DNA of 64,000 nt from Alkalimarinus alittae. GTDB lineage: Bacteria; Pseudomonadota; Gammaproteobacteria; Pseudomonadales; Oleiphilaceae. The stretch spans positions 1,092,001 through 1,156,000 of the forward strand of contig NZ_CP100390.1 in assembly GCF_026016465.1 (NCBI RefSeq), read 5' to 3'. The notes under the pieces are model-generated. The model searched no databases and was not told the DNA's origin. It was given only the letters and a program-made list of their open reading frames with translations. This document shows positions 1 through 64,000 of the stretch, piece after piece. The translations under genes were made by a program, and so were the position numbers. Within the stretch, counting starts at the first letter, position 1; every line of letters starts with the position of its first letter.

Positions 1-1
1 C

Positions 2-97
2 GATTTTAACAGGCCGGATGGCGCATTCTTTATTATCATGGACGCCGGTCCTGGTCATGTTATAGAAATTCCCGATGAAGAGGTGTTGCAACCTTAG
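2..97 (+). CDS. C-terminal fragment of an unidentified protein (5' end outside window)
   Basis: An open frame enters from the left edge and ends in TAG at 95-97, giving 31 residues that finish in EIPDEEVLQP. No domain can be recognised in so short a tail. It stops 9 bases before the next start, so it is probably the preceding member of the iron/metal operon. By analogy with Pseudomonas fpvJ-fpvK-fpvCDEF it could be an FpvJ-like or other accessory gene, but this rests on position only. Confidence 0.6.
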   Translation, partial: DFNRPDGAFFIIMDAGPGHVIEIPDEEVLQP

Positions 98-106
98 AGA
101 GCTGGT

Positions 107-661
107 ATGACGGCAAGTACTGATTTTTTTGTAGAAAAAGTACATCCTGCTAATGGCAGGGGAGAAGACCCTATTGTTGCTGCACTTATTGTTGTGGTTT
201 TAGCTGTGGCTGCTTTGCTGCTATGGCTTCGACAACCACCGGAGGTTGTGGTTGCTGAAAGGGTGCCCGATGAAGTAAGGCAGGTACTTACTGAGTTAAG
301 TGTCGCAGCAACAGAAATTAAGATGATGGCTGAACTCGACGAAAAAGTTCCTACCATTGAAGTGTTGCAAGCGTCAGGGGTCACTCCGTTTGCGAATGCC
401 GGTGCAAGTCGTTGGGTAGAAGTCCAGTCTGGTTGTTATCTTGGTATTCGTGGTTCGTTTGGTTTTCGCCTGATAGGCGACAGCCGTTTAACTCATATCA
501 GTTGGCGTAAGATGCCACCGCAGTTTGTTTCGAATATCGAGAGCAGGCTAGATAATACGTTATGTAATGCAGGTGCAATCATAAACAATGAGGGCAACTG
601 GAATATATATGAGTCACTTCAATTAGTGCATCAATCAACAGACGATAAGCATCTCCATTAA
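107..661 (+). CDS. Inner-membrane accessory protein of the metal ABC operon (DUF6162/FpvK-like)
   Basis: A 184-residue protein with one strong membrane segment at about residues 22-40, a short cytoplasmic N-terminus and a mainly periplasmic C-terminal domain containing two cysteines. It resembles the conserved single-pass proteins encoded just before Mn/Zn/Fe-type ABC transporters in Pseudomonas (annotated DUF6162; FpvK occupies this position in the fpv cluster). The family call is from memory and context. The TAA stop shares its last base with the ATG of the downstream binding-protein gene (TAATG), which points to translational coupling. The biochemical role is unknown; it is probably an accessory in periplasmic metal handling. 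Confidence 0.6.
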   Translation: MTASTDFFVEKVHPANGRGEDPIVAALIVVVLAVAALLLWLRQPPEVVVAERVPDEVRQVLTELSVAATEIKMMAELDEKVPTIEVLQASGVTPFANAGASRWVEVQSGCYLGIRGSFGFRLIGDSRLTHISWRKMPPQFVSNIESRLDNTLCNAGAIINNEGNWNIYESLQLVHQSTDDKHLH

Positions 662-1563
662 TGAAAAAACTAACTAACTCGCTCTTTGTTTTTATCGCGT
701 TGGCGATAACCTCTATATTCCCTTTCTCCGTTCAAGCAAAGCTTACAGTAGGGGTTACTTTGCACCCTTATTATTCATATGTAAGCCGAATTGTGGAGGA
801 TCGTGCGGTCGTACAGCCGTTAATTGAAGCCGGCTTTAATCCTCATGCCTATAAATTGTCTCCTGCAGACCTAACTCGGTTGCAGTCGATGGAGGCTATT
901 GTAGTGAATGGTATTGGCCATGATGAGTTTGCTATTGAGGTGCTCAATCGATTAGAACTACCTGATTTGGAGGTGGTTTATGCTAATGAATCAGTGCCGC
1001 TTATAGGTAATAAAAGTGGCACTAAGCACAACCCCCATACCTTTGTGTCGATTGATGCAGCGATTCGGCAAATATATACCATTGCCCGGAAGTTGGCGTC
1101 GTTAGACCCTGAAAATGGAAAGTTTTATCAGCAAAATGCGCTTAAATATGCGCGAGAGTTAAGAATGATGAAACGTGTAGTGCAGCAAGATCTTTCTGGC
1201 TTGGATATTAGCAATGTTCGAGTGGCGAGTACGCACAATGCTTATGGATATCTATTGCAGGAATTCGGGCTAACTGTTTCAGCGGTGGTGGAGCCTGCCC
1301 ATGGTGTTTCGCCTAGCGCTGCGCAGTTGCAGGCTACGATAGAGAAGATACGCAAGGCTAATGTCGATATATTATTTACTGAGTTGAATATGCCCAATCA
1401 GTACGTTCGCGTTATAGAAAAGGAAACGGGAGTCAAACTGTATCATTTTTCACATATGACTTACGGAGATTATCGCACTGAGCTGGTTGCTGAGGATATG
1501 CAATATAATTTAAATACACTTTCTGAGGCATTTAAATTTGCAGTGGGTAACGATGATGAATAA
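661..1563 (+). CDS. Periplasmic solute-binding protein of a metal ABC transporter (ZnuA/FpvC-like)
   Basis: A 300-residue cluster A-I (ZnuA/TroA type) metal-binding protein. It has a clear signal peptide ending near residue 26 (SVQA-KLTV). Likely metal ligands are visible as His35 (TLHPYYSY), His62 (NPHAYKLSP), His123/His126 and His192 (STHNAYGYL). The long His/Asp-rich loop typical of high-affinity zinc ZnuA is absent; only KHNPH is present. It is the first of two binding-type proteins in this operon, as in Pseudomonas FpvC/FpvF. The substrate is either Fe2+ released from a siderophore or another divalent cation such as Mn or Zn. Sequence alone does not decide, but three Fur-like sites lie 2-5 kb away. 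Confidence 0.85.
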   Translation: MKKLTNSLFVFIALAITSIFPFSVQAKLTVGVTLHPYYSYVSRIVEDRAVVQPLIEAGFNPHAYKLSPADLTRLQSMEAIVVNGIGHDEFAIEVLNRLELPDLEVVYANESVPLIGNKSGTKHNPHTFVSIDAAIRQIYTIARKLASLDPENGKFYQQNALKYARELRMMKRVVQQDLSGLDISNVRVASTHNAYGYLLQEFGLTVSAVVEPAHGVSPSAAQLQATIEKIRKANVDILFTELNMPNQYVRVIEKETGVKLYHFSHMTYGDYRTELVAEDMQYNLNTLSEAFKFAVGNDDE

Positions 1564-2284
1564 CCACGCGCTTGATGGTCCATGTATACGATTGGATCAG
1601 GCGGGCGTAAGGGTTGATAGCACTCAACTGGTCGCGCCGGTTTCTACTCAGCTTGAGAGTGGGCAATGGCATGCGATACTGGGCCCCAATGGTGGTGGTA
1701 AAAGCACTCTCTTGAAAATGTTGATGGGCTTAATGCCTCATCATGGGCTCGTCAATATTGACTGGCCTCAAGGTGAAAAAGGGCAAATAGGCTATATGCC
1801 TCAAATGCTTCCTTTTGATCGCAGCGTACCTATATCGGTTCTTGACTATGTGTTGATGTCGGTTTCAACCAAACCATTGTGGTTTGCGCGTCGCTTAACG
1901 CCTGAGGTTAAGGTGGTGATGGAGAAGCTGAGGTTAAGTCATATGCTGAACCGTAAGATTGGGGCTTTATCGGGCGGAGAGAGGCAGCGTCTTCTTTTGG
2001 CTTCTGCGCTATTACAGTCACCTTCATTGTTGGTGCTGGATGAGCCGTTGTCAGGTCTTGATCAGGCTGGTCAAAAAGAAATACTAGGGCTGTTTTCAGC
2101 ATTTAATAAACGAGGTGGAACCATTGTAATGGTTGAGCATGATTGGCAGGTAGTGATTGATTATTGTCATCAGGCCTATTGGGTTGAGGGCGAGTTAAAA
2201 GCAAAAGGTGCGCCTGCGGAAGTATTGGAGTGTTTTTCTCCGGTCTTGCGGAAGTGGTCTGACAATAACCGTACAGTCGCTTGA
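1553..2284 (+). CDS. ATP-binding subunit of the metal ABC transporter (FpvD/ZnuC-like)
   Basis: A 243-residue ABC ATPase. The Walker A motif (GPNGGGKST), ABC signature (LSGGERQ), Walker B (LLVLDEPL) and switch histidine (MVEHDW) are all present. It powers uptake of the metal delivered by the upstream binding protein through the downstream permease. I chose the ATG at 1553, which overlaps the end of the binding-protein gene by 11 bases; a second ATG follows directly at 1556. The family is certain. The transported ion is inferred from the operon. Confidence 0.9.
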   Translation: MMNNHALDGPCIRLDQAGVRVDSTQLVAPVSTQLESGQWHAILGPNGGGKSTLLKMLMGLMPHHGLVNIDWPQGEKGQIGYMPQMLPFDRSVPISVLDYVLMSVSTKPLWFARRLTPEVKVVMEKLRLSHMLNRKIGALSGGERQRLLLASALLQSPSLLVLDEPLSGLDQAGQKEILGLFSAFNKRGGTIVMVEHDWQVVIDYCHQAYWVEGELKAKGAPAEVLECFSPVLRKWSDNNRTVA

Positions 2285-2291
2285 GTTTGTT

Positions 2292-3170
2292 ATGTTAGAG
2301 CCTGTTTATTTGCAAGCTGATGCGTGGGTGGCTGCGGGTTGGCTGCCTGATATGTTTTCGTATGATTTTTTGATCAACGCGTTGCTGGCTAGTTTGATGA
2401 TTGGCCCACTGCTAGGGCTGTTAGGAACGTTGGTAGTGGTTAAGCGTCTGGCATTTTTGTCTGAAGCAGTAGGACACAGCGTGTTAACCGGTGTTTCTAT
2501 GGGGATTCTATTAGGTGAGCCAATAACGGCGCCATGGATTAGCTTGTTCACGTTTTCGATTCTGTTTGCATTGTTATTGCAATGGGTAAAAGGCAGAACA
2601 ACAGTTCCTTACGATGCATTAATTGGTGTCTTTCTCTCATTTGCGTTAGCCATGGGGGCCGCTTTGTTGCTTTACGTGGCGAAGCATGTCAATGCGCATC
2701 TAATTGAGCAGGTAATGTTCGGCTCGGTGCTAGTTGCGGCGGCTGATGACCTGATTGCATTGCTGGTAATGAGTATTTTGGTATTTATATTGGCCTGGCG
2801 TTACGGTAATCAAGCTTATCTTGTCGCTGTAGCCCCTGATGTAGCGCATGCTCAACGTATAAATGTGCGTGTACATGATTATGGGTTTGTGTTGTTGATT
2901 GCGTTGGTGACGGTTGCTGCGGTTAAAATTATAGGGGCAATTTTAGTGGGTGCTTTGTTACTTATTCCTGCTGCCAGTGCGCGCTTAATTGCTGAAAACC
3001 TTAAGCAGATGATCACTTGGTCTGTGATAATTTCTACTAGCAGTGCTCTGTTGGGTGTACTCGTGCCTATGTATGGTGAATGGGCGGTTTCTTCTGGTCC
3101 AGCAATTATCTTGTTTGCGTGTGTCTGGTTTGCTTTTATGCTAATTGCCCGTCAACTAAAGGGAGTTTAA
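2292..3170 (+). CDS. Permease subunit of the metal ABC transporter (FpvE/ZnuB-like)
   Basis: A 293-residue polytopic membrane protein of the ABC-3 permease family (ZnuB/MntB/FpvE) with about eight hydrophobic segments. The typical early motif GTLVVVKRLAFLSEAVGHSV is present at about residues 45-64 and the family core KIIGAILVGALLLIPAASA is near residue 225. The ATG at 2292 is used because the open frame upstream overlaps the ATPase gene; the ATPase stop lies only 7 bases before it. It forms the membrane channel for the ion bound by the product of 661-1563. Confidence 0.88.
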   Translation: MLEPVYLQADAWVAAGWLPDMFSYDFLINALLASLMIGPLLGLLGTLVVVKRLAFLSEAVGHSVLTGVSMGILLGEPITAPWISLFTFSILFALLLQWVKGRTTVPYDALIGVFLSFALAMGAALLLYVAKHVNAHLIEQVMFGSVLVAAADDLIALLVMSILVFILAWRYGNQAYLVAVAPDVAHAQRINVRVHDYGFVLLIALVTVAAVKIIGAILVGALLLIPAASARLIAENLKQMITWSVIISTSSALLGVLVPMYGEWAVSSGPAIILFACVWFAFMLIARQLKGV

Positions 3171-3172
3171 AT

Positions 3173-4105
3173 ATGGGTGTGATGAGCGACTGGGGTTGTC
3201 GGTTAGCCTTGAGAAATAGCTGCATAATTATGCTATATGGTCTAACCGCTTGTGCACAAGGACCTGTTGTTCCTCCATATGCTAATGAGCCTCTTAGGGC
3301 GGGGCCTGTAGTTGATAGGGTTGTGGTTGATAAGGTTGAAGTTGATAAGGTTGCCGTCAATACCGCCATAATGGCTACGGTTATTCCTGTTGTTGAAAGT
3401 ATGGCTGGGCAGTTGGTGAAAGATACGCCCGTTAGTGTATCTTTTTTACCGCCGCCAAAATATTCGATTAAACGGGTGCCAGGGTGGTTGAAACGTCAAC
3501 CCACAGATCAGTACTCGTTTGCTGATGTGGTGGTGGGTATTAGTGCTGTATGGCCCGAAGTGGATGTTTATCCTGCATTAAGATCACAGAATATCCATGT
3601 TATTCCGGTTGATTTGGCGCATGCATTAACCCCTGGGGGAGAGCGTGTTGCCGTTGTAAGTCTTGATTCTGAGCGTTTGGGTTATTTTTGGCTTAATGCA
3701 TCTAATGCATTATTGATGTTAGGTGTTATGAGTCGTGATTTATCCCGTATTTGGCCCGAGTATTCTGGTCTGTTCCAAAAAAATGCAGCAGAAATGGGGC
3801 GAGACCTGAGGGCGATACAAATCGGCATAGATGATCGGTTGCTCGAGTTGGGGGTTGTGCAGGTGGTCATTGAAAACGAAAATTTAGCTGATTTGGCTGC
3901 TGCGTCAATGTTGCCAGTGGTTTCGTATGAAGAGGCTGTAGAGAGTCATATGAATACGCTCTACATTTCAGCAAAGAAACGTCGTAATAAAAAACCATTG
4001 CCGGAAAACTTTCGACTCTGGCTAGTGGATGACTTTTCAAAAATTAAACCAAGTCTTTTTATTGAGAGGTGGAACCTTAACTTAAAAGGAATACCTCTCA
4101 ATTAA
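3173..4105 (+). CDS. Lipoprotein with a degenerate ZnuA/FpvF-like binding fold
   Basis: A 310-residue predicted lipoprotein. Starting at ATG 3173 (2 bases after the permease stop) gives a signal sequence with lipobox LTAC at residues 24-27. A longer frame back to 3080 would destroy the signal, so it is rejected. After the lipobox comes a valine-rich linker built from VVDKV-type repeats (about residues 45-62). The rest has the secondary pattern of cluster A-I binding proteins (ADVVVGISAVWPEVDVYP; YFWLNASNALLMLGVM; a Pro-Glu-Tyr helix) but lacks their histidine ligands. P. aeruginosa FpvF is a second binding protein in the same position. It may bind a metal-siderophore or apo-siderophore rather than a bare ion. 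Confidence 0.65.
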   Translation: MGVMSDWGCRLALRNSCIIMLYGLTACAQGPVVPPYANEPLRAGPVVDRVVVDKVEVDKVAVNTAIMATVIPVVESMAGQLVKDTPVSVSFLPPPKYSIKRVPGWLKRQPTDQYSFADVVVGISAVWPEVDVYPALRSQNIHVIPVDLAHALTPGGERVAVVSLDSERLGYFWLNASNALLMLGVMSRDLSRIWPEYSGLFQKNAAEMGRDLRAIQIGIDDRLLELGVVQVVIENENLADLAAASMLPVVSYEEAVESHMNTLYISAKKRRNKKPLPENFRLWLVDDFSKIKPSLFIERWNLNLKGIPLN

Positions 4106-4127
4106 TTAGATTATGACCTAATAAGCA

Positions 4128-5864
4128 TCAACGCATGTCGATGGTTTGTTCCCCGTCGGGCAGTAGTGGCCAAGATGCTTGATAGAACGTCCCTTCCCAA
4201 TCTTCAATGGTAAGCCAGAGTGTTGCGTTTTCTTTTAATTTGTCAGGCACTGGCATGTGCGCATGCAGGCTACCTGTAACGCCATGAATAACCGAGCCGG
4301 GAGCACGAGTAGTTCGAGGCTTGCGCGGGTTAACATACATAAACTTGATCGCTTGCGGGTTACCTTCTGCAATAAAGGCGTTCAAGGTGGTTAAGACGCC
4401 GGGCTGAATAGGGTCAAACTCTTTTTCTAGCACGCCCAGCGTTGCATTCAGTGATATTTTCCAGGGGCCTATTTGTTGTTCGGTATATTTATAACCTGAG
4501 CCTGAAACGCCTTCATTTTGTACGTTGAAGCTAATGCTAATACCATAGCCTATAACGGCTATAAAAAACCAGTTAAGGTATTTAAATGCAGACATTGGTC
4601 CGCCCCAGGGGCGAATGACTAGCCAAGCTTTATGTGCTTTTTGCTTAATCCCCGCCTCGGGAAGTAGTTTTTTAGTCGCTGATTGAGTGCGTTTATAGAA
4701 TATGATCATGCCAGAAATTGATAACACACTCATAGCTGTTCCGAATATAAACCAGACTAATTTCACCAAGAAGTCGGATATTCCCTCGTATCCCCAGGTT
4801 CCATAGTGTAATGGCCCCATTGACATGTCGATGCGTTGTACGATCGGCGTGTCGCCGGCAAGTCTGTGTCCAACGATGGCGGCTGTATAGGGGTGAACAA
4901 AGTACCGGCTGGCATACTTATCGACTAAAAGGTCATGCTTAGTACCGTATAGCATGTAAGCCATCCCGTTATGTTGGGGAGGCTGAAGGTAATTTATATG
5001 AAAGTCTGGATCATGCTTTTTTACTGCCGCGATGATTTCGGCCGAGCTTAAGGGGGTCGGGATGCTTGTTCCTAGTTTGTTCAGGTCTTCGGTTGTTAAG
5101 GCGGGATCAATGACTCGATCTGGAAGAAATTGTGGAGCAAGATTATATTCGACTAACGGTGTTTGATAAAACCACCAGCTTCCGCTTACACCAATAATTA
5201 ATACAAACCATAGGGACCACAACCCCAGAAACTTATGCAGGTCGCCCAGCAGAACCCGTAATTTAGCATTCCACCGGGGTAAGGTAAAAAACTCTCGCCA
5301 AAAACGGCGGTATGATATTAAGCCTGATATTAAGCCTATTAAGCATAGAACTCCAAAGCCATTAACGAGTGCTCGACCAATTAGAGGCATAAATAGGCTG
5401 TAATGCAGGGCAGAGAAGAAGCTGCCAACCGTGAGATTGTCTGTTATGCCGTTAATGGCACCTGTGTAAGGGTTGATCCATACTTTTTTAGCGCTGCCAT
5501 CTGCCATGGTTACAAAGGCATAAGCGGCCGTACGTGTTCTGTCGCTGGAGGTGACCATGCCTGAAAAACCAGAATCAGGCATTTCAGCTTGCAAGCGATC
5601 AAATAGTTCGCCTTCATTGAGTTTACTTCCTTCTGGTGTGACACGTATTTCTGAATACGTCAGCCAGTCAATTTCTTCGGCGAAAACGGCAATCGTGCCG
5701 GTAATCAGTACAATACTGAAGATAAGTGATAATTTGAGCCCTACGAAACTATGAACTAAGTAGGCTGCCCGGTGAGCGGTGAGTTTCTTTTTCTTGCGTG
5801 CGCTTGTTTTGGTGGCAATATCATTAGTCGCATCATTACCTAAAATGTTAGTTATGTGGGGCAC
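4128..5864 (-). CDS. PepSY-domain inner-membrane protein, probable siderophore/iron reductase (FpvG-like)
   Basis: A 578-residue PepSY-associated TM protein. The first membrane helix is at about 42-62, a PepSY-like periplasmic region follows with the VWINPYTGAI motif (about 128-137), helices lie at about 165-185 and 212-232, and two more are near 375-395 and 425-445. Conserved histidines at helix ends (His31, His38, His154, His210) are plausible haem ligands. Proteins of this family reduce ferric siderophores in the periplasm (FpvG in P. aeruginosa). It converges on the ABC operon with 22 bases between stops. A near-consensus Fur box lies 86 bases upstream of its start, which suggests iron repression. 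Confidence 0.8.
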   Translation of the reverse strand: MPHITNILGNDATNDIATKTSARKKKKLTAHRAAYLVHSFVGLKLSLIFSIVLITGTIAVFAEEIDWLTYSEIRVTPEGSKLNEGELFDRLQAEMPDSGFSGMVTSSDRTRTAAYAFVTMADGSAKKVWINPYTGAINGITDNLTVGSFFSALHYSLFMPLIGRALVNGFGVLCLIGLISGLISYRRFWREFFTLPRWNAKLRVLLGDLHKFLGLWSLWFVLIIGVSGSWWFYQTPLVEYNLAPQFLPDRVIDPALTTEDLNKLGTSIPTPLSSAEIIAAVKKHDPDFHINYLQPPQHNGMAYMLYGTKHDLLVDKYASRYFVHPYTAAIVGHRLAGDTPIVQRIDMSMGPLHYGTWGYEGISDFLVKLVWFIFGTAMSVLSISGMIIFYKRTQSATKKLLPEAGIKQKAHKAWLVIRPWGGPMSAFKYLNWFFIAVIGYGISISFNVQNEGVSGSGYKYTEQQIGPWKISLNATLGVLEKEFDPIQPGVLTTLNAFIAEGNPQAIKFMYVNPRKPRTTRAPGSVIHGVTGSLHAHMPVPDKLKENATLWLTIEDWEGTFYQASWPLLPDGEQTIDMR

Positions 5865-5949
5865 TCAAACACTCTCGTTTAAATTGATTGGATGTTGAAT
5901 TGATTTAGCGGGTACTCCGCTTGCGTAAAATCTAGTTAGAATTATATTC

Positions 5950-5968
5950 GATAATGATTATCATTACT
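5950..5968. promoter_or_regulatory. Fur box A (upstream of PepSY gene)
   Basis: GATAATGATTATCATTACT matches 16 of 19 positions of the classical Fur consensus GATAATGATAATCATTATC. It lies 86 bases upstream of the minus-strand PepSY start and about 170 bases before the plus-strand mini-gene at 6139, so it could serve either direction. Confidence 0.75.
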
Positions 5969-6078
5969 ATTGTCTGGAGTGGTGGTGATGAGCCTGAGTT
6001 ATGCTGATGTTAGGGTCGAAAAGGTTGTGTAATGTGGTAGGGGGATCTTTAAAGGCTATTTAATTTGAGGAATTAACT

Positions 6079-6097
6079 GATAATGGTTATCATTCAT
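6079..6097. promoter_or_regulatory. Fur box B (upstream of the 48-residue gene)
   Basis: GATAATGGTTATCATTCAT matches 14 of 19 Fur consensus positions and keeps the central palindrome. It sits 41 bases upstream of the ATG at 6139, where a promoter for that small gene would be expected. Confidence 0.6.
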
Positions 6098-6138
6098 TTT
6101 TATATGTTTTAATTTTTATGTGTGTAGAGGGTGCTTAA

Positions 6139-6285
6139 ATGGACGTTATCATGGTGATTCTTTTTGTTGCTTCTGTCATTACACTTTTCTTTGTTAAAGG
6201 AAAATATAAAGACTTCCGCCTCTCTTACTTGCGAGGTCAAAAGCATCTTGACCAATCTCGTTCTCATCATGCTAAAAAGCCTTAA
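6139..6285 (+). CDS. Small single-pass membrane protein, 48 residues, Fur-flanked
   Basis: ATG 6139 to TAA 6283-6285 encodes 48 residues. A hydrophobic N-terminal helix (residues 3-19, VIMVILFVASVITLFFV) is followed by a basic, His-rich tail ending SRSHHAKKP. An AGAGG Shine-Dalgarno (6126-6130) lies 8 bases before the ATG. The frame is bracketed by Fur boxes B and C and sits between the PepSY gene and the flavodoxin gene. The positive-inside pattern predicts a cytoplasmic tail. I do not recognise the family. A small accessory of the PepSY reductase, or an iron-stress membrane peptide, would fit the place. Confidence 0.65.
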   Translation: MDVIMVILFVASVITLFFVKGKYKDFRLSYLRGQKHLDQSRSHHAKKP

Positions 6286-6314
6286 TTGTCCGCGTATTTA
6301 ATACCCTTTTATAT

Positions 6315-6333
6315 TGTAATGATAATCATTATC
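6315..6333. promoter_or_regulatory. Fur box C (upstream of flavodoxin)
   Basis: TGTAATGATAATCATTATC matches 17 of 19 Fur consensus positions, the best of the three sites. It is followed by a further TCATTTATTATC half-site, which suggests extended Fur binding. It lies 138 bases upstream of the flavodoxin ATG at 6472. Confidence 0.8.
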
Positions 6334-6471
6334 ATTTATTATCTTTGCTAGTTTTTGACTGCCCATGACTCTCTGCCTCTAATTAAGTGGGGGGATTCTA
6401 TAAACCTTAAGTTCAGCCATGGGGTCAATTGTCGATTTTATACTGACTTTATAGTCTGGAGTTTATTCTTT

Positions 6472-7026
6472 ATGCGTGAGTTGAGTAACGTTAATATCGG
6501 CCTAATTTACGGAACGGATACTAATAACACAGAAGAAATCGGGGAGCGCATTAGTACAGTGCTTCAGTCTCATGGTTGTACCGTTGAAATTATTAATGTC
6601 ACTGAGGCTAGTGCAGATACGCTAAATGATTTTGGTTTTCTGATTATGGGAATACCTACATGGGATTTTGGTGGTATTCAGGAGGACTGGGAAGACTTTG
6701 AGGAGGTGCTGTTAGCCTCCGACCTCACCAATAAGACAGTGGCTCTATATGGTCTTGGTGATCAATTTGGTTACGGTGATTACTTTGTTGATGCAATGGG
6801 GTGGTTACATAAGCATGTTGTGAATATTGGTGGAAACGTAATCGGTAGTTGGTCTACCGATGGCTATGAGTTCGAAGAATCTTTGGCTGCAAATGAAGAT
6901 AAAACAATGTTTGTGGGGCTTGCTATTGATGAAGACCAGCAATTTGAGTTAACAGATACTCGGATTGCCGGGTGGGTTGAACAAATATTGTCTGAATATT
7001 CGGAGACTGTAAATTTAGTGGCTTAA
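6472..7026 (+). CDS. Long-chain flavodoxin
   Basis: A 184-residue flavodoxin carrying FMN as a one/two-electron carrier in the cytoplasm. The phosphate-binding loop is TDTNNTEE (about residues 14-21), the FMN-stacking loop GIPTWDFGGIQEDW lies around residues 60-73, and the second loop GLGDQFGYGDYF around 94-105; this is the typical long-chain layout. I chose ATG 6472 with TGGAG 10 bases upstream; an in-frame start at 6355 would add 39 residues with no flavodoxin similarity. Flavodoxins often replace ferredoxin under iron limitation, which agrees with Fur box C. It might also supply electrons to the neighbouring PepSY reductase (inference). Confidence 0.92.
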   Translation: MRELSNVNIGLIYGTDTNNTEEIGERISTVLQSHGCTVEIINVTEASADTLNDFGFLIMGIPTWDFGGIQEDWEDFEEVLLASDLTNKTVALYGLGDQFGYGDYFVDAMGWLHKHVVNIGGNVIGSWSTDGYEFEESLAANEDKTMFVGLAIDEDQQFELTDTRIAGWVEQILSEYSETVNLVA

Positions 7027-7062
7027 AGGTCTCTTCACTAGCCCCTGTTGCAAGGTTTGTTA

Positions 7063-7857
7063 TTAATTGAGTGGGGTCCTTGCCAAGCTCCATACATACA
7101 CCTCTTTTGCGCCCGCCTGTAACAGCAGCTTACTCAGTAGCTCTGCAGTTACCCCTGTTGTTATAACATCATCGACCAATGCAACAATCTCGCCATCTAC
7201 TCTTTTATGTATCCGAAATGCTTTAGCTAGATTTTGCTGTCTTTGTTTCTTAGATAAAGAAGCCTGAGCTGGGTTGTTTAGCACTCGCTCAATGCAGCGT
7301 GTGTCGATTGGAATATCCAATTTGCGGCTTAAGTCTTTGCAAATATCACCTGATTGGTTAAAGCCTCTAGCGCTTAATTTGTCGCTATGAAGTGGTACGG
7401 GGATCAGTTTGTCGGGTTTTATGAGCTGGTTTTGGTCTATTTTAAGGCTAATAATATCAGACGTTAGCGTAGATAAAAGCTTACCTAAATGTCGTTGTTT
7501 ACTGTACTTAAAATCACTGATGAGCGCGTTAATAGGGAAGGTGTAACAAAATGCTGAAAAACACTGAGTATAGCTTGGGTTCGACTTGAAACATTCACCG
7601 CAGATTCTTGACTGCTGTGTACTGCCCGTTTTATTTGCGCGTAATGCGGGGAGTGGAATTGCACAACTAGCGCAGCAGGAATGATTGAAAGGTAGGTCGT
7701 TCTTGCATCCTTTGCAGATCGACTCTTTTTCGTAGATGGTGGTATCGCAAAGGTAGCAGTGCTTTTTCAATATTATGTGTTTTAACGTCCGTTTCGGGAA
7801 AAACTTGTCAACCAAAATAATAAATTTGGTTGACAGCTTCCGTGCCTTGTTTATCAT
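7063..7857 (-). CDS. comF: ComF family phosphoribosyltransferase-like protein
   Basis: 264 residues. The N-terminus holds a double zinc-finger-like cluster (CYLC...CKGC and CCASC...CGEC). The C-terminus carries the type I PRTase signature VALVDDVITTGVT at about residues 225-237. ComF proteins are linked to DNA uptake and processing in competent bacteria, but the biochemical role is unsettled. It lies divergent from bioB with a 133-base gap, a common arrangement in gammaproteobacteria. No competence genes are adjacent. Confidence 0.9.
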   Translation of the reverse strand: MINKARKLSTKFIILVDKFFPKRTLKHIILKKHCYLCDTTIYEKESICKGCKNDLPFNHSCCASCAIPLPALRANKTGSTQQSRICGECFKSNPSYTQCFSAFCYTFPINALISDFKYSKQRHLGKLLSTLTSDIISLKIDQNQLIKPDKLIPVPLHSDKLSARGFNQSGDICKDLSRKLDIPIDTRCIERVLNNPAQASLSKKQRQQNLAKAFRIHKRVDGEIVALVDDVITTGVTAELLSKLLLQAGAKEVYVWSLARTPLN

Positions 7858-7990
7858 GTCTCATCCTGAGAAGTGAATGGAAAGGCGTTTTTGCCCCTCC
7901 ATTAAGTGTTGATTTGTTATTTTAACCGTTTTTTATCAGCATTTACCCGATTAATTTCGTGTTCTATTTAAAGTGTACAGAGGCCAGACT

Positions 7991-9040
7991 ATGACGACTA
8001 CCGCAATTCGCCACGATTGGAAGGTTACCGAAGTGGAAGCGTTGTTAGCGTTGCCATTCAACGATTTAATGTTTAAAGCGCAAACTGCTCATAGAGAGCA
8101 CTTTGACCCTAACGCAGTTCAAATAAGTACGCTGCTATCAATCAAAACCGGTTCTTGCCCTGAAGACTGTAAGTATTGCCCACAAAGTGCGCATTATAAT
8201 ACCGGTCTAGAGAAAGAAAAATTGCTAGAGATTGAGAAGGTCATAAAGGCCGCTAAAGAAGCTAAAGCAAATGGCTCTAGCCGATTCTGCATGGGGGCTG
8301 CATGGCGTAACCCTAATGATCGTGATATGCCGCTAGTGCTAGATATGGTTAAGCAAGTCAAGTCGATGGGCATGGAAACTTGTATGACGTTAGGCATGTT
8401 GACAGAAGGGCAGGCTGATACATTAGCTGAAGCGGGCTTGGACTACTACAACCACAATCTTGATACCTCAGAACAACACTACGAAAACATTATTACTACT
8501 CGTACCTATTCAGACCGTCTTAATACGTTGGCGAATGTGCGCAAGTCGGGCATGAAAGTTTGTAGTGGCGGCATATTAGGTCTAGGCGAGACAGTGACAG
8601 ATCGTGCCGCTATGTTGGCGCAGTTAGCGAATATGGAAGTTCAACCTGAAAGTGTACCTATCAATATGTTGGTTAAGGTAGAAGGTACACCGCTTGATCA
8701 TGAAGATGATGTTGACCCTATTGAGTTTGTTCGCACCATCGCCGTCGCGCGTATATTAATGCCCGCCTCTCATGTTCGCTTGTCTGCTGGTCGAGAAGAT
8801 ATGACCGACGAAATGCAGGCACTTTGCTTTCTTGCTGGCGCTAACTCAATTTTCTATGGCTGCAAGTTGTTAACAACAGCAAACCCTTCTGAAAATGAAG
8901 ATATGCAATTGTTTAAACGGTTAGGTATTCACCCAGAGCATAGACAAGAATCAAAGCCAGAAGACGAGCAAAACGAAGCGTTGGTTGAAGCATTAGAACA
9001 CGAAAAGCATAAGCACATTTTTTATGATGCTGCTCGATAA
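7991..9040 (+). CDS. bioB: Biotin synthase
   Basis: A 350-residue radical-SAM enzyme that inserts sulfur into dethiobiotin in the last step of biotin synthesis. The 4Fe-4S/SAM motif is Cys56-x3-Cys60-x2-Cys63 (CPEDCKYC), and YNHNLDTS and RLSAGRED motifs follow. ATG 7991 is preferred: AGAGG at 7979-7983 is 7 bases upstream, while a GTG at 7973 lies before that SD. It heads bioB-bioF-bioH-bioC-bioD. I searched the comF-bioB gap for a BirA palindrome and did not find a convincing one. Confidence 0.97.
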
Positions 9041-9066
9041 TTATTGATTGGGTAAGGAGGTTCTCT

Positions 9067-10233
9067 GTGGGGTTTGAATCTTTAGCGTCTGAGCTTGAAT
9101 CGCGAAAGAAAAAGCATTTGTATCGCAAACGGCGCTTACTGCAATCCCCCCAGGGAACCGAAGTCCAGTTAGACAATAAACACTTTCTAGCATTTTGTAA
9201 TAATGACTATTTAGGGCTCGCCAATCACCCTGATGTAGTCAGAGCCTTTCAACAAGCGACCAATGAATGCGGTGTGGGAGGGGGTGCGTCCCACCTCGTT
9301 AATGGGCACCACCAACAGCATCATTTGCTAGAAGAAGAGCTAGCAGAATTCACTGGCCGTGATCGTGTATTGCTGTTTTCTAACGGTTATATGGCTAATA
9401 TCGGTGCGGTAAATGCGCTATTGAGTAAAGGCGATTTAGTTCTCGAAGATCGATTGAATCATGCCTCATTATTAGATGCAGGCCTTTTGAGTGGCGCTCG
9501 ATTTCAACGTTACCAGCACGCCAATCTCGAAAGTTTATCACAATACTTATCCAAACCCCGAGCTGAAGATAACCGCACACTTGTTGTGACAGACGGAGTT
9601 TTTAGTATGGATGGGGATATTCCCCCATTACCGGATTTAGCGAATACCTGTCGTGAAAATAACGCTTGGTTAATGGTCGATGACGCTCATGGTTTTGGCA
9701 CGTTAGGCCAAAACGGAGGTGGGTGTGTAGAACACTTTGGTTTAGGGCAAGATGATGTGCAGGTTTTAGTGGGTACATTGGGTAAGGCGTTTGGTACAGC
9801 AGGTGCTTTTGTTGCGGGTAGTGAACTACTGATTGAGACCTTGATTCAGAATGCTCGGACTTATATCTATACAACGTCGATGCCGCCTGCCATTGCTGCA
9901 GCTACTCGTGTCAGTTTAAAACGTTTGCAATCTGAACATTGGCGAAGAGAGCGTTTAGCTGAACTGATTAAGCGATTTCGAACAGGTGCCGCGCAGCTAG
10001 GGTATGAATTGATGGACTCTGCTAGCCCTATTCAGCCGATCCTCATCGGAAGCGAAGAGAAAGCCCTAGCGCTAGCGGCGTGGTTAGAAGAACACGGTGT
10101 ATTGATAACCGCTATACGCCCCCCCACAGTACCTAAAGGCACGGCACGATTGCGAATAACCATTTGTGCCGAGCATACAGCGCAGCAAGTCGACAGGCTA
10201 TTAGGTCTCCTTGATCAGGCAAGGGTTCAATGA
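9067..10233 (+). CDS. bioF: 8-amino-7-oxononanoate synthase
   Basis: A 388-residue PLP enzyme that condenses pimeloyl-ACP with alanine. The PLP lysine is Lys240 in [12 protein letters not shown], and the cofactor-binding MVDDAHGFG motif is near residue 200. The start is GTG 9067, with a strong GGAGG at 9056-9060 spaced 6 bases. It begins 26 bases after bioB. The next pathway gene is separated by 132 bases filled by a palindromic repeat element. Confidence 0.96.
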
Positions 10234-10241
10234 AACTATCA

Positions 10242-10360
10242 CTTGTAGCCTTGATGCAGCGAAGCGGAGTCAGGGATTGCCTGAGTTTAATGGTGAGCCT
10301 GAATTCAGCTGCGACAAACCCTGATTATAGTCATGCCGCCTTTCATCAAGGCTACGGGAG
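10242..10360. repeat. Palindromic repeat element between bioF and bioH
   Basis: About 119 bases with imperfect terminal inverted repeats. The left arm starts CTTGTAGCCTTGATGCAGCG at 10242. The right arm (10318-10355) ends TTTCATCAAGGCTACGGGAG. Reversed, the left arm closely matches a single-arm copy at 52641-52673. The right edge supplies the GGGAG that serves as the bioH ribosome binding site. There is no coding capacity, and it looks like a MITE/REP-type dispersed element. Confidence 0.7.
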
Positions 10361-10365
10361 CTCAT

Positions 10366-11100
10366 GTGCAAATTGCTATTATTAATGGCTGGGCGATGCC
10401 TTCTGTTATTTGGAGTGGGTTTTGTGATTTGCTCAGTACTAAGATGCGTTACGAAAGCCACAAAATAATTGATATTGATCGCTGTTTGAGTGTTGAACAG
10501 TGGGTGCAGTATTTGGATGAGATGATTGAGCATGACACGTTATTAATAGGGTGGTCTCTTGGGGGGATGTTAGCTCTCGAGTATGTACATCGGCATCCGG
10601 CAAAAATACGCGGCTTATGTACGCTACAAATGAATCCCAAATTCGTCGCTGCACATGACTGGCCCTCTGCAATGACGGAGGATGTATTTGGTGAGTTCAA
10701 ACAATTGGCTGCGAGCGATAGACAAGCAGATGTTAAACGTTTGATAAAACAATTTTCGTTTCTGGTGACCGCGAAAGGGTTTGATGCTTTAGATGATTTA
10801 AAAGCGCTAAAGCCAATATTTTCTGTTGATTCTATTCCTATTACAAACGTGTTGTCACAGAGCCTTGATTTACTGGAGTCACTCGATGTAAGAGACAAAA
10901 TCAGCACACTTGAGAGACCTCAGCTTCACCTTTTAGGTGAACATGATCAACTGGTGCCTCAATCTGTCTTTAAGCAGCTAACAGAACTTAATAGACATGC
11001 AAACGTTGAATTAATAGAGGGGGTGTCGCACTTACCTTGTTACAGTGCTGCAGAGCGTATTGTTGTACCTATGACCAAATTTGCAGGAGGTTTGAGTTGA
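10366..11100 (+). CDS. bioH: Pimeloyl-ACP methyl ester carboxylesterase
   Basis: An alpha/beta hydrolase of 244 residues from GTG 10366 (GGGAG 5 bases upstream); an ATG at 10333 with no SD would add 11 residues. The catalytic triad is visible as Ser64 in GWSLGG (the BioH nucleophile motif), Asp194 in GEHDQLVP and His222 in GVSHLP. Segments such as PKFVAAHDWP resemble E. coli BioH. BioH cleaves the methyl ester put on by BioC, releasing pimeloyl-ACP for BioF. Its place between bioF and bioC confirms the role. Confidence 0.88.
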   Translation: MQIAIINGWAMPSVIWSGFCDLLSTKMRYESHKIIDIDRCLSVEQWVQYLDEMIEHDTLLIGWSLGGMLALEYVHRHPAKIRGLCTLQMNPKFVAAHDWPSAMTEDVFGEFKQLAASDRQADVKRLIKQFSFLVTAKGFDALDDLKALKPIFSVDSIPITNVLSQSLDLLESLDVRDKISTLERPQLHLLGEHDQLVPQSVFKQLTELNRHANVELIEGVSHLPCYSAAERIVVPMTKFAGGLS

Positions 11101-11900
11101 ACTCAATGGAAAAACGACAGGTTGCAGAGTCATTTGGTCGTGCAGCGGGTAGCTATGACAAGGTAGCTTATTTCCAGCGTAATGTGGGTTATCGGTTGTT
11201 GGAATTGATACCTCAAGAAACCTTATTAACAAACAATACCACTCGGGTTGATTTGGGCTGTGGTACGGGGTATTTCACCCCTAAGCTTCAGCGCAGTGAT
11301 AGTCATATCGTCGGGTTAGACCTTTCAGAGGGGATGATTAACCATGCACGCGAAAACCGTGTCGGTGATATTCAATGGATTGTTGGGGATGCGGAAGTAT
11401 TACCTTTTGCAGATAGCTCTATAGATCTTATTTTTTCTAGCTTGGCGGTTCAGTGGTGTAGCAGCTATGAGCAACTTTTTGCCGAACTTTTTCGTGTACT
11501 AAAACCGGGTGGTGTAATCGCTTTTTCAACACTCTTGGATGGCACCTTAAAAGAGCTGGAAGCATCGTGGCAAGAAGTCGATAGTTATAGGCATGTCAAC
11601 GCATTTTCTGTGTGTAGCGAGGTTGATCATGCATCGGGTGTCGCTGGCTTTAAGCGGTTAGCAAAAGAGCAGTACACCGATGTATTGTCGTTTGACTCTG
11701 TTAAAACCCTAACGCGTGAATTAAAAATGCTTGGGGCTCATAATGTGAATGAGGGGCGCTCCCTTAAAGTAACAGGACGAGAGCGAATTTTGCGATTTAA
11801 ACAGGCTTATGAAAAATACAGATCAGACGATGGGCGTCTACCAGCTAGTTACGAAGTGCTGTTATCCGTATTAACAAAACCAAAGTTAAGGTCAGAGTAG
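11097..11900 (+). CDS. bioC: Malonyl-ACP O-methyltransferase
   Basis: A SAM-dependent class I methyltransferase that starts pimelate synthesis by capping malonyl-ACP. Motif I is VDLGCGTGYFT. The BioC-type segments SFGRAAGSYD near the N-terminus and SSLAVQWC in mid-protein are present. I chose TTG 11097, which overlaps the bioH stop (TTGA) and has AGGAGG at 11085-11090 six bases upstream. The ATG at 11106 is 15 bases from that SD and is the alternative. The length is 267 residues, near the family norm. Confidence 0.93.
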   Translation: MNSMEKRQVAESFGRAAGSYDKVAYFQRNVGYRLLELIPQETLLTNNTTRVDLGCGTGYFTPKLQRSDSHIVGLDLSEGMINHARENRVGDIQWIVGDAEVLPFADSSIDLIFSSLAVQWCSSYEQLFAELFRVLKPGGVIAFSTLLDGTLKELEASWQEVDSYRHVNAFSVCSEVDHASGVAGFKRLAKEQYTDVLSFDSVKTLTRELKMLGAHNVNEGRSLKVTGRERILRFKQAYEKYRSDDGRLPASYEVLLSVLTKPKLRSE

Positions 11901-11913
11901 CAAGGAAATTATT

Positions 11914-12606
11914 ATGGCGAATACGTTTTTTGTGACGGGTACTGATACCGATGTGGGAAAGACTGTAGTCTCTGCCGCCTTGCTGGAGGCTGCCAAATCT
12001 AAAGGTTTGCAGACGCTCGCCATTAAACCCGTTGCTGCAGGGTGCGAACAGACGGACGAGGGGCTAAGAAATAGCGATGCGCTGTTGCTTCAAAAGCATA
12101 TGACACTTGATTTAGCATACGAGCAAGTTAACCCTGTTGCACTAGACGCGCCTGCTGCGCCGCATATTGTTGCAGCGAATCAAGGTAAAACGTTATCGGT
12201 CTCTCGCTTGGCTGGGTTCTGCCGAGGTGCATTAATGACAAAGCATGACTTCTCATTGATTGAAGGGGCTGGTGGGTGGCGAGTGCCTTTAAATGTGCGA
12301 GAAACGTTGGCAGATCTTCCTCGCGAGCTTAATATCCCCGTTGTTTTGGTTGTGTCGTTAAAGCTTGGATGTATTAATCATGCGTTATTGACAGCTGAAG
12401 CGATTCGACGAGACGGTTTACCGTTAGCGGGTTGGGTTGCGAATAGAGTGCAGAACGATACGCTAGATTATGAAGATGAAAACATCGCGACCTTAAAATC
12501 CTTACTTCCGGCGCCTTGTTTGGGGGTATTACCTTTTTCTTCTCCATTGTCGATAGAAAAACTCTCTAAAAGCCTTTCGGTAGCACCTTTGTTTGCAGGT
12601 GTCTGA
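11914..12606 (+). CDS. bioD: Dethiobiotin synthetase
   Basis: A 230-residue ATP-dependent carboxylase that closes the ureido ring of dethiobiotin. The P-loop GTDTDVGKTVVS starts at residue 8. The substrate-binding KPVAAGC and the EGAGGWRVPL motif are conserved. AAGGA lies upstream of ATG 11914, 13 bases after bioC. It is the last gene of the biotin operon; no clear terminator follows. Confidence 0.96.
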   Translation: MANTFFVTGTDTDVGKTVVSAALLEAAKSKGLQTLAIKPVAAGCEQTDEGLRNSDALLLQKHMTLDLAYEQVNPVALDAPAAPHIVAANQGKTLSVSRLAGFCRGALMTKHDFSLIEGAGGWRVPLNVRETLADLPRELNIPVVLVVSLKLGCINHALLTAEAIRRDGLPLAGWVANRVQNDTLDYEDENIATLKSLLPAPCLGVLPFSSPLSIEKLSKSLSVAPLFAGV

Positions 12607-12719
12607 ATATAGTTTGGTTGAAATTTAATCAATTTAATGCTTTAATGACAAGTATTCGTGTAAGTTTGGATATTCTTAACCATATCTAAATAGTACATAA
12701 AGCAGTAGAGGTGACATTG

Positions 12720-12953
12720 ATGAACATTGGCTCAGTTTTAAATACCGGAATACAAGGTGTTCAAACAGGTATTCGTGGCATGGAGCAGTCTGCACAAGAT
12801 ATTGTGAAGGCGGGCTCAGGTGAAAGTGCAACGGGTGACTTTATAGAGCCGATCATGGACCTTAAACTTTATGAGAATAGCGTAGAAGCATCGACCAAGG
12901 TTGTTAAGGCTGCCGATGAAATGATCGGTACGTTACTCGATACAATGGCTTGA
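12720..12953 (+). CDS. Small flagellar-rod-like protein
   Basis: 77 residues from ATG 12720 (AGAGG 8 bases upstream; a GTG at 12711 overlaps this SD). The C-terminal half, ENSVEASTKVVKAADEMIGT, resembles the C-terminal helix of flagellar rod/hook proteins (FlgB/C/G-type AxxKVxxTADEMLGTLL). No N-terminal rod domain is present, so this is a free-standing miniature. The next gene, 44 bases on, is a SprA-like putative metalloprotease. The similarity is from reading the pattern, and a role in flagella is not shown by context. Confidence 0.6.
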   Translation: MNIGSVLNTGIQGVQTGIRGMEQSAQDIVKAGSGESATGDFIEPIMDLKLYENSVEASTKVVKAADEMIGTLLDTMA

Positions 12954-12997
12954 TTGTTTATCTCTGGTAAATAGGTTGTAGAAGGGGAGGTGGTTTC

Positions 12998-14029
12998 ATG
13001 CAGATTTCGAATGCCAGTGTGCCTTTCCCAAATGCCGTTGCACCGTTCTCTCCAAAAGTGGATCAGCCCAGCTCGGGTGTAACAAAAGACATACTTGTTT
13101 CTAGCTTCTCCCCCCTCAGTGAAAGTCAATCGATGGCTTCATCACAAAATAGTCTGAGCCAAAAGGCTGTTGTTTATAGTCCTCAATCGTTAGCTCGATC
13201 AGCCAACACTAATACTGCGGCTACGTCAACTCCCGCCAAGGCAGCGCCTGCGGCAAAGGCGATTAACAAGCCATCGGGCGAACCGGTTGAAAGTGAGTTG
13301 ATACCTGGGCGCCAGCAGGGTGTTTCTGAGGTTGGTAAAGTGGTTGTTGAGCCGACTGAAGAGGGCTCAGAGGACGGGAATAGTGTTATACGTGCGAGAC
13401 ATGATGGTGAGATAACACCTGTTGAAGATAATGGCGTAGCGTCAAAGGCTACTACTGCGGGAGGGTCGTCTACAACTTCTGGAGGCCTTACTCCAGATGA
13501 GCGGGCCGTTGTCGGTGAGCTAGCCGCAAGAGATCGAGAGGTGCGTACTCACGAGCAGCAGCATCAGTCGGTAGGGGGGCAGCATGCGGGTGCCGCTAGT
13601 TTTTCCTATCAGACAGGGCCTGACGGTGTGCAGTATGCGGTAGGTGGAGAAGTATCGATTGATATTTCGGCAGTGCCTAATAACCCTCAAGCCACCATTG
13701 AGAAAATGAGAACGGTCAAAAATGCAGCGTTGGCTCCCGCAGAGCCTTCAGCGCAAGACCGCTCCGTAGCTTCAGCAGCCAATAGAATGATACTCCAGAC
13801 GCAAGCTGAGTTGGCGGCTCAACAAGCAGAAGAGTTTCAGGCTATTAGATCTGAAACCCAACAAAGGCAGGCTGAATCTGCAGAGAGTCGCGACCAGCAG
13901 CAAGATAAACAGGCGGGCGGGCGAACTTCTATCTCAGAAGGGGTGCGTACTTATGAGAGCCTGATCGCGTTGGGTCAGCGATACGAAAATGGATTAACAC
14001 CAGATATCAAGTTAGACGAAGTGGTGTGA
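12998..14029 (+). CDS. SprA-related putative metalloprotease (CJM1_0395 type)
   Basis: 343 residues. The N-terminal half is low-complexity, rich in Ser, Ala and Thr. A conserved domain starts near residue 165 (LTPDERAVVGELAARDREVR) and carries a zincin-like HEQQH motif (THEQQHQSVGG). This is followed by the family's GPDGVQYAVGGEV and a KAALAPAEPS-like segment, then a Gln/Glu-rich tail. These features match the SprA-related family annotated as putative metalloproteases. Activity has not been seen in the sequence beyond the motif. No signal peptide is evident. It pairs with the rod-like mini-gene upstream. Confidence 0.8.
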   Translation: MQISNASVPFPNAVAPFSPKVDQPSSGVTKDILVSSFSPLSESQSMASSQNSLSQKAVVYSPQSLARSANTNTAATSTPAKAAPAAKAINKPSGEPVESELIPGRQQGVSEVGKVVVEPTEEGSEDGNSVIRARHDGEITPVEDNGVASKATTAGGSSTTSGGLTPDERAVVGELAARDREVRTHEQQHQSVGGQHAGAASFSYQTGPDGVQYAVGGEVSIDISAVPNNPQATIEKMRTVKNAALAPAEPSAQDRSVASAANRMILQTQAELAAQQAEEFQAIRSETQQRQAESAESRDQQQDKQAGGRTSISEGVRTYESLIALGQRYENGLTPDIKLDEVV

Positions 14030-14638
14030 TGAGTCGCGTAAGTCACCTCGTGCAGCACAAAATAATACGCCTTATTCACCTATGACGCTTTTCTCGGGTC
14101 ATATTTCTAATTTATACCCCTCAAGATTTCACCTTTACTATTACGATTTTTAACAAAACTTCTTAATTTTTGTCGTTTGATAGTAGTAAGGCTATCTCAT
14201 CTTTCTAACCTATTGAAACTATGAAAGTATATCAATTTCATGGGTGACGATGAGGTCAAGTTAGAGACATTTTGTGCCAAAAACAAGCTGATTATTTACT
14301 CTAAATTAGGGGATTGTTTCTTGACAATTGGTTAAAGCAAACGTATGTTTCAAACAGTTGTTTGATATAGGTATGTGATAAGCGTATCTATATAGGTTTT
14401 AATATGTACGCTCAATAGTATTAAATAGGTACGTTTAACCTTAGTGAGACGTTCTTTACTTGATTTTAGAATGCTTCACTCACTGTACCGTTGTAAATGT
14501 TCTGCGACAAATTAGACAGCCTAAACAGTTTATATAGCAATTATGTCAAGTCTACTCTAAAGATACAGGCATGCTAAATGTTGATAAACCGCTAGAGTTG
14601 TTCATCGCAAAACCCAGATAATTTCGAGGTAAAAGAGT
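14030..14638. other. 609-base non-coding region upstream of acyl-CoA dehydrogenase 1
   Basis: AT-rich with no credible gene on either strand. It holds the predicted promoter and double operator at 14321-14364, leaving a leader of about 280 bases before the ATG at 14639. I found no strong terminator after 14029. A long leader could host post-transcriptional control, but I see no recognisable riboswitch. Confidence 0.6.
14321..14364 (+). promoter_or_regulatory. Sigma70 promoter overlapped by tandem PsrA-type operators
   Basis: TTGACA (14321-14326) and TATGTT (14344-14349) are spaced by 17 bases. Two palindromes, CAAACGTATGTTTC (14338-14351) and CAAACAGTTGTTTG (14351-14364), abut and share one base. 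They match the (G/C)AAAC-N(2-4)-GTTT(G/C) consensus of the TetR-family fatty-acid-responsive repressor PsrA of Pseudomonas. The first covers the -10, so bound repressor would block transcription of the dehydrogenase gene. The regulator gene is not in this window. Confidence 0.65.
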
Positions 14639-16426
14639 ATGCCAGAATATAAAGCCCCCCTTCGTGATATTAACTTCGTAATGAAAGAACTGCTTGATAG
14701 TGAAACTCACTATGCAAGTTTTCCTGGCGGCGAAGAAGCAACACCTGAAATGGTTGAAGCGATCATTGGTGAAGGTGCAAAGTTTTGTGAAGAAGTCATT
14801 GCTCCCTTAAACCAGAGCGGCGATGAAGAAGGTTGTACTCTTGTTGACGGTACAGTTAAAACCCCAACAGGCTTTAAAGAAGCGTATTCGCAGTTTGTGG
14901 AAGGCGGCTGGCCTACGTTGAGTGCTGATCCTAATTATGGTGGTCAGGGCTTACCAGAGTCTGTAAATATTGCGATTAGTGAAATGGTGGGTACTGCTAA
15001 CTGGTCTTGGGGCATGTACCCAGGCCTTAGTCATGGTGCAGTAAATACTGTTCATGAGTACGGCACTGATGAGCAAAAAGAGACTTACCTGACTAAGTTG
15101 GTTACGGGTGAGTGGACAGGTACCATGTGTCTAACTGAGCCTCATTGTGGTTCTGATTTGGGTATTCTACGTACTAAAGCTGAGCCTAATGCAGACGGTT
15201 CATACAGTATTACAGGTACTAAAATCTTTATCTCGGCTGGTGATCATGACATGGTCGACAACATTGTTCATATCGTGTTGGCTCGCCTACCAGATGCGCC
15301 AAAAGGCACTAAAGGTATTTCACTATTCATCGTACCTAAGTTCTTACCAGAAAACGGCGATGCAAACTCAGTATCTTGTGGTTCTCTTGAGCATAAAATG
15401 GGTATTCACGGTAACGCGACCTGTGTTATGAACTTTGACGGTTCTAAAGGTTGGTTGATCGGTCCAGAAAACAAAGGTCTGAACTGTATGTTCACCTTTA
15501 TGAACACTGCTCGTATTGGTACTGCACTTCAGGGTGTTGGCGCTGCAGAGGCTTCTTTCCAGGGTGCATTGGCGTATGCTAAAGATCGTTTAGCAATGCG
15601 TTCATTGACAGGTGTTAAGAACCCAGATGGTCCAGCTGACCCAATTATTGTTCATCCTGATGTACGTCGTATGCTGTTAACGCAGAAAGCAGTTGCAGAA
15701 GGTACTCGTGCAATGTGTTACTTCGCAGCTCAAAAAGCTGACTTGTTACACGGTGCAGAGACTGAAGAAGCGCGTAAAGAAGCTGACGACATGTTGGGCT
15801 TCATGACGCCAATCTTAAAAGCATTCATCACTGAAGTAGGTTATGAAGCGGCTAACCACGGTATGCAAGTATTTGGTGGTCATGGCTTTATCTCTGAGTG
15901 GGGCATGGAGCAGATTGTTCGTGATACCCGTATCTCATTGATGTATGAAGGAACAACCGGTATTCAAGCACTTGATTTATTGGGTCGTAAAGTTCTAATG
16001 ACTCAGGGTGCTGCACTTAAGCAGTTCACTAAGCTAGTTCATGTTTTCTGTAAAGAAAATGCTGACAACGAAGAGATGAAGCAATTTGTTGAGCCGTTGT
16101 TAACACTGAACAAAGAGTGGGGCGACCTAACCATGAAAGTGGGTATGTCGGCTATGAAGAATCGTGATGAAGTAGGATCTGCTTCTGTTGATTACTTAAT
16201 GTACTCTGGTTATGTGACAATGGCATACTTCTGGGCACGCATGGCATTAATTGCGCAGCAGAAGTTGGCTGAAGGTACGACTGAAACAGGTTTCTATACC
16301 GCTAAGGTTCAGACTGCTCAGTTTTACTTCAAGCGTCTATTGCCAAGAACTAAAGGGCATGCAGAAATGATGCTTGCTGGTGCAGACTCAGTAATGGCGA
16401 TGGACGAAGAGAACTTCATGTTCTAA
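14639..16426 (+). CDS. Acyl-CoA dehydrogenase, 600-residue class (paralog 1)
   Basis: A 595-residue flavin enzyme of fatty-acid beta-oxidation (FadE-like role) passing electrons to ETF. An acyl-CoA dehydrogenase core (N, middle and C domains) is followed by an extra C-terminal helical extension seen in the long Pseudomonas-type enzymes. Visible motifs are CLTEPHCGSDLG, GSLEHKMGIHG, FGGHGFISEWG and MYEGTTGIQALDL, the last holding the region of the catalytic base. The ATG follows a GAGGTAAAAGAGT sequence. A strong terminator follows. The 16720 gene is a close paralog. Chain-length specificity cannot be read from sequence. Confidence 0.93.
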   Translation: MPEYKAPLRDINFVMKELLDSETHYASFPGGEEATPEMVEAIIGEGAKFCEEVIAPLNQSGDEEGCTLVDGTVKTPTGFKEAYSQFVEGGWPTLSADPNYGGQGLPESVNIAISEMVGTANWSWGMYPGLSHGAVNTVHEYGTDEQKETYLTKLVTGEWTGTMCLTEPHCGSDLGILRTKAEPNADGSYSITGTKIFISAGDHDMVDNIVHIVLARLPDAPKGTKGISLFIVPKFLPENGDANSVSCGSLEHKMGIHGNATCVMNFDGSKGWLIGPENKGLNCMFTFMNTARIGTALQGVGAAEASFQGALAYAKDRLAMRSLTGVKNPDGPADPIIVHPDVRRMLLTQKAVAEGTRAMCYFAAQKADLLHGAETEEARKEADDMLGFMTPILKAFITEVGYEAANHGMQVFGGHGFISEWGMEQIVRDTRISLMYEGTTGIQALDLLGRKVLMTQGAALKQFTKLVHVFCKENADNEEMKQFVEPLLTLNKEWGDLTMKVGMSAMKNRDEVGSASVDYLMYSGYVTMAYFWARMALIAQQKLAEGTTETGFYTAKVQTAQFYFKRLLPRTKGHAEMMLAGADSVMAMDEENFMF

Positions 16427-16440
16427 GACTTCTAGCTAGA

Positions 16441-16469
16441 AAAAACCCGCATAATGCGGGTTTTTTTTT
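16441..16469 (+). terminator. Rho-independent terminator after acyl-CoA dehydrogenase 1
   Basis: A stem AAAAACCCGC / GCGGGTTTTT with a short TAAT-type loop is followed by a run of T (16461-16469). It begins 14 bases after the stop. Confidence 0.92.
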
Positions 16470-16573
16470 ACCTGATATAAGACCTAAAGCAGGAGTTTTA
16501 GCTTTCTTATTAGGAACTGATATTGAAATCAGGTAAAATATTACGCCCGATTGTCTTATGATGTGCGGGTCTA

Positions 16574-16634
16574 ATACAGATGGATAATTAACATTTTTTT
16601 GAAGCTAAGGTATATCAAGATTATTCATCTGTAT
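16574..16634. repeat. 15-bp inverted repeat upstream of acyl-CoA dehydrogenase 2
   Basis: Arms ATACAGATGGATAAT (16574-16588) and ATTATTCATCTGTAT (16620-16634) pair over 15 positions, with one G-U pair in RNA, around a 31-base loop. They lie 86 bases before the ATG at 16720. This could be a dimeric regulator's operator or an mRNA leader hairpin. It differs from the PsrA-type operators of paralog 1. Confidence 0.7.
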
Positions 16635-16719
16635 AGAGAGTACAATAAGTAAGTAACAACTAGGTTTTCAGAGTGGTATATCCATACCGTTAAACACAGT
16701 CACAACAGAGGAAACGTAA

Positions 16720-18510
16720 ATGGCTGAGTATCAAGCGCCATTGCGCGATATGCGCTTCGTTCTTAATGAAGTCTTTGAAGCAAATAAATTATGGGCTTCT
16801 TTGGCAGGGACTCAGGACACGATTGATCCTGAAACAGCAGAAGCAATACTTGAAGAAGCGGGTAAAATAACAGCTTCTTTGATTGCACCTTTGAGTCGTG
16901 AAGGCGATGAGGAAGGCTGTACTTGGCATGAGGCTGGTGTTAAAACGCCAACGGGTTATAAAGAAGCCTACAAGACATTTATCGAAGGCGGCTGGTGTGG
17001 CCTAAGCGGTAATGCTGACTATGAAGGCATGGGTATGCCTAAAATGCTGGGCGCGCAATATGAAGAGATGTTGTACTCATCAGATATCTCATTTGGTTTA
17101 TATGCGTGTTTGACTTCGGGTGCTTGTCTTGCGATTGATGCGCATGCGAGCGAAGAATTAAAGAACAAGTACTTGCCAAAAATGTACTCTGGCGAATGGG
17201 CCGGTGCAATGGATTTGACAGAGCCACATTCAGGTACAGACCTTGGTATGATCCGCACAAAAGCGGTAGAGAATGGTGATGGTAGCTACTCTATCACAGG
17301 TACTAAGATATTTATTACTGGTGGCGAGCAAGACTTAAGTGAAAATATTATTCACTTGGTATTGGCTAAGTTACCGGGTGCTCCAGCGGGTTCTCGCGGT
17401 ATTTCACTATTTTTAGTGCCACGTAACTCAGTTGATGAAAATAACGTTGTTGGCGAAAACAACAAGGTTACTTGTGGTTCAATCGAACATAAGATGGGCA
17501 TCAAGGCATCAGCTACCTGTGTTATGAACTTTGATGGCGCGCAAGGTTGGTTAGTGGGCGAAGAAAATAAAGGCTTGGCCGCGATGTTCACAATGATGAA
17601 CTATGAGCGCCTAAGTGTAGGTATTCAGGGTTTTGCTGCGGCAGAGCGCTCTTACCAAAATGCCGTTGAATATGCTAAAGATCGTATTCAGGGACGCGCA
17701 CCTACCGGTGTTGTTCAGGCAGAAAAAGAAGCAGATCCTATTATTGTTCATCCAGACGTACGTCGTATGCTGATGACAATGAGGGCTTACACTGAAGGTA
17801 GTCGTGCATTCTCTACTTATGTTGCATCTTTCCTAGATACGGCTAAGTATTCTGATAATGCTGATGAGAAGAAGCAAGCAGACGCAATGGTTGCATTGTT
17901 AACGCCTATTGCTAAAGCCTACATGACCGATCGTGCGTTAGATAGCTGTATTGCGGGCCAGCAGGTATTTGGTGGTCATGGTTTCATTCGTGAGTGGGGG
18001 CAAGAGCAGCTCGTTAGAGATACTCGAATCACTCAGATTTATGAAGGCACTAACGGTATTCAGTCTTTAGACTTGATGGGACGTAAGATCGTTTCAAACG
18101 GCGGTAAGCTATACGAACTGTTTGCAACTGAAGTATCTGAGTTCATTGAAAAGAATGCTGATAATGAGGCTCTAGAGTCTCTTATTAAGCCTTTAGCGGT
18201 TGCTATTGAGCGTTTATCTGATGTGACAGAATTTGTTATCAAGGCAGCAGCAGAAGATAAAAATGCTATTGGTGCCGCTTCAGTTGAATACCTCGAGCTA
18301 TTTGGCCTAACTGCTTATGCGTATATGTGGGCAAGAATGGCTGTTGTTGCTGAACCAAAAGTGGCGGGTGACACTAGTGGTTTTTATGAAGCTAAATTGA
18401 GAACGGCAAACTTCTTCTTTAGTCGTTTACTACCTCGATCAGTTTCTTTATCAGAAAGCATTCGTTCTGGTAGTGAAGATATGATGTCGCTTGATTTGGA
18501 TGCGTTCTAA
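16720..18510 (+). CDS. Acyl-CoA dehydrogenase, 600-residue class (paralog 2)
   Basis: 596 residues, similar along its whole length to the gene at 14639 (shared starts AEYQAPLRDMRF / PEYKAPLRDINF; DLTEPHSGTDLG; GSIEHKMGIKA; FGGHGFIREWG; IYEGTNGIQSLDLMGRK). It is an FAD-dependent beta-oxidation dehydrogenase. GAGG lies 11 bases before the ATG. The two genes are not co-transcribed: a terminator separates them and paralog 2 lacks the tandem CAAAC palindromes. Separate control suggests different substrates or conditions (inference). Confidence 0.93.
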   Translation: MAEYQAPLRDMRFVLNEVFEANKLWASLAGTQDTIDPETAEAILEEAGKITASLIAPLSREGDEEGCTWHEAGVKTPTGYKEAYKTFIEGGWCGLSGNADYEGMGMPKMLGAQYEEMLYSSDISFGLYACLTSGACLAIDAHASEELKNKYLPKMYSGEWAGAMDLTEPHSGTDLGMIRTKAVENGDGSYSITGTKIFITGGEQDLSENIIHLVLAKLPGAPAGSRGISLFLVPRNSVDENNVVGENNKVTCGSIEHKMGIKASATCVMNFDGAQGWLVGEENKGLAAMFTMMNYERLSVGIQGFAAAERSYQNAVEYAKDRIQGRAPTGVVQAEKEADPIIVHPDVRRMLMTMRAYTEGSRAFSTYVASFLDTAKYSDNADEKKQADAMVALLTPIAKAYMTDRALDSCIAGQQVFGGHGFIREWGQEQLVRDTRITQIYEGTNGIQSLDLMGRKIVSNGGKLYELFATEVSEFIEKNADNEALESLIKPLAVAIERLSDVTEFVIKAAAEDKNAIGAASVEYLELFGLTAYAYMWARMAVVAEPKVAGDTSGFYEAKLRTANFFFSRLLPRSVSLSESIRSGSEDMMSLDLDAF

Positions 18511-18535
18511 TTAAAGCTGCAGATTATTATTGAAT

Positions 18536-18568
18536 AAAAAAGGCGATCATTTATGATCGCCTTTTTTA
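18536..18568. terminator. Bidirectional rho-independent terminator
   Basis: A stem AAAAAGGCGATCA / TGATCGCCTTTTTT with a 4-base loop (TTTA) has T runs on both strands. It can end paralog 2 (+) and the convergent endonuclease I gene (-). Confidence 0.9.
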
Positions 18569-18631
18569 TGGCTGTTTGTCTCACACTAAAATACGTTGAG
18601 ATTAGTACCTATCGCTGCTCTTAAAAATAGC

Positions 18632-19270
18632 CTATAGCGCGTTTGCTCTGGCAGGAGTAGTGATAAAGTGATTCTCATTGCCTTGAATTTCACTTATCCG
18701 TTTATTTCTAGCTATTTCCTCCTCGCTAGGAGGATCAACTTGATTCCAACGTTTGAAATCATCAATAGCGCCTATGATAGGAAGCTCATAGGTGTCATGC
18801 ATATATAGAATTGCTCGAGCAATATCACCTTTGATTTCTTTTGGCGGCTGCAGAAGCTGAAATGATCGACGGAATCCGCAATCTTCTGTTTCTACTTCGC
18901 TACCTAGTTCACCAAAGTGAGCATTTTTTCGCTTTAATTCAAAGCGTGAATCGGCCGGCACAATGTTATGGAGGTCGGAAGTGATTTGTCGGTATTTGGT
19001 GCTCTCATTACGACACTGTCGTGGCGTTCCACAGTCTAGGTAATCTCGAGCCCAGCTGTTAGCGTATATATGACTGTCTGTGACTAAAACATTCTTTTTG
19101 GTAAATGGTTTGTTGCAGTAAAAAGTGATGCCACCGTCTTTGTATAGGTCACCCCAGAAGTGTTTTTTAAGTGTCTCTTTAGGGTCGCTAAATTTCGTTT
19201 GAGCTTGCGCCGAAGAAAATGCGATCGTTAAAGTGACCAACTGTAAAAAAGGTACTGCTATTTTAATCAT
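18632..19270 (-). CDS. endA: Endonuclease I, secreted/periplasmic nuclease
   Basis: 212 residues with a signal peptide (cleavage near AQAQ-T, residues 21-25) and the endonuclease I fold. Family signatures are HIYANSWARDY, the DLHNIVPAD block, KGDIARAILYMHD, and the final RNKRISEIQGNENHFI. Non-specific DNA cleavage in the periplasm or outside the cell is the established activity of the family. The length is slightly below E. coli EndA. It stands alone between a terminator and a 284-base gap holding its promoter. Confidence 0.92.
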   Translation of the reverse strand: MIKIAVPFLQLVTLTIAFSSAQAQTKFSDPKETLKKHFWGDLYKDGGITFYCNKPFTKKNVLVTDSHIYANSWARDYLDCGTPRQCRNESTKYRQITSDLHNIVPADSRFELKRKNAHFGELGSEVETEDCGFRRSFQLLQPPKEIKGDIARAILYMHDTYELPIIGAIDDFKRWNQVDPPSEEEIARNKRISEIQGNENHFITTPARANAL

Positions 19271-19554
19271 AAAGCCGACTCGATTTTTGATGCTAAGGGT
19301 TAAGACACTGTTGGTGTGATGAGTGACGACTAATCAAATAATTCGTTTATGTATCGTAAGTTATTTACTGTTCTTCATCCTTCAGTATAGTTTAAAACCT
19401 TAAGCCTTGAATTGAAAGACTGTTTTATTGTTTTACAATATGTTTGTACAACGTTAACCGATGTAACGGGGCCTGTTGATGAGTGTGAGTAAATAGAAAG
19501 GGTTATTTGAATGGGGGGCGTTTTTTGAGCTAAGAATAATCTACTAATGTGCGG

Positions 19555-20571
19555 TCAAGGTAGAGATTTCCCACTTAGTAGAAGAACAAATTCGGCGAGT
19601 AACTCCCAGCTTGAACCATACTGTTTACTCCCTTTAATGCTTTGATCAATGCGCTCAGAGAGTTTAATTAGCTGATTGAGCTGTTGATGAGACAGTCTTG
19701 AGGCTGCATGGCTAAGTAAGCTTTGTCGCTTGGCTATTACTCTATGTGCTTTAAAGACTGATTGGGCGGGTTGCCCTAGACGATTGCTATTAGACAAGTC
19801 ATAAACAACGCGTAGTTCTCGTGCTAATGCCCAGAGTATTACGGGAGGTTCTGTTCCTTCAGACTTTAGTCCTTGAAGTACATGAAGTGCATGTTTAGAG
19901 GCGCCTTTGATACATTCATCCGTTAGGTTAAATATATCGAAGCGAGCACTGTCGGCAACACTCTGCGTAACTTGTTCAGGGGTGATTTTTCCGTCAGGGC
20001 AGAGTAGTGCTAACTTTTCGAGTTCTTGCTTCGCAGCGAGTAGGTTGCCTTCTACTCGTTCTGTCAGTAGCGAAACGGATTCCTGATCAAGAGTTAACCC
20101 CATTTGACGACTTCTTTGCTGAATCCAGTTAGGGAGTTGTTCTGCGCTAATGGGCCATAGGGTTACCATACCGCCTATTTTATCGACGGTGCTGACCCAT
20201 TTTCTCTTTTGCGTTGATGCATCAAGGCGGCCGGTAATAATCAGTAGGACGGTATCTTCAGAGGTTGCTTGGCAAAACTGTTCAATGGCTTTACTACCTT
20301 TATCACCTGGTTTGCCGTTATCTATCCTAATCTCGATAATTTTTTTATCGCCAAACAGTGATAGGCTTCCAGCTTCTTCTAGTAGTTGGTTCCAGTCGAA
20401 CTGGCGATCAGCATGCCAGCTTAAACGTTCCGTAAAACCTTCATCGCGACACTTTTTTCTAATTTCGTCACAAGACTCTTGAACAAGCAGTGCTTCATCC
20501 CCGTTTATTAAATAAACAGGGAGAAGTTGATTTGAAAGGTGGCTTTTTAGCTGTTCAGGTTTAAGTTTCAT
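19555..20571 (-). CDS. holA: DNA polymerase III subunit delta
   Basis: A 338-residue delta subunit of the clamp loader, which opens the beta clamp. The HolA start pattern (LKPEQLKSHLSNQLLPVYLI NGDEALL, residues 2-28) and the domain II-III helices, including the LALLCPDGKIT region, fit the family. It is the last gene of the leuS-lptE-holA block, 81 bases from lptE, the usual gammaproteobacterial order. Confidence 0.95.
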   Translation of the reverse strand: MKLKPEQLKSHLSNQLLPVYLINGDEALLVQESCDEIRKKCRDEGFTERLSWHADRQFDWNQLLEEAGSLSLFGDKKIIEIRIDNGKPGDKGSKAIEQFCQATSEDTVLLIITGRLDASTQKRKWVSTVDKIGGMVTLWPISAEQLPNWIQQRSRQMGLTLDQESVSLLTERVEGNLLAAKQELEKLALLCPDGKITPEQVTQSVADSARFDIFNLTDECIKGASKHALHVLQGLKSEGTEPPVILWALARELRVVYDLSNSNRLGQPAQSVFKAHRVIAKRQSLLSHAASRLSHQQLNQLIKLSERIDQSIKGSKQYGSSWELLAEFVLLLSGKSLP

Positions 20572-20652
20572 GAATATGCTTGTGTCGCTCGAATGGGACG
20601 AAAATTAGCTGACAGGCTGCCGGTAGCTTATCTGCGGCTGTTTTGCGCTGTT

Positions 20653-21189
20653 TTACTGTGCTTGTGCTGCTTTAATTTTCTCGATTCTAAGTTTGTTGTA
20701 GGGCGTTAAACGGCTGATAATTTTAGAAGCGAGTAGTTTATTAATCTGCTCTTTAACCTGTTCTTCTTCTCTGGTCTTACTGATGACATTATCTTCATCA
20801 AATCGGTAAGTTTGTCTTGCGGAGGTGGTGGCGTTATCGATTATGATAGTTTGGTCGGCCGCAATAAGATTGAATGTGGCTTTATTGGTGACTTCATATT
20901 CAACCGCTACTGCGCGATTTGTAATAGAAACGGCCCTTCGGCTGCTATTAAGCGAAGTGATGCTTAATATGTAGTCGGCTTTGTTATCTTCTACCAAATT
21001 AACATCATTGAGTGTAAGTTGTTTGTTAAGTGTTTGGCACAGTACTTTAGAGAGTTCATTGCTACAATGTAGGCTTAGTTGATGCAGTTCTACGGGTATA
21101 GCAACACTACCCCTTAATTGAAAGCCGCATGCAGACAATACCAGTGCTATTACGGATATTGAGAATAGGGAACGTTTTCTATGAAACAT
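20653..21189 (-). CDS. lptE: LPS-assembly lipoprotein LptE
   Basis: 178 residues with lipobox LSAC (Cys21) followed directly by GFQLRG, the LptE hallmark. It plugs the LptD barrel in the outer membrane and helps insert lipopolysaccharide. It lies between leuS (52 bases upstream) and holA. The C-terminus is Gln/Ala-rich, and the length is typical. Confidence 0.95.
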   Translation of the reverse strand: MFHRKRSLFSISVIALVLSACGFQLRGSVAIPVELHQLSLHCSNELSKVLCQTLNKQLTLNDVNLVEDNKADYILSITSLNSSRRAVSITNRAVAVEYEVTNKATFNLIAADQTIIIDNATTSARQTYRFDEDNVISKTREEEQVKEQINKLLASKIISRLTPYNKLRIEKIKAAQAQ

Positions 21190-21241
21190 ATTAGCCTCTT
21201 GAAAAGAGGGGCAGCGTTATAGCTGCCCCATCCAGGTCTGC

Positions 21242-23908
<2,667 letters not shown>

Positions 23909-24073
23909 TTATGCCTTGGGTCAAGTGCGGTTTTTTCAAAATATGCCAAACTTAATCCGAAGTATGTACTTTCTATGGCGTTTGGCACGTTATTAACCCA
24001 TGTTGTTAAAACTGTCCAAACAAAAGGCGATATTCTAACCTACTAATAGACATACAGGTAGGGGGAAAAGGCG

Positions 24074-24628
24074 ATGACTACACCAGAATTACCAAAACAC
24101 TCAGAACAAGCGGCCACTGTTTATAACCGAATACTTGAACGCATAGATGATTCAATTGCAGACATTGAGGAGCGAACATGGGATACGCTAAAGCGTGAGA
24201 TAGATGAAGCCGTTGAATTTGAATACGATGTGGCTGAACTTACGCGAGATGAGGTCGAGTTATTAGGCGCCTACATTAAACGAGACTTAAAAGATCTTTA
24301 TCATCATGTTTCTGAAACAGGTGAGGGTCTTAAAGATTGGTTGAAGTTAGATTTGGAGTTAGTCGAAAAGAAAGTAAGAGATACGCTTCTATCAATCGCA
24401 GATAAGAGTGTGGTTGAGCAAAAAGCCCTAGAGCAAAAAATTAATCACCACCCAGGCGATTATATTAGCGGTGAGTTGGCTTGCGCTGGCATGTTGAGGT
24501 GTCTAGGTTGTGGCTATATGATGTGTCTTATTGATAACACGCATATTGAGGATTGCCACCAATGCGGCGGGCATTATTTTAGACGTGTAACCTCTCGTTG
24601 GCCGCGTGAGCCAGAAGCAGAGTCTTAA
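24074..24628 (+). CDS. ybeL: YbeL-like zinc-ribbon protein (DUF1451)
   Basis: 184 residues. An acidic helical N-terminal two-thirds is followed by a C-terminal zinc ribbon with CxxC pairs (CLGCGY and CHQCGG, about residues 142-166). This is the DUF1451/YbeL architecture; in E. coli ybeL is also next to leuS. The function is unknown. It is divergent from leuS and convergent on lnt. Confidence 0.9.
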   Translation: MTTPELPKHSEQAATVYNRILERIDDSIADIEERTWDTLKREIDEAVEFEYDVAELTRDEVELLGAYIKRDLKDLYHHVSETGEGLKDWLKLDLELVEKKVRDTLLSIADKSVVEQKALEQKINHHPGDYISGELACAGMLRCLGCGYMMCLIDNTHIEDCHQCGGHYFRRVTSRWPREPEAES

Positions 24629-24657
24629 AGAGGCTATAAAACAGGCGTTCAATCGCT

Positions 24658-24683
24658 CCCTAAATCCACATTAGGATTTAGGG
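24658..24683. terminator. Hairpin between convergent ybeL and lnt
   Basis: A perfect 10-bp stem CCCTAAATCC / GGATTTAGGG with the loop ACATTA overlaps the lnt stop codon. It has no T run on either strand, so it is at best a weak or atypical terminator shared by the convergent genes. Confidence 0.4.
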
Positions 24684-26249
24684 GGTAGGCTTTATACTCA
24701 TACGACGAATAAGTAATATGAGTGCGCACAGCAGTAATAGGGGTGTTGAGCCTAAGTAGTTGAACGGTGTTCGGCCCCCCATTGCAAATACTTCCCCAGT
24801 TAATACTGTTCTGACGAATTGCGCTGACTGAGATTGAATTTTTCCATCTGGCGTTATGACTGCACTAATACCATTATTGGTAGACCTGACTAAGTATCTA
24901 GCATTTTCAAGCGCTCTCATTTGAGCCATCTCTAAATGTTGTAGCGGGCCAATAGAGTGACCAAACCAGCTATCGTTACTGATCGTGAGCAAGTAGTCTG
25001 AATTATTCGCGTTATCTGCAACAAAGTCGGGATAGACAATCTCATAGCAGATATAAGGGGTCACGTTATGGTGGGCTTCTTTTAGGGCTGGTTGATCTGA
25101 GCGCCCAGCGGAAAAACTCGACATGGGTAAATCAAAAAACTCAATAAGCCCGCGAAGCATGTCTTCAAGGGGTACATATTCGCCAAAGGGTACAAGGCGT
25201 TGTTTGTGATAAATGCCTTCTCCTTTTCCTATGCTAGCAATGCTATTGTGGATGGTAACGCGTCCTGTATCGGCGTTGTTTTCTCTGTATGGGATGCCCG
25301 TAATTAGAGTGGTGTCGCTCTCACTTGCTTGTGTTGAAATCGGCTCGATAATGAATTTTGCTTGATCATATAAGATCGGAATAGCTGTTTCGGGCCAAAT
25401 AATCAGCGTTTTACCCCAGTGAGGGCTCGATAGCGTCTGATAAATTTCAATGGTTTTTAAGCGATACCCTCTAGACCATTTAAGTTCTTGTGGAATATTA
25501 GCTTGTACTGCTGCAATGGTGATGGGAGTGTTGTCTTTTACATAAGCCCATTTAATCGTGCTAGCGCCACTCCCTATCACCCAAAGTATCGCTGCAAAAA
25601 CGATAAAGCTTGCAGGGAGTCTTTTTCGGGTAGCCTGGGGGGGCTGCTTAGGTTGAGGTCGGTGAATTTTAAGGTGTTGTCTAATAAAGGGGGATCGGTC
25701 AATAAAATACCAGATAGCGCTACCTGTTAGACAGCAGATAAAGGTAATGCCATGAACACCTAATATGCTAGCCCAGCCAGAAAGCGGTGTGTTGAGGTGT
25801 CCGTAACCGAGATAAAGCCAAGGAAATCCGGTTAAAAACCAACTTCTAAACCAATCACCTAGCACCCAGATTGCAGGAAATGTGAGTACAGACCAACGGT
25901 CTTGACCGTTGAATATTTTTCGAAAGAGCCAAAATGTGGCAGCGGGGAACAGTGCAATAGCCGCAACAAAAATAGTGGTTAATGCTATGGCCAGCGGTGC
26001 GGGTGCATTACCAAAGTTATGGATGCTGACATAAACCCAGGAAGCCCCAGAGCCGAATAGGCCTAAGCCAAATAGCCAGCCATAAAGTAAATTCTTTTTA
26101 GCTGAAGCCCCTTTCATTCCCATCATAATCAGGGTTATAGAGAGAATGCCTAGAGGCCACCAATTAAAGGGGCTTAAGCTTAGAGTTTGCATAACCCCTG
26201 CGATAGGGAGCAAAAGCCATTTGAGCTTTAGAATAAATGAAAAGTTCAT
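24678..26249 (-). CDS. lnt: Apolipoprotein N-acyltransferase
   Basis: 523 residues, with about eight membrane helices and a periplasmic nitrilase domain. It adds the third acyl chain to lipoproteins. The catalytic triad is visible as Glu in WPETAIP, Lys in YHKQRLVPFGEY and Cys in YICYEIVYP. It is last in the miaB-ybeZ-ybeY-corC-lnt block, 47 bases after corC. Length and motifs are normal. Confidence 0.95.
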   Translation of the reverse strand: MNFSFILKLKWLLLPIAGVMQTLSLSPFNWWPLGILSITLIMMGMKGASAKKNLLYGWLFGLGLFGSGASWVYVSIHNFGNAPAPLAIALTTIFVAAIALFPAATFWLFRKIFNGQDRWSVLTFPAIWVLGDWFRSWFLTGFPWLYLGYGHLNTPLSGWASILGVHGITFICCLTGSAIWYFIDRSPFIRQHLKIHRPQPKQPPQATRKRLPASFIVFAAILWVIGSGASTIKWAYVKDNTPITIAAVQANIPQELKWSRGYRLKTIEIYQTLSSPHWGKTLIIWPETAIPILYDQAKFIIEPISTQASESDTTLITGIPYRENNADTGRVTIHNSIASIGKGEGIYHKQRLVPFGEYVPLEDMLRGLIEFFDLPMSSFSAGRSDQPALKEAHHNVTPYICYEIVYPDFVADNANNSDYLLTISNDSWFGHSIGPLQHLEMAQMRALENARYLVRSTNNGISAVITPDGKIQSQSAQFVRTVLTGEVFAMGGRTPFNYLGSTPLLLLCALILLIRRMSIKPTP

Positions 26250-26296
26250 AAATGGCTTCTATTAGGTCTGAGTGTTAAAGAAAAGGTATTTAATCG

Positions 26297-27139
26297 CTAG
26301 CGTATTTTTTGTGCTTGCAGCAGCCTGACGGATCGATTGTCAGCATTTAGGACGGTAAATTTAAAACCGCTAAACAAAACGCTTTCTCCGCGACGAGGCA
26401 TACGGCCAAACTCTTGCAGGATTAAGCCGCCAATCGTATCAAAATTTTCTTCGCTGAGCTCAAGTTTGAAGAACTCGTTAAAGTCATCGATAGGGGTGAT
26501 GGCTTTGATGATATATTCGCCTGAACCGCGTACTTTAATAAATGCTTCGTCGTCAATATCGTGTTCGTCTTCAATTTCACCCACAATTTGCTCTAAAACA
26601 TCTTCGATGGTAACGAGCCCTGAAGTACCGCCGTATTCATCAACGACTATAGCCATATGATTACGGGTTTCTTTGAACTCTTTGAGTAACTGGTTGAGTC
26701 GCTTGCTTTCAGGGACAACCGTTGCAGGACGAATGATGTCGAGTAACGATTCTTTTTTTAGCTCGCCCTTAAATGCTAGCGGTAGCAGATCTTTTGCGAG
26801 CAAAATGCCGAGCACGTCATCGGGGGATTCACCGAGAACGGGAAAGCGAGAGTGAGCAGAGCTAATAATGTCATCTAAATAAGCTTCAGGTTCAGCAGAC
26901 GCTTTAACTGTAACCATTTGGGAGCGGGGGATCATCACTTCACGAACCTGCATATCGATGACTTGCATAGCGCCTTCGATAATGTTCATAGCGTCCGTAT
27001 CTATGACATTTTGCTTTTCTGCCGTTCGAAGTATCTCGGTGACGTCTTCGGTCGATTGAGGGTCGCCTGAGAAGGCTTTTGATATTTTTTCTAGCCAAGA
27101 TTTGTTGTCTTGACCGCTTATCGAGTTGTCGTCGCTCAT
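26297..27139 (-). CDS. corC: CorC/HlyC-type CBS-domain protein (YbeX)
   Basis: 280 residues, with tandem CBS domains (about residues 65-185; signatures VMIPRSQMVTV and VDEYGGTSGLVTIEDVLEQIVGEIEDE) and a C-terminal CorC_HlyC domain. It has no membrane segment. The family is tied to Mg/Co efflux and, through its operon with ybeY/ybeZ, to ribosome maintenance. Its ATG overlaps the ybeY stop by one base (TAATG). Confidence 0.93.
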   Translation of the reverse strand: MSDDNSISGQDNKSWLEKISKAFSGDPQSTEDVTEILRTAEKQNVIDTDAMNIIEGAMQVIDMQVREVMIPRSQMVTVKASAEPEAYLDDIISSAHSRFPVLGESPDDVLGILLAKDLLPLAFKGELKKESLLDIIRPATVVPESKRLNQLLKEFKETRNHMAIVVDEYGGTSGLVTIEDVLEQIVGEIEDEHDIDDEAFIKVRGSGEYIIKAITPIDDFNEFFKLELSEENFDTIGGLILQEFGRMPRRGESVLFSGFKFTVLNADNRSVRLLQAQKIR

Positions 27140-27618
27140 TAGCTTAATTCCTGATCCTGGTAAGGGGCAGGATAATCTAGCTCCATCATAATTTTAGTTT
27201 CAAGCCCTTCCATTACCAAGGCTTCCTCGTCTTCAATATGGTCGTATCCCTGGAGGTGTAAAACGCCATGTACAACCATGTGAGCCCAGTGGGCTATTGA
27301 TTCTTTCTCTTGTTCTTTCGCTTCACGTTCTACGACCGGTGCGCAAATGACTAAGTCGCCTAACGGGATATCACCCAGTAAGTGTATATCGATTCCTGTG
27401 GGGGCTTCAAATGGAAAAGATAAAACATTTGTAGGGCTGTCTTTACCGCGATAAGTGTGGTTTAAATCTGTGCTTTCTTCAATATCGACGATTCGAATAG
27501 TGATCTCAGTCTCAATCTCTTTTGATTGGTGGGCTTTATTAGCCCACAAAGATAGTTGATCACTAGACGGTAATTGTTTGTTTTCAGTTTCAATCTGCAG
27601 ATCAATATGAATGGTCAT
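27139..27618 (-). CDS. ybeY: Endoribonuclease YbeY
   Basis: A 159-residue zinc-dependent RNase for 16S rRNA 3' maturation and ribosome quality control. The metal motif HxxxHxxxxxH/D is seen in [15 protein letters not shown] (about residues 111-125). [16 protein letters not shown] is the conserved substrate-side segment. It is coupled by one-base overlaps to both ybeZ upstream and corC downstream. Confidence 0.95.
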
Positions 27619-28640
27619 TATTTTTCGGCTTGATCCTTTTTATCGTCATGACGGTCATAGGCTTCAACGATACGCTGAACCAATGGGTGTCTCACTACAT
27701 CTTTAGACGTAAAGTGCGTAAAACCGATCCCTTTTACACCCGCTAATACATTGCCTACATGCTTCAACCCAGACGCGGTGCCTCTAGGTAGGTCGATTTG
27801 AGTAATGTCACCGGTAATAACGGCGGTAGAGCCAAACCCTATACGCGTTAAGAACATTTTCATCTGCTCTCGTGTCGTGTTTTGGCTTTCATCCAGGATG
27901 ATAAAAGAGCTATTCAGGGTTCGTCCTCGCATAAATGCCAGTGGCGCAATTTCAATAATGTTTTTATCGATAAGGCGTGTGACCTGATCAAACCCTAGCA
28001 TTTCGTATAATGCGTCATACAGTGGACGTAAATAAGGGTCCACTTTTTGCGCTAAATCGCCCGGTAGAAAACCTAGCTTTTCACCTGCTTCAACGGCCGG
28101 TCGGACTAATAGTATTCGCTTAACTTCTTCATTCTTGAGCGCTTCAACGGCACAGGCAACCGCTAGATAGGTTTTACCCGTACCGGCTGGTCCAATGCCA
28201 AAGTTGATATCATTTGTTTTGATATTTCGCACGTAGTCGAGTTGGTTTTCACCTCGAACCTTTATTTGAACCTTTGAGGCCTTGATGATTTGATAGGCTT
28301 CGTAGATTGAACTAACGGGTTCTGAGTGGTCTAGCCCAGACTCTCTTATAAATAAATGTATTAGCTCAGGGTCAAGTGTCGCGCCCGCATCAGTCTCTCG
28401 GTATAAGTGTTTGAGAATCTCAATAGATGCCTGTATCGACTTACTGTCGCCGGTAAGCTTGAAGAGGTTTCCGCGGTAGTTAATCGCTACGCCCATTCTG
28501 CGTTCAATTTGCTTGAGATTTTCATCAAACTGACCGCACAAGGCGGCCAATCGGTGGTTATCGCTAGGCTCTAAATGAAACTGCTTGGAATCTGTAGTCG
28601 CTATGATGGTATTTACCTGCTGCAACGAGGGGGAGGTCAT
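27618..28640 (-). CDS. ybeZ: PhoH-like ATPase YbeZ
   Basis: 340 residues. A small N-terminal RNA-binding (KH-like) region precedes the PhoH ATPase core, with Walker [12 protein letters not shown], Walker B-like FIILDESQN and the [10 protein letters not shown] motif. It is a partner of YbeY in rRNA and ribosome metabolism. It starts one base after the miaB stop region and ends overlapping ybeY. Confidence 0.94.
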
Positions 28641-28641
28641 A

Positions 28642-29985
28642 TCAATATTTTACTTCATCGATCCGACGACCGCGAAGTGAGTTTGGCAGTGCTTCAAATA
28701 TTTCAACATCTACAAAGTGCCCGATAATGCTTGCGTCGTCGGCTTTAAAGTTAACGACACGGTTGTTCTCGGTTCGGCCTTGTAGTTCGCCCGGGTCTCT
28801 TTTCGAATAACCGGTCACTAAAATTCGTTGAGTGGTGTTGACCATTTTTCGACTGATATCTTGAGCGTGTTGGAGTATTCGTTGTTGCAGAATAGATAAA
28901 CGCTCTTTTTTGATTTCTTCCGATATGTCGTCTGGTAAGTCTGAAGCTGGCGTGCCAGGTCTTGCGCTGTAAATAAAGCTAAACGAGTGGTCGAAGCCTA
29001 TTTCTTGAATGAGCTTCATGGTGTCTGCAAAGTCTTGGTCTGACTCGCCAGGGAAACCAATAATAAAATCAGATGAAATACTCATGCCGGGTCTGATCTT
29101 ACGGAGTCTTCTGATTTTTGATTTATATTCGAGCACCATGTGGCCACGCTTCATTGCTGCAAGAATACGATCTGAACCGCTTTGCACAGGCAGGTGAAGA
29201 TGGCTAACCAACTCGGGTACCTCAGCGTAGACATCAATTAAACTGTCTGAAAACTCAACTGGGTGAGAGGTGGTAAAGCGAATGCGATCAATGCCTTCAA
29301 TGGCTGCGACATAAGTAATTAGTTCTGCAAGATCAATGGTATCGCCATCGTGAGTATCCCCGCGATAAGCATTAACGTTTTGACCGAGTAAGTTTACTTC
29401 TCGTACGCCTTGTGATGCTAGGTGAACAACTTCAGCGATTACATCATCTACCGGACGACTGACTTCTTCGCCACGGGTATAGGGGACTACGCAAAACGTA
29501 CAGTATTTGCTGCAACCTTCCATGATGGAGACAAACGCAGAAGGCCCATCGGCTTCAGGTTCTGGAAGACGGTCGAACTTTTCTATTTCTGGGAAGCTAA
29601 TATCAACAATGCCCACGCCACCTTTTTCAGAGGCGTCGATCATTTCAGGTAAACGGTGAAGTGTCTGGGGCCCAAACACCATGTCGACATAAGGTGCTCG
29701 GCCCATTATGGCTTCACCTTCTTGACTGGCAACACAGCCGCCAACCCCAATTTTAAGATCGGGCTTGGCATCTTTGAGCTTTTTCCAGCGACCTAACTGA
29801 TGAAATACTTTCTCTTGGGCTTTTTCCCGAATAGAGCAAGTGTTCAGCAGCAATATATCCGCATCATCAGCATTGTCGGTTAAAACAACCTCGTGGCTAT
29901 CTTGAAGCAAATCTGCCATGCGTGACGAATCATACTCGTTCATCTGACAGCCGTGGGTTTTGATAAATAACTTCTTAGTCGCCAT
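28642..29985 (-). CDS. miaB: tRNA-2-methylthio-N6-dimethylallyladenosine synthase
   Basis: A 447-residue radical-SAM methylthiotransferase acting on i6A37 of tRNA. The N-terminal cluster cysteines are at CQMN, NTCSIRE and GGCVAS. The radical-SAM CxxxCxxC is CSKYCTFC, and a C-terminal TRAM domain ([19 protein letters not shown]) follows. It heads the miaB-ybeZ-ybeY-corC-lnt operon. A minus-strand TATAAT at 30027-30022 could be its -10. The window also has the related rimO at 50673. Confidence 0.96.
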
Positions 29986-30223
29986 TTTACCTTACTACTA
30001 AATTAAGATGATTATGGCGGCATTATACCCTGTGATTTTGTAAATTTCGAACAATCTAGGAGGTCATTTATTATTTTAAAAAAAATGATATTTATCAATG
30101 GGTTATTGTGAGTGGTTTTGAGGGGCTATTATTCGCTAGAGAACACATTAATCTGCGCTTGTTGATGTGTTATGATGGCCGCCTATCTTGTGTATTACCT
30201 TCTTAAAATCAGGTTTCAACTTA

Positions 30224-30541
30224 ATGGCAGCAAAAAAAGTCTACAAAGTTATTTTTTATAACAACGAAGAAGTATTTGAAATATATGCAACGCATGTTTT
30301 TCCGAGTGAAATGTATGGGTTTGTTGAAGTAGAGCAGTTATTGTTTGGCGAGCGGTCTCAATTATTGGTTGACCCGAGCGAAGAGAAACTAAAAAACGAG
30401 TTTAGTGGGGTGAGTAGAACCTATATCCCTATGAATGCGATTGTACGGATTGATGAAGTAGAACAAGAAGGTATCGCAAAAGTCACCTCAGTAGGTAGCT
30501 CCGTTGCTGCATTTCCAAGAGCACCAGGAAAGCCTGATTAA
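30224..30541 (+). CDS. DUF1820 family protein
   Basis: 105 residues starting MAAKKVYKVIFYNNEEVFEI, a small soluble protein matching the DUF1820 family, common in gammaproteobacteria. ATG 30224 fits the family start; an upstream in-frame TTG/GTG extension is unlikely. The function is unknown. It lies 20 bases before trmH and is probably co-transcribed. Confidence 0.85.
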   Translation: MAAKKVYKVIFYNNEEVFEIYATHVFPSEMYGFVEVEQLLFGERSQLLVDPSEEKLKNEFSGVSRTYIPMNAIVRIDEVEQEGIAKVTSVGSSVAAFPRAPGKPD

Positions 30542-30561
30542 TCGAACGTGGTTTTTTTGTT

Positions 30562-31248
30562 ATGACGCCAGAACGCTATGCCCGACTGCGTGAAACACTT
30601 GATCGTCGGCAACCCGATTTAACACTCATTACCGAACAAATTCATAAGCCTCGAAATATCGCCGCATTGGTCAGAACGGCTGATGCTGTGGGTATTCATC
30701 AAGTGCATATGGTGTGGCCTTGGGATAAACACCGGCATTACAGCGGCACCGCTATGGGTAGCGATCGCTGGGTTAATGTGAATCGACATGAATCTATGCC
30801 AGTGGCTATTTCTCAACTGAAAAAGAGCGGCTATAAAGTTTATGCAGCTCACTTCTCTGAAAAAGCGGTTGATTATCGTGAAGTTGATTACAGCGGGCCT
30901 TGCGCGTTGGTGTTAGGAAACGAGAAACAAGGCATCTCTGCAGAGACGGCAGAGCAGGTTGATGAGCATGTAGTGGTCCCGATGATGGGGATGGTTGAGT
31001 CATTTAATGTATCCGTTGCTGCGGCCATTATATTGGCCGAAGCCCAGCGTCAACGTGCGTTGTTGGGGATGTATGATAAGGTTCGTTTAGGTGACGAAGA
31101 GTATTGGCAAACGCTTTTTCGTTGGGCGCACCCGACGGTGGCGGACTACTGTCATAAGAATGAACTGCCTTACCCTCCGATCTCTCAAGACGATGGTGAA
31201 ATAATAGATCCATCTGCTTGGTATGCGCGGGTTAGAAAAACGCTTTAA
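30562..31248 (+). CDS. trmH: tRNA (guanosine-18-2'-O)-methyltransferase
   Basis: A 228-residue SPOUT methyltransferase for Gm18 in tRNA. The motifs are NIAALVRTADAVGI (motif 1), LVLGNEKQGIS (motif 2) and PMMGMVESFNVSVAAAI (motif 3), followed by the TrmH-specific C-terminal extension. It follows the DUF1820 gene closely and is convergent with the LysR gene. An inverted repeat GGTCGCAA / TTGCGACC (31302-31332) lies beyond the stop but has only a short T-rich stretch. Confidence 0.94.
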   Translation: MTPERYARLRETLDRRQPDLTLITEQIHKPRNIAALVRTADAVGIHQVHMVWPWDKHRHYSGTAMGSDRWVNVNRHESMPVAISQLKKSGYKVYAAHFSEKAVDYREVDYSGPCALVLGNEKQGISAETAEQVDEHVVVPMMGMVESFNVSVAAAIILAEAQRQRALLGMYDKVRLGDEEYWQTLFRWAHPTVADYCHKNELPYPPISQDDGEIIDPSAWYARVRKTL

Positions 31249-31313
31249 AGCGCAGCCTAAAACCCCGCACTCAATCGCAGTCGTAAGTAAAGGCGTCGCA
31301 TGGTCGCAACCCG

Positions 31314-32222
31314 TTAACGAGGTATTGCGACCTCTTTAATAAAATAGTCTTTAAGAAAGTCGATGAGTAGGCGTAATTTTTTAGAGCCTGCACTGCCAGG
31401 CGGAAAAACGCCATAAATATCGATATTGCTCAGTTGATAATCTTCAAGAATCTGCTCTAACGTCCCAGCTTTAATTTTTGGCCATGCATCATAGATTGGG
31501 ATGCGTCCTAGGCCATGTCCCCCCTCTATAAAGGCCGTTCGAGCGGCTGCATTATTGGTTCTAATGCTACCTTTTACCTTGACGCTATACGAACGACTGC
31601 CTTTATTTAGCGCAATAATGTCTGAGGTTAATTTGTAAATGACCCAACTATGTTGCTCTAACTCGGCAGGGGCTGTTGGTCGGCCGTGCTTTTTAAAATA
31701 CTCAGGTGATCCACATAAACACATAGGCAACGAGGATAGCTTGCTGGCCTGTAGTCCCGAGTCAGGCAAGGGGGCTCCACGAATGGCTAGGTCTATCCCT
31801 TCTTGCATGATGTTAACCACTTCATCTGTCAACATGATGTCTAGTTCAATTTTAGGGTAGAGACAACGAAATCTATTGAGCGCGGGCACCACCATCTGTA
31901 GGCCGACATTCACCGGGCAGGTGATTTTTAGTAAGCCTTCTGGTTCGTTTTTAAGATTCTCCATTTTCTGGTTTGCTATGGCCGCTTGTTCAGCAATGAT
32001 ACGGCATGATTGATAGTACTCAGTGCCTGCTTCGGTAAGCGCGATGGAGCGAGTAGAGCGGTTGAGTAGCTTAACCCCCAGTTGGGATTCTAGCTTTTTA
32101 ATATGGTAACTGATGACCGCACGCGATAAGCCCACATGTTTGGCGGCCGCCGTGAGGTTGCCCTGTTCAACGACTTGAGCAAATATCACCATGCTTTTAA
32201 GTTGTTCGAAAGATAAATTCAT
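31314..32222 (-). CDS. LysR-family transcriptional regulator of the divergent detoxification operon
   Basis: 302 residues. An N-terminal winged helix-turn-helix (NLTAAAKHVGLSRAVISYHI, about residues 22-41) is followed by a LysR substrate domain (GLLKITCPVNVG). The ATG at 32222 (MNLSFEQLKS) is preferred to an in-frame TTG 15 bases further up. It is divergent from the DJ-1/oxidoreductase/GST genes with 160 bases between them, which contain a perfect inverted repeat. The classic LysR layout suggests it controls those genes. The effector is unknown; a reactive aldehyde, quinone or other electrophile is plausible. Confidence 0.9.
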   Translation of the reverse strand: MNLSFEQLKSMVIFAQVVEQGNLTAAAKHVGLSRAVISYHIKKLESQLGVKLLNRSTRSIALTEAGTEYYQSCRIIAEQAAIANQKMENLKNEPEGLLKITCPVNVGLQMVVPALNRFRCLYPKIELDIMLTDEVVNIMQEGIDLAIRGAPLPDSGLQASKLSSLPMCLCGSPEYFKKHGRPTAPAELEQHSWVIYKLTSDIIALNKGSRSYSVKVKGSIRTNNAAARTAFIEGGHGLGRIPIYDAWPKIKAGTLEQILEDYQLSNIDIYGVFPPGSAGSKKLRLLIDFLKDYFIKEVAIPR

Positions 32223-32249
32223 GCAGTATTGTATCAATTATTAAACCAG

Positions 32250-32306
32250 TGAAGTTTAGTTTATCCATATTGTTCGAGTTTAGCTATAGGCATACACTAA
32301 ACTTCA
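32250..32306. promoter_or_regulatory. LysR-type operator, inverted repeat
   Basis: TGAAGTTTAGT (32250-32260) and ACTAAACTTCA (32296-32306) are a perfect 11-bp inverted repeat separated by 35 bases. A third related half-site, GAGTTTAGC, lies between them near 32276. The spread of recognition and activation half-sites between divergent genes is typical of LysR control. Confidence 0.7.
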
Positions 32307-32382
32307 TTGAAGCAGGTCAAAATAGTAAATCGTCGTAATAGATAGACGACGTTACTCAAGCCACGACAGAAGAGAATTTAAT

Positions 32383-33081
32383 ATGAATGATTTAAAGGCA
32401 AAAAAAGTATTAATGGTCATTACCTCTCACGGGGCGCTAGGCAATACAGGAGAGAAAACCGGGTTTTGGGTAGAAGAGTTTGCTGCGCCTTATTACGCGT
32501 TTGTAGGTGCTGGGGTTCAGGTCACGCTAGCTTCACCTGCTGGTGGGCAGCCTCCCGTTGACCCTAAGAGTGAATTAGCAGATTTTCAAACACCTTCAAC
32601 TCACCGCTTTGACGCAGATACCGAAGCGCAAGCGCAGGTGGCTAATACTGCAAAGTTGGCTGATGTAAAAGCAGAAGACTATGACGCTGTCTTTTACCCC
32701 GGTGGTCATGGGCCGTTATGGGATTTAACAGACAATGCTGACTCTATTTCATTAATTGAAGATTTTTTAGCGGCAAACAAGCCAGTGGCAGCGGTTTGTC
32801 ATGCAACAGCGGCATTTTTAAATGTAAAATATGCAGCAGGCGAGTACGCGGTTAAAGGTAAGGCGGTAACAGGGTTTACTAATAGTGAAGAAGAGGCGGT
32901 TCAATTGACCGATGTGGTGCCTTTCTTGTTAGAAGATGAGCTTATTAAACGCGGTGGCGACTATAAAAAGGTAGCCGATTGGAACGCTTTTGCCGTTCAA
33001 GATGGTTTATTAATAAGTGGTCAAAACCCCGCCAGCTCTGAACTGGCCGCCGAAAAATTATTAGCTGCTCTTGCTTCTTAA
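32383..33081 (+). CDS. DJ-1/PfpI family protein (type 1 glutamine amidotransferase-like)
   Basis: 232 residues of the DJ-1/Hsp31 type. The nucleophile elbow is AVCHATAAF with Cys139-His140, and an acidic residue (Glu31/Glu32 in GFWVEEFA) completes the site. YPGGHGPLWDL is the oxyanion segment. Close relatives are glyoxalase III, holdase or stress proteins, and the exact activity is open. It is first in a likely three-gene operon with an MDR oxidoreductase (27 bases on) and a glutathione transferase, which suggests electrophile or carbonyl detoxification. Confidence 0.88.
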   Translation: MNDLKAKKVLMVITSHGALGNTGEKTGFWVEEFAAPYYAFVGAGVQVTLASPAGGQPPVDPKSELADFQTPSTHRFDADTEAQAQVANTAKLADVKAEDYDAVFYPGGHGPLWDLTDNADSISLIEDFLAANKPVAAVCHATAAFLNVKYAAGEYAVKGKAVTGFTNSEEEAVQLTDVVPFLLEDELIKRGGDYKKVADWNAFAVQDGLLISGQNPASSELAAEKLLAALAS

Positions 33082-33108
33082 AGTTAGCATCAAAACAGGA
33101 TAACTATC

Positions 33109-34161
33109 ATGACAATCTCTAGTCAGCAAAATAATCAAGTTAATCGCCAATGGCTATTAGCCTCGCGCCCAGTAGGGGCGCCTAAGCTCAGCAATTTTAA
33201 TTTTGTAGAAAGTGAGAAACCTAGCCCAAAGCAGGGTGAGGTGTTGCTCCGCACTGTTTATTTGTCGCTTGACCCTTATATGCGCGGGCGTATGAATGAT
33301 GCTAAATCATATGCAGAACCTGTCGCGATAGATGAGGTGATGGTGGGTGGTTCGGTATGTCGTGTGGAGGAATCTAATCACCCAGACTTTGAAGTCGGTG
33401 AGTGGGTTGTTGCCTATAATGGCTGGCAGGATTACTCCGTGTCTGAGGGTGTTGATTTATTAAAGTTAGGTAAAAATCCTTCGCAGCCTTCATATGCCTT
33501 AGGTGTGATGGGTATGCCTGGTTTAACGGCGTACATGGGGTTGTTAGATATTGGTCAACCTAAAGCGGGTGAAACGGTTGTTGTAGCCGCCGCCACTGGC
33601 GCTGTTGGTAGTTTGGTTGGGCAAATTGCTAAATTAAAAGGCTGTAAAGTTGTCGGTATTGCGGGTGGCGAAGAAAAATGTCGCTCAGCGGTAGAAGCGT
33701 TAGGGTTTGATGCGTGTGTTGACCATAAAGCCCCTGATTTAGCCGGACAATTAGCCAAAGCCTGTGATGCGGGTATCGATGTGTATTTTGAAAACGTTGG
33801 TGGCAAAGTATTTGATGCGGTTTTGCCGTTATTAAACTCATGTGCCCGCGTTCCGCTTTGTGGTTTGATTTCACAATACAATGCTACTGATCTGCCTGAA
33901 GGCCCTGATCGGTTGTCCATGCTAATGGGGACCTTGCTCGTTAAGCGTATTAAGATGCAAGGGTTCATCGTATTTGATGATTATGGCCATCGCTATAATG
34001 AATTTAGCCAAGAGATGATGCAGTGGTTACAAGCTGGGAAGATTAGCTACCGAGAGCATTTAGTTGACGGTTTAGATAATGCGGTCGATGCGTTTATTGG
34101 TTTATTAGACGGTAAAAACTTCGGTAAGTTGGTCGTTAGAGTCGGCTCTGACGAAGGTTAG
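33109..34161 (+). CDS. NADP-dependent MDR oxidoreductase (CurA/leukotriene-B4-dehydrogenase type)
   Basis: A 350-residue zinc-free medium-chain reductase. The family motifs are LSLDPYMRGRMND near residue 55, a Rossmann segment AAATGAVGSLVGQIAK, and FENVGGKVFDAVLPLL. Such enzymes reduce activated double bonds of enones or quinones with NADPH. The context between a DJ-1 protein and a GST fits a role in clearing reactive alpha,beta-unsaturated carbonyls. The physiological substrate is unknown. Confidence 0.92.
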   Translation: MTISSQQNNQVNRQWLLASRPVGAPKLSNFNFVESEKPSPKQGEVLLRTVYLSLDPYMRGRMNDAKSYAEPVAIDEVMVGGSVCRVEESNHPDFEVGEWVVAYNGWQDYSVSEGVDLLKLGKNPSQPSYALGVMGMPGLTAYMGLLDIGQPKAGETVVVAAATGAVGSLVGQIAKLKGCKVVGIAGGEEKCRSAVEALGFDACVDHKAPDLAGQLAKACDAGIDVYFENVGGKVFDAVLPLLNSCARVPLCGLISQYNATDLPEGPDRLSMLMGTLLVKRIKMQGFIVFDDYGHRYNEFSQEMMQWLQAGKISYREHLVDGLDNAVDAFIGLLDGKNFGKLVVRVGSDEG

Positions 34162-34194
34162 CATTCGCTATTATTTAACTCAGAGGGACGGACT

Positions 34195-34803
34195 ATGTTA
34201 ACGGTACACCATTTAAATCAATCACGTTCAAAGCGGGTATTATGGCTGTTAGAAGAGCTCGATATGCCCTATACCCGCATTGACCACCAGCGAGATGCTG
34301 AAACACATCTTGCCCCGGAAAGCTTAAAAAAGGTTCACCCCTTAGGTAAAGCGCCGGTCATGGTTGATGGCGATATAACCCTATGTGAATCCAGTGCGGT
34401 GATGGAATACATCATTGATCAGGATGAACTCAAGCGCTTAAAACCAGCTCAGGGGAGTGCAGCGTATTACCAATATCTTGAGTGGTCGCACTTTGCGGAA
34501 GGCTCTCTGGGCTTGCCTGTTATCACCAAGCTATTTATGAACATGGAAGGGCGCGATGGTCGGCAACCTATGGATGGCTATATCGCAAAAGAAATTGCGG
34601 TGGACTTTTCTTATATAGAGTCAACACTTAGTCAACGAGCGTATTTCGCAGGGGATGATTTTACGGCCGCCGACATTATGATGACCGTTATTTTAGAAAT
34701 CGCGGCCAATGGAGGTTTACTGGAGGGCAGAGAAAATACGCGGGCTTATTTAGCTAAAATACAGCAACGACCGGCCTATCAAAAAGCGGCGAGCTTGGGG
34801 TAG
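34195..34803 (+). CDS. Glutathione S-transferase
   Basis: 202 residues. It has an N-terminal thioredoxin-like domain (NQSRSKRVLWLLEEL, cis-Pro in GKAPVM, glutathione-binding ESSAVMEYI) and a C-terminal all-helical domain ending ARAYLAKIQQRPAYQKA-like. Ser rather than Tyr/Cys is likely the residue near the thiolate, as in many bacterial GSTs. It is third in the LysR-controlled set, 33 bases after the oxidoreductase, with GAGGG upstream of its ATG. Confidence 0.92.
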   Translation: MLTVHHLNQSRSKRVLWLLEELDMPYTRIDHQRDAETHLAPESLKKVHPLGKAPVMVDGDITLCESSAVMEYIIDQDELKRLKPAQGSAAYYQYLEWSHFAEGSLGLPVITKLFMNMEGRDGRQPMDGYIAKEIAVDFSYIESTLSQRAYFAGDDFTAADIMMTVILEIAANGGLLEGRENTRAYLAKIQQRPAYQKAASLG

Positions 34804-34810
34804 CCCATAA

Positions 34811-34848
34811 GCTATATCTTAGCTCAAAAGTTATATCTTAGCTGCTAA
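34811..34848. repeat. Tandem 19-base duplication
   Basis: Two adjacent 19-base units share the core TATATCTTAGCT (34813-34824 and 34832-34843). They fill the gap between the convergent GST and ppiC genes. This looks like a slippage duplication. Confidence 0.6.
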
Positions 34849-34852
34849 ATGA

Positions 34853-35131
34853 TTACTGTCGGTAAATGGTTTCAATCAGGTGAAAACCGAACTGTGTTTT
34901 CACCGGGCCATGAACCTGTAATATTTTTTTCTTAAATACGACATTATCAAAAGCCTTTACCATTTGGCCTGGGCGAAACTCACCCAGGTCGCCACCTCGT
35001 TTACCCGATTTACATTCAGAGTGCTTTTTTGCAAGCTTGCCAAAGTCTTCGCCTTTGGCAATTTTTTGCTTTAATCTCTCGGCATCTTCTTTCGTTTTAA
35101 CCAAGATGTGTCTAGCGCATGCAACCGGCAT
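34853..35131 (-). CDS. ppiC: Parvulin-type peptidyl-prolyl isomerase C
   Basis: 92 residues, a free-standing cytoplasmic parvulin domain ([15 protein letters not shown] at the start, [15 protein letters not shown] in the middle, [12 protein letters not shown] at the end). It catalyses cis-trans isomerisation of X-Pro bonds. Length and sequence match PpiC. Its ATG overlaps the dbpA stop by one base (TAATG), so it is probably translated with dbpA. Confidence 0.94.
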
Positions 35132-36525
35132 TACAGAAGCCTTGCCTTAAATTTACGGCCTTTGATTTTACCGCTCAATATACGCTCTAGCGATTTCTTT
35201 GCTTGCTCTCTTTCAATCGCTACATAGGCTGAAAAATCGGTCACATCTATTTTTCCGACACTTTTTCCTGGAATACCTGCTTCACCTGTGAGTGCGCCAA
35301 GAATATCGCCTGGTCTGACTTTCTGTTTACGCCCGCCAAAGATACAAAGCGTCGTCATTTGAGGTGGAGGTAAAAGGTTGTCGCCACTGTTATCTGACTT
35401 TTTCATTTCGCCATATTTAATAGGCTGCTGCTGACCATTCTCGATGGCTTCTAGCTTGTACTTTTCTGAGTCTGAGTACAGGCTTAGAGCAAGACCTTTT
35501 TTACCCGCCCGTCCAGTTCGCCCGATACGGTGGGTGTAAATATCGTTGTCTCTTGAAAGATCGTAGTTAATGACCGCTTGCAAGTCATCGATATCAAGGC
35601 CTCGTGCTGCCACGTCGGTTGCCACCAATATAGAAACACTTTGATTTGAAAAACGAATCAATACTTCGTCACGATCTCGCTGTTCTAAATCGCCGTGAAG
35701 CGATAGCGCGCTCAATCCGCTATCAATTAGGTAGTCGGTGAGGTCTTGGCAGGCTTGTTTTGTGTTGCAAAAAATAACCGCTGAGTTTGGCTGGTGTGCT
35801 AATAACAGTTGGTAAGTGGCATCGTTTTTCTGGTTTCTAGACACCTGATAAAAAATTTGCTCGATCTGGCTATGGCTATGCACTGACTCAACGGTAATCT
35901 CGACAGGATCTTTCTGAAAGTCACTGCTGAGTTGTTGGATTTTTTCAGGATAGGTGGCTGAAAAAAGCAAGGTTTGTCGTTCTGAAGGGGTCTGTTCAAT
36001 AATGGTTTCAATATCGTCATAAAAGCCCATATCGAGCATTCTATCGGCTTCATCTAATACAACCGTATGTACGCTATCTAATACCAGAGTCCCTTTTCGT
36101 AGATGGTCTTTAATTCGACCCGGTGTACCGACAACGATGTGTGCACCATGCTCTAGTGACCCTATTTGAGGGCCAATAGGTTGTCCACCACAAAGAGTGA
36201 CGACTTTAATATTTTGCTGATAACGCGCTAGACGACGAATTTCTTTAGCAACCTGAGAACTAAGCTCACGAGTAGGGCAAAGAATGAGTGCCTGAACACC
36301 AAAAAATCGAATGTTGAGCTTATTTAGAATAGGTAACGAAAAAGCCGCCGTCTTGCCGCTGCCGGTTTTGGCTTTAGCAATTAAATCATGACCCTTGAAT
36401 GCCAATGGAATGCTTTGCTCTTGTATCGCCGTCATGGCGGTATAGCCAAGCGAATTTAAGTTATCGATGGCGGCTTGAGGCAGATTAAGGCTTGAAAAAT
36501 CTTGGGTATTCAAAGGTGTTGTCAC
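35131..36525 (-). CDS. dbpA: ATP-dependent RNA helicase DbpA
   Basis: A 464-residue DEAD-box helicase. Motif I is AKTGSGKTA, motif II DEAD ([10 protein letters not shown]), motif III SAT (LLFSATYP), and motif [12 protein letters not shown]. The C-terminal DbpA RNA-binding domain ([21 protein letters not shown]) recognises hairpin 92 of 23S rRNA during 50S assembly. It is followed without a gap by ppiC. Confidence 0.94.
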
Positions 36526-36721
36526 AAGTGTCTCTTTTTGGCGTATGGCTGTGGCCGATGATTATACCAGAGTCGGCTAAAACAAAAGGTAAAAAATAGA
36601 AAAATTACGACGTTTACTTAGGGCATGTGAGTAGGAGGTATATTATAGGTTGTTTCCCTTATTATTTTTTTTTCATTAGCTCGTTATAGTGTTTTGTTAG
36701 ATTTGATATTTGGAGAGCGCA

Positions 36722-38077
36722 ATGCTCAAAATAAAAAACATACTTCTGTTGGCATTGCCGCTCGTTGTGGCTCAGCTCGCACAAGCATCTATGGGCTTTA
36801 TTGATACCATTCTTATGGGAATGCTCGGTGTCGAGATGTTGGCGGGTGGTGGTCTGGGGGCCGCAATATTTAGTTTTTGCTTTATCGTGTGTACCGGCGT
36901 GTTAGTCGCTTCTTCTAATATTATAGCTTACGCCGTAGGGAAGGATGACCACGGAGAGATACATCAAGCCTTACTATCATCAATGGTTATTGCCGTGGCG
37001 TTGGCGGTGCTTTGTGGTGTTGGCCTTTGGCATGTTGGAGGGCTGTTGGGGTATGTTGGCCAAAGCGAAAGCAGTATTGAAAATGCCGAGATTTATTTAC
37101 GCTCTGTAGTCTGGGCACTGTTACCTGGGCTTGGCTTTATGGCGCTCAGAAACTTTGCGTTAGGGATGGGGCGAACGGGGTCAATTCTTAAAATCACGTT
37201 AGCCGCCGCCATATGCAACTTTCCGATCAGTTACGCACTGATGAAAGGGCTTTGGATCTTACCTGAGTTAGGGTTAAGGGGGATCGGTTACGGAACTGTC
37301 ATTGTATCGTTTTTAATGTTCTTCGCGTTTGTGTGGGATATTTATAGATTACCTGCTTTAAAACCCTATCCATTTTGGTCGGGCTGGGGCCTTTTCAAAC
37401 TGCACTCAGTACTGGCGACGCTTCGTTTAGGTATTCCTATGGCTATTGCTTATGCGATGGAGGCTGGCTTGTTTACTGCTGCTGCCATTTTGGTCGGGAT
37501 TATAGGTGAAATCGAGTTAGCAGCGCATCAAATTGCCCTTCAATGTATCACCTTGTCGTTTATGATACCGGTCGGGTTATCTCAGGCTGTTTCCGTATTG
37601 GTCGGGCGTAGTTATGGTGCTAATAAACTAGATGATGTTGGTGGTTATGCCGCTACTGGGGTACTGGTAGGATTCGTCGGAAGCTCGATTGCGGCTTTTG
37701 TGTTTTGGTTTTTCCCCGAAGTGATCGTAAACCTGTTTACCCAAGCAAAAGATACACAAGAGATTGCCAGTGTTCAGCAGGTAGGCATTCAACTGTTATG
37801 GGTCGCCGCGTTGTTTCAACTGGTTGATGGTGTACAGGTCATTACCATGGGGTCCTTAAGAGGGATGAAGCTCGCATTAGCCCCTACGCTTATTACCATT
37901 TTAGGTTATTGGGGGATAGGCTTTCCAAGTGCTTACTTCTTAATGGATTATTGGGGCGTTCAAGGTGTTTGGGGAGGGCTTGGTATCGGTTTAGGTGTGA
38001 CGGCCATTATGTTGGTGGCACTCTTTATTTATCATCTTAATAATTTAAAAAAGAGGCAGGCGTTAGTGTTGAGTTAA
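36722..38077 (+). CDS. MATE family multidrug/toxin exporter
   Basis: A 451-residue, 12-helix antiporter of the MATE family (NorM/DinF-like). Features are PLVVAQLAQASMGFIDTILMG in the first helices and the paired repeat GIPMAIAYAMEAGLFTAAA in the second half. ATG 36722 has GGAGAG 5-10 bases upstream, and the frame to a TTG at 36710 includes that SD. It exports cationic compounds by Na+ or H+ exchange. No regulator is adjacent. It is divergent from dbpA and precedes the glucosylglycerate genes by 109 bases. Confidence 0.9.
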   Translation: MLKIKNILLLALPLVVAQLAQASMGFIDTILMGMLGVEMLAGGGLGAAIFSFCFIVCTGVLVASSNIIAYAVGKDDHGEIHQALLSSMVIAVALAVLCGVGLWHVGGLLGYVGQSESSIENAEIYLRSVVWALLPGLGFMALRNFALGMGRTGSILKITLAAAICNFPISYALMKGLWILPELGLRGIGYGTVIVSFLMFFAFVWDIYRLPALKPYPFWSGWGLFKLHSVLATLRLGIPMAIAYAMEAGLFTAAAILVGIIGEIELAAHQIALQCITLSFMIPVGLSQAVSVLVGRSYGANKLDDVGGYAATGVLVGFVGSSIAAFVFWFFPEVIVNLFTQAKDTQEIASVQQVGIQLLWVAALFQLVDGVQVITMGSLRGMKLALAPTLITILGYWGIGFPSAYFLMDYWGVQGVWGGLGIGLGVTAIMLVALFIYHLNNLKKRQALVLS

Positions 38078-38135
38078 TGTCGTGCTGAAGTAGTTCTTTT
38101 TTCCTTTTATCAATTCTGGCCAATTCTGTGCATAG

Positions 38136-38173
38136 TACCCTCTATAACTCAATTTTAGTGTTTATAGAGGGTA
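38136..38173. promoter_or_regulatory. Perfect 12-bp inverted repeat before the glucosylglycerate genes
   Basis: TACCCTCTATAA (38136-38147) and TTATAGAGGGTA (38162-38173) are perfectly complementary with a 14-base loop, 13 bases before the ATG at 38187. The only SD-like sequence (AGAGGG) is inside the right arm, so an RNA hairpin would hide it. It may be an operator for a dimeric repressor or a translational switch. It has no T run, so it is not a terminator for the MATE gene. Confidence 0.65.
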
Positions 38174-38186
38174 AGCGTGTTCCATT

Positions 38187-39926
38187 ATGGTGCATGAGAA
38201 GATACTTAGCGAAATCAATCAACAGCAGCTACCGAAGGGCTATATAAACGCGGTTGAGCGTTACTTAATACCGCTGGCAGAAAAAATAGCGGTATTAACA
38301 GCGCATAACAATGGTGCGCTGTTGGTCGGGGTGCAAGGGGGGCAAGGAACCGGAAAGTCAACGCTTGCCTTATTTACGTCTCTCGTTTTACAACATAGTC
38401 ATCACCTAAACACGGTTAGTCTTTCGCTGGATGATTTTTATCTAACCAAGCGTGAGCGAGATCGGCTTGCCGGTGATGTTCATCCTCTACTCAAAACACG
38501 GGGTGTGCCAGGCACCCATGATATCGAACTCGCATTACAAACCATTTCTAAATTAAAGGCTTTGAAAGATGGCGAACATGTTCTAGTTCCTCGCTTCGAT
38601 AAAGCGTCGGATGATAGAAAGCCTGAATCAGAGTGGGAAAGCATTAGCGGTAAGGTTGATGTGATTTTGTTTGAAGGTTGGTGTGTTGCTGCGCGCCCTG
38701 AAGATGACTTGTTGCTAGAAGACCCCATTAACAAATTTGAAACGGAACATGATGCGTTGGGCTTATGGCGAAACTGGGTCAATGAGCACTTAAAGTCAGA
38801 TTGCACATCACTGTTTGATCAGCTGGATTATTTAATCGTGCTTCAAGCCCCTTCCTTTGATGTGATCTATGAATGGCGGCTACTGCAAGAACATAAACTG
38901 AAGGCCAGAATCGATGGTGTTTCGGGTCATCACAGTGGGGTTATGGATGATGATCAAGTCGCTCACTTTATTCAGCACTATGAGCGTATTACACGAAACT
39001 GCTTAAGTACGCTACCAGCCCTTGCAGATTGCTTGTTTAAGCTCGATAAGAATCACACCATTTATGAAATGGTTGAGCCCAAAAAGAACCACTCTTTTAT
39101 TGTTGTTTCTGACTTAGACGGCACCTTGTTGGATCATTTTGATTACTCATTTTCTGCTGCTTTACCTGCACTTGCATCGCTTAAACAGCGAGATATTCCG
39201 CTAATTATCAATACCAGTAAAACGTATACAGAGGTCGAGGGAATTAAGACCGAATTGGCTGTAGAAACGCCTTGTATTGTAGAAAATGGCTCAGCGGTCT
39301 ATCTACCAAAATCAACTTGGCCAACGCTAGGGGGGCAACTCTCAGACGACCTATTATTGATAGGCGATCAATACGTCAAAATATTGGGTGAGCCTAGAGC
39401 CAAAATACTAACCATACTGCAGCGTATAAAACATCAGAATGACTACTTATTTGAAGGGTTTTCTGACTTTACCCCTGAGGCGTTAGCCATGCTAACTGGA
39501 CTTTCACAAGAATGTGCTATTCAGGCGCTAAACAGGCACTTTTCCGAACCTATTCTTTGGCATGACAGCGAAGAACGTTATCTAGATTTTGTCACTGAGG
39601 TGGAACGAAATGGTCTGATGCTGTTGCGTGGAGGTCGATTTATTCATGTGCTTGGGCGTTGCGATAAAGGTCAGTCGCTCGCGTGGTTGAAGGACTTATA
39701 TAGCGAAAAGAGTGGCCGAAATACCGAGCCTCGCTTGGTGGCACTGGGCGATAGTCAAAATGATAGTGCCATGTTGGCGTTAGCTGATATTGCCGTGGTC
39801 GTTAAATCACCCGTGCATGAGTATCCAGAGGTTAATCAGCCTAAGGGTGAAGTACTTTATTCGACTCAAGAAGGCCCTAAAGGGTGGAATGAAGAGGTAC
39901 TGAAAATTATTGAGCGTGCTAGTTAG
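38187..39926 (+). CDS. Fused D-glycerate 3-kinase-like / HAD sugar-phosphoglycerate phosphatase
   Basis: 579 residues in two enzymes. Residues 1-295 form a P-loop kinase of the glycerate kinase (GLYK/YGR205W) type: Walker A GGQGTGKST at 51-59, LSLDDFYLTKRERDRLAGDV at 79-98 and KTRGVPGTHD. Residues 303-579 are a HAD-IIB phosphatase of the mannosyl/glucosyl-3-phosphoglycerate phosphatase type: DLDGT with Asp309/Asp311, the NTSKTYTEVEGI motif and GDSQND near residue 530. The kinase half should turn glycerate into 3-phosphoglycerate; the phosphatase half should turn glucosyl-3-phosphoglycerate into glucosylglycerate. Start ATG 38187 has a poor SD inside a hairpin. Substrates are inferred from the neighbours. 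Confidence 0.85.
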   Translation: MVHEKILSEINQQQLPKGYINAVERYLIPLAEKIAVLTAHNNGALLVGVQGGQGTGKSTLALFTSLVLQHSHHLNTVSLSLDDFYLTKRERDRLAGDVHPLLKTRGVPGTHDIELALQTISKLKALKDGEHVLVPRFDKASDDRKPESEWESISGKVDVILFEGWCVAARPEDDLLLEDPINKFETEHDALGLWRNWVNEHLKSDCTSLFDQLDYLIVLQAPSFDVIYEWRLLQEHKLKARIDGVSGHHSGVMDDDQVAHFIQHYERITRNCLSTLPALADCLFKLDKNHTIYEMVEPKKNHSFIVVSDLDGTLLDHFDYSFSAALPALASLKQRDIPLIINTSKTYTEVEGIKTELAVETPCIVENGSAVYLPKSTWPTLGGQLSDDLLLIGDQYVKILGEPRAKILTILQRIKHQNDYLFEGFSDFTPEALAMLTGLSQECAIQALNRHFSEPILWHDSEERYLDFVTEVERNGLMLLRGGRFIHVLGRCDKGQSLAWLKDLYSEKSGRNTEPRLVALGDSQNDSAMLALADIAVVVKSPVHEYPEVNQPKGEVLYSTQEGPKGWNEEVLKIIERAS

Positions 39927-39985
39927 CGCGACAACTTAAGTGTAAAGCCAAAAGATTAAGTCAAAATAATATGGAGTAACGAGTT

Positions 39986-41212
39986 ATGGGCGATTTTTAT
40001 CAGAATGGGATTATTACGACACTTCATAATTTATCGAGACGACCCGTAGAGGCATTAGAAGAAGAGCTACATCGCTTTTCAAAAACACGCCCTATGTCAC
40101 TTATACTGCCTTCTCTATATTCTGAGTTGCAGGGTGAGGCGTTGCCCAATATTGTGAACGAATTACGCGGAGCAACCTATCTAAACGAAATCGTCATTGG
40201 GCTTGATAGAGCGTCTGAAGATGAGTATCGAAAAGCACTCAAGTTTTTTTCTGCTCTTCCTCAGCATCATCGGGTTCTCTGGAATGAAGGGCCAAGGCTT
40301 CAGGCCATTGATAAAAAATTGCAAAAAGAAGGTCTTGCTCCCTTAGAGCTGGGGAAAGGGAGAAATGTATGGTATTGCATGGGCTACACGCTAGCCTCTG
40401 GCCGCGCTCAGTCTGTGGCGTTACATGACTGTGATATCGTTACCTATGAGCGAGGTTTATTAGCTCGTCTTATTTATCCCGTTGCAAACCCCAATTTCAA
40501 CTATGAATTTTGTAAAGGGTACTATGCAAGAGTTGCAAATGGCCAAATAAACGGCAGGGTAAGCAGGTTGTTAGTGACACCGTTAATTAGAGCGTTGAAA
40601 AAAGTATTTGGCTCTATGGACTATTTAGAGTACCTAGATAGCTATCGGTACCCCCTTGCAGGTGAATTTTCGTTCAGGTTAGATGTATTGAATGATATTC
40701 GAATACCGAGCGACTGGGGGCTTGAAATAGGTGTGTTGTCAGAAGTGAAGCGCAATTATGCCACCAACAGACTTTGCCAAGTCGATATCGCTGACGTTTA
40801 TGATCATAAACATCAAAACCTATCGGAAGGGGATGATAGCGGCGGCTTGTCAAAAATGTCGATTGATATATCGAAAGCGCTATTTAGAAAGCTGGCGACC
40901 AATGGTGTGGTATTTAATGCAGAAACCTTTAGAACCATTAAAGCATCATACTTCCGGATAGCGTTGGACTTTGTCGAAACCTACCGTAACGATGCCATCA
41001 TTAATGGGCTTAATTTCGATATTCACTCTGAAGAAAAAGCAGTTGAATTGTTTACTCAGAACATTGTTAAAGCAGGTAATCAGTTTTTGGAGCGCCCAAT
41101 GGAAAAACCCTTTATACCCAGTTGGAATAGGGTAGTGAGCGCAATACCTGATATTTTTGAGCAAATAAAAACGGCTGTCGAGCTAGATCACGAGGAGTTC
41201 TCTCAGTCATAG
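39986..41212 (+). CDS. Glucosyl-3-phosphoglycerate synthase (GT81-like)
   Basis: A 408-residue retaining GT-A glycosyltransferase resembling bacterial GpgS. It would transfer glucose from an NDP-glucose donor to 3-phosphoglycerate. The metal-binding DxD is HDCDIV at Asp148-Asp150. Acceptor and donor segments are GLDRASEDEYRKA, PLELGKGRNVWYCMGYTLA and SYRYPLAGEFSF. The ATG has GGAGTAACG upstream. It lies 59 bases after the kinase-phosphatase and 82 before the phosphorylase. A mannosyl-transferring MPG synthase is the alternative; the GWGLEIG-like DWGLEIGVL segment favours the GT81/GpgS group. Confidence 0.83.
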   Translation: MGDFYQNGIITTLHNLSRRPVEALEEELHRFSKTRPMSLILPSLYSELQGEALPNIVNELRGATYLNEIVIGLDRASEDEYRKALKFFSALPQHHRVLWNEGPRLQAIDKKLQKEGLAPLELGKGRNVWYCMGYTLASGRAQSVALHDCDIVTYERGLLARLIYPVANPNFNYEFCKGYYARVANGQINGRVSRLLVTPLIRALKKVFGSMDYLEYLDSYRYPLAGEFSFRLDVLNDIRIPSDWGLEIGVLSEVKRNYATNRLCQVDIADVYDHKHQNLSEGDDSGGLSKMSIDISKALFRKLATNGVVFNAETFRTIKASYFRIALDFVETYRNDAIINGLNFDIHSEEKAVELFTQNIVKAGNQFLERPMEKPFIPSWNRVVSAIPDIFEQIKTAVELDHEEFSQS

Positions 41213-41236
41213 TTCATACGAGTGCAGTAGGACTGT

Positions 41237-41265
41237 ATTGATTAAATCCGCATTGATTAAGTCCG
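41237..41265. repeat. Tandem 15-base duplication between gpgS-like gene and phosphorylase
   Basis: ATTGATTAAATCCG (41237-41250) and ATTGATTAAGTCCG (41252-41265) are adjacent near-identical units in the 82-base spacer. Confidence 0.6.
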
Positions 41266-41294
41266 TAGCAATTTAGTCTAACTAGGTATCGGTT

Positions 41295-43037
41295 ATGATG
41301 GAAGAGTTAAGGTTTAGAGTCATTTCTCACCTCGCTGTCCTTTATCCAGAGCAGTCAGAGAAAACGAGAAATATATTAGCCGATACGCTTATTCAGGCAA
41401 TGGGTATCGAGGATACGGTTACGTCGCTAGCACAGTATGAAAATCACTGGGACCAACATGATGTGTATGTGATCACCTATGGCGATACCTTTCTGGCCCC
41501 AGGACAGAAGCCACTAAGCGGCCTGCATCAGTTTTTGATTAAACACCTAATGGGTACGATCAATAGTGTTCACATCCTGCCGTTTTTCCCTTATAGCTCA
41601 GATGATGGTTTTTCTGTTATTGATTATATGGCGGTTAATAAGGCACTGGGGGAATGGCGTGATATTAATTTAATTGCTAATGATTTTAAACTCATGGCTG
41701 ACGTGGTGATTAATCACTGTTCTGCAGAAAGTCGCTGGTTTAAAAACTATCTCAAAGGACGTGAGCCTGGTCTAGGTTATTTTGTTGAAGCGTCCCCCTC
41801 CGATGATCTTTCTCACGTCGTTCGACCAAGGACATCACCGCTATTAAAGAAGGTGATTACTAAAGAGGGTGAAAAACATATCTGGTGCACATTTAGTCAC
41901 GATCAAGTGGATTTAAATTTTGCTAATCCGAAGGTGCTGTTAGAGTTCGTTAAAATTATTAAAGGGTATCTTGATAACGGTATAGCGGTTTTTCGTTTAG
42001 ATGCCGTCGCGTTTATATGGAAAGTGGTGGGTAGCACGAGTCTTAATTTACCAGAAACCCATGAAATTGTGCGCTTATTAAGAACGCTTATTGAAGCCCG
42101 AAAAAGTGATGCGGTGATTATTACAGAAACTAATATACCTAATCGAGAAAACTTATCTTATTTTGGCAACGCTAACGAGGCGCATGTTGTTTATAACTTT
42201 TCATTGCCTCCTTTACTGATTAATACCTTGGTGACTGGCAGTTCCCATTATTTGAAAAATTGGTTAATGAGTATGCCGCCTGCACAAATGGGGACTACAT
42301 ACTTTAACTTTATAGCTTCACATGACGGTATAGGGCTTCGACCGGCAGAAGGGTTGCTGTCTGATGAGGAAATTAAATTGTTAATGGATACCATGATTAC
42401 CCATGGTGGAGAAGTCTCTTGGCGAGCTCTTGATAGTGGAGAAAATAAGCCTTATGAAGTCAATATCAGCCTGTTTGATGCATTAAAAGGCACTGTCAAT
42501 GGGAAGGATCAATGGCAGATTGAGCGATTTGTGTGCGCGCATGCGGTGATGTTGGCACTGGAGGGTATTCCAGCCATCTATATTCATAGCCTCTTGGCTA
42601 CTGGGAATGACTATGAAGGTGTCAAACGAACCGGGCACAAGCGCTCTATTAACCGATATCAATGGGACTATACAGAGCTTGAAAGAGCCCTAAACAGCCC
42701 CGAGTCCCGACATCATTTAGTTTTTAATAGACTAAAAAAGTTGATCGATATTAGAGTTAAGCAGCCTGCCTTTCACCCAAATGCGATTCAATATACGCTG
42801 CATTTAGGAGATGAAGTGTTTGCATTCTGGCGTCAGAGTTTGAGACGGGACCAGAGTGTTTTTTCGATTAACAACATTACTGACCAACCCCAAGTTATCC
42901 CTTTAACGGCTGTTAATCTTGTAGGGACTGATGAGTGGGTCGATCTCATCACTGGTGAGCGTTATCAAGACTTACATGGCACTTTGGTATTGGCACCTTA
43001 TCAATCGGTTTGGTTGACTAATATGATTGGGGGATAA
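41295..43037 (+). CDS. GH13_18 sugar phosphorylase, probable glucosylglycerate phosphorylase
   Basis: 580 residues of the sucrose-phosphorylase subfamily of GH13. The nucleophile is Asp236 (FRLDAVAF), the acid/base Glu278 (ITETNIP) and the transition-state stabiliser Asp344 (ASHDGIG). The family covers sucrose, sucrose-6-phosphate and glucosylglycerate phosphorylases, which cleave the glucoside with phosphate to glucose-1-phosphate. Beside glucosylglycerate synthesis genes and a glycerate kinase, glucosylglycerate is the most likely substrate, giving glucose-1-P and glycerate. Sucrose remains the alternative, but no sucrose gene is nearby. The start is ATG 41295 or 41298. Confidence 0.85.
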
Positions 43038-43060
43038 ACTACGCGTATAGGGGGGTCGAA

Positions 43061-43090
43061 GTGTTTAGTTATAGGGACAGTGTTTAGTTA
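43061..43090. repeat. Tandem 19-base-period duplication
   Basis: GTGTTTAGTTA occurs at 43061-43071 and 43080-43090, the cores of two adjacent 19-base units between the phosphorylase stop and the convergent 43114 gene. Confidence 0.6.
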
Positions 43091-43113
43091 CAAGGGAGGG
43101 GATTAGCTAGGTC

Positions 43114-43629
43114 TTAGCTATTTGGGTCTAAGCGCTTACTTCTTTTTTTGTGGACTTGGCGTTCAGGCGTTGGCTGTTTATCTGAAGGCGTTGCACGAGT
43201 TGATTTGCGCGTCGACAGAAATGCTTCGGTTATCACGCCAACTTGCTTGTTCACGACTTTTACTGATTTGTAGACATCACTGCTGGTTTGGTCGTGAAGT
43301 TCTCGTAGTTTTTGATTTCTAGTTTTTGTTTTTTCTTTTGATGATAGGTTATTGATCACATTAAATGCCGCATCAGAGATTGACTGGTGAATACTTTCTA
43401 CTGCTACCGTACTACTATTAACTGTTTTCTCTACTAACGCTTGTTTAGCCTTTATTGATGCAGTGCGTGATTGTTGCTTACGTAAAAATTCGAGCAGCGC
43501 TAGGGTTTTCGCGTGACTACTCTTAATCTGTTTTTTTAGATTCGTTACTTTAACCATTAGCAATACGTTGATGGCTAATGGAATAACCAACAAGAAGGGG
43601 AGTAATGTATTAATCGTTTCTAGGTTCAT
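43114..43629 (-). CDS. Hypothetical membrane-anchored coiled-coil protein
   Basis: 171 residues. One N-terminal membrane helix (about residues 8-27, LLPFLLVIPLAINVLLMVKV) is followed by a polar helical stretch with coiled-coil character and a Lys/Arg/Thr/Pro-rich tail. I do not recognise a family. It follows the other small membrane gene (43669-44043) by 39 bases on the same strand, so the two are probably co-transcribed. It is convergent with the phosphorylase. Confidence 0.6.
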   Translation of the reverse strand: MNLETINTLLPFLLVIPLAINVLLMVKVTNLKKQIKSSHAKTLALLEFLRKQQSRTASIKAKQALVEKTVNSSTVAVESIHQSISDAAFNVINNLSSKEKTKTRNQKLRELHDQTSSDVYKSVKVVNKQVGVITEAFLSTRKSTRATPSDKQPTPERQVHKKRSKRLDPNS

Positions 43630-43668
43630 TGCGATCTATCTTCCATAAATAACGGTCATGAACAGCAC

Positions 43669-44043
43669 TTAGTGTTTCGTAACGGTGACGGATGCATCCA
43701 CGTTTTTTTCTTCAAGGCCAGCTGCCACTTCGCTCGCTACTTGCTCATATACTTTTTTAATAATGAGTTCAGGCGCCACCTGACTGAGGTATTTTGTTAA
43801 AGGCTGTTCTCGTTTTGCTAGCCCAATAGGGTCGTCAATTTCGATTATTAATTTCATGCTTGGGGTGTAGGGCTCGCTCACCGAACTAGGGAGCGCTAAT
43901 AGTTGTTCAAGCTGACTTCGTGCTTGTTCAGACTGAATAAGCGTATCTTTACTGATTCTCACTTGTCTCAAGAGATAGCATGGAAATAGAGTGAGAATGA
44001 TAACGACAGAGATAAAAAGTATTGAAATCATAAAATGGTACAT
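43669..44043 (-). CDS. Hypothetical single-pass membrane protein
   Basis: 124 residues. An N-terminal membrane helix (about residues 5-25) is followed by a helical region and a C-terminal domain ending VNVDASVTVTKH-like (KNVDASVTVTKH). MKLIIEIDDPIGLAKRE at about residues 63-79 looks like a conserved core, but I cannot name the family. It is upstream of the 43114 gene in a likely pair. Confidence 0.6.
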   Translation of the reverse strand: MYHFMISILFISVVIILTLFPCYLLRQVRISKDTLIQSEQARSQLEQLLALPSSVSEPYTPSMKLIIEIDDPIGLAKREQPLTKYLSQVAPELIIKKVYEQVASEVAAGLEEKNVDASVTVTKH

Positions 44044-44224
44044 TTTTATTAAAACTGGGAAATGTAATTTAACCGTGAAGCCGCCACTGTTGGCAAGTTA
44101 AATTTTATGTTGTTAGCGCGCGGTCACATTGCGATTGTTTCGCTAAGCAATCAGTATGAGGGGTGAAGAATGGTCTACGCTTTATAAATGTTAAATAAGC
44201 TTGGTAAATGCCTGTAGGATTAAA

Positions 44225-44518
44225 ATGCAATTTCATACTGTAAGTAACGCAATTAGTGTATTGCGAAAGGGGACAAAAGACGAACAGTGGTTTGAAGCCG
44301 CGTCTTTTCTGATTGATAGGGCATCGCCTGAAGTGAAATTGATGTTGGAAGTCGGCCGCGAGTTAGAGAAAAAAGAACGGGCGGATATTGCAAATAAGTC
44401 GTTAGACTTTCCTGCTAAAAAGTGGATGATTATTTTATTGGGGGGGGCTGTTTTGGCTGGGAGCGCAGGATATATTGGCTGGTTGATAACACAAGGTTTG
44501 GGATTGAGTTGTGGTTAA
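44225..44518 (+). CDS. Hypothetical tail-anchored membrane protein
   Basis: 97 residues from ATG 44225 (TAGGA 5-6 bases upstream; a TTG at 44201 is less likely). A soluble helical N-terminal part of about 65 residues is followed by one C-terminal membrane helix (WMIILLGGAVLAGSAGYIGW). No family is recognised. It is divergent from the 43669 gene with 181 bases between them. Confidence 0.6.
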   Translation: MQFHTVSNAISVLRKGTKDEQWFEAASFLIDRASPEVKLMLEVGRELEKKERADIANKSLDFPAKKWMIILLGGAVLAGSAGYIGWLITQGLGLSCG

Positions 44519-44613
44519 TCCATGATTGTAGAGGTTAACCTATGTGTTCGCCCTCGACTTAAAAGAACAAAGACAGACACGTAGGTCTGTCACTAAATTT
44601 GTTGTTAAAGCGG

Positions 44614-44675
44614 TGGATTCCCGGTCACCCCAGGGCGCGCGCTCTTGCTTCGCAATTCACCTTGTTCGTGGGAAT
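44614..44675. repeat. Degenerate palindromic repeat fragment
   Basis: A GC-rich island beginning GGATTCCCGG (44616) and ending TTCGTGGGAATACGG lies between the 44225 gene and yejK. The TTCGTGGGAAT end resembles TTCGCGGGAAT of the element at 52114, so it may be a decayed member of the same dispersed family. Confidence 0.4.
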
Positions 44676-44688
44676 ACGGTATCTGGGC

Positions 44689-45705
44689 TTACTCTTCGCC
44701 TTTATCAATAAACTTCGCTAATTGCGCTTTGAGGCTCTTGGGGATTTCTGTAATGGTGAGCGTGTCGTTCGACGGGTTGTAATGAACAGACGATTGAATT
44801 AAATCAGATGAAAATGACAAGCTCATTCCGTTGCCTTTGCCGGTAAACCGAACTAGATGTTTTAGTTTACGGTTGTCAGGTCTAAACTCTGTTTCACTGT
44901 TAAGGGCTTTTTCTTCTCTAGCAAAGCTGGCAAAGCGCTGTGGCTCGTTTTCGTCTAGGTAGTTTGACAGTTGTTCAATCTGTACAGGCTCGCCGATCTG
45001 TTGTTGCTCTACGCAATAATCGTATGCTTTTTTACGGTATTGGGTCGCATCTTTGCTTTCTACTTTACTGGTATATTTCTCAAGGGTCTCGAGTAATGTT
45101 TCGGTTTCTTTTTCAGTATCAATACTGTTTTGATAGCCAAGTGTTTTAGAAAATACGTCGCCAGCTTTTGCTGCGCTCCGGCTCATCGCTAACACGAAAT
45201 AATCGTCTGTGGGTGTATCGCCTTGCCAGTCAGATAGCTCAATGCGCGCAGCTAAGTCGAGCTTTGAAGTGTTGAGATAATCAACGGTTTCCAGCTCGAG
45301 TGAACCACTGAGTTCCATACCGGATGCAGTTTCAAGAAACAGCAGGTAGAAAACATCGCCATCAGCACGACTATCTAAGACAAACATCAGGTAGCCATCT
45401 AGGGTAATGGGTTGTTCATCAAGGTGCTGCTTAAAAGTCTCGGTGACTTTTTGAGAGAAACTCAAAAAACTCATTTTGCTGTCGAGGGTTTCGGTTAACC
45501 AGCTGGCGAAGGGTGACTCGCCGACGTCGTCACTAAATCGACCATATTTTTTGCCTGGTTTACCGTTAAAGAGTTTTTTCTCTTGCGTTAGTAATGACTC
45601 ATAGTCGGCTGTGACCGAGAGTAGCTCGTCACGAAGTTTTAACTCCGCAGGCTGGTCGTCTTGCCAGCGGGTAACACGATGAATAACGAGAGACTTAATG
45701 GCCAT
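44689..45705 (-). CDS. yejK: Nucleoid-associated protein YejK/NdpA
   Basis: 338 residues matching NdpA/YejK along its length (start MAIKSLVIHRVTRW; mid-protein VLAMSRSAAKAGD; C-terminal VRFTGKGNGMSLSFSSDLI). It is found on the nucleoid, with a debated DNA-binding role. The length is normal. It stands as a single gene between a repeat fragment and cysN, 127 bases from the latter. Confidence 0.93.
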   Translation of the reverse strand: MAIKSLVIHRVTRWQDDQPAELKLRDELLSVTADYESLLTQEKKLFNGKPGKKYGRFSDDVGESPFASWLTETLDSKMSFLSFSQKVTETFKQHLDEQPITLDGYLMFVLDSRADGDVFYLLFLETASGMELSGSLELETVDYLNTSKLDLAARIELSDWQGDTPTDDYFVLAMSRSAAKAGDVFSKTLGYQNSIDTEKETETLLETLEKYTSKVESKDATQYRKKAYDYCVEQQQIGEPVQIEQLSNYLDENEPQRFASFAREEKALNSETEFRPDNRKLKHLVRFTGKGNGMSLSFSSDLIQSSVHYNPSNDTLTITEIPKSLKAQLAKFIDKGEE

Positions 45706-45832
45706 AATATAGATACCCGAATACAGTGAAGAAGGGCGATATTGTAACTCAGAGAAGGAGGCTTTGGGGAGATTAAATCGGATACAAGTAGCAAGGCAAT
45801 ACCAATAAAGGACGCCTTGCTACTTGTTGTTT

Positions 45833-47482
45833 TTATTTCAATTGCTTAAGCAATGATTTGATATCTTTTGTTAAATCGCTATCACTTTCAGCGGTTAACA
45901 CGATATCAGCTTGCTCGGTAGCTGATTCCAAAACAGTAACGGCAATTAAACCTGACTGAACTAGAATTTGAGCTACTTTATTGCGCTCTTGATCATCTGC
46001 GGTGTTAACCTCAGAAAGTACGACCGCTGACTTACCCATATCAAACAGCTTGCGTTCAACGTCTAGTGCCAATTGCTCGGCTGCTGCACCGGTACATGCG
46101 ATTTGAAGCGGCTGCTGGTTAAAGCGAATCGCTCTTTCTTCTGCTGTTACAGGTGCCCACTCGTCCAGATCACCTTCGTCGCATGCATTTTCGATCATAC
46201 CAGCACCAATGGTAACGTTGGTTAGTCGATCAATAATGATGAATGCACCGGTTGTACGGTTGGCTTTGTAAGCGTCAAATGCAACAGGCTGATTCAAATG
46301 GAATCGACACAGTGCAATGCTGTTTAGGTCGAGCTGCTCACCTTGATCTTTTTCGAACGTGTTAACGTTGATTAGATGATGTATTTTTTGTACTGAGCCT
46401 GATACAGCACTGGTTCCCAGCTTAATATCGTATAGCTTACCTGGTTTTAGCGCGTCTTCTGCCATCCATACGACGTGTGCATCAAACGAAGCACCGACTT
46501 CAGGCATATCGTCTGCTTTAACAATCATGTCGCCGCGGCTGATATCAATTTCATCTTTCAGCGTTAAGGTAACGGCTTGATCAGCAAAGGCTTCATCTAA
46601 GTTACCATCAAAGGTAACGATGTCTTTAACCGTACTGACCTGGCGAGAAGGTAAGGCCATTATTTCGTCGCCAGGGTGAATCTTTCCAGAGGCAACCGTG
46701 CCGCAGAACCCTCTAAAGTCGAGGTTAGGACGGTTAACGTATTGCACAGGAAAACGGAAGTTTTCTAGGTTACGGTCAGCTGAAATCTCAACGCTTTCGA
46801 GCAGTTCCATCAGCGTTTGGCCTTCAAACCAAGGCATGTTTTCACTTCGGTCGACAACGTTGTCACCCTTTAAGGCTGAAATCGGTGCAAAGTAGATATT
46901 GTCGATATTCAGTTGTGAAGATAGTTCAAGATACTGTGCTTTGATCTCGTTGTAGCGGTCTTCACTGAAGTCGACGATATCCATTTTATTGATCGCGACG
47001 ACGATGTGCTTAATACCTAATAGTGACGCTATAAAAGAATGACGACGAGTTTGAGTCAATACACCGTGACGGGCATCGATCAAAATGATGGCCATGTTTG
47101 CTGTAGATGCACCCGTTGCCATATTTCGCGTATATTGCTCATGCCCAGGGGTATCCGCAATAATAAACTTACGCTTAGTGGTCGAGAAAAAACGGTAAGC
47201 TACGTCAATGGTAATACCCTGCTCACGCTCTGCCTGTAGGCCATCTACTAGCAAGGCTAAATCGATTTCTTCGCCCGTAGTACCCGATTTTACGCTGTCA
47301 GCTTTAATCGATTCTAATTGATCTTCATAGATCATTTTAGAGTCATGTAATAGACGGCCAATTAAGGTGCTTTTACCGTCATCTACGCTGCCGCAAGTGA
47401 GTAGTCTTAATAATTCTTTATGTTCGTGCTGCTTTAGATATTCGTTAATATCCTGAGCAATTAGATCCGACTGATTTGACAT
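45833..47482 (-). CDS. cysN: Sulfate adenylyltransferase subunit 1 with degenerate APS-kinase tail
   Basis: 549 residues. Residues 1 to about 445 are the CysN GTPase (G1 [10 protein letters not shown]3 [12 protein letters not shown]4 NKMD), which drives APS formation by CysD. The last 100 residues (45833-46135 on DNA) align by eye with the APS-kinase domain of fused Cys[11 protein letters not shown], then [14 protein letters not shown], then an [12 protein letters not shown] segment. The P-loop (GLSGAGKST) is replaced by TGAAAEQLA, so kinase activity should be lost. E. coli CysN lacks this tail. It is downstream of cysD by 105 bases. Confidence 0.94.
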
Positions 47483-47587
47483 GTCTGTATCTCTTTAATT
47501 CTCAATCTCTGAAAGTGTTTGTTTTTAAAAAAGCCTTGTTTGTGCGTATTGCCGTTGAGCAACTGCAGAAACAAATGTAGGGCTTGT

Positions 47588-48496
47588 TTAGAAATAACCT
47601 TCACGTTTTTTCTGTTCCATTGATCCGGCTTGGTCACTATCAATCAAGCGGCCTTGTCTTTCTGACGTCGTTGCCAAGAGCATTTCTTGAATAATTTCAG
47701 GCAGCGTTGTGGCTTCTGACTCGACAGCACCCGTAAGCGGGTAACAACCCAGTGTTCTAAAGCGCACAGATTTCATTTCAGGTGTTTCACCAGGCTCAAG
47801 TGGCAGACGTTCATCATCGACCATAATTGTAATGCCGTCACGCTCTACAACAGGGCGTTTTTTAGACAAGTAAAGCGGTACGATGTCTATGTTTTCAAGG
47901 TGGATATACTGCCAAATATCGAGCTCAGTCCAGTTAGACAGTGGGAATACACGAATACTTTCACCTTTGTCTTTTTTGCCGTTATAAAGGCTCCAAAGCT
48001 CAGGGCGTTGGTTTTTAGGATCCCAACCGTGGTTTTTATCGCGGAAAGAATACACGCGCTCTTTAGCGCGAGACTTCTCTTCATCACGACGAGCACCACC
48101 AAATGCAGCATCAAACTGATATTTATTTAAGGCTTGTTTTAAGCCTTCAGTTTTCATTACATCAGTATGCTTTGCACTACCGTGAGTGAATGGGCCAATC
48201 CCTTGATCAACGCCATCTTGGTTAATATGTACTAGCAGATCAAGACCGTATTTTTTTGCCTGCTCATCTCTGAATTCGATCATTTCCTTAAATTTCCATG
48301 TGGTATCCACATGAAGCAATGGGAATGGAGGCTTGCCTGGGAAAAAGGCTTTTCTTGCCAAATGAAGCATTACGGTAGAGTCTTTACCAATAGAGTAAAG
48401 CATCACGGGACGATCAAATTCAGCCGCAACTTCCCGGATAATTTGGATACTCTCCGCTTCAAGCTGCTTCAGATGAGTCAGATTGTAATCGGTCAT
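47588..48496 (-). CDS. cysD: Sulfate adenylyltransferase subunit 2
   Basis: A 302-residue PAPS-reductase-fold adenylyltransferase. The PP-loop [13 protein letters not shown] is at about residue 35, and [16 protein letters not shown] and [15 protein letters not shown] are conserved. It converts sulfate and ATP to APS together with CysN for sulfate assimilation. It is first in cysDN. The 250-base AT-rich upstream region must hold its promoter, probably CysB-controlled, though no definite site can be read. Confidence 0.96.
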
Positions 48497-48746
48497 GTTT
48501 TAAAACCTGCTTTAGATAGACGTCGGATAAATATGAAATGATAAATATCGCGTATTTTAAATCTGTCAATATCACAATTACCTATTGATTTAATTAGCTA
48601 TTTATTAAATGTAGCTAACACAATAGGCATGTGAGTATTTCGAAAGGAAAGATTATACCAAATAATAGGTGATTATAAGAAGTTGATCTTCTAGATATAA
48701 AAGAAATAAGGATATAGCCTCAAGGTACTAAACAAAAGGTTATAAG

Positions 48747-49145
48747 TTAGCCTGCCTTTTGCTGCGCATCAATATACTGATTGATGTAGCTATAGCCGTT
48801 ATTTTCAACCGAATCGAATTCTAGCCCCACTTGGAAAGAGTCACGGGATAGGCGGCGTGTGTAGACAATATTACATCGTGTCTTAACCAGAACGCTTTGA
48901 GTAGCCACAACCGGAACGGTAAATTCAATAGCGACCTGTACGGGCTTACTAGGCACAATGGGTGTGGTATTCGGGAGTAGCTTATTAAGGGTGCTGTTAT
49001 CGCATGTCAGCATCATGCCTGCACGTGACAGGTTTGCGATATCGACGTTAACTAATACGTCAGTGTCTTTTAAAACCTTTGCTTGCAGTTGAGCTTTGAT
49101 GCGAGAGTAGTGCCGGAGGTTTTTTTTGGTGCTATCGGTATCCAT
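48747..49145 (-). CDS. PilZ-domain protein
   Basis: 132 residues, essentially one PilZ domain. The N-terminal RHYSRIKAQ matches the RxxxR c-di-GMP motif, and IANLSRAGMML matches (D/N)xSxxG. A beta-barrel pattern follows to QVGLEFDSV. It is a likely c-di-GMP effector in the cytoplasm. No partner gene is adjacent. An EAL protein is also in the window, at its far right edge. Confidence 0.85.
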   Translation of the reverse strand: MDTDSTKKNLRHYSRIKAQLQAKVLKDTDVLVNVDIANLSRAGMMLTCDNSTLNKLLPNTTPIVPSKPVQVAIEFTVPVVATQSVLVKTRCNIVYTRRLSRDSFQVGLEFDSVENNGYSYINQYIDAQQKAG

Positions 49146-49511
49146 AAATCGTTGCTGCCACAGTTACATATTGATGCGTTTTCTATAAAGGGTGAACTTA
49201 ACAGAGTGACCTCCGATATCATTGATCAAAAGCATGTTACTGCCGCACATTAATCAAATTTCTGCTTATAGTTACCTAGTTGTATGAATTTTAAGCGGTT
49301 ATCCCCATGTTAGCAATTAAATCCCCGTTTCAGTTTGAAACAGAATGTATCACTGTGACCCAGTCGTAGGAAAAAAGAGGGAGTCGGGCGAGATATATTT
49401 GAGTTTGCTTTGGGTTAGTGGCTGACCCCATACAGCCAAAATTAATACGTTTACAGCGTAAAAAGATGACAGGTCTATTTTTTGAACCCAAAGGGTAGCC
49501 GTGAAGTTTGG
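49146..49511. other. 366-base region without a convincing gene
   Basis: It separates the PilZ gene from the 49512 orphan; both read leftwards. A 61-codon minus frame (49515 to 49330) begins in an ATGA overlap with the upstream stop, but its peptide looks random and it lacks an SD. The remainder is AT-rich and presumably holds the PilZ promoter. Confidence 0.5.
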
Positions 49512-50303
49512 TCATTTCAATGCATCACAATTTAAAGGTATCTGAGTTTTCAGAAGAGAGCTAAATCGATCTATTTGCTCATCACGCCAAGAAAAGGCAA
49601 GGGCAATAACCGCTTTCTCATGAGGTTCAACAAGGCTTCGGTCTTCTAACCCGTCTCTAGATGTGCTGATCACACCGGTACTTTCGGGGTATAACGCTTT
49701 ATTAAGGCCTACTCCTACAATTTGGTCTTCACCTTTGCTAAATATCCAACCACGCCCACCATAAGGTTGTGATACTCCTCGCGCTAGGTTTTCCGTTTGC
49801 CAGCTTACAAAATCAGTAGGCTCTCGGTAGGATAAGGTCGTACTGATATAAAAACTTTTCTTGAATGTGTATGAAACTAGAGGGATCATTTTTCGTTCTT
49901 CTGTACTCAAGCGCGAACTCCCTATGGCATCACGGCCGGATTCAATCAGGATACGTAAGTACTGATCTCCACTTGATGCAAACACCTGACAAAGCCCATT
50001 AGCATATTGTCTGACATAGACTCCATCGACGTTAGGCCCAAGGTCCGGCACATCGACTGTTGAACTTATATCAGCGCCAGAAAGTATGTCGTAGTAATGA
50101 CATTTACCGTAATCATTGGTGAATTTTCTTCTGCATCGCTCAAACGATTCGCCACGAATAACATCGCCGTCAACTGAATAATAAATCCAGTCTGAGTCTT
50201 TAGGTGATTGCGTTAGAAAATAAATAAACAGGATTAAAAGAGAGACATATATGACCCCTTGAATAATATCTTTAGGGGTCATTTTTGATGGTGTTGAATC
50301 CAT
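49512..50303 (-). CDS. Hypothetical membrane-anchored periplasmic protein
   Basis: 263 residues. A single membrane helix (about residues 14-31, IIQGVIYVSLLILFIYFL) is followed by a roughly 230-residue extracytoplasmic domain with four cysteines that could form disulfides. The segment PYGGRGWIFSKGEDQIVGVG is distinctive. I do not recognise a family. It is divergent from rimO across 369 bases. The codon pattern is consistent with a real gene. Confidence 0.6.
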   Translation of the reverse strand: MDSTPSKMTPKDIIQGVIYVSLLILFIYFLTQSPKDSDWIYYSVDGDVIRGESFERCRRKFTNDYGKCHYYDILSGADISSTVDVPDLGPNVDGVYVRQYANGLCQVFASSGDQYLRILIESGRDAIGSSRLSTEERKMIPLVSYTFKKSFYISTTLSYREPTDFVSWQTENLARGVSQPYGGRGWIFSKGEDQIVGVGLNKALYPESTGVISTSRDGLEDRSLVEPHEKAVIALAFSWRDEQIDRFSSLLKTQIPLNCDALK

Positions 50304-50672
50304 TTATATAGCGTCCTTGCTGAGAGCAAATGTGATTAATCTGAAATAGCTTTTCTAGGCTTCATTTTTATGAACGAGGCGATAATATTGCCTTAGATGA
50401 AAGAGTTCAAGTCAGTGCAGTTTAAAGCTAACGTTAGTGTTTAATGTTGAACGGTATTTTTAATAATATTAAGGGGGGCGATATGTCTCATCAATATTTA
50501 GAACAGGCTAATAGAATGTGTCATATTTTAATTTTATTCTGTTTGAATCTGATTAATTTTTAACCTGTAATGTTAAGAATCTTCAGGTATAATCCGCCAA
50601 CTTTTTAGTCAGAATGATGGTTGTCCAGAACAACTCTTCTTTATATAGCACCACTACAAATGATTGAGACCT
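50304..50672. other. 369-base intergenic region with rimO promoter
   Basis: An AT-rich divergent region. A good -10, TATAAT (50588-50593), precedes rimO by 80 bases; the -35 is not clear. It also holds a 26-codon frame at 50483 behind a GGGGGG stretch, listed separately. Confidence 0.5.
50483..50563 (+). CDS. Possible 26-residue leader peptide/small hydrophobic protein
   Basis: ATG 50483 to TAA 50561-50563 encodes 26 residues with a hydrophobic C-terminal half (HILILFCLNLINF). A strong purine run AAGGGGGG (50471-50478) lies 4 bases before the ATG. It sits upstream of the predicted rimO -10, so it would need its own promoter. There is no comparative support. Confidence 0.25.
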   Translation: MSHQYLEQANRMCHILILFCLNLINF

Positions 50673-52097
50673 ATGACAGTTAAGAGCTTTGACCCTAGCC
50701 AGCAGAACGACACTATTACCGAAAACCAAGCAATTGCAGAGAGTGAGTTGATCGAAATGGCATCTGTAGAAGGCGCTTCAAGTGGTGCGCGCATTGGTTT
50801 TGTGAGCCTGGGGTGCCCTAAAAATTTAGTGGACTCTGAACGGATTTTGACTCAGCTTCGTATTGAGGGTTATGACGTAACCCCAAGCTATGATGATGCT
50901 GATATGGTTATTGTAAATACCTGTGGTTTTATTGATAGTGCGGTTCAGGAATCTTTAGATGCGATTGGTGAAGCGCTGGCCGAAAATGGAAAAGTATTGG
51001 TCACGGGTTGTTTGGGCGCAAAGAAAGATGATATTACTGAAGTTCACCCAGGTGTATTGGGTGTGACAGGGCCTCATGCTTACGAGAATGTATTAGATCA
51101 GGTTCATCAGCATGTGCCGCGCCCTGAGCATAACCCGTTTGAGCATCTTATTCCTGCGCAGGGTGTTAAGTTAACACCTCGTCATTATGCGTATTTAAAA
51201 ATATCAGAAGGCTGTAATCAGAAGTGCACGTTTTGCATTATTCCATCAATGCGAGGACGTCTTGATAGCCGACCTGTTGGAGAGGTGTTAGACGAAGCGC
51301 AACGACTTGTTAGCAATGGCGTAAAAGAGCTATTAGTGGTTTCGCAAGATACGGGTGCTTACGGGGTTGATACTAAATACCGTATGGGCTTTTGGCAGGG
51401 GCGCCCGGTTAAAACGCGCTTTCTTGATTTATGTGAGTCACTAGGCGAGATGGGGGCTTGGGTTCGCTTGCACTATCTTTACCCTTACCCACATATTGAT
51501 GATGCGATACCGTTGATGGCAGCAGGTAAGATTCTGCCGTATTTAGATATTCCGCTACAGCATGCTAGCCCGCGTATATTGAAGATGATGAAGCGCCCAG
51601 GATCGATCGATAACACGTTGGCGCGGATTAAAAAATGGCGAGAGATTTGCCCTGACTTAACTATTCGAAGCACGTTTATTGTCGGGTTCCCCGGCGAGAC
51701 TGAAGAAGACTTTCAGTTATTGTTAGAATTTATAAAAGAAGCACAGCTTGATCGCGTCGGTTGCTTTAAGTATTCGCCTGTAGAAGGGGCCGTTGCAAAC
51801 GATTTAGCAGAAGCGGTGCCTGAAGATGTTAAAGATGCGCGCTTGGCTCAGTTTATGGAGCTACAAGCTAAAATCAGTGCAGATCGATTACAGTTGAAAG
51901 TCGGCAAGCGTATGCAGGTGATTGTTGATGAAGTGACCGAAGAGGGATCGGTAGCCCGCACTAAGGGTGATGCGCCTGATGTTGATGGTTTAGTTTTTAT
52001 TGATAATGTGACTAATGTAGCGCCAGGCGACATGCTTGATGTGATCATAGAAGAAGCGGATGAGCATGATATGTGGGCGCATTTAGCTGAATCTTAA
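50673..52097 (+). CDS. rimO: Ribosomal protein S12 methylthiotransferase
   Basis: A 474-residue radical-SAM methylthiotransferase modifying Asp88 of ribosomal protein S12. N-terminal cluster cysteines are in SLGCPKN, NTCGFID and TGCLGAK. The SAM-cluster motif is CNQKCTFC, and a C-terminal TRAM domain follows. ATG 50673 ([10 protein letters not shown]) is taken. The first 35 residues are a non-conserved extension, and a later ATG at 50757 ([10 protein letters not shown]) is possible. It is a paralog of miaB in this window. Confidence 0.95.
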
Positions 52098-52113
52098 TGA
52101 CTGTGTAGATTTA

Positions 52114-52235
52114 TGGATCCCACCCTTCGCGGGAATGACAACGCTCACTAAGCATAACGGTTTTAATGTGTTTCTTATAGTGCGTCATCCTCGCGCATGT
52201 GGGGATCCAATGTTTTAGTTTGTTGGAATGACAAT
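52114..52235. repeat. Palindromic dispersed repeat between rimO and acpS
   Basis: Perfect terminal arms TGGATCCC (52114-52121) and GGGATCCA (52202-52209) enclose imperfect inner arms, left TTCGCGGGAATGACAACG and right CGTCATCCTCGCGCATG. A third partial copy, TGGAATGACAATG (52224-52236), runs into the acpS start codon. It is a REP/NEMIS-like non-coding element. A decayed relative may lie at 44614. Confidence 0.7.
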
Positions 52236-52608
52236 GGTTAAAGGCGTAGGCACCGACCTCATAAAAATAGCGCGCATAGAACAAGCACTTGAAAAACATG
52301 GAGATCGCTTTGCTTCGCGTATTTTAACACCTGATGAAATTCTTTTGTTTAAAGCTGCCCCAAGCAGTGTCCGTTATTTAGCCAAGCGGTTTGCCTTAAA
52401 AGAGGCAATTGTTAAAGCGTTAGGGACGGGGGTCGCGAAAGGAGTAGGGTGGCAAAATATCAACATAACAAACAACGAAGCCGGTCAGCCTTATGCAGAG
52501 TTAAATGGTATGGCGCAGACGGTCATGGCGTCTTTAGGGGCGACTTGCCTGAGTGTGAGTTTGTCTGATGAACAAGAATACGTATTGGCGTTCGCCGTAT
52601 TATCTTAA
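52234..52608 (+). CDS. acpS: Holo-[acyl-carrier-protein] synthase
   Basis: 124 residues from ATG 52234 (MVKGVGTDLIKIARIEQAL); an ATG at 52228 adds two residues. It transfers phosphopantetheine from CoA to ACP. GVGTDLIKIARIE and the KRFALKEAIVKALGTG motif, with the Mg-binding Glu, are visible. TGGA 8 bases upstream is the best SD and is part of a repeat half-copy. In many relatives acpS follows pdxJ or recO; here it stands alone behind rimO and the repeat. Confidence 0.93.
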   Translation: MVKGVGTDLIKIARIEQALEKHGDRFASRILTPDEILLFKAAPSSVRYLAKRFALKEAIVKALGTGVAKGVGWQNINITNNEAGQPYAELNGMAQTVMASLGATCLSVSLSDEQEYVLAFAVLS

Positions 52609-52640
52609 GATACGTAACCTCAAAACTATGCACGATATCT

Positions 52641-52678
52641 CCTGATTCCACTTCGCTGCATCAAGGCTGCAAGAGCTT
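52641..52678. repeat. Single-arm copy of the bioF-bioH repeat
   Basis: The stretch containing CACTTCGCTGCATCAAGGCT and ending GCAAGAGC matches the reversed left arm of the 10242 element at about 30 of 33 positions. It lies between acpS and the convergent hybrid kinase gene. Confidence 0.7.
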
Positions 52679-52686
52679 TTGGTTTG

Positions 52687-55554
52687 TTAGGTGGCTTTAT
52701 GTTTATTGAAATTTCGTAGTGCTTTCTGCCAGTTGTTATAATCTGCCCAACGTAAGACTTGTTCAATGGCTTCTATGAGGTCTTCATAGTGAGCTTCTAG
52801 ATTGTCTGATTTTTGTTTTAGTGCTGCTTCCATTCTCTCAGCGGTTTCTTGCAGTTCGGGCACGCCGCAGTATCGAGTCGCGCCGTGAAGCTTGTGTACT
52901 CGTTCAAGCAATGCTTCACGGTCTCCGTCTTCAAAGAATGTTTGTATGGCTTCTAAGTCAGGGACGAGGTGCTCAAGTAGCATGCTAAACAGTTCTTCTG
53001 CTAGGTCGTTTTTGCCTGCGGCCAACTTTATACAGAGGGCGATGTCTACACAGGCCGCTTTGCGTGCACGAGTTGATGGTTTGATCGTTTGGGGCGCAGG
53101 GTTATCAGCCTCTAGCAGTTCAGGGCTCGCGCATTGAAACCCCGTACGGTGATAAATAACATTTTGCAATTGCTGCTCGCTAATGGGTTTTGTTAAGTAG
53201 TCATCAAAACCTTTGTTGAGTAGGGTTTTCTTTTCTTCAGCCAGTGCGTGAGCGGTTAGTGCGATTATGGGGATGCGTTGACCGCTTTTTTCATGAGCTC
53301 TTATTTTCTCGGTTGTTTCAATGCCATCCATGCCGGGCATTTGTACATCCATAAAAATTAGATCAAATTTTTGTAGCTTCCACTTGGTTAGGGCTTCAAA
53401 CCCGCTGGCGGCAGTGACGACATTGATCCCAAGCTCTTTAATAAGTACCTCTACTAGCTTCAGATTGGCGTCATTGTCGTCAACCGCTAGTATGGTGGGG
53501 GCGAGTGATTTTGTTGTCCCAGGTAGTGTATGGATAGGGTTGGGGAGTTCAGCTAAGCGGGGTTTAGGTTCGACAGTATCACCGTTAACAAGCGCGTGTA
53601 GTGTACCATAGAGGCGCTGATAGATAACCGGTTTAGTCAGGTGGGTGCTGGCTATATCGAGTATTGAGTGTTGGTGGTGATCTAGAGTAGGTGTAAGCAA
53701 AAGCGTTCGGCAGCCACGGTTATACTCTAGCTCGCTGAGCAGTTGTTTGTATTGGTTTGACCCCATTAAGTGTCGGTTGATACCGATGATGGCTACGGCA
53801 AACCCTTTACGTTTTTCTTGTGCCTTTATAACCGTACTAATTAAAGCAGAGGGTGAATCGACGTGCTTAACATGAACGCCTAAGTTGCTGAGCATGTGCT
53901 GAACGGCAAGACCGGTTGTAGCCTGGTTTTCTAGATATACAATACGCTCTCCCGAGAGCGCTTCTAATGTGGGTTCAGGGCTGGCATTACTTGCGATTTC
54001 AGTGGCGAGGGTAAACCAAAAGATAGAACCTTTACCTAGTTCGCTCTCGAGCCCGATTTCTCCGCCCATTTCTTCGATTAATCGCTTCGAAATAACCAAA
54101 CCTAAACCGGTGCCGCCATACTGTCTTGCTGTAGATGCATCAGCTTGTGCAAATGCATTAAATAATGATTGTTGCTGAACCCTAGATAGCCCAACGCCGG
54201 TATCTGATACGCTGATCTTAATCTTAATGCTGTTGTCTTTTTGAGCCTCTAGCATTGCCCGAAGCACGACTTCACCACTTTGGGTGAATTTAATGGCGTT
54301 GTTGACTAAGTTTGTGATGATTTGTTTGATTCTTAAGGGGTCACCCAAAACATTGTTAGGCACGTCGCTATAAATTAGCGGCACTAAATCTAGCCCTTTA
54401 CTGTGAGCGGTGGGGGCTAACATTGTCATGACATCTTCGATGATTTCTCTCAATTTTAACGGTGTTCGGTCAAGTATGAGTTTGCCTGCTTCGATTTTAG
54501 AAAAGTCGAGGATGTCATTAATAATCGTGAGTAGAATCTCAGAAGACTTTTTAATCGTGGTTAAATGGTCTTTTTGATGCTGTGATAGGCTCCCTTTCAT
54601 TAATAGGTTAGTGAAGCCTAGAATACCGTTAAGCGGTGTGCGTATCTCGTGGCTCATATTTGCCAAAAATTCAGATTTAATGCGGCTCGCTTCAAGGGCT
54701 TCTTTTCGCGCGATATCAAGTTCGATATTTTGTATTTCAATTGTTTCGAGTGTTTCACGCAGGTCTTCGGTTGCCTGGTCTATATTGTGCTGCATTTCGT
54801 TGTGGGCTTTACTGAGTGTTTCAGCCATAGAGTTAATGCCCGCCTCTAACAGCATAAGCTCTTCTCCACCGCCACTATATACACGTGTGTCGAGCTTGCC
54901 TTCTTTTATTTCAGTTACGGCGCGAGTGACTTTTTCAATCGGCCGAATAACACCGCGAGTCATTTTTAATGCGATCAGCCAGTTAACGAAAATGCCCAAA
55001 AAGATAATCAGACAGCTGGTGAGTATCGCTTGATACTGAGCAACGGTTGAGTTCGCATGAGAAAGCTCCAAGGCAACCCAGCCCACATTACTTTTGTTGT
55101 CGGCATTAATATGCTGGGGTTGCGTCTTATCGAGGGAATGATCTGTCACGAGCGGTTGAGATTGTATTGGGGTAATAAACAGTGTGGAGTCATCGGTTTC
55201 TTGAATGACGACTCTGTCCTTAGGTAACTTAGCGGGGTTTATGGTTGATAGCATTTTCGGCCCAGAATGTACCAGGCTTCTATGGTAGCTATCTAAAATT
55301 ATGATAGAGCGAACGTCTTTTTCTTCGAGAGTTGCATTCGTTAGACTCAAAAGAAGAGGGCGGTTACTGGTAATAACACCGTACTCACTGGCGGTCGTCA
55401 ATTGCCGCCCAAGAGAAAGGCCTCGCTCATGTAGCAAGTTTTGAATGCTGCTGATCTGGGTGTAGGTAAACACAATACCCAATGTAAGCGCGATGGTGAT
55501 GGCAGGGAAAAGCGCCAATACCATTACTCGGGTTTTAACTCCCCATTTTCTCAT
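52687..55554 (-). CDS. gacS: Hybrid sensor histidine kinase of the GacS/BarA type
   Basis: 955 residues from ATG 55554 (MRKWGVKTRVMVLALFP, AGGG 7 bases upstream; the ATG at 55569 has no SD). The order is TM1 (about 10-30), periplasmic domain, TM2 (about 170-195), HAMP, coiled coil, HisKA (NMSHEIRTPLNGILGF), HATPase (DTGVGLS, GTGLGLVISKRL), a receiver-like domain with no phospho-Asp, a true receiver (FDLIFMDVQMPGMDG) and a C-terminal Hpt (VHKLHGATRYCG). It would drive GacA/UvrY and small RNAs controlling CsrA. It is divergent from cysM, as in Pseudomonas. Confidence 0.93.
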   Translation of the reverse strand: MRKWGVKTRVMVLALFPAITIALTLGIVFTYTQISSIQNLLHERGLSLGRQLTTASEYGVITSNRPLLLSLTNATLEEKDVRSIIILDSYHRSLVHSGPKMLSTINPAKLPKDRVVIQETDDSTLFITPIQSQPLVTDHSLDKTQPQHINADNKSNVGWVALELSHANSTVAQYQAILTSCLIIFLGIFVNWLIALKMTRGVIRPIEKVTRAVTEIKEGKLDTRVYSGGGEELMLLEAGINSMAETLSKAHNEMQHNIDQATEDLRETLETIEIQNIELDIARKEALEASRIKSEFLANMSHEIRTPLNGILGFTNLLMKGSLSQHQKDHLTTIKKSSEILLTIINDILDFSKIEAGKLILDRTPLKLREIIEDVMTMLAPTAHSKGLDLVPLIYSDVPNNVLGDPLRIKQIITNLVNNAIKFTQSGEVVLRAMLEAQKDNSIKIKISVSDTGVGLSRVQQQSLFNAFAQADASTARQYGGTGLGLVISKRLIEEMGGEIGLESELGKGSIFWFTLATEIASNASPEPTLEALSGERIVYLENQATTGLAVQHMLSNLGVHVKHVDSPSALISTVIKAQEKRKGFAVAIIGINRHLMGSNQYKQLLSELEYNRGCRTLLLTPTLDHHQHSILDIASTHLTKPVIYQRLYGTLHALVNGDTVEPKPRLAELPNPIHTLPGTTKSLAPTILAVDDNDANLKLVEVLIKELGINVVTAASGFEALTKWKLQKFDLIFMDVQMPGMDGIETTEKIRAHEKSGQRIPIIALTAHALAEEKKTLLNKGFDDYLTKPISEQQLQNVIYHRTGFQCASPELLEADNPAPQTIKPSTRARKAACVDIALCIKLAAGKNDLAEELFSMLLEHLVPDLEAIQTFFEDGDREALLERVHKLHGATRYCGVPELQETAERMEAALKQKSDNLEAHYEDLIEAIEQVLRWADYNNWQKALRNFNKHKAT

Positions 55555-55767
55555 TGGAAGCCCTGTCATGCTGTGTGTAAAGTGACTTATTTCTAAACGT
55601 TATATAAATATCTAAATCTATGCTATATGTTTAGCTACACGTTTAAAGTGAGAGCACGTATATTAGTGCTTTGGCGTAAGCAAGCACAGAACTAATAACC
55701 GTTTTGGCAGTCTATCATAAGCGTCATTGAAATTTTTACATCTGTTAGCATTTCTTAGAGATCATTC

Positions 55768-56655
55768 ATGGAATTTCCTACTATAGAGTCGCTTGTTGGT
55801 CATACGCCGTTAGTTCGATTACAACGACTCCCTGGCGACACAACCAATACAATACTAGTTAAATTGGAAGGCAATAACCCTGCCGGCTCAGTTAAAGACC
55901 GACCCGCGTTAAGTATGATACAAGCAGCAGAAAACCGAGGTGAGATAAAACCCGGTGACACGTTAATTGAGGCAACCAGTGGTAATACAGGTATTGCGTT
56001 AGCCATGGTTGCGGCGATTAAAGGTTATAAGATGGTTTTAATCATGCCGGGAAATATGAGCGAAGAGCGACGCGCGTCTATGTCAGCTTACGGTGCCGAG
56101 CTTATAACGGTTAGCAAAGAGCAGGGTATGGAGTTCGCCCGTGACCTAGCGCTTCAGATGCAAGCTGAAGGTAAGGGTCGAGTGCTTGATCAATTTTCTA
56201 ACGAAGATAACTTGCTGGCTCATTACCATACAACAGGGCCAGAGATCTGGCAGCAAACGGGCGGTACGGTGACTCACTTTGTTAGTTCGATGGGAACCAC
56301 CGGTACGATCATGGGCACCTCTCGCTACCTGAAAGAGAAAAACCCAGCAATACAAATTGTAGGGCTGCAGCCGAGTGAAGGTGCGTCGATTCCGGGTATT
56401 AGACGCTGGCCAGAAGCTTATTTGCCTCGCATTTTTAATGCTTCCAGTGTGGATGAAACCATCAATATGGGGCAGGAGGAAGCGGAAGAAACAATGAAAG
56501 CGCTTGCTCAACAAGAAGGTATTTTTTGTGGGGTTTCGTCTGGTGGCGCTGTTGCAGGTGCACTTCGTTTATCGAAAAGGGTTGAAAATGCAGTAATCGT
56601 CGCCATTATCTGTGACCGAGGAGACCGGTACCTTTCTACTGGCGTGTTTAAATAG
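55768..56655 (+). CDS. cysM: Cysteine synthase B (O-acetylserine sulfhydrylase B)
   Basis: A 295-residue PLP enzyme making cysteine from O-acetylserine and sulfide or thiosulfate. The PLP lysine is in GSVKDRPAL (near residue 41) and the substrate loop is EATSGNTGIALA. The CysM-type segment GIRRWPEAYLPRI is present, which separates it from CysK. It is first of cysM-rlmD-relA-mazG and divergent from gacS. Confidence 0.95.
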   Translation: MEFPTIESLVGHTPLVRLQRLPGDTTNTILVKLEGNNPAGSVKDRPALSMIQAAENRGEIKPGDTLIEATSGNTGIALAMVAAIKGYKMVLIMPGNMSEERRASMSAYGAELITVSKEQGMEFARDLALQMQAEGKGRVLDQFSNEDNLLAHYHTTGPEIWQQTGGTVTHFVSSMGTTGTIMGTSRYLKEKNPAIQIVGLQPSEGASIPGIRRWPEAYLPRIFNASSVDETINMGQEEAEETMKALAQQEGIFCGVSSGGAVAGALRLSKRVENAVIVAIICDRGDRYLSTGVFK

Positions 56656-56801
56656 TTATACTGATGCGTTAAGTAGTTACAAATTTGCAGCGGTTATTGA
56701 CCTCAAAATCGCGTATTCTGCTGAGTTATTAGGCATTATTACACTTACTTTATTCGTGGCCATGCTTAGTTAAGGTCGCGTAGACAAGGCTGTAATCATC
56801 A

Positions 56802-58139
56802 ATGGCAAGAAGACCTCAGCATAAAAAGAAAAAACTACCCGCAGGGTTGGTTGAGCTAACCATTAATGCGTTAACTCATGATGGTCGAGGCGTTGCTCGT
56901 CGAGAGGGTAAAACCCAATTTGTAGAAGGCGCGCTCGTGGGTGAAACGGTGCGAGCCCGTTATACCGATACGCGTAGTAAATTTGATGAATTGGTCGCTG
57001 AAGAGATCTTGGTTGCTTCAGAAGACCGTCTCACACCGCCTTGCCCCCATGCCTCACTCTGCGGGGGCTGCAGTTTGCAATATATCGACAGTGAAGCCCA
57101 GATACGCTTTAAGCAGACTGTATTACAGGGGCAGTTTCGTCATTTTGGCGACATAACAGTTGAATCGTTCCTTCCCCCTATGACGGGCCCTTCGTCAGGC
57201 TATCGCCGTAAGGCACGGCTAGGGGTTCGCTATGTGGGTAAGTGTGACGAAATGCTATTGGGGTTTCGTGAAAAGCGTAGCAGTTCTATTACCAATATTA
57301 ACCAGTGCTTAGTGATGGATGATCGTATCGCTAAGCATATTGATGCGTTACGTGCGGTTATTCGTAGCCTGAGTGTATTTCGAGCTATTACGCATGTAGA
57401 AGTGGCGGCTGGGGATGCAGAGGTTGCACTTGTTTTTCGTCATATGTCGCCTTTAAATAATGAGGATATCGATAAGCTTATTGCGTTTGGTGATTCGCAT
57501 TATTTTCATATTTATTTGCAGCCTCAAGATGCGGGTTCGACGTACCGAATTCATCCTAAGACCGGCGAAGAGCGTTTAACTTATCGATTGGATGATTTTG
57601 ATTTAAACATGAAGTTCCATCCGCTAGATTTTACACAGGTCAATGCTGATATTAATCATCAGATGGTGAGCCGTGCGGTTGACTGGTTGCAAGTGAACTC
57701 AGAAGATAGAGTACTCGACCTGTTTTGCGGGTTAGGCAACTTTACATTACCTCTCGCTCGAAAGGCACGAGAGGTAGTCGGTGTAGAAGGCACTGAGGCG
57801 ATGGTGTTACGGGGTCGAGAAAATGCCGAATATAATGACTTGCGCAACGTGAAATTTTATGGCGCAGACTTGCAAGCCGATTTTACTCAGTCAGAATGGG
57901 CTAAAGAAGGTTTTGATAAACTATTAATTGATCCACCTCGCTCAGGCGCGTTAGATATGGTTCGATATTTGCCTAAGTTTGGTGCGAAGAAAATTGTTTA
58001 TGTTTCGTGCAACCCTGCAACATTATCGCGGGATGCGGGTGTATTGGTTGAACATGGTTACCGTATGGTTAAGGCGGGCGTTATGGACATGTTTCCGCAC
58101 ACTACACATGTTGAGTCAATTGCACTGTTTGAAAAATAA
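56802..58139 (+). CDS. rlmD: 23S rRNA (uracil-1939-C5)-methyltransferase
   Basis: 445 residues. The N-terminal TRAM domain ([20 protein letters not shown]) precedes 4Fe-4S cysteines in [14 protein letters not shown]. The SAM motif is [14 protein letters not shown], and the catalytic Cys lies in [12 protein letters not shown]. It methylates U1939 of 23S rRNA. Length and order agree with RlmD/RumA. relA follows by 67 bases. Confidence 0.96.
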
Positions 58140-58206
58140 TCGTATCAGGTGCGCGCCATAATAGGGCGGCTACTTGAACATTAGCGAACTAACGCTTGGA
58201 CTAGGT

Positions 58207-60447
58207 ATGGTTAAGGTTAGAGAAGATCATCATCTATCAGCAGAAGGCCACGTTGATATAGAAGGCTGGATTCAGCACATCTCAGTGCAAACAAAACTTG
58301 ATGACGTAGATGTCATTCGGGATGCGTGCGAGCTAAGCCTCGAAATTGAAAAAGAGGCAGTAAGGGAAGATCGGCTATGGGCGCAAGGTCATAGCAGTTT
58401 TGAGACCGGTCTTGAAATGGCTCAAATTCTGGCAGAACTGAATCTTGATCAGCAATCACTGGTTGCTGCAATTCTTTACCGTGCGGTAAGGGAGGAGCGA
58501 TTAAGCCTCGACGCTGTTAAGAAAAAGTTCGGTGAAGAGGTCGCTAAGCTGATTGACGGTGTTCAGCAAATGGCGGCGATTTCTGCTATTCATACCCCGT
58601 ATAAGGGCTCAGTATTAGGTCAAAGCCAAGGCCAGCTCGATAATGTACGTAAGATGCTTATCACCATGATTGATGATGTGCGAGTGGTGCTAATTAAGCT
58701 AGCAGAGCGTACCTGTGCTATTCGAGCGGTTAAAAACGCTCAAGCAGAGAAGCGTCAACGCGTTGCTCGAGAAGTTTTTGATATATATGCGCCTTTAGCG
58801 CATCGGTTGGGTATCGGTCATGTTAAGTGGGAACTAGAAGATCTTTCGTTCCGTTATCTTCATGATACTGCATACAAAAAAATTGCTAAGCAGCTTCGAG
58901 AAAGGCGTGTCGATCGGGATGAATTTATTCGAACTGTACTCGATACGTTAGAAAGTGAAGTGGCAAGGTTTGGTCTAAAGGCCGAAATTACCGGAAGATC
59001 AAAGCATATTTACAGCATTTGGCGGAAGATGCATCGAAAGAATTTAGATTTCTCACAAATCTATGATATTCGAGCCTTTCGTATCTTAGTGCCTGAAGTT
59101 AGGGACTGTTACGCGGTATTGGGCATCGTACACTCATTATGGCGGCATATTCCTCACGAATTCGATGATTATATTGCTAACCCCAAAGGTAATGGCTATC
59201 GCTCGCTGCATACCGCCGTTGTAGGCCCTCAGGGTAAAGTAATGGAAGTACAAATTCGTACCCATGAAATGCACGAAGAGGCTGAGTTAGGCGTCTGTGC
59301 TCATTGGTTATACAAAGGCACTGATGTTAAGACTAAATCGACCGGTTATGAAGATAAAATTAGCTGGTTAAGGCAGGTGCTTGAGTGGCAAGAAGAAATC
59401 GGTGATGTTTCGGGGCTGGTTGATCAGCTTTCAACAGAAGCTAGCACCGACCGGGTATACGTGTTTACACCCGAAGGTCATGTAGTCGACTTAAGGCAAG
59501 GCGCAACGCCGGTTGATTTTGCTTATCGTGTGCATACAGAGGTAGGACATAGTTGCCGTGGTGCGAAAGTAAATGGTCGCATAGTACCGTTAACATACCC
59601 TTTAAAAACTGGCGAACAAGTTAGCATACTGACCTCAAACAACCCTGCACCAAGCCGTGACTGGTTAAACTCAGGGTTAGGGTATATTCAAACTTCGCGC
59701 GCCAGAGCCAAAGTGGCACACTGGTTTAAAGAGCAAAACCGAGAACAAAACATTATTGATGGTCGTGCAGTGCTTGAAGATGAATTTAAGCGGTTGTCTG
59801 TCGGCGATATTGAGCTTAATGAACTCGCTGAAAAAGTGAATTATAAATCGGCAGCCGATATGTTTGCCGCTATTGGTGCTGGTGATCTCAGGCCCATGCA
59901 TGTGGCTAATGTCGCTCAAAAGCTGCTTGGTCCTCATGAAGAAGAGCAGCTAAGTCTGCAGCTTAATGTCTATAAAGAAGATAAATCGACAGATTCGGAT
60001 ATTCAGATACGAGGTGTGGGTAAGCTATTAACCACTATCGCCAACTGCTGCCAACCGGTGCCGGGGGATTCTATCATCGGTTATATTACCGTTGGGCGAG
60101 GGGTATCGATTCATCGAGATGATTGCATTAACCTGCTGCAGCTACAAGACAAAGATCCTAATCGTATTATCGAGGTATCTTGGGGTAAAACCCCTGAATC
60201 GACTTATGCCGTTGATGTTGAAATACAGGCGTATGATCGGGAGGGTTTAATACGGGATGTAACGATTATATTGGCGAATGAACGGGTCAATGTGATCGGG
60301 ATGAACACTTATACAGACCGCATGAACAGTACTGCAACATTGATACTAAAGGTTGAAATTGATAGCCTCGATAGCTTGGGGCGCTTGTTATCGAAAATAA
60401 AACAGCTACCGAATGTCATAGAAGCACGACGTAAACGGGATAGTTAA
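58207..60447 (+). CDS. relA: GTP pyrophosphokinase (RelA)
   Basis: 746 residues from ATG 58207 (MVKVREDHH, as in other RelA starts); a TTG at 58174 is less likely. The order is an inactive HD domain (no HD pair at AAILYRAVREE), a synthetase with the RelA-type EFDD acidic signature, a TGS domain (VFTPEGHVVDLRQGATPVDF), a zinc-finger/CC domain (ANCCQPVPGD) and a C-terminal ACT domain. It makes (p)ppGpp on starved ribosomes. mazG follows 12 bases on, an order shared with E. coli and Pseudomonas. Confidence 0.96.
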   Translation: MVKVREDHHLSAEGHVDIEGWIQHISVQTKLDDVDVIRDACELSLEIEKEAVREDRLWAQGHSSFETGLEMAQILAELNLDQQSLVAAILYRAVREERLSLDAVKKKFGEEVAKLIDGVQQMAAISAIHTPYKGSVLGQSQGQLDNVRKMLITMIDDVRVVLIKLAERTCAIRAVKNAQAEKRQRVAREVFDIYAPLAHRLGIGHVKWELEDLSFRYLHDTAYKKIAKQLRERRVDRDEFIRTVLDTLESEVARFGLKAEITGRSKHIYSIWRKMHRKNLDFSQIYDIRAFRILVPEVRDCYAVLGIVHSLWRHIPHEFDDYIANPKGNGYRSLHTAVVGPQGKVMEVQIRTHEMHEEAELGVCAHWLYKGTDVKTKSTGYEDKISWLRQVLEWQEEIGDVSGLVDQLSTEASTDRVYVFTPEGHVVDLRQGATPVDFAYRVHTEVGHSCRGAKVNGRIVPLTYPLKTGEQVSILTSNNPAPSRDWLNSGLGYIQTSRARAKVAHWFKEQNREQNIIDGRAVLEDEFKRLSVGDIELNELAEKVNYKSAADMFAAIGAGDLRPMHVANVAQKLLGPHEEEQLSLQLNVYKEDKSTDSDIQIRGVGKLLTTIANCCQPVPGDSIIGYITVGRGVSIHRDDCINLLQLQDKDPNRIIEVSWGKTPESTYAVDVEIQAYDREGLIRDVTIILANERVNVIGMNTYTDRMNSTATLILKVEIDSLDSLGRLLSKIKQLPNVIEARRKRDS

Positions 60448-60459
60448 GGAGTTGAGTTT

Positions 60460-61365
60460 ATGAGTGAGCGCTACGGCATCGAAGATCTACTATACCTAAT
60501 GAATCGCCTGCGTGACCCTGAAAAGGGTTGCCCGTGGGACATCAAGCAAACGTTTGATTCAATACTGCCTCATACTCTTGAAGAAGCCTATGAAGTGGCT
60601 GATGCCATAGAAAAAAAGGACTATGAGCACCTAAAAGATGAGCTAGGTGATTTGCTGTTTCAGGTGATATTTTATGCCCAAATGGGTAAAGAAAGCGCGT
60701 ATTTTGACTTTTCTGACATCGTTTCAAACTTAGTCACAAAGCTCGTTCGACGTCATCCTCATGTGTTTCCTGATGGCACCTTAGTAAGCGAATTGGCCGA
60801 TGGTGAGACCATCTCTGAAGCAGAAATAAAGCAAAACTGGGAGCGCATTAAAGCTGAGGAAAGAGCATTAAAAGCGAAAAAAGAAGCGCTTATTGCGTTA
60901 GAAAAGAAGAGGAAAGAAGCTCCATTTACCAGTGTGTTAGATGATATACCCGCTAACTTGCCATCGTTAGCTCGTGCAGAGAAACTGCAAAAACGAGCTG
61001 CTCACTATGCTTTTGACTGGCCCTCGGTTGAACCCGTGTTCGACAAAATACAAGAAGAGCTAAAAGAACTGAAAGATGTGCTAGCACACCCAGAAAGTGA
61101 TGCGATAATGCAGCAACAACACCTCATAGATGAAATGGGTGATGTGCTATTTTGCTGCGTCAATTTAGCACGTGTTATAAAGGTGAATTCAGATACTGCA
61201 CTCAGGTCGACCAATCAAAAGTTTATTAATCGCTTTCAATACATTGAAAAGTCACTCCTTCAGCAGGGAAAGGTTTTAGGTGATGTCCCGCTAGATGAGT
61301 TGGATGCCCTTTGGGATGAAGCCAAAGGTTCTTTTCAGAAACCGCTTACACGCTCACTGTCGTGA
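60460..61365 (+). CDS. mazG: Nucleoside triphosphate pyrophosphohydrolase MazG
   Basis: 301 residues with two MazG domains: LRDPEKGCPWDIKQTF...HTLEEAYEVADAI in the first, and the second with EELKELKDVL and DEMGDVLFCCVNLAR. It hydrolyses NTPs to NMP and PPi and in E. coli lowers ppGpp indirectly. It is about 40 residues longer than E. coli MazG owing to a Lys/Glu-rich linker (about residues 125-155). It is coupled to relA; AAGGAG precedes the ATG. Confidence 0.95.
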   Translation: MSERYGIEDLLYLMNRLRDPEKGCPWDIKQTFDSILPHTLEEAYEVADAIEKKDYEHLKDELGDLLFQVIFYAQMGKESAYFDFSDIVSNLVTKLVRRHPHVFPDGTLVSELADGETISEAEIKQNWERIKAEERALKAKKEALIALEKKRKEAPFTSVLDDIPANLPSLARAEKLQKRAAHYAFDWPSVEPVFDKIQEELKELKDVLAHPESDAIMQQQHLIDEMGDVLFCCVNLARVIKVNSDTALRSTNQKFINRFQYIEKSLLQQGKVLGDVPLDELDALWDEAKGSFQKPLTRSLS

Positions 61366-61409
61366 TAGCTGAGCGCCCTAATTCGGTTTTGCTGTATAAG
61401 GTTAAGCGT

Positions 61410-63560
61410 CTAAAACGTATATGACGCTTCGCCGTAAATAGAGCGCCCAGCCATTGGAAAGTCACCCGGAATCCCCGCAACGGGTCCAGCACTCGCTTCA
61501 TAGACAGACTCATCAAATGCATTGCGAATCGAAAAAGCCAGTTCTAAACTATTCCAAACTTTCTTTTTACGAAGGGTGAGGTCAACGGTTGTATAGTCGT
61601 CTACCGGTTTTCTGCTGTCGCCAAAAGCCCTTTTTTGTTCGCCCACCCAGTTGATTTGGGCATCAAAGTGCCAATGGGTGATGAATTCCCATTCACTGCG
61701 TCCGTATATTTGGTGATTGGGTGCATCACCTACATCTGTATTTGTTTTGTCATCCTCAGATTTTTGGTAGGCGTAGTTTGCAAGCAACCGAAGAGTGTTA
61801 ATGGGTTCATAGTCTACTTCTAGCTCTGTTCCATAGCCCGTTCTTTTACCTGCATTTTGTGCTTGTGCCGTGTTGGGGCCGTCGTTTATGAATGTAATAT
61901 AGTCGTCTATTTGGTAATAGAATATATTGGCGCTATAACGTAATTGAGATGAGAGTTGCTGGGAGAATGCAAATTCATAGGTGTCTATCGTTTCTGGGTC
62001 AAGTTCTGGGTTGCCTTTCGCGATAGGGTTGCTGGTAATATATAACTCAGCAACGGATGGCGCTCTAAAGGCTCGACCATAAAGTAACTTGGTTGTGATA
62101 CTGTCGGTTGTAGCCCATACCAATGCAAGCCTTGGGTTAGTTGTATCTCCAAAGTCAGAGTAATGATCGTAGCGTATCCCTGATGTAAGTTGCCAGTTGT
62201 CTGCTAGTTGCCACTCATCTTGGGCAAAAATGTAATAGCTTGTTCGGTCTTTCTCAGGGAGAAACACTTCAGCCGTATCGCTGACATCTTCTATTCCTGG
62301 TCTGGGTAATCCATTTGGATAAAAGTTCTTTGATTCCGTGACTTCAAACACATCGCCCCAATATGCGCCAGTGCCAAGACGCACAATATGGCTGTTAAAT
62401 CCGCGGTAAACGCTGCTGAAATCAAATCGAGCATTTTCTTCTTTCGTTTCAGGGTTACCGATAAATCCGTCAGGGTAGGCTCCACCAAATGCGCCAGAAG
62501 GGAATAGCAATATGTTTTCTTCGACGTCTAGTGTACCCCTGTAGTAACTTACGCGGCTTTCTATACCCCAATTGGGTGTTAGATCTTCTAAGGTGTGTGT
62601 GTAATCTGCATTGAAACGGTCGCTACCAAAGCGACCGTTAGGGTCTAAGGCTTGAGCAATCCCTGGGCCACTACCTACGTTGCTCCTGCCTTGAAACCCA
62701 ACACGTAATCTTGAATTGTCATAAGCGATATCAAGTCTTGAGTCGATCATGTCTGTCATAGTGTTTACTGCGCCAGGTGCTAAAGACGCATTGGTCATGA
62801 ATAAGGCATCCCAGTTGGTTTGGGCGTCATGTTGTATTTTTTCACGCCAGCCGTCAGTGGTTTCGTATTCAAACGTAAATCCGATATCAAAACCGTTGTA
62901 GTTACCTCCATGTTCCACCCAGCCTGCTTGTGTATTAAAACTACCGGCTCGCGCTCCGACTTTTGTACCGTCTATATCTTTACCTGTTTTTGTTACGATA
63001 TTTATTACGCCGGCAAATGCGTCCGCGCCGTGCATGGCTGATCCTGGTCCTCGAATTACTTCAACGCGACTAATTGATTTTACCGGCATTCCGGCCCATG
63101 CGTTCCCTCGATTGCCAAAAGCTAACTGTGTTACTGGGATTCCATTAATAAGTACTAAGGTTTGAGAATTGTATTGAGAAGTAATGCCTCGAATATTGTA
63201 TTTAGGGAAGTAAGCTTGGTCTGAGCGGCCAACATGAACACCTGGCACGGTTTCCAGTATTTCATCCAGATCAGTGGCGCCCATGGCAACGATGTCTTCT
63301 TCTGTGATTACCGTCGCAACAGCTGCGGCTTTATCCAGCGGAGTCTCAGTTCCCGTTGCAAGGCTAGTAACTCGAACCTGTCCTAACTCTTCAAGCGGTA
63401 TATCCCATAAACTATCACTGCCGCCCAACGGCTCTTCATCAGCTAACACCGATCCACTGCCTAAGGCGATCGAAACCGCTAGTAGACCCGAAAAAGGTGA
63501 AGATGAAATATAAGAAGAGGGCGCCTGACGAATAGAGGGATTTACAGACTTTTTAATCAT
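61410..63560 (-). CDS. TonB-dependent outer-membrane receptor
   Basis: 716 residues from ATG 63560. A signal sequence is cut near VLA-DEE (about residues 38-40). A plug domain (ATVITEEDIVAMGATDLDEI; VLINGIPV; VEVIRGPGSAMHGADAFAG) precedes a 22-strand barrel ending in the aromatic YGEASYTF. The pre-plug IPLEELGQVRVTS pattern is shared with vitamin B12/ferric-siderophore-like receptors, but the ligand cannot be read. The upstream EAL gene ends 39 bases before its start, so the two may be co-transcribed. No Fur box is seen in that gap. Confidence 0.92.
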   Translation of the reverse strand: MIKKSVNPSIRQAPSSYISSSPFSGLLAVSIALGSGSVLADEEPLGGSDSLWDIPLEELGQVRVTSLATGTETPLDKAAAVATVITEEDIVAMGATDLDEILETVPGVHVGRSDQAYFPKYNIRGITSQYNSQTLVLINGIPVTQLAFGNRGNAWAGMPVKSISRVEVIRGPGSAMHGADAFAGVINIVTKTGKDIDGTKVGARAGSFNTQAGWVEHGGNYNGFDIGFTFEYETTDGWREKIQHDAQTNWDALFMTNASLAPGAVNTMTDMIDSRLDIAYDNSRLRVGFQGRSNVGSGPGIAQALDPNGRFGSDRFNADYTHTLEDLTPNWGIESRVSYYRGTLDVEENILLFPSGAFGGAYPDGFIGNPETKEENARFDFSSVYRGFNSHIVRLGTGAYWGDVFEVTESKNFYPNGLPRPGIEDVSDTAEVFLPEKDRTSYYIFAQDEWQLADNWQLTSGIRYDHYSDFGDTTNPRLALVWATTDSITTKLLYGRAFRAPSVAELYITSNPIAKGNPELDPETIDTYEFAFSQQLSSQLRYSANIFYYQIDDYITFINDGPNTAQAQNAGKRTGYGTELEVDYEPINTLRLLANYAYQKSEDDKTNTDVGDAPNHQIYGRSEWEFITHWHFDAQINWVGEQKRAFGDSRKPVDDYTTVDLTLRKKKVWNSLELAFSIRNAFDESVYEASAGPVAGIPGDFPMAGRSIYGEASYTF

Positions 63561-63599
63561 TGCTACACCGCTACACACAAAGTAGGCATTTGACGCATT

Positions 63600-63998
63600 T
63601 TATCGTCCTCTTTTTAAAGGTCCTGGTTTTGCGATGCCAAAGCCTTGGCCAAAATCTACGCCCATGGCTTTAAGTGCATCTTCAGTTTCCTGGTTTTCGA
63701 CAAACTCGGCAATGGTTTGTAGTCCCGCTGCATGGCTGATGCGATTACAGGCTTCGACGATACCTTTATCAATAGGGTCATTAAGTAGATTTTGTACGAA
63801 ACTACCGTCTACTTTAAGATAATCAACCGGTATGGTTTTGAGATACGAGAACGAACTCATGCCAACGCCAAAGTCATCGAGTGCAAATTTAAACCCTTCG
63901 TCGCGAATTTCAGTAATAAATTCGACAGCCTCGGTGAGGTTGTTTATTGCAGCCGTTTCGGTAATTTCGAGACAGATCCGATTGGGCTTTAAATCGTA
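63600..63998 (-). CDS. EAL-domain protein, C-terminal part (5' end outside window)
   Basis: The frame enters from the right edge and ends at 63600, 132 residues of the second half of an EAL phosphodiesterase domain. LEITETAAINN, FALDDFGVGMSSFSYL, the KVDGSFVQNL catalytic-lysine region, and the IAEFVEN and GVDFGQGFGIAKP motifs are all conserved. The domain looks catalytically intact here (DDFG, K, and E in AEFVE). It probably degrades c-di-GMP; N-terminal sensory domains are outside the window. Confidence 0.9.
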   Translation of the reverse strand, partial: YDLKPNRICLEITETAAINNLTEAVEFITEIRDEGFKFALDDFGVGMSSFSYLKTIPVDYLKVDGSFVQNLLNDPIDKGIVEACNRISHAAGLQTIAEFVENQETEDALKAMGVDFGQGFGIAKPGPLKRGR

Positions 63999-64000
63999 AT

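Follow-up and report, generated by a model that had tools for sequence, protein, structure and literature searches.

A fused kinase-phosphatase in a predicted glucosylglycerate operon of Alkalimarinus alittae

Introduction

Three adjacent genes of the marine gammaproteobacterium Alkalimarinus alittae, lying in the 64,000-nucleotide stretch of DNA analysed here (the window), were proposed in a preliminary description to form a closed loop of glucosylglycerate synthesis, phosphorolysis and salvage, in which one polypeptide holds both the last synthetic and the last salvage step. The locus raises the question of whether such a loop can be read from its genes, and of how and why a kinase came to be joined to a phosphatase. 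Our analysis indicates that the operon very probably makes and mobilises the compatible solute 2-O-α-D-glucosyl-D-glycerate, and that its kinase-phosphatase most likely arose from the joining of genes.

Organisation of the locus

The + strand from 38136 to 43037 carries three adjacent ORFs of 579, 408 and 580 aa. The first ATG lies at 38187, the previously given start (38136) being 51 nt 5′ of it.

36710..38077, + strand: MATE-family transporter, upstream neighbour (domain match)
38187..39926 (stop included), + strand: fused kinase-phosphatase gene, 579 aa (domain, fold and motif matches)
38187..39074, + strand: kinase half, aa 1-296, GLYK type (GTGKST 54-59, DDFYL 82-86, RFDK 136-139, EGW 163-165)
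39081..39923, + strand: phosphatase half, aa 299-579, HAD-IIB MPGP type (DLDGTL 309-314, GDSQND 521-526)
39986..41212, + strand: GpgS-type glucosyl-3-phosphoglycerate synthase, 408 aa (HDCD motif)
41295..43037, + strand: GH13_18 phosphorylase of glucosylglycerate phosphorylase type, 580 aa (D236, E278, D344; TETN 277-280; loop-A Glu388)

Domains and motifs confirm what the three genes encode: a kinase of GLYK type fused to a phosphatase of MPGP type, then a GpgS-type synthase, then a GH13_18 phosphorylase. The order of the genes, their domains and their catalytic motifs are direct observations, as is the scattered recurrence of the fusion described below. The MATE-family transporter is probably outside the operon unit. 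In two other loci (L003 and L004) the corresponding position holds ORFs of comparable length, 458 and 457 aa, and MATE-related ORFs occur in 17 of 81 loci, mostly at other places. Apart from the kinase, phosphatase, GpgS and phosphorylase genes, the neighbours are variable, each family occurring in at most 20 of the 81.

The activities, substrates and products assigned to the operon are all predicted from sequence. GpgS would couple NDP-glucose to 3-phosphoglycerate, and the phosphatase half would strip the phosphate, ending synthesis; the GH13_18 enzyme would, with phosphate, cleave glucosylglycerate to glucose-1-phosphate and D-glycerate. The kinase half would then phosphorylate the glycerate, most likely to 3-phosphoglycerate, a product transferred by analogy from the Arabidopsis glycerate kinase, which forms it, and the carbon could therefore re-enter glycolysis/gluconeogenesis and feed GpgS again. 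Of 58 related genomes, 41 have the phosphorylase (E < 1e-100) and these same 41 have GpgS, which excludes a chance association and, with the signature motifs, fits the synthesis and phosphorolytic recycling originally suggested.

The best solved relatives of the N-terminal half are the D-glycerate 3-kinases 6ckg (E 1.6e-24) and 7xpc (E 2.2e-22), and it has the P-loop kinase GLYK fold and shared motifs of that family; its yeast homologue 1odf is without a named function. The C-terminal half scores 222 bits against the HAD-IIB MPGP family TIGR01486, above the cut-off of 164.75, carries the HAD motifs and also matches MpgP/YedP structures. An AlphaFold2 model of the whole protein (mean pLDDT 95.3, pTM 0.70) superimposes on MpgP 3zty with a TM-score of 0.90, and on the GLYK structures 6ckg and 7xpc with 0.76 and 0.72 (all by target length). 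Among 10 aligned fused proteins the catalytic motifs are kept in both halves, and most of the listed kinase-half residues are invariant.

Distribution and origin of the fusion

A genome search for the same fusion beside GpgS, as the preliminary description had advised, found it in two of 80 named loci, all of them identified with GpgS, while 52 carry kinase and phosphatase as separate neighbours. The design is not unique: the operon is widespread, and the fusion is a variant of it with a scattered occurrence. Four of the five genomes of the window's genus are fused (G000-G003) and one is split (G004), and the fusion recurs in a further genome, G031. On the tree the fused state requires seven changes, at least four of them forced by the starred branches, and grouping all fused proteins in a single clade is rejected (p 3e-6), although a single early fusion that was split several times afterwards may be compatible with this rejection. 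Two apparent fusions were discarded: in G211 there are two ORFs with a TGA between them, and in G589 the reading frame runs through three stops. A search of the genome contigs with the fusion protein alone as query found no relative.

The most likely origin is in-frame joining of two genes that lie side by side, and often overlap, in a kinase-phosphatase-GpgS-phosphorylase operon. This would have happened repeatedly, or a single time with some of the fusions split again afterwards. Whether the fusion has any functional meaning is evenly balanced in our view: small mutations may simply have joined co-translated neighbours, the halves working as they do when apart. As called mechanically, the ORFs of the separate genes in the 52 named loci are often in contact (a one-base overlap in 19, a 2-nt gap in six), fused and split forms coexist within one genus, and the steps assigned to the two halves are non-consecutive, all of which favour a neutral event. 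Against it stand the scatter of the fused state over the tree, with its seven changes and rejected single clade, and its retention in G031 as well as in all but one of the five genomes of the window's genus.

The two halves had also been thought to need a switch. None is visible, a domain search of the fusion returning the two domains only, and in the model seven residues separate neighbouring strands. Nor is the need for one supported, as the substrates of the halves differ and the genes are separate and adjacent in 52 of the 80 named loci. Control of some kind is to be expected because each turn would consume an ATP and an NDP-glucose if all steps ran at once; it would be achieved most simply through transcription and metabolite levels.

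Regulation of the operon

Alignment of five genomes reveals a conserved block upstream of the operon:

38116..38137, + strand: conserved promoter-like block

Its 17-nt core (38116-38132) is identical in 15 of 17 columns, against 22 of 125 in the remaining aligned upstream region. The GG-N10-GC spacing and the conservation suggested a sigma54 promoter in the window, but the block agrees with the -24/-12 element TGGCAC-N5-TTGC at 9 of 13 positions and fits poorly to a weight matrix derived from the sites of 27 relatives (score -1.8, rank 596 of 127968 17-mers), and we do not assign one. Sigma54-like promoters, with good matches to the element, precede 40 of 76 operons in relatives.

NtrC sites have a spacing of 3. 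NtrC-like dyads spaced by 4 nt were in no clear excess in the loci searched; when spacers 1-7 were tried, only spacer 3 was in excess, at 12 of 14, a choice that is partly post hoc because it was made after trying them all. Thirteen loci have such a dyad at 12 of 14 or better, lying upstream of the sigma54-like site in four (L074, L098, L106, L108) and downstream in seven (L077, L078, L107, L113, L114, L116, L136), with two loci (L127, L129) lacking a sigma54-like site. The window has no NtrC-like dyad (best 9 of 14). If functional, the relatives' sigma54-like promoters could provide gammaproteobacteria with a link between nitrogen status and a solute that contains no nitrogen.

These patterns admit a more ambitious reading, which we consider doubtful, the more so since only four of the 13 NtrC-like dyads lie upstream of the sigma54-like site: a marine gammaproteobacterial one-operon substrate cycle, under sigma54 and perhaps NtrC control in many lineages, whose fusions were selected. 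Glycerate would return to the synthase via the kinase half and glucose-1-phosphate via GalU, to which one relative has its glycerate kinase fused, and the scattered fusions would reflect selection for a fixed ratio of, or contact between, the finishing and salvage steps.

It is improbable that the loop mainly salvages imported glucosylglycerate and not the cell's own pool. A transcriptome study, in the part available, points to possible uptake by Prochlorococcus of glucosylglycerate that Alteromonas releases (PMC11631117), but GpgS and phosphatase are present in 80 of 80 named loci (these loci having been found with GpgS), and no neighbour family recurs beyond 20 of the 81 loci.

Fate of the glycerate

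The predicted glycerate-kinase role of the N-terminal half is supported by the distribution of unrelated glycerate kinases. Across both genome sets the phosphorylase occurs in 87 genomes, 44 with and 43 without the GLYK-type kinase. PF02595 or PF13660 is present in 41 of the 43 without it (PF02595 in 23, PF13660 in 18) and in three of the 44 with it, a replacement that upholds the role first proposed. Among relatives the figures are 11/11 versus 3/30 (p 1e-7) and in the class sample 30/32 versus 0/14 (p 5e-10), the genomes behind these p values not being phylogenetically independent; the class-sample phosphorylases were counted by E < 1e-100 alone, not by motifs, and PF13660 was sought there in the 46 phosphorylase positives only. 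The window's genome has no match to PF02595 or PF13660. Two class genomes, G065 (75% complete) and G329 (98%), have the phosphorylase but none of the three kinase families. PF02595 adjoins operon genes in four genomes (L157-L160), where one copy is fused to GalU; a 676-aa PF02595 frame in G252 looks, on inspection, like an upstream frame extension and contains no GalU.

That the kinase half acts instead on another small hydroxy acid or sugar, leaving the loop unclosed by the fusion protein, seems to us decidedly improbable. It also weakly matches uridine and pantothenate kinases, and the kinase is found in genomes lacking the phosphorylase (7/17 among relatives, 26/322 in the class sample), so the family must have other uses; its nearest solved relatives, however, are D-glycerate 3-kinases, its distribution is complementary to those of the two unrelated glycerate kinase families, and one of these, PF02595, itself adjoins operon genes.

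The claim that glycerate must return as 3-phosphoglycerate is not supported across the 87 genomes, given the 23 with PF02595 and the 18 with PF13660 in place of the kinase. Both E. coli glycerate kinases, which we take to be PF02595 members, form 2-phosphoglycerate in vivo, and PF13660 enzymes presumably do likewise; therefore the common denominator may be salvage into lower glycolysis rather than direct re-feeding of GpgS. That three unrelated glycerate kinase families complement one another among phosphorylase-bearing genomes argues strongly, on genomic grounds, for entry of the phosphorylase's glycerate into salvage. The replacement pattern points to genes with which glycerate salvage could be tested, and the kinase-phosphatase and kinase-GalU fusions are ready-made candidate bifunctional enzymes.

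Identity of the solute

The synthase, which we take to belong to GT81, matches NCBIfam GpgS_Meth (NF040724) over nearly its full length (E 2.7e-111, 372.2 bits), below the equivalog cut-off of 700, making it GpgS-type by homology but outside that model; a Pfam search with it gave no match. DxD is the metal-binding motif of GT81-type GpgS, and is present as DCD at 148-150, within an HDCD invariant in seven aligned proteins. The phosphatase half would, given the adjoining GpgS gene, act on glucosyl-3-phosphoglycerate (GpgP).

In the phosphorylase (PF00128, 89.5 bits) the GH13 Asp/Glu/Asp residues D236, E278 and D344 lie exactly where the preliminary description placed them. A glucosylglycerate phosphorylase is marked by a (T/S)ETN motif around the acid/base Glu, together with a loop-A Glu, other specificities having the loop-A motifs N(L/V)D(I/L/V)YQ, GFDVHQ, KXXYYQ or VGAIYQ, according to the sections available of a review (PMC7178133). 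Both marks are present here (TETN 277-280, and PYE ending at E388), as in all 79 aligned operon phosphorylases (81 proteins less two truncated ones), which points to phosphorolysis of glucosylglycerate and leads us to reject sucrose and glucosylglycerol phosphorylases.

It is very improbable that the solute is mannosylglycerate, to which the phosphatase half's top scores on mannosyl-3-phosphoglycerate phosphatase models would point (297.6 bits against the best-fitting equivalog NF001218, below its cut-off of 362), or that the phosphorylase acts on sucrose, sucrose phosphate or glucosylglycerol, as its NCBIfam name (sucrose_gtfA, TIGR03852; 197.4 bits, below the equivalog cut-off of 334.4) and top PDB matches (sucrose and glucosylglycerol phosphorylases) would have it, since the synthase is GpgS-type and the phosphorylase has TETN and the loop-A Glu without the loop-A motifs of other specificities.

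Comparison with known systems

The loop itself is not novel, being already in print in the parts available of two articles (PMC7178133; PMC11631117). In the first, a 2020 review by Franceus and Desmet, genes for glucosylglycerate phosphorylase (GGaP, EC 2.4.1.352) are described as clustering with glycerate kinase, GpgS or GpgP, and the enzyme's exact metabolic role as lacking experimental confirmation; the four activities, the neighbourhood and the phosphorylase motifs are the same as here, but the sections available do not mention a fusion, whereas here kinase and phosphatase are one polypeptide (PMC7178133). The Prochlorococcus glucosylglycerate operon shares the recycling to glucose-1-phosphate and 3-phosphoglycerate, which is drawn there; it is cyanobacterial and includes a putative transporter gene, whereas we found no common transporter, and the available text likewise makes no mention of a fusion (PMC11631117). 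Marinobacter GgpPS, as far as the available text describes it, is likewise a phosphatase fusion from a glycoside-osmolyte locus and has a glucosylglycerol phosphorylase next to it, but there the solute is glucosylglycerol and the phosphatase is joined to the synthase, whereas here the solute would be glucosylglycerate and the partner the salvage kinase (PMC10873239). In the bifunctional mannosyl-3-phosphoglycerate synthase/phosphatase NF011072 an MPGP-type phosphatase again forms one half, but by name it is fused to the preceding biosynthetic enzyme and not to a salvage kinase. The part that appears new here is the kinase-phosphatase fusion, a variant in scattered lineages.

Results and discussion

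The three-gene unit with its kinase-phosphatase fusion, as observed in the preliminary description, is confirmed, and its genes are separated by gaps of 59 and 82 nt:

38187-43037, plus strand: three-gene unit for a fusion protein (579 aa), a GpgS-type synthase (408 aa) and a GH13_18 enzyme (580 aa)

Residues 1-296 of the fusion match D-glycerate 3-kinases (6ckg, 7xpc) and carry the motifs GTGKST, DDFYL, RFDK and EGW. The HAD-IIB MPGP family is matched above its cut-off by residues 305-574, and the second half also resembles MpgP/YedP structures. By family this second half is an MPGP-type phosphatase, its sugar preference not being readable from sequence. An AlphaFold2 model (mean pLDDT 95.3, pTM 0.70), computed from an alignment of 48 proteins of the window and the loci, has MpgP and GLYK among its best Foldseek matches, with TM scores by target of 0.90 and 0.76. 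In this model just seven residues lie between strands 292-296 and 304-308, so there appears to be no room for a regulatory domain. Nor does the proposed need for a switch between the halves follow, since separate genes of the same operon pose an equal problem and the halves share no substrate.

The phosphorylase residues D236, E278 and D344 are present as stated, and so are both marks of glucosylglycerate phosphorylase named in a passage of a review (PMC7178133), (T/S)ETN and the loop-A Glu, which occur in 79/79 aligned operon phosphorylases including that of the window (two truncated proteins of 81 were left out). The synthase is GpgS-like, yet below the equivalog cut-off. In a passage of PMC4378991, 3-phosphoglycerate is the product of the Arabidopsis glycerate kinase and 2-phosphoglycerate that of E. 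coli GarK and GlxK; by analogy with the Arabidopsis enzyme the kinase half would make 3-phosphoglycerate. All operon activities are predicted from genes, motifs and folds.

Phosphorylase (E below 1e-100) and GpgS were found in the same 41 of 58 related genomes. GLYK-type kinase is present in 30 of the 41, fused in eight, adjacent to the phosphatase in 17 and elsewhere in five, labels assigned by judgement from gene positions. The window genome has no match to two other glycerate kinase families, PF02595 (which we take to include GarK and GlxK) and PF13660, so the fused kinase half is its sole match to the three families. These families replace the GLYK-type kinase where it is missing: of the 11 phosphorylase-positive relatives without it, from six genera, ten have PF02595 and the remaining one PF13660, and either family occurs in just 3/30 of those with it. 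In the class sample (GLYK threshold E 1e-30; phosphorylases counted without motif check) the GLYK-type kinase is present in 14/46 phosphorylase-positive genomes, the window's excluded, and 0/14 have PF02595 or PF13660; where it is missing (32 genomes), PF02595 is present in 13, PF13660 in 17 and neither in two, the PF13660 search covering the 46 positives only. The p values (1e-7 in relatives, 5e-10 in the class sample) overstate the effect because genomes share ancestry. Neither the GLYK-type kinase nor PF02595 is confined to the pathway, as both occur in the 322 class-sample genomes lacking phosphorylase (26 and 45, respectively).

PF02595 adjoins pathway genes in four genomes. In L157 and L158 it lies immediately upstream of phosphatase and GpgS and is co-oriented with them, the phosphorylase being on the opposite strand; L159 carries the four genes in one orientation with the kinase last; and in L160 the kinase lies on the opposite strand, facing the phosphorylase. 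In L157 (593-2593, class genome G109) the 666-aa frame joins the PF02595 kinase to a GalU domain that exceeds its equivalog cut-off, a protein that in this one genome could return both phosphorolysis products towards GpgS. In another locus (L162:5995-8160, genome G252) a 721-aa phosphorylase, read by eye, continues into an apparent mannose-6-phosphate isomerase-type cupin domain.

The replacement pattern of glycerate kinases is the strongest addition of our analysis. Replacement of GLYK by other kinase families in 41/87 phosphorylase-bearing genomes argues that selection keeps salvage rather than direct closure on GpgS.

The fusion is a new, scattered form of an operon ordered kinase-phosphatase-GpgS-phosphorylase. 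Among the best 80 of 584 confirmed loci, located via GpgS, kinase and phosphatase are encoded separately in 52 and as a fusion in two: Glaciecola sp. HTCC2999 and an Oleiphilaceae bin whose stretch is that of congener G003. In 24 others the phosphatase alone stands beside GpgS, and two loci stop at a contig edge; phosphorylase is present, at least in part, in all 80. An uncultured Oleiphilaceae bin, L061, is a near relative of the window genome (GpgS 97% identical). Outside the four operon genes the commonest neighbour families reach 20/81 loci. Two more fusions without internal stops occur in the class sample (369 genomes; G217 and G196), and the phylum sample (398 genomes) gave none other than those of the window's genome and G196. 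No mention of the kinase-phosphatase fusion appeared in the parts covered of the related literature, which was searched by topic and not for fusions as such.

A quick-method tree was built from 83 of the 93 loci that have both domains; ten rows of odd composition and two long branches are flagged in it. On this tree the fused label changes seven times, with at least four of the changes forced by well-supported branches. A single clade of all fused rows is rejected by the AU test (p 3e-6). As gains and losses look alike on the tree, both several fusions and one fusion with later splits are possible; several fusions seem likelier, separate genes being the commoner state. In congener G004 (L017, compared with L002-L005) kinase and phosphatase are encoded separately, and in the tree they fall with Oleispira and not with its own genus, a placement that suggests horizontal operon exchange.

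A sigma54-like -24/-12 site (at least 10/13 consensus positions) precedes the operon in 40/76 named loci (e.g. L067, L069, L082, L091, L132, L134, L136, L138), compared with 54/1006 other ORFs of the same loci, 2/76 reversed and 1/76 reverse-complemented upstream regions. The scan ran from 300 nt upstream to 30 nt inside the first operon gene in those of L061-L140 with enough upstream sequence. At 11/13 or better the counts are 27/76 operons versus 14/1006 other ORFs. Sites occur in 26/40 genus-level units and in 0/14 Alteromonas loci. NtrC-like dyads (TGCACYA-N3-TRGTGCA, at least 12/14, at most 400 nt upstream) are found in 13/76 loci (75 named plus the window) versus about 1% of random stretches. 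In only 4/13 (L074, L098, L106, L108) does the dyad lie upstream of the sigma54-like site, so the layout usual for enhancers does not prevail here; in seven (L077, L078, L107, L113, L114, L116, L136) it lies downstream, and two loci (L127, L129) have no sigma54-like site. No link between glucosylglycerate and sigma54/NtrC in these bacteria appeared in the part of the literature covered, and the one mention of the matter in the part seen of PMC3870243 is a title in its reference list.

The window genome encodes RpoN; upstream of its operon there is neither a sigma54-like site nor an NtrC-like dyad. Two other features lie there:

38116-38137: promoter-like block CTGGCCAATTCTGTGCATAGTA, conserved across five genomes whose remaining upstream region has diverged
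38137-38172: inverted repeat ACCCTCTATAA...TTATAGAGGGT, between promoter-like block and start codon

The block has 15/17 columns identical across the five genomes, versus 22/125 elsewhere upstream, and scores poorly on a sigma54 matrix. By eye, both arms of the repeat are changed together in the alignment of L003 (CTTTAT/ATAAAG), one arm has one change in L004, and the repeat is not apparent in L005 or L006.

The genes of the proposed glucosylglycerate loop are indeed present as a set, and the pathway itself was already known. A Prochlorococcus study draws, in one passage, the recycling of glucosylglycerate to glucose-1-phosphate and 3-phosphoglycerate (PMC11631117), and the GGaP gene neighbourhood stated in a passage of the review (PMC7178133) is the same gene set as here.
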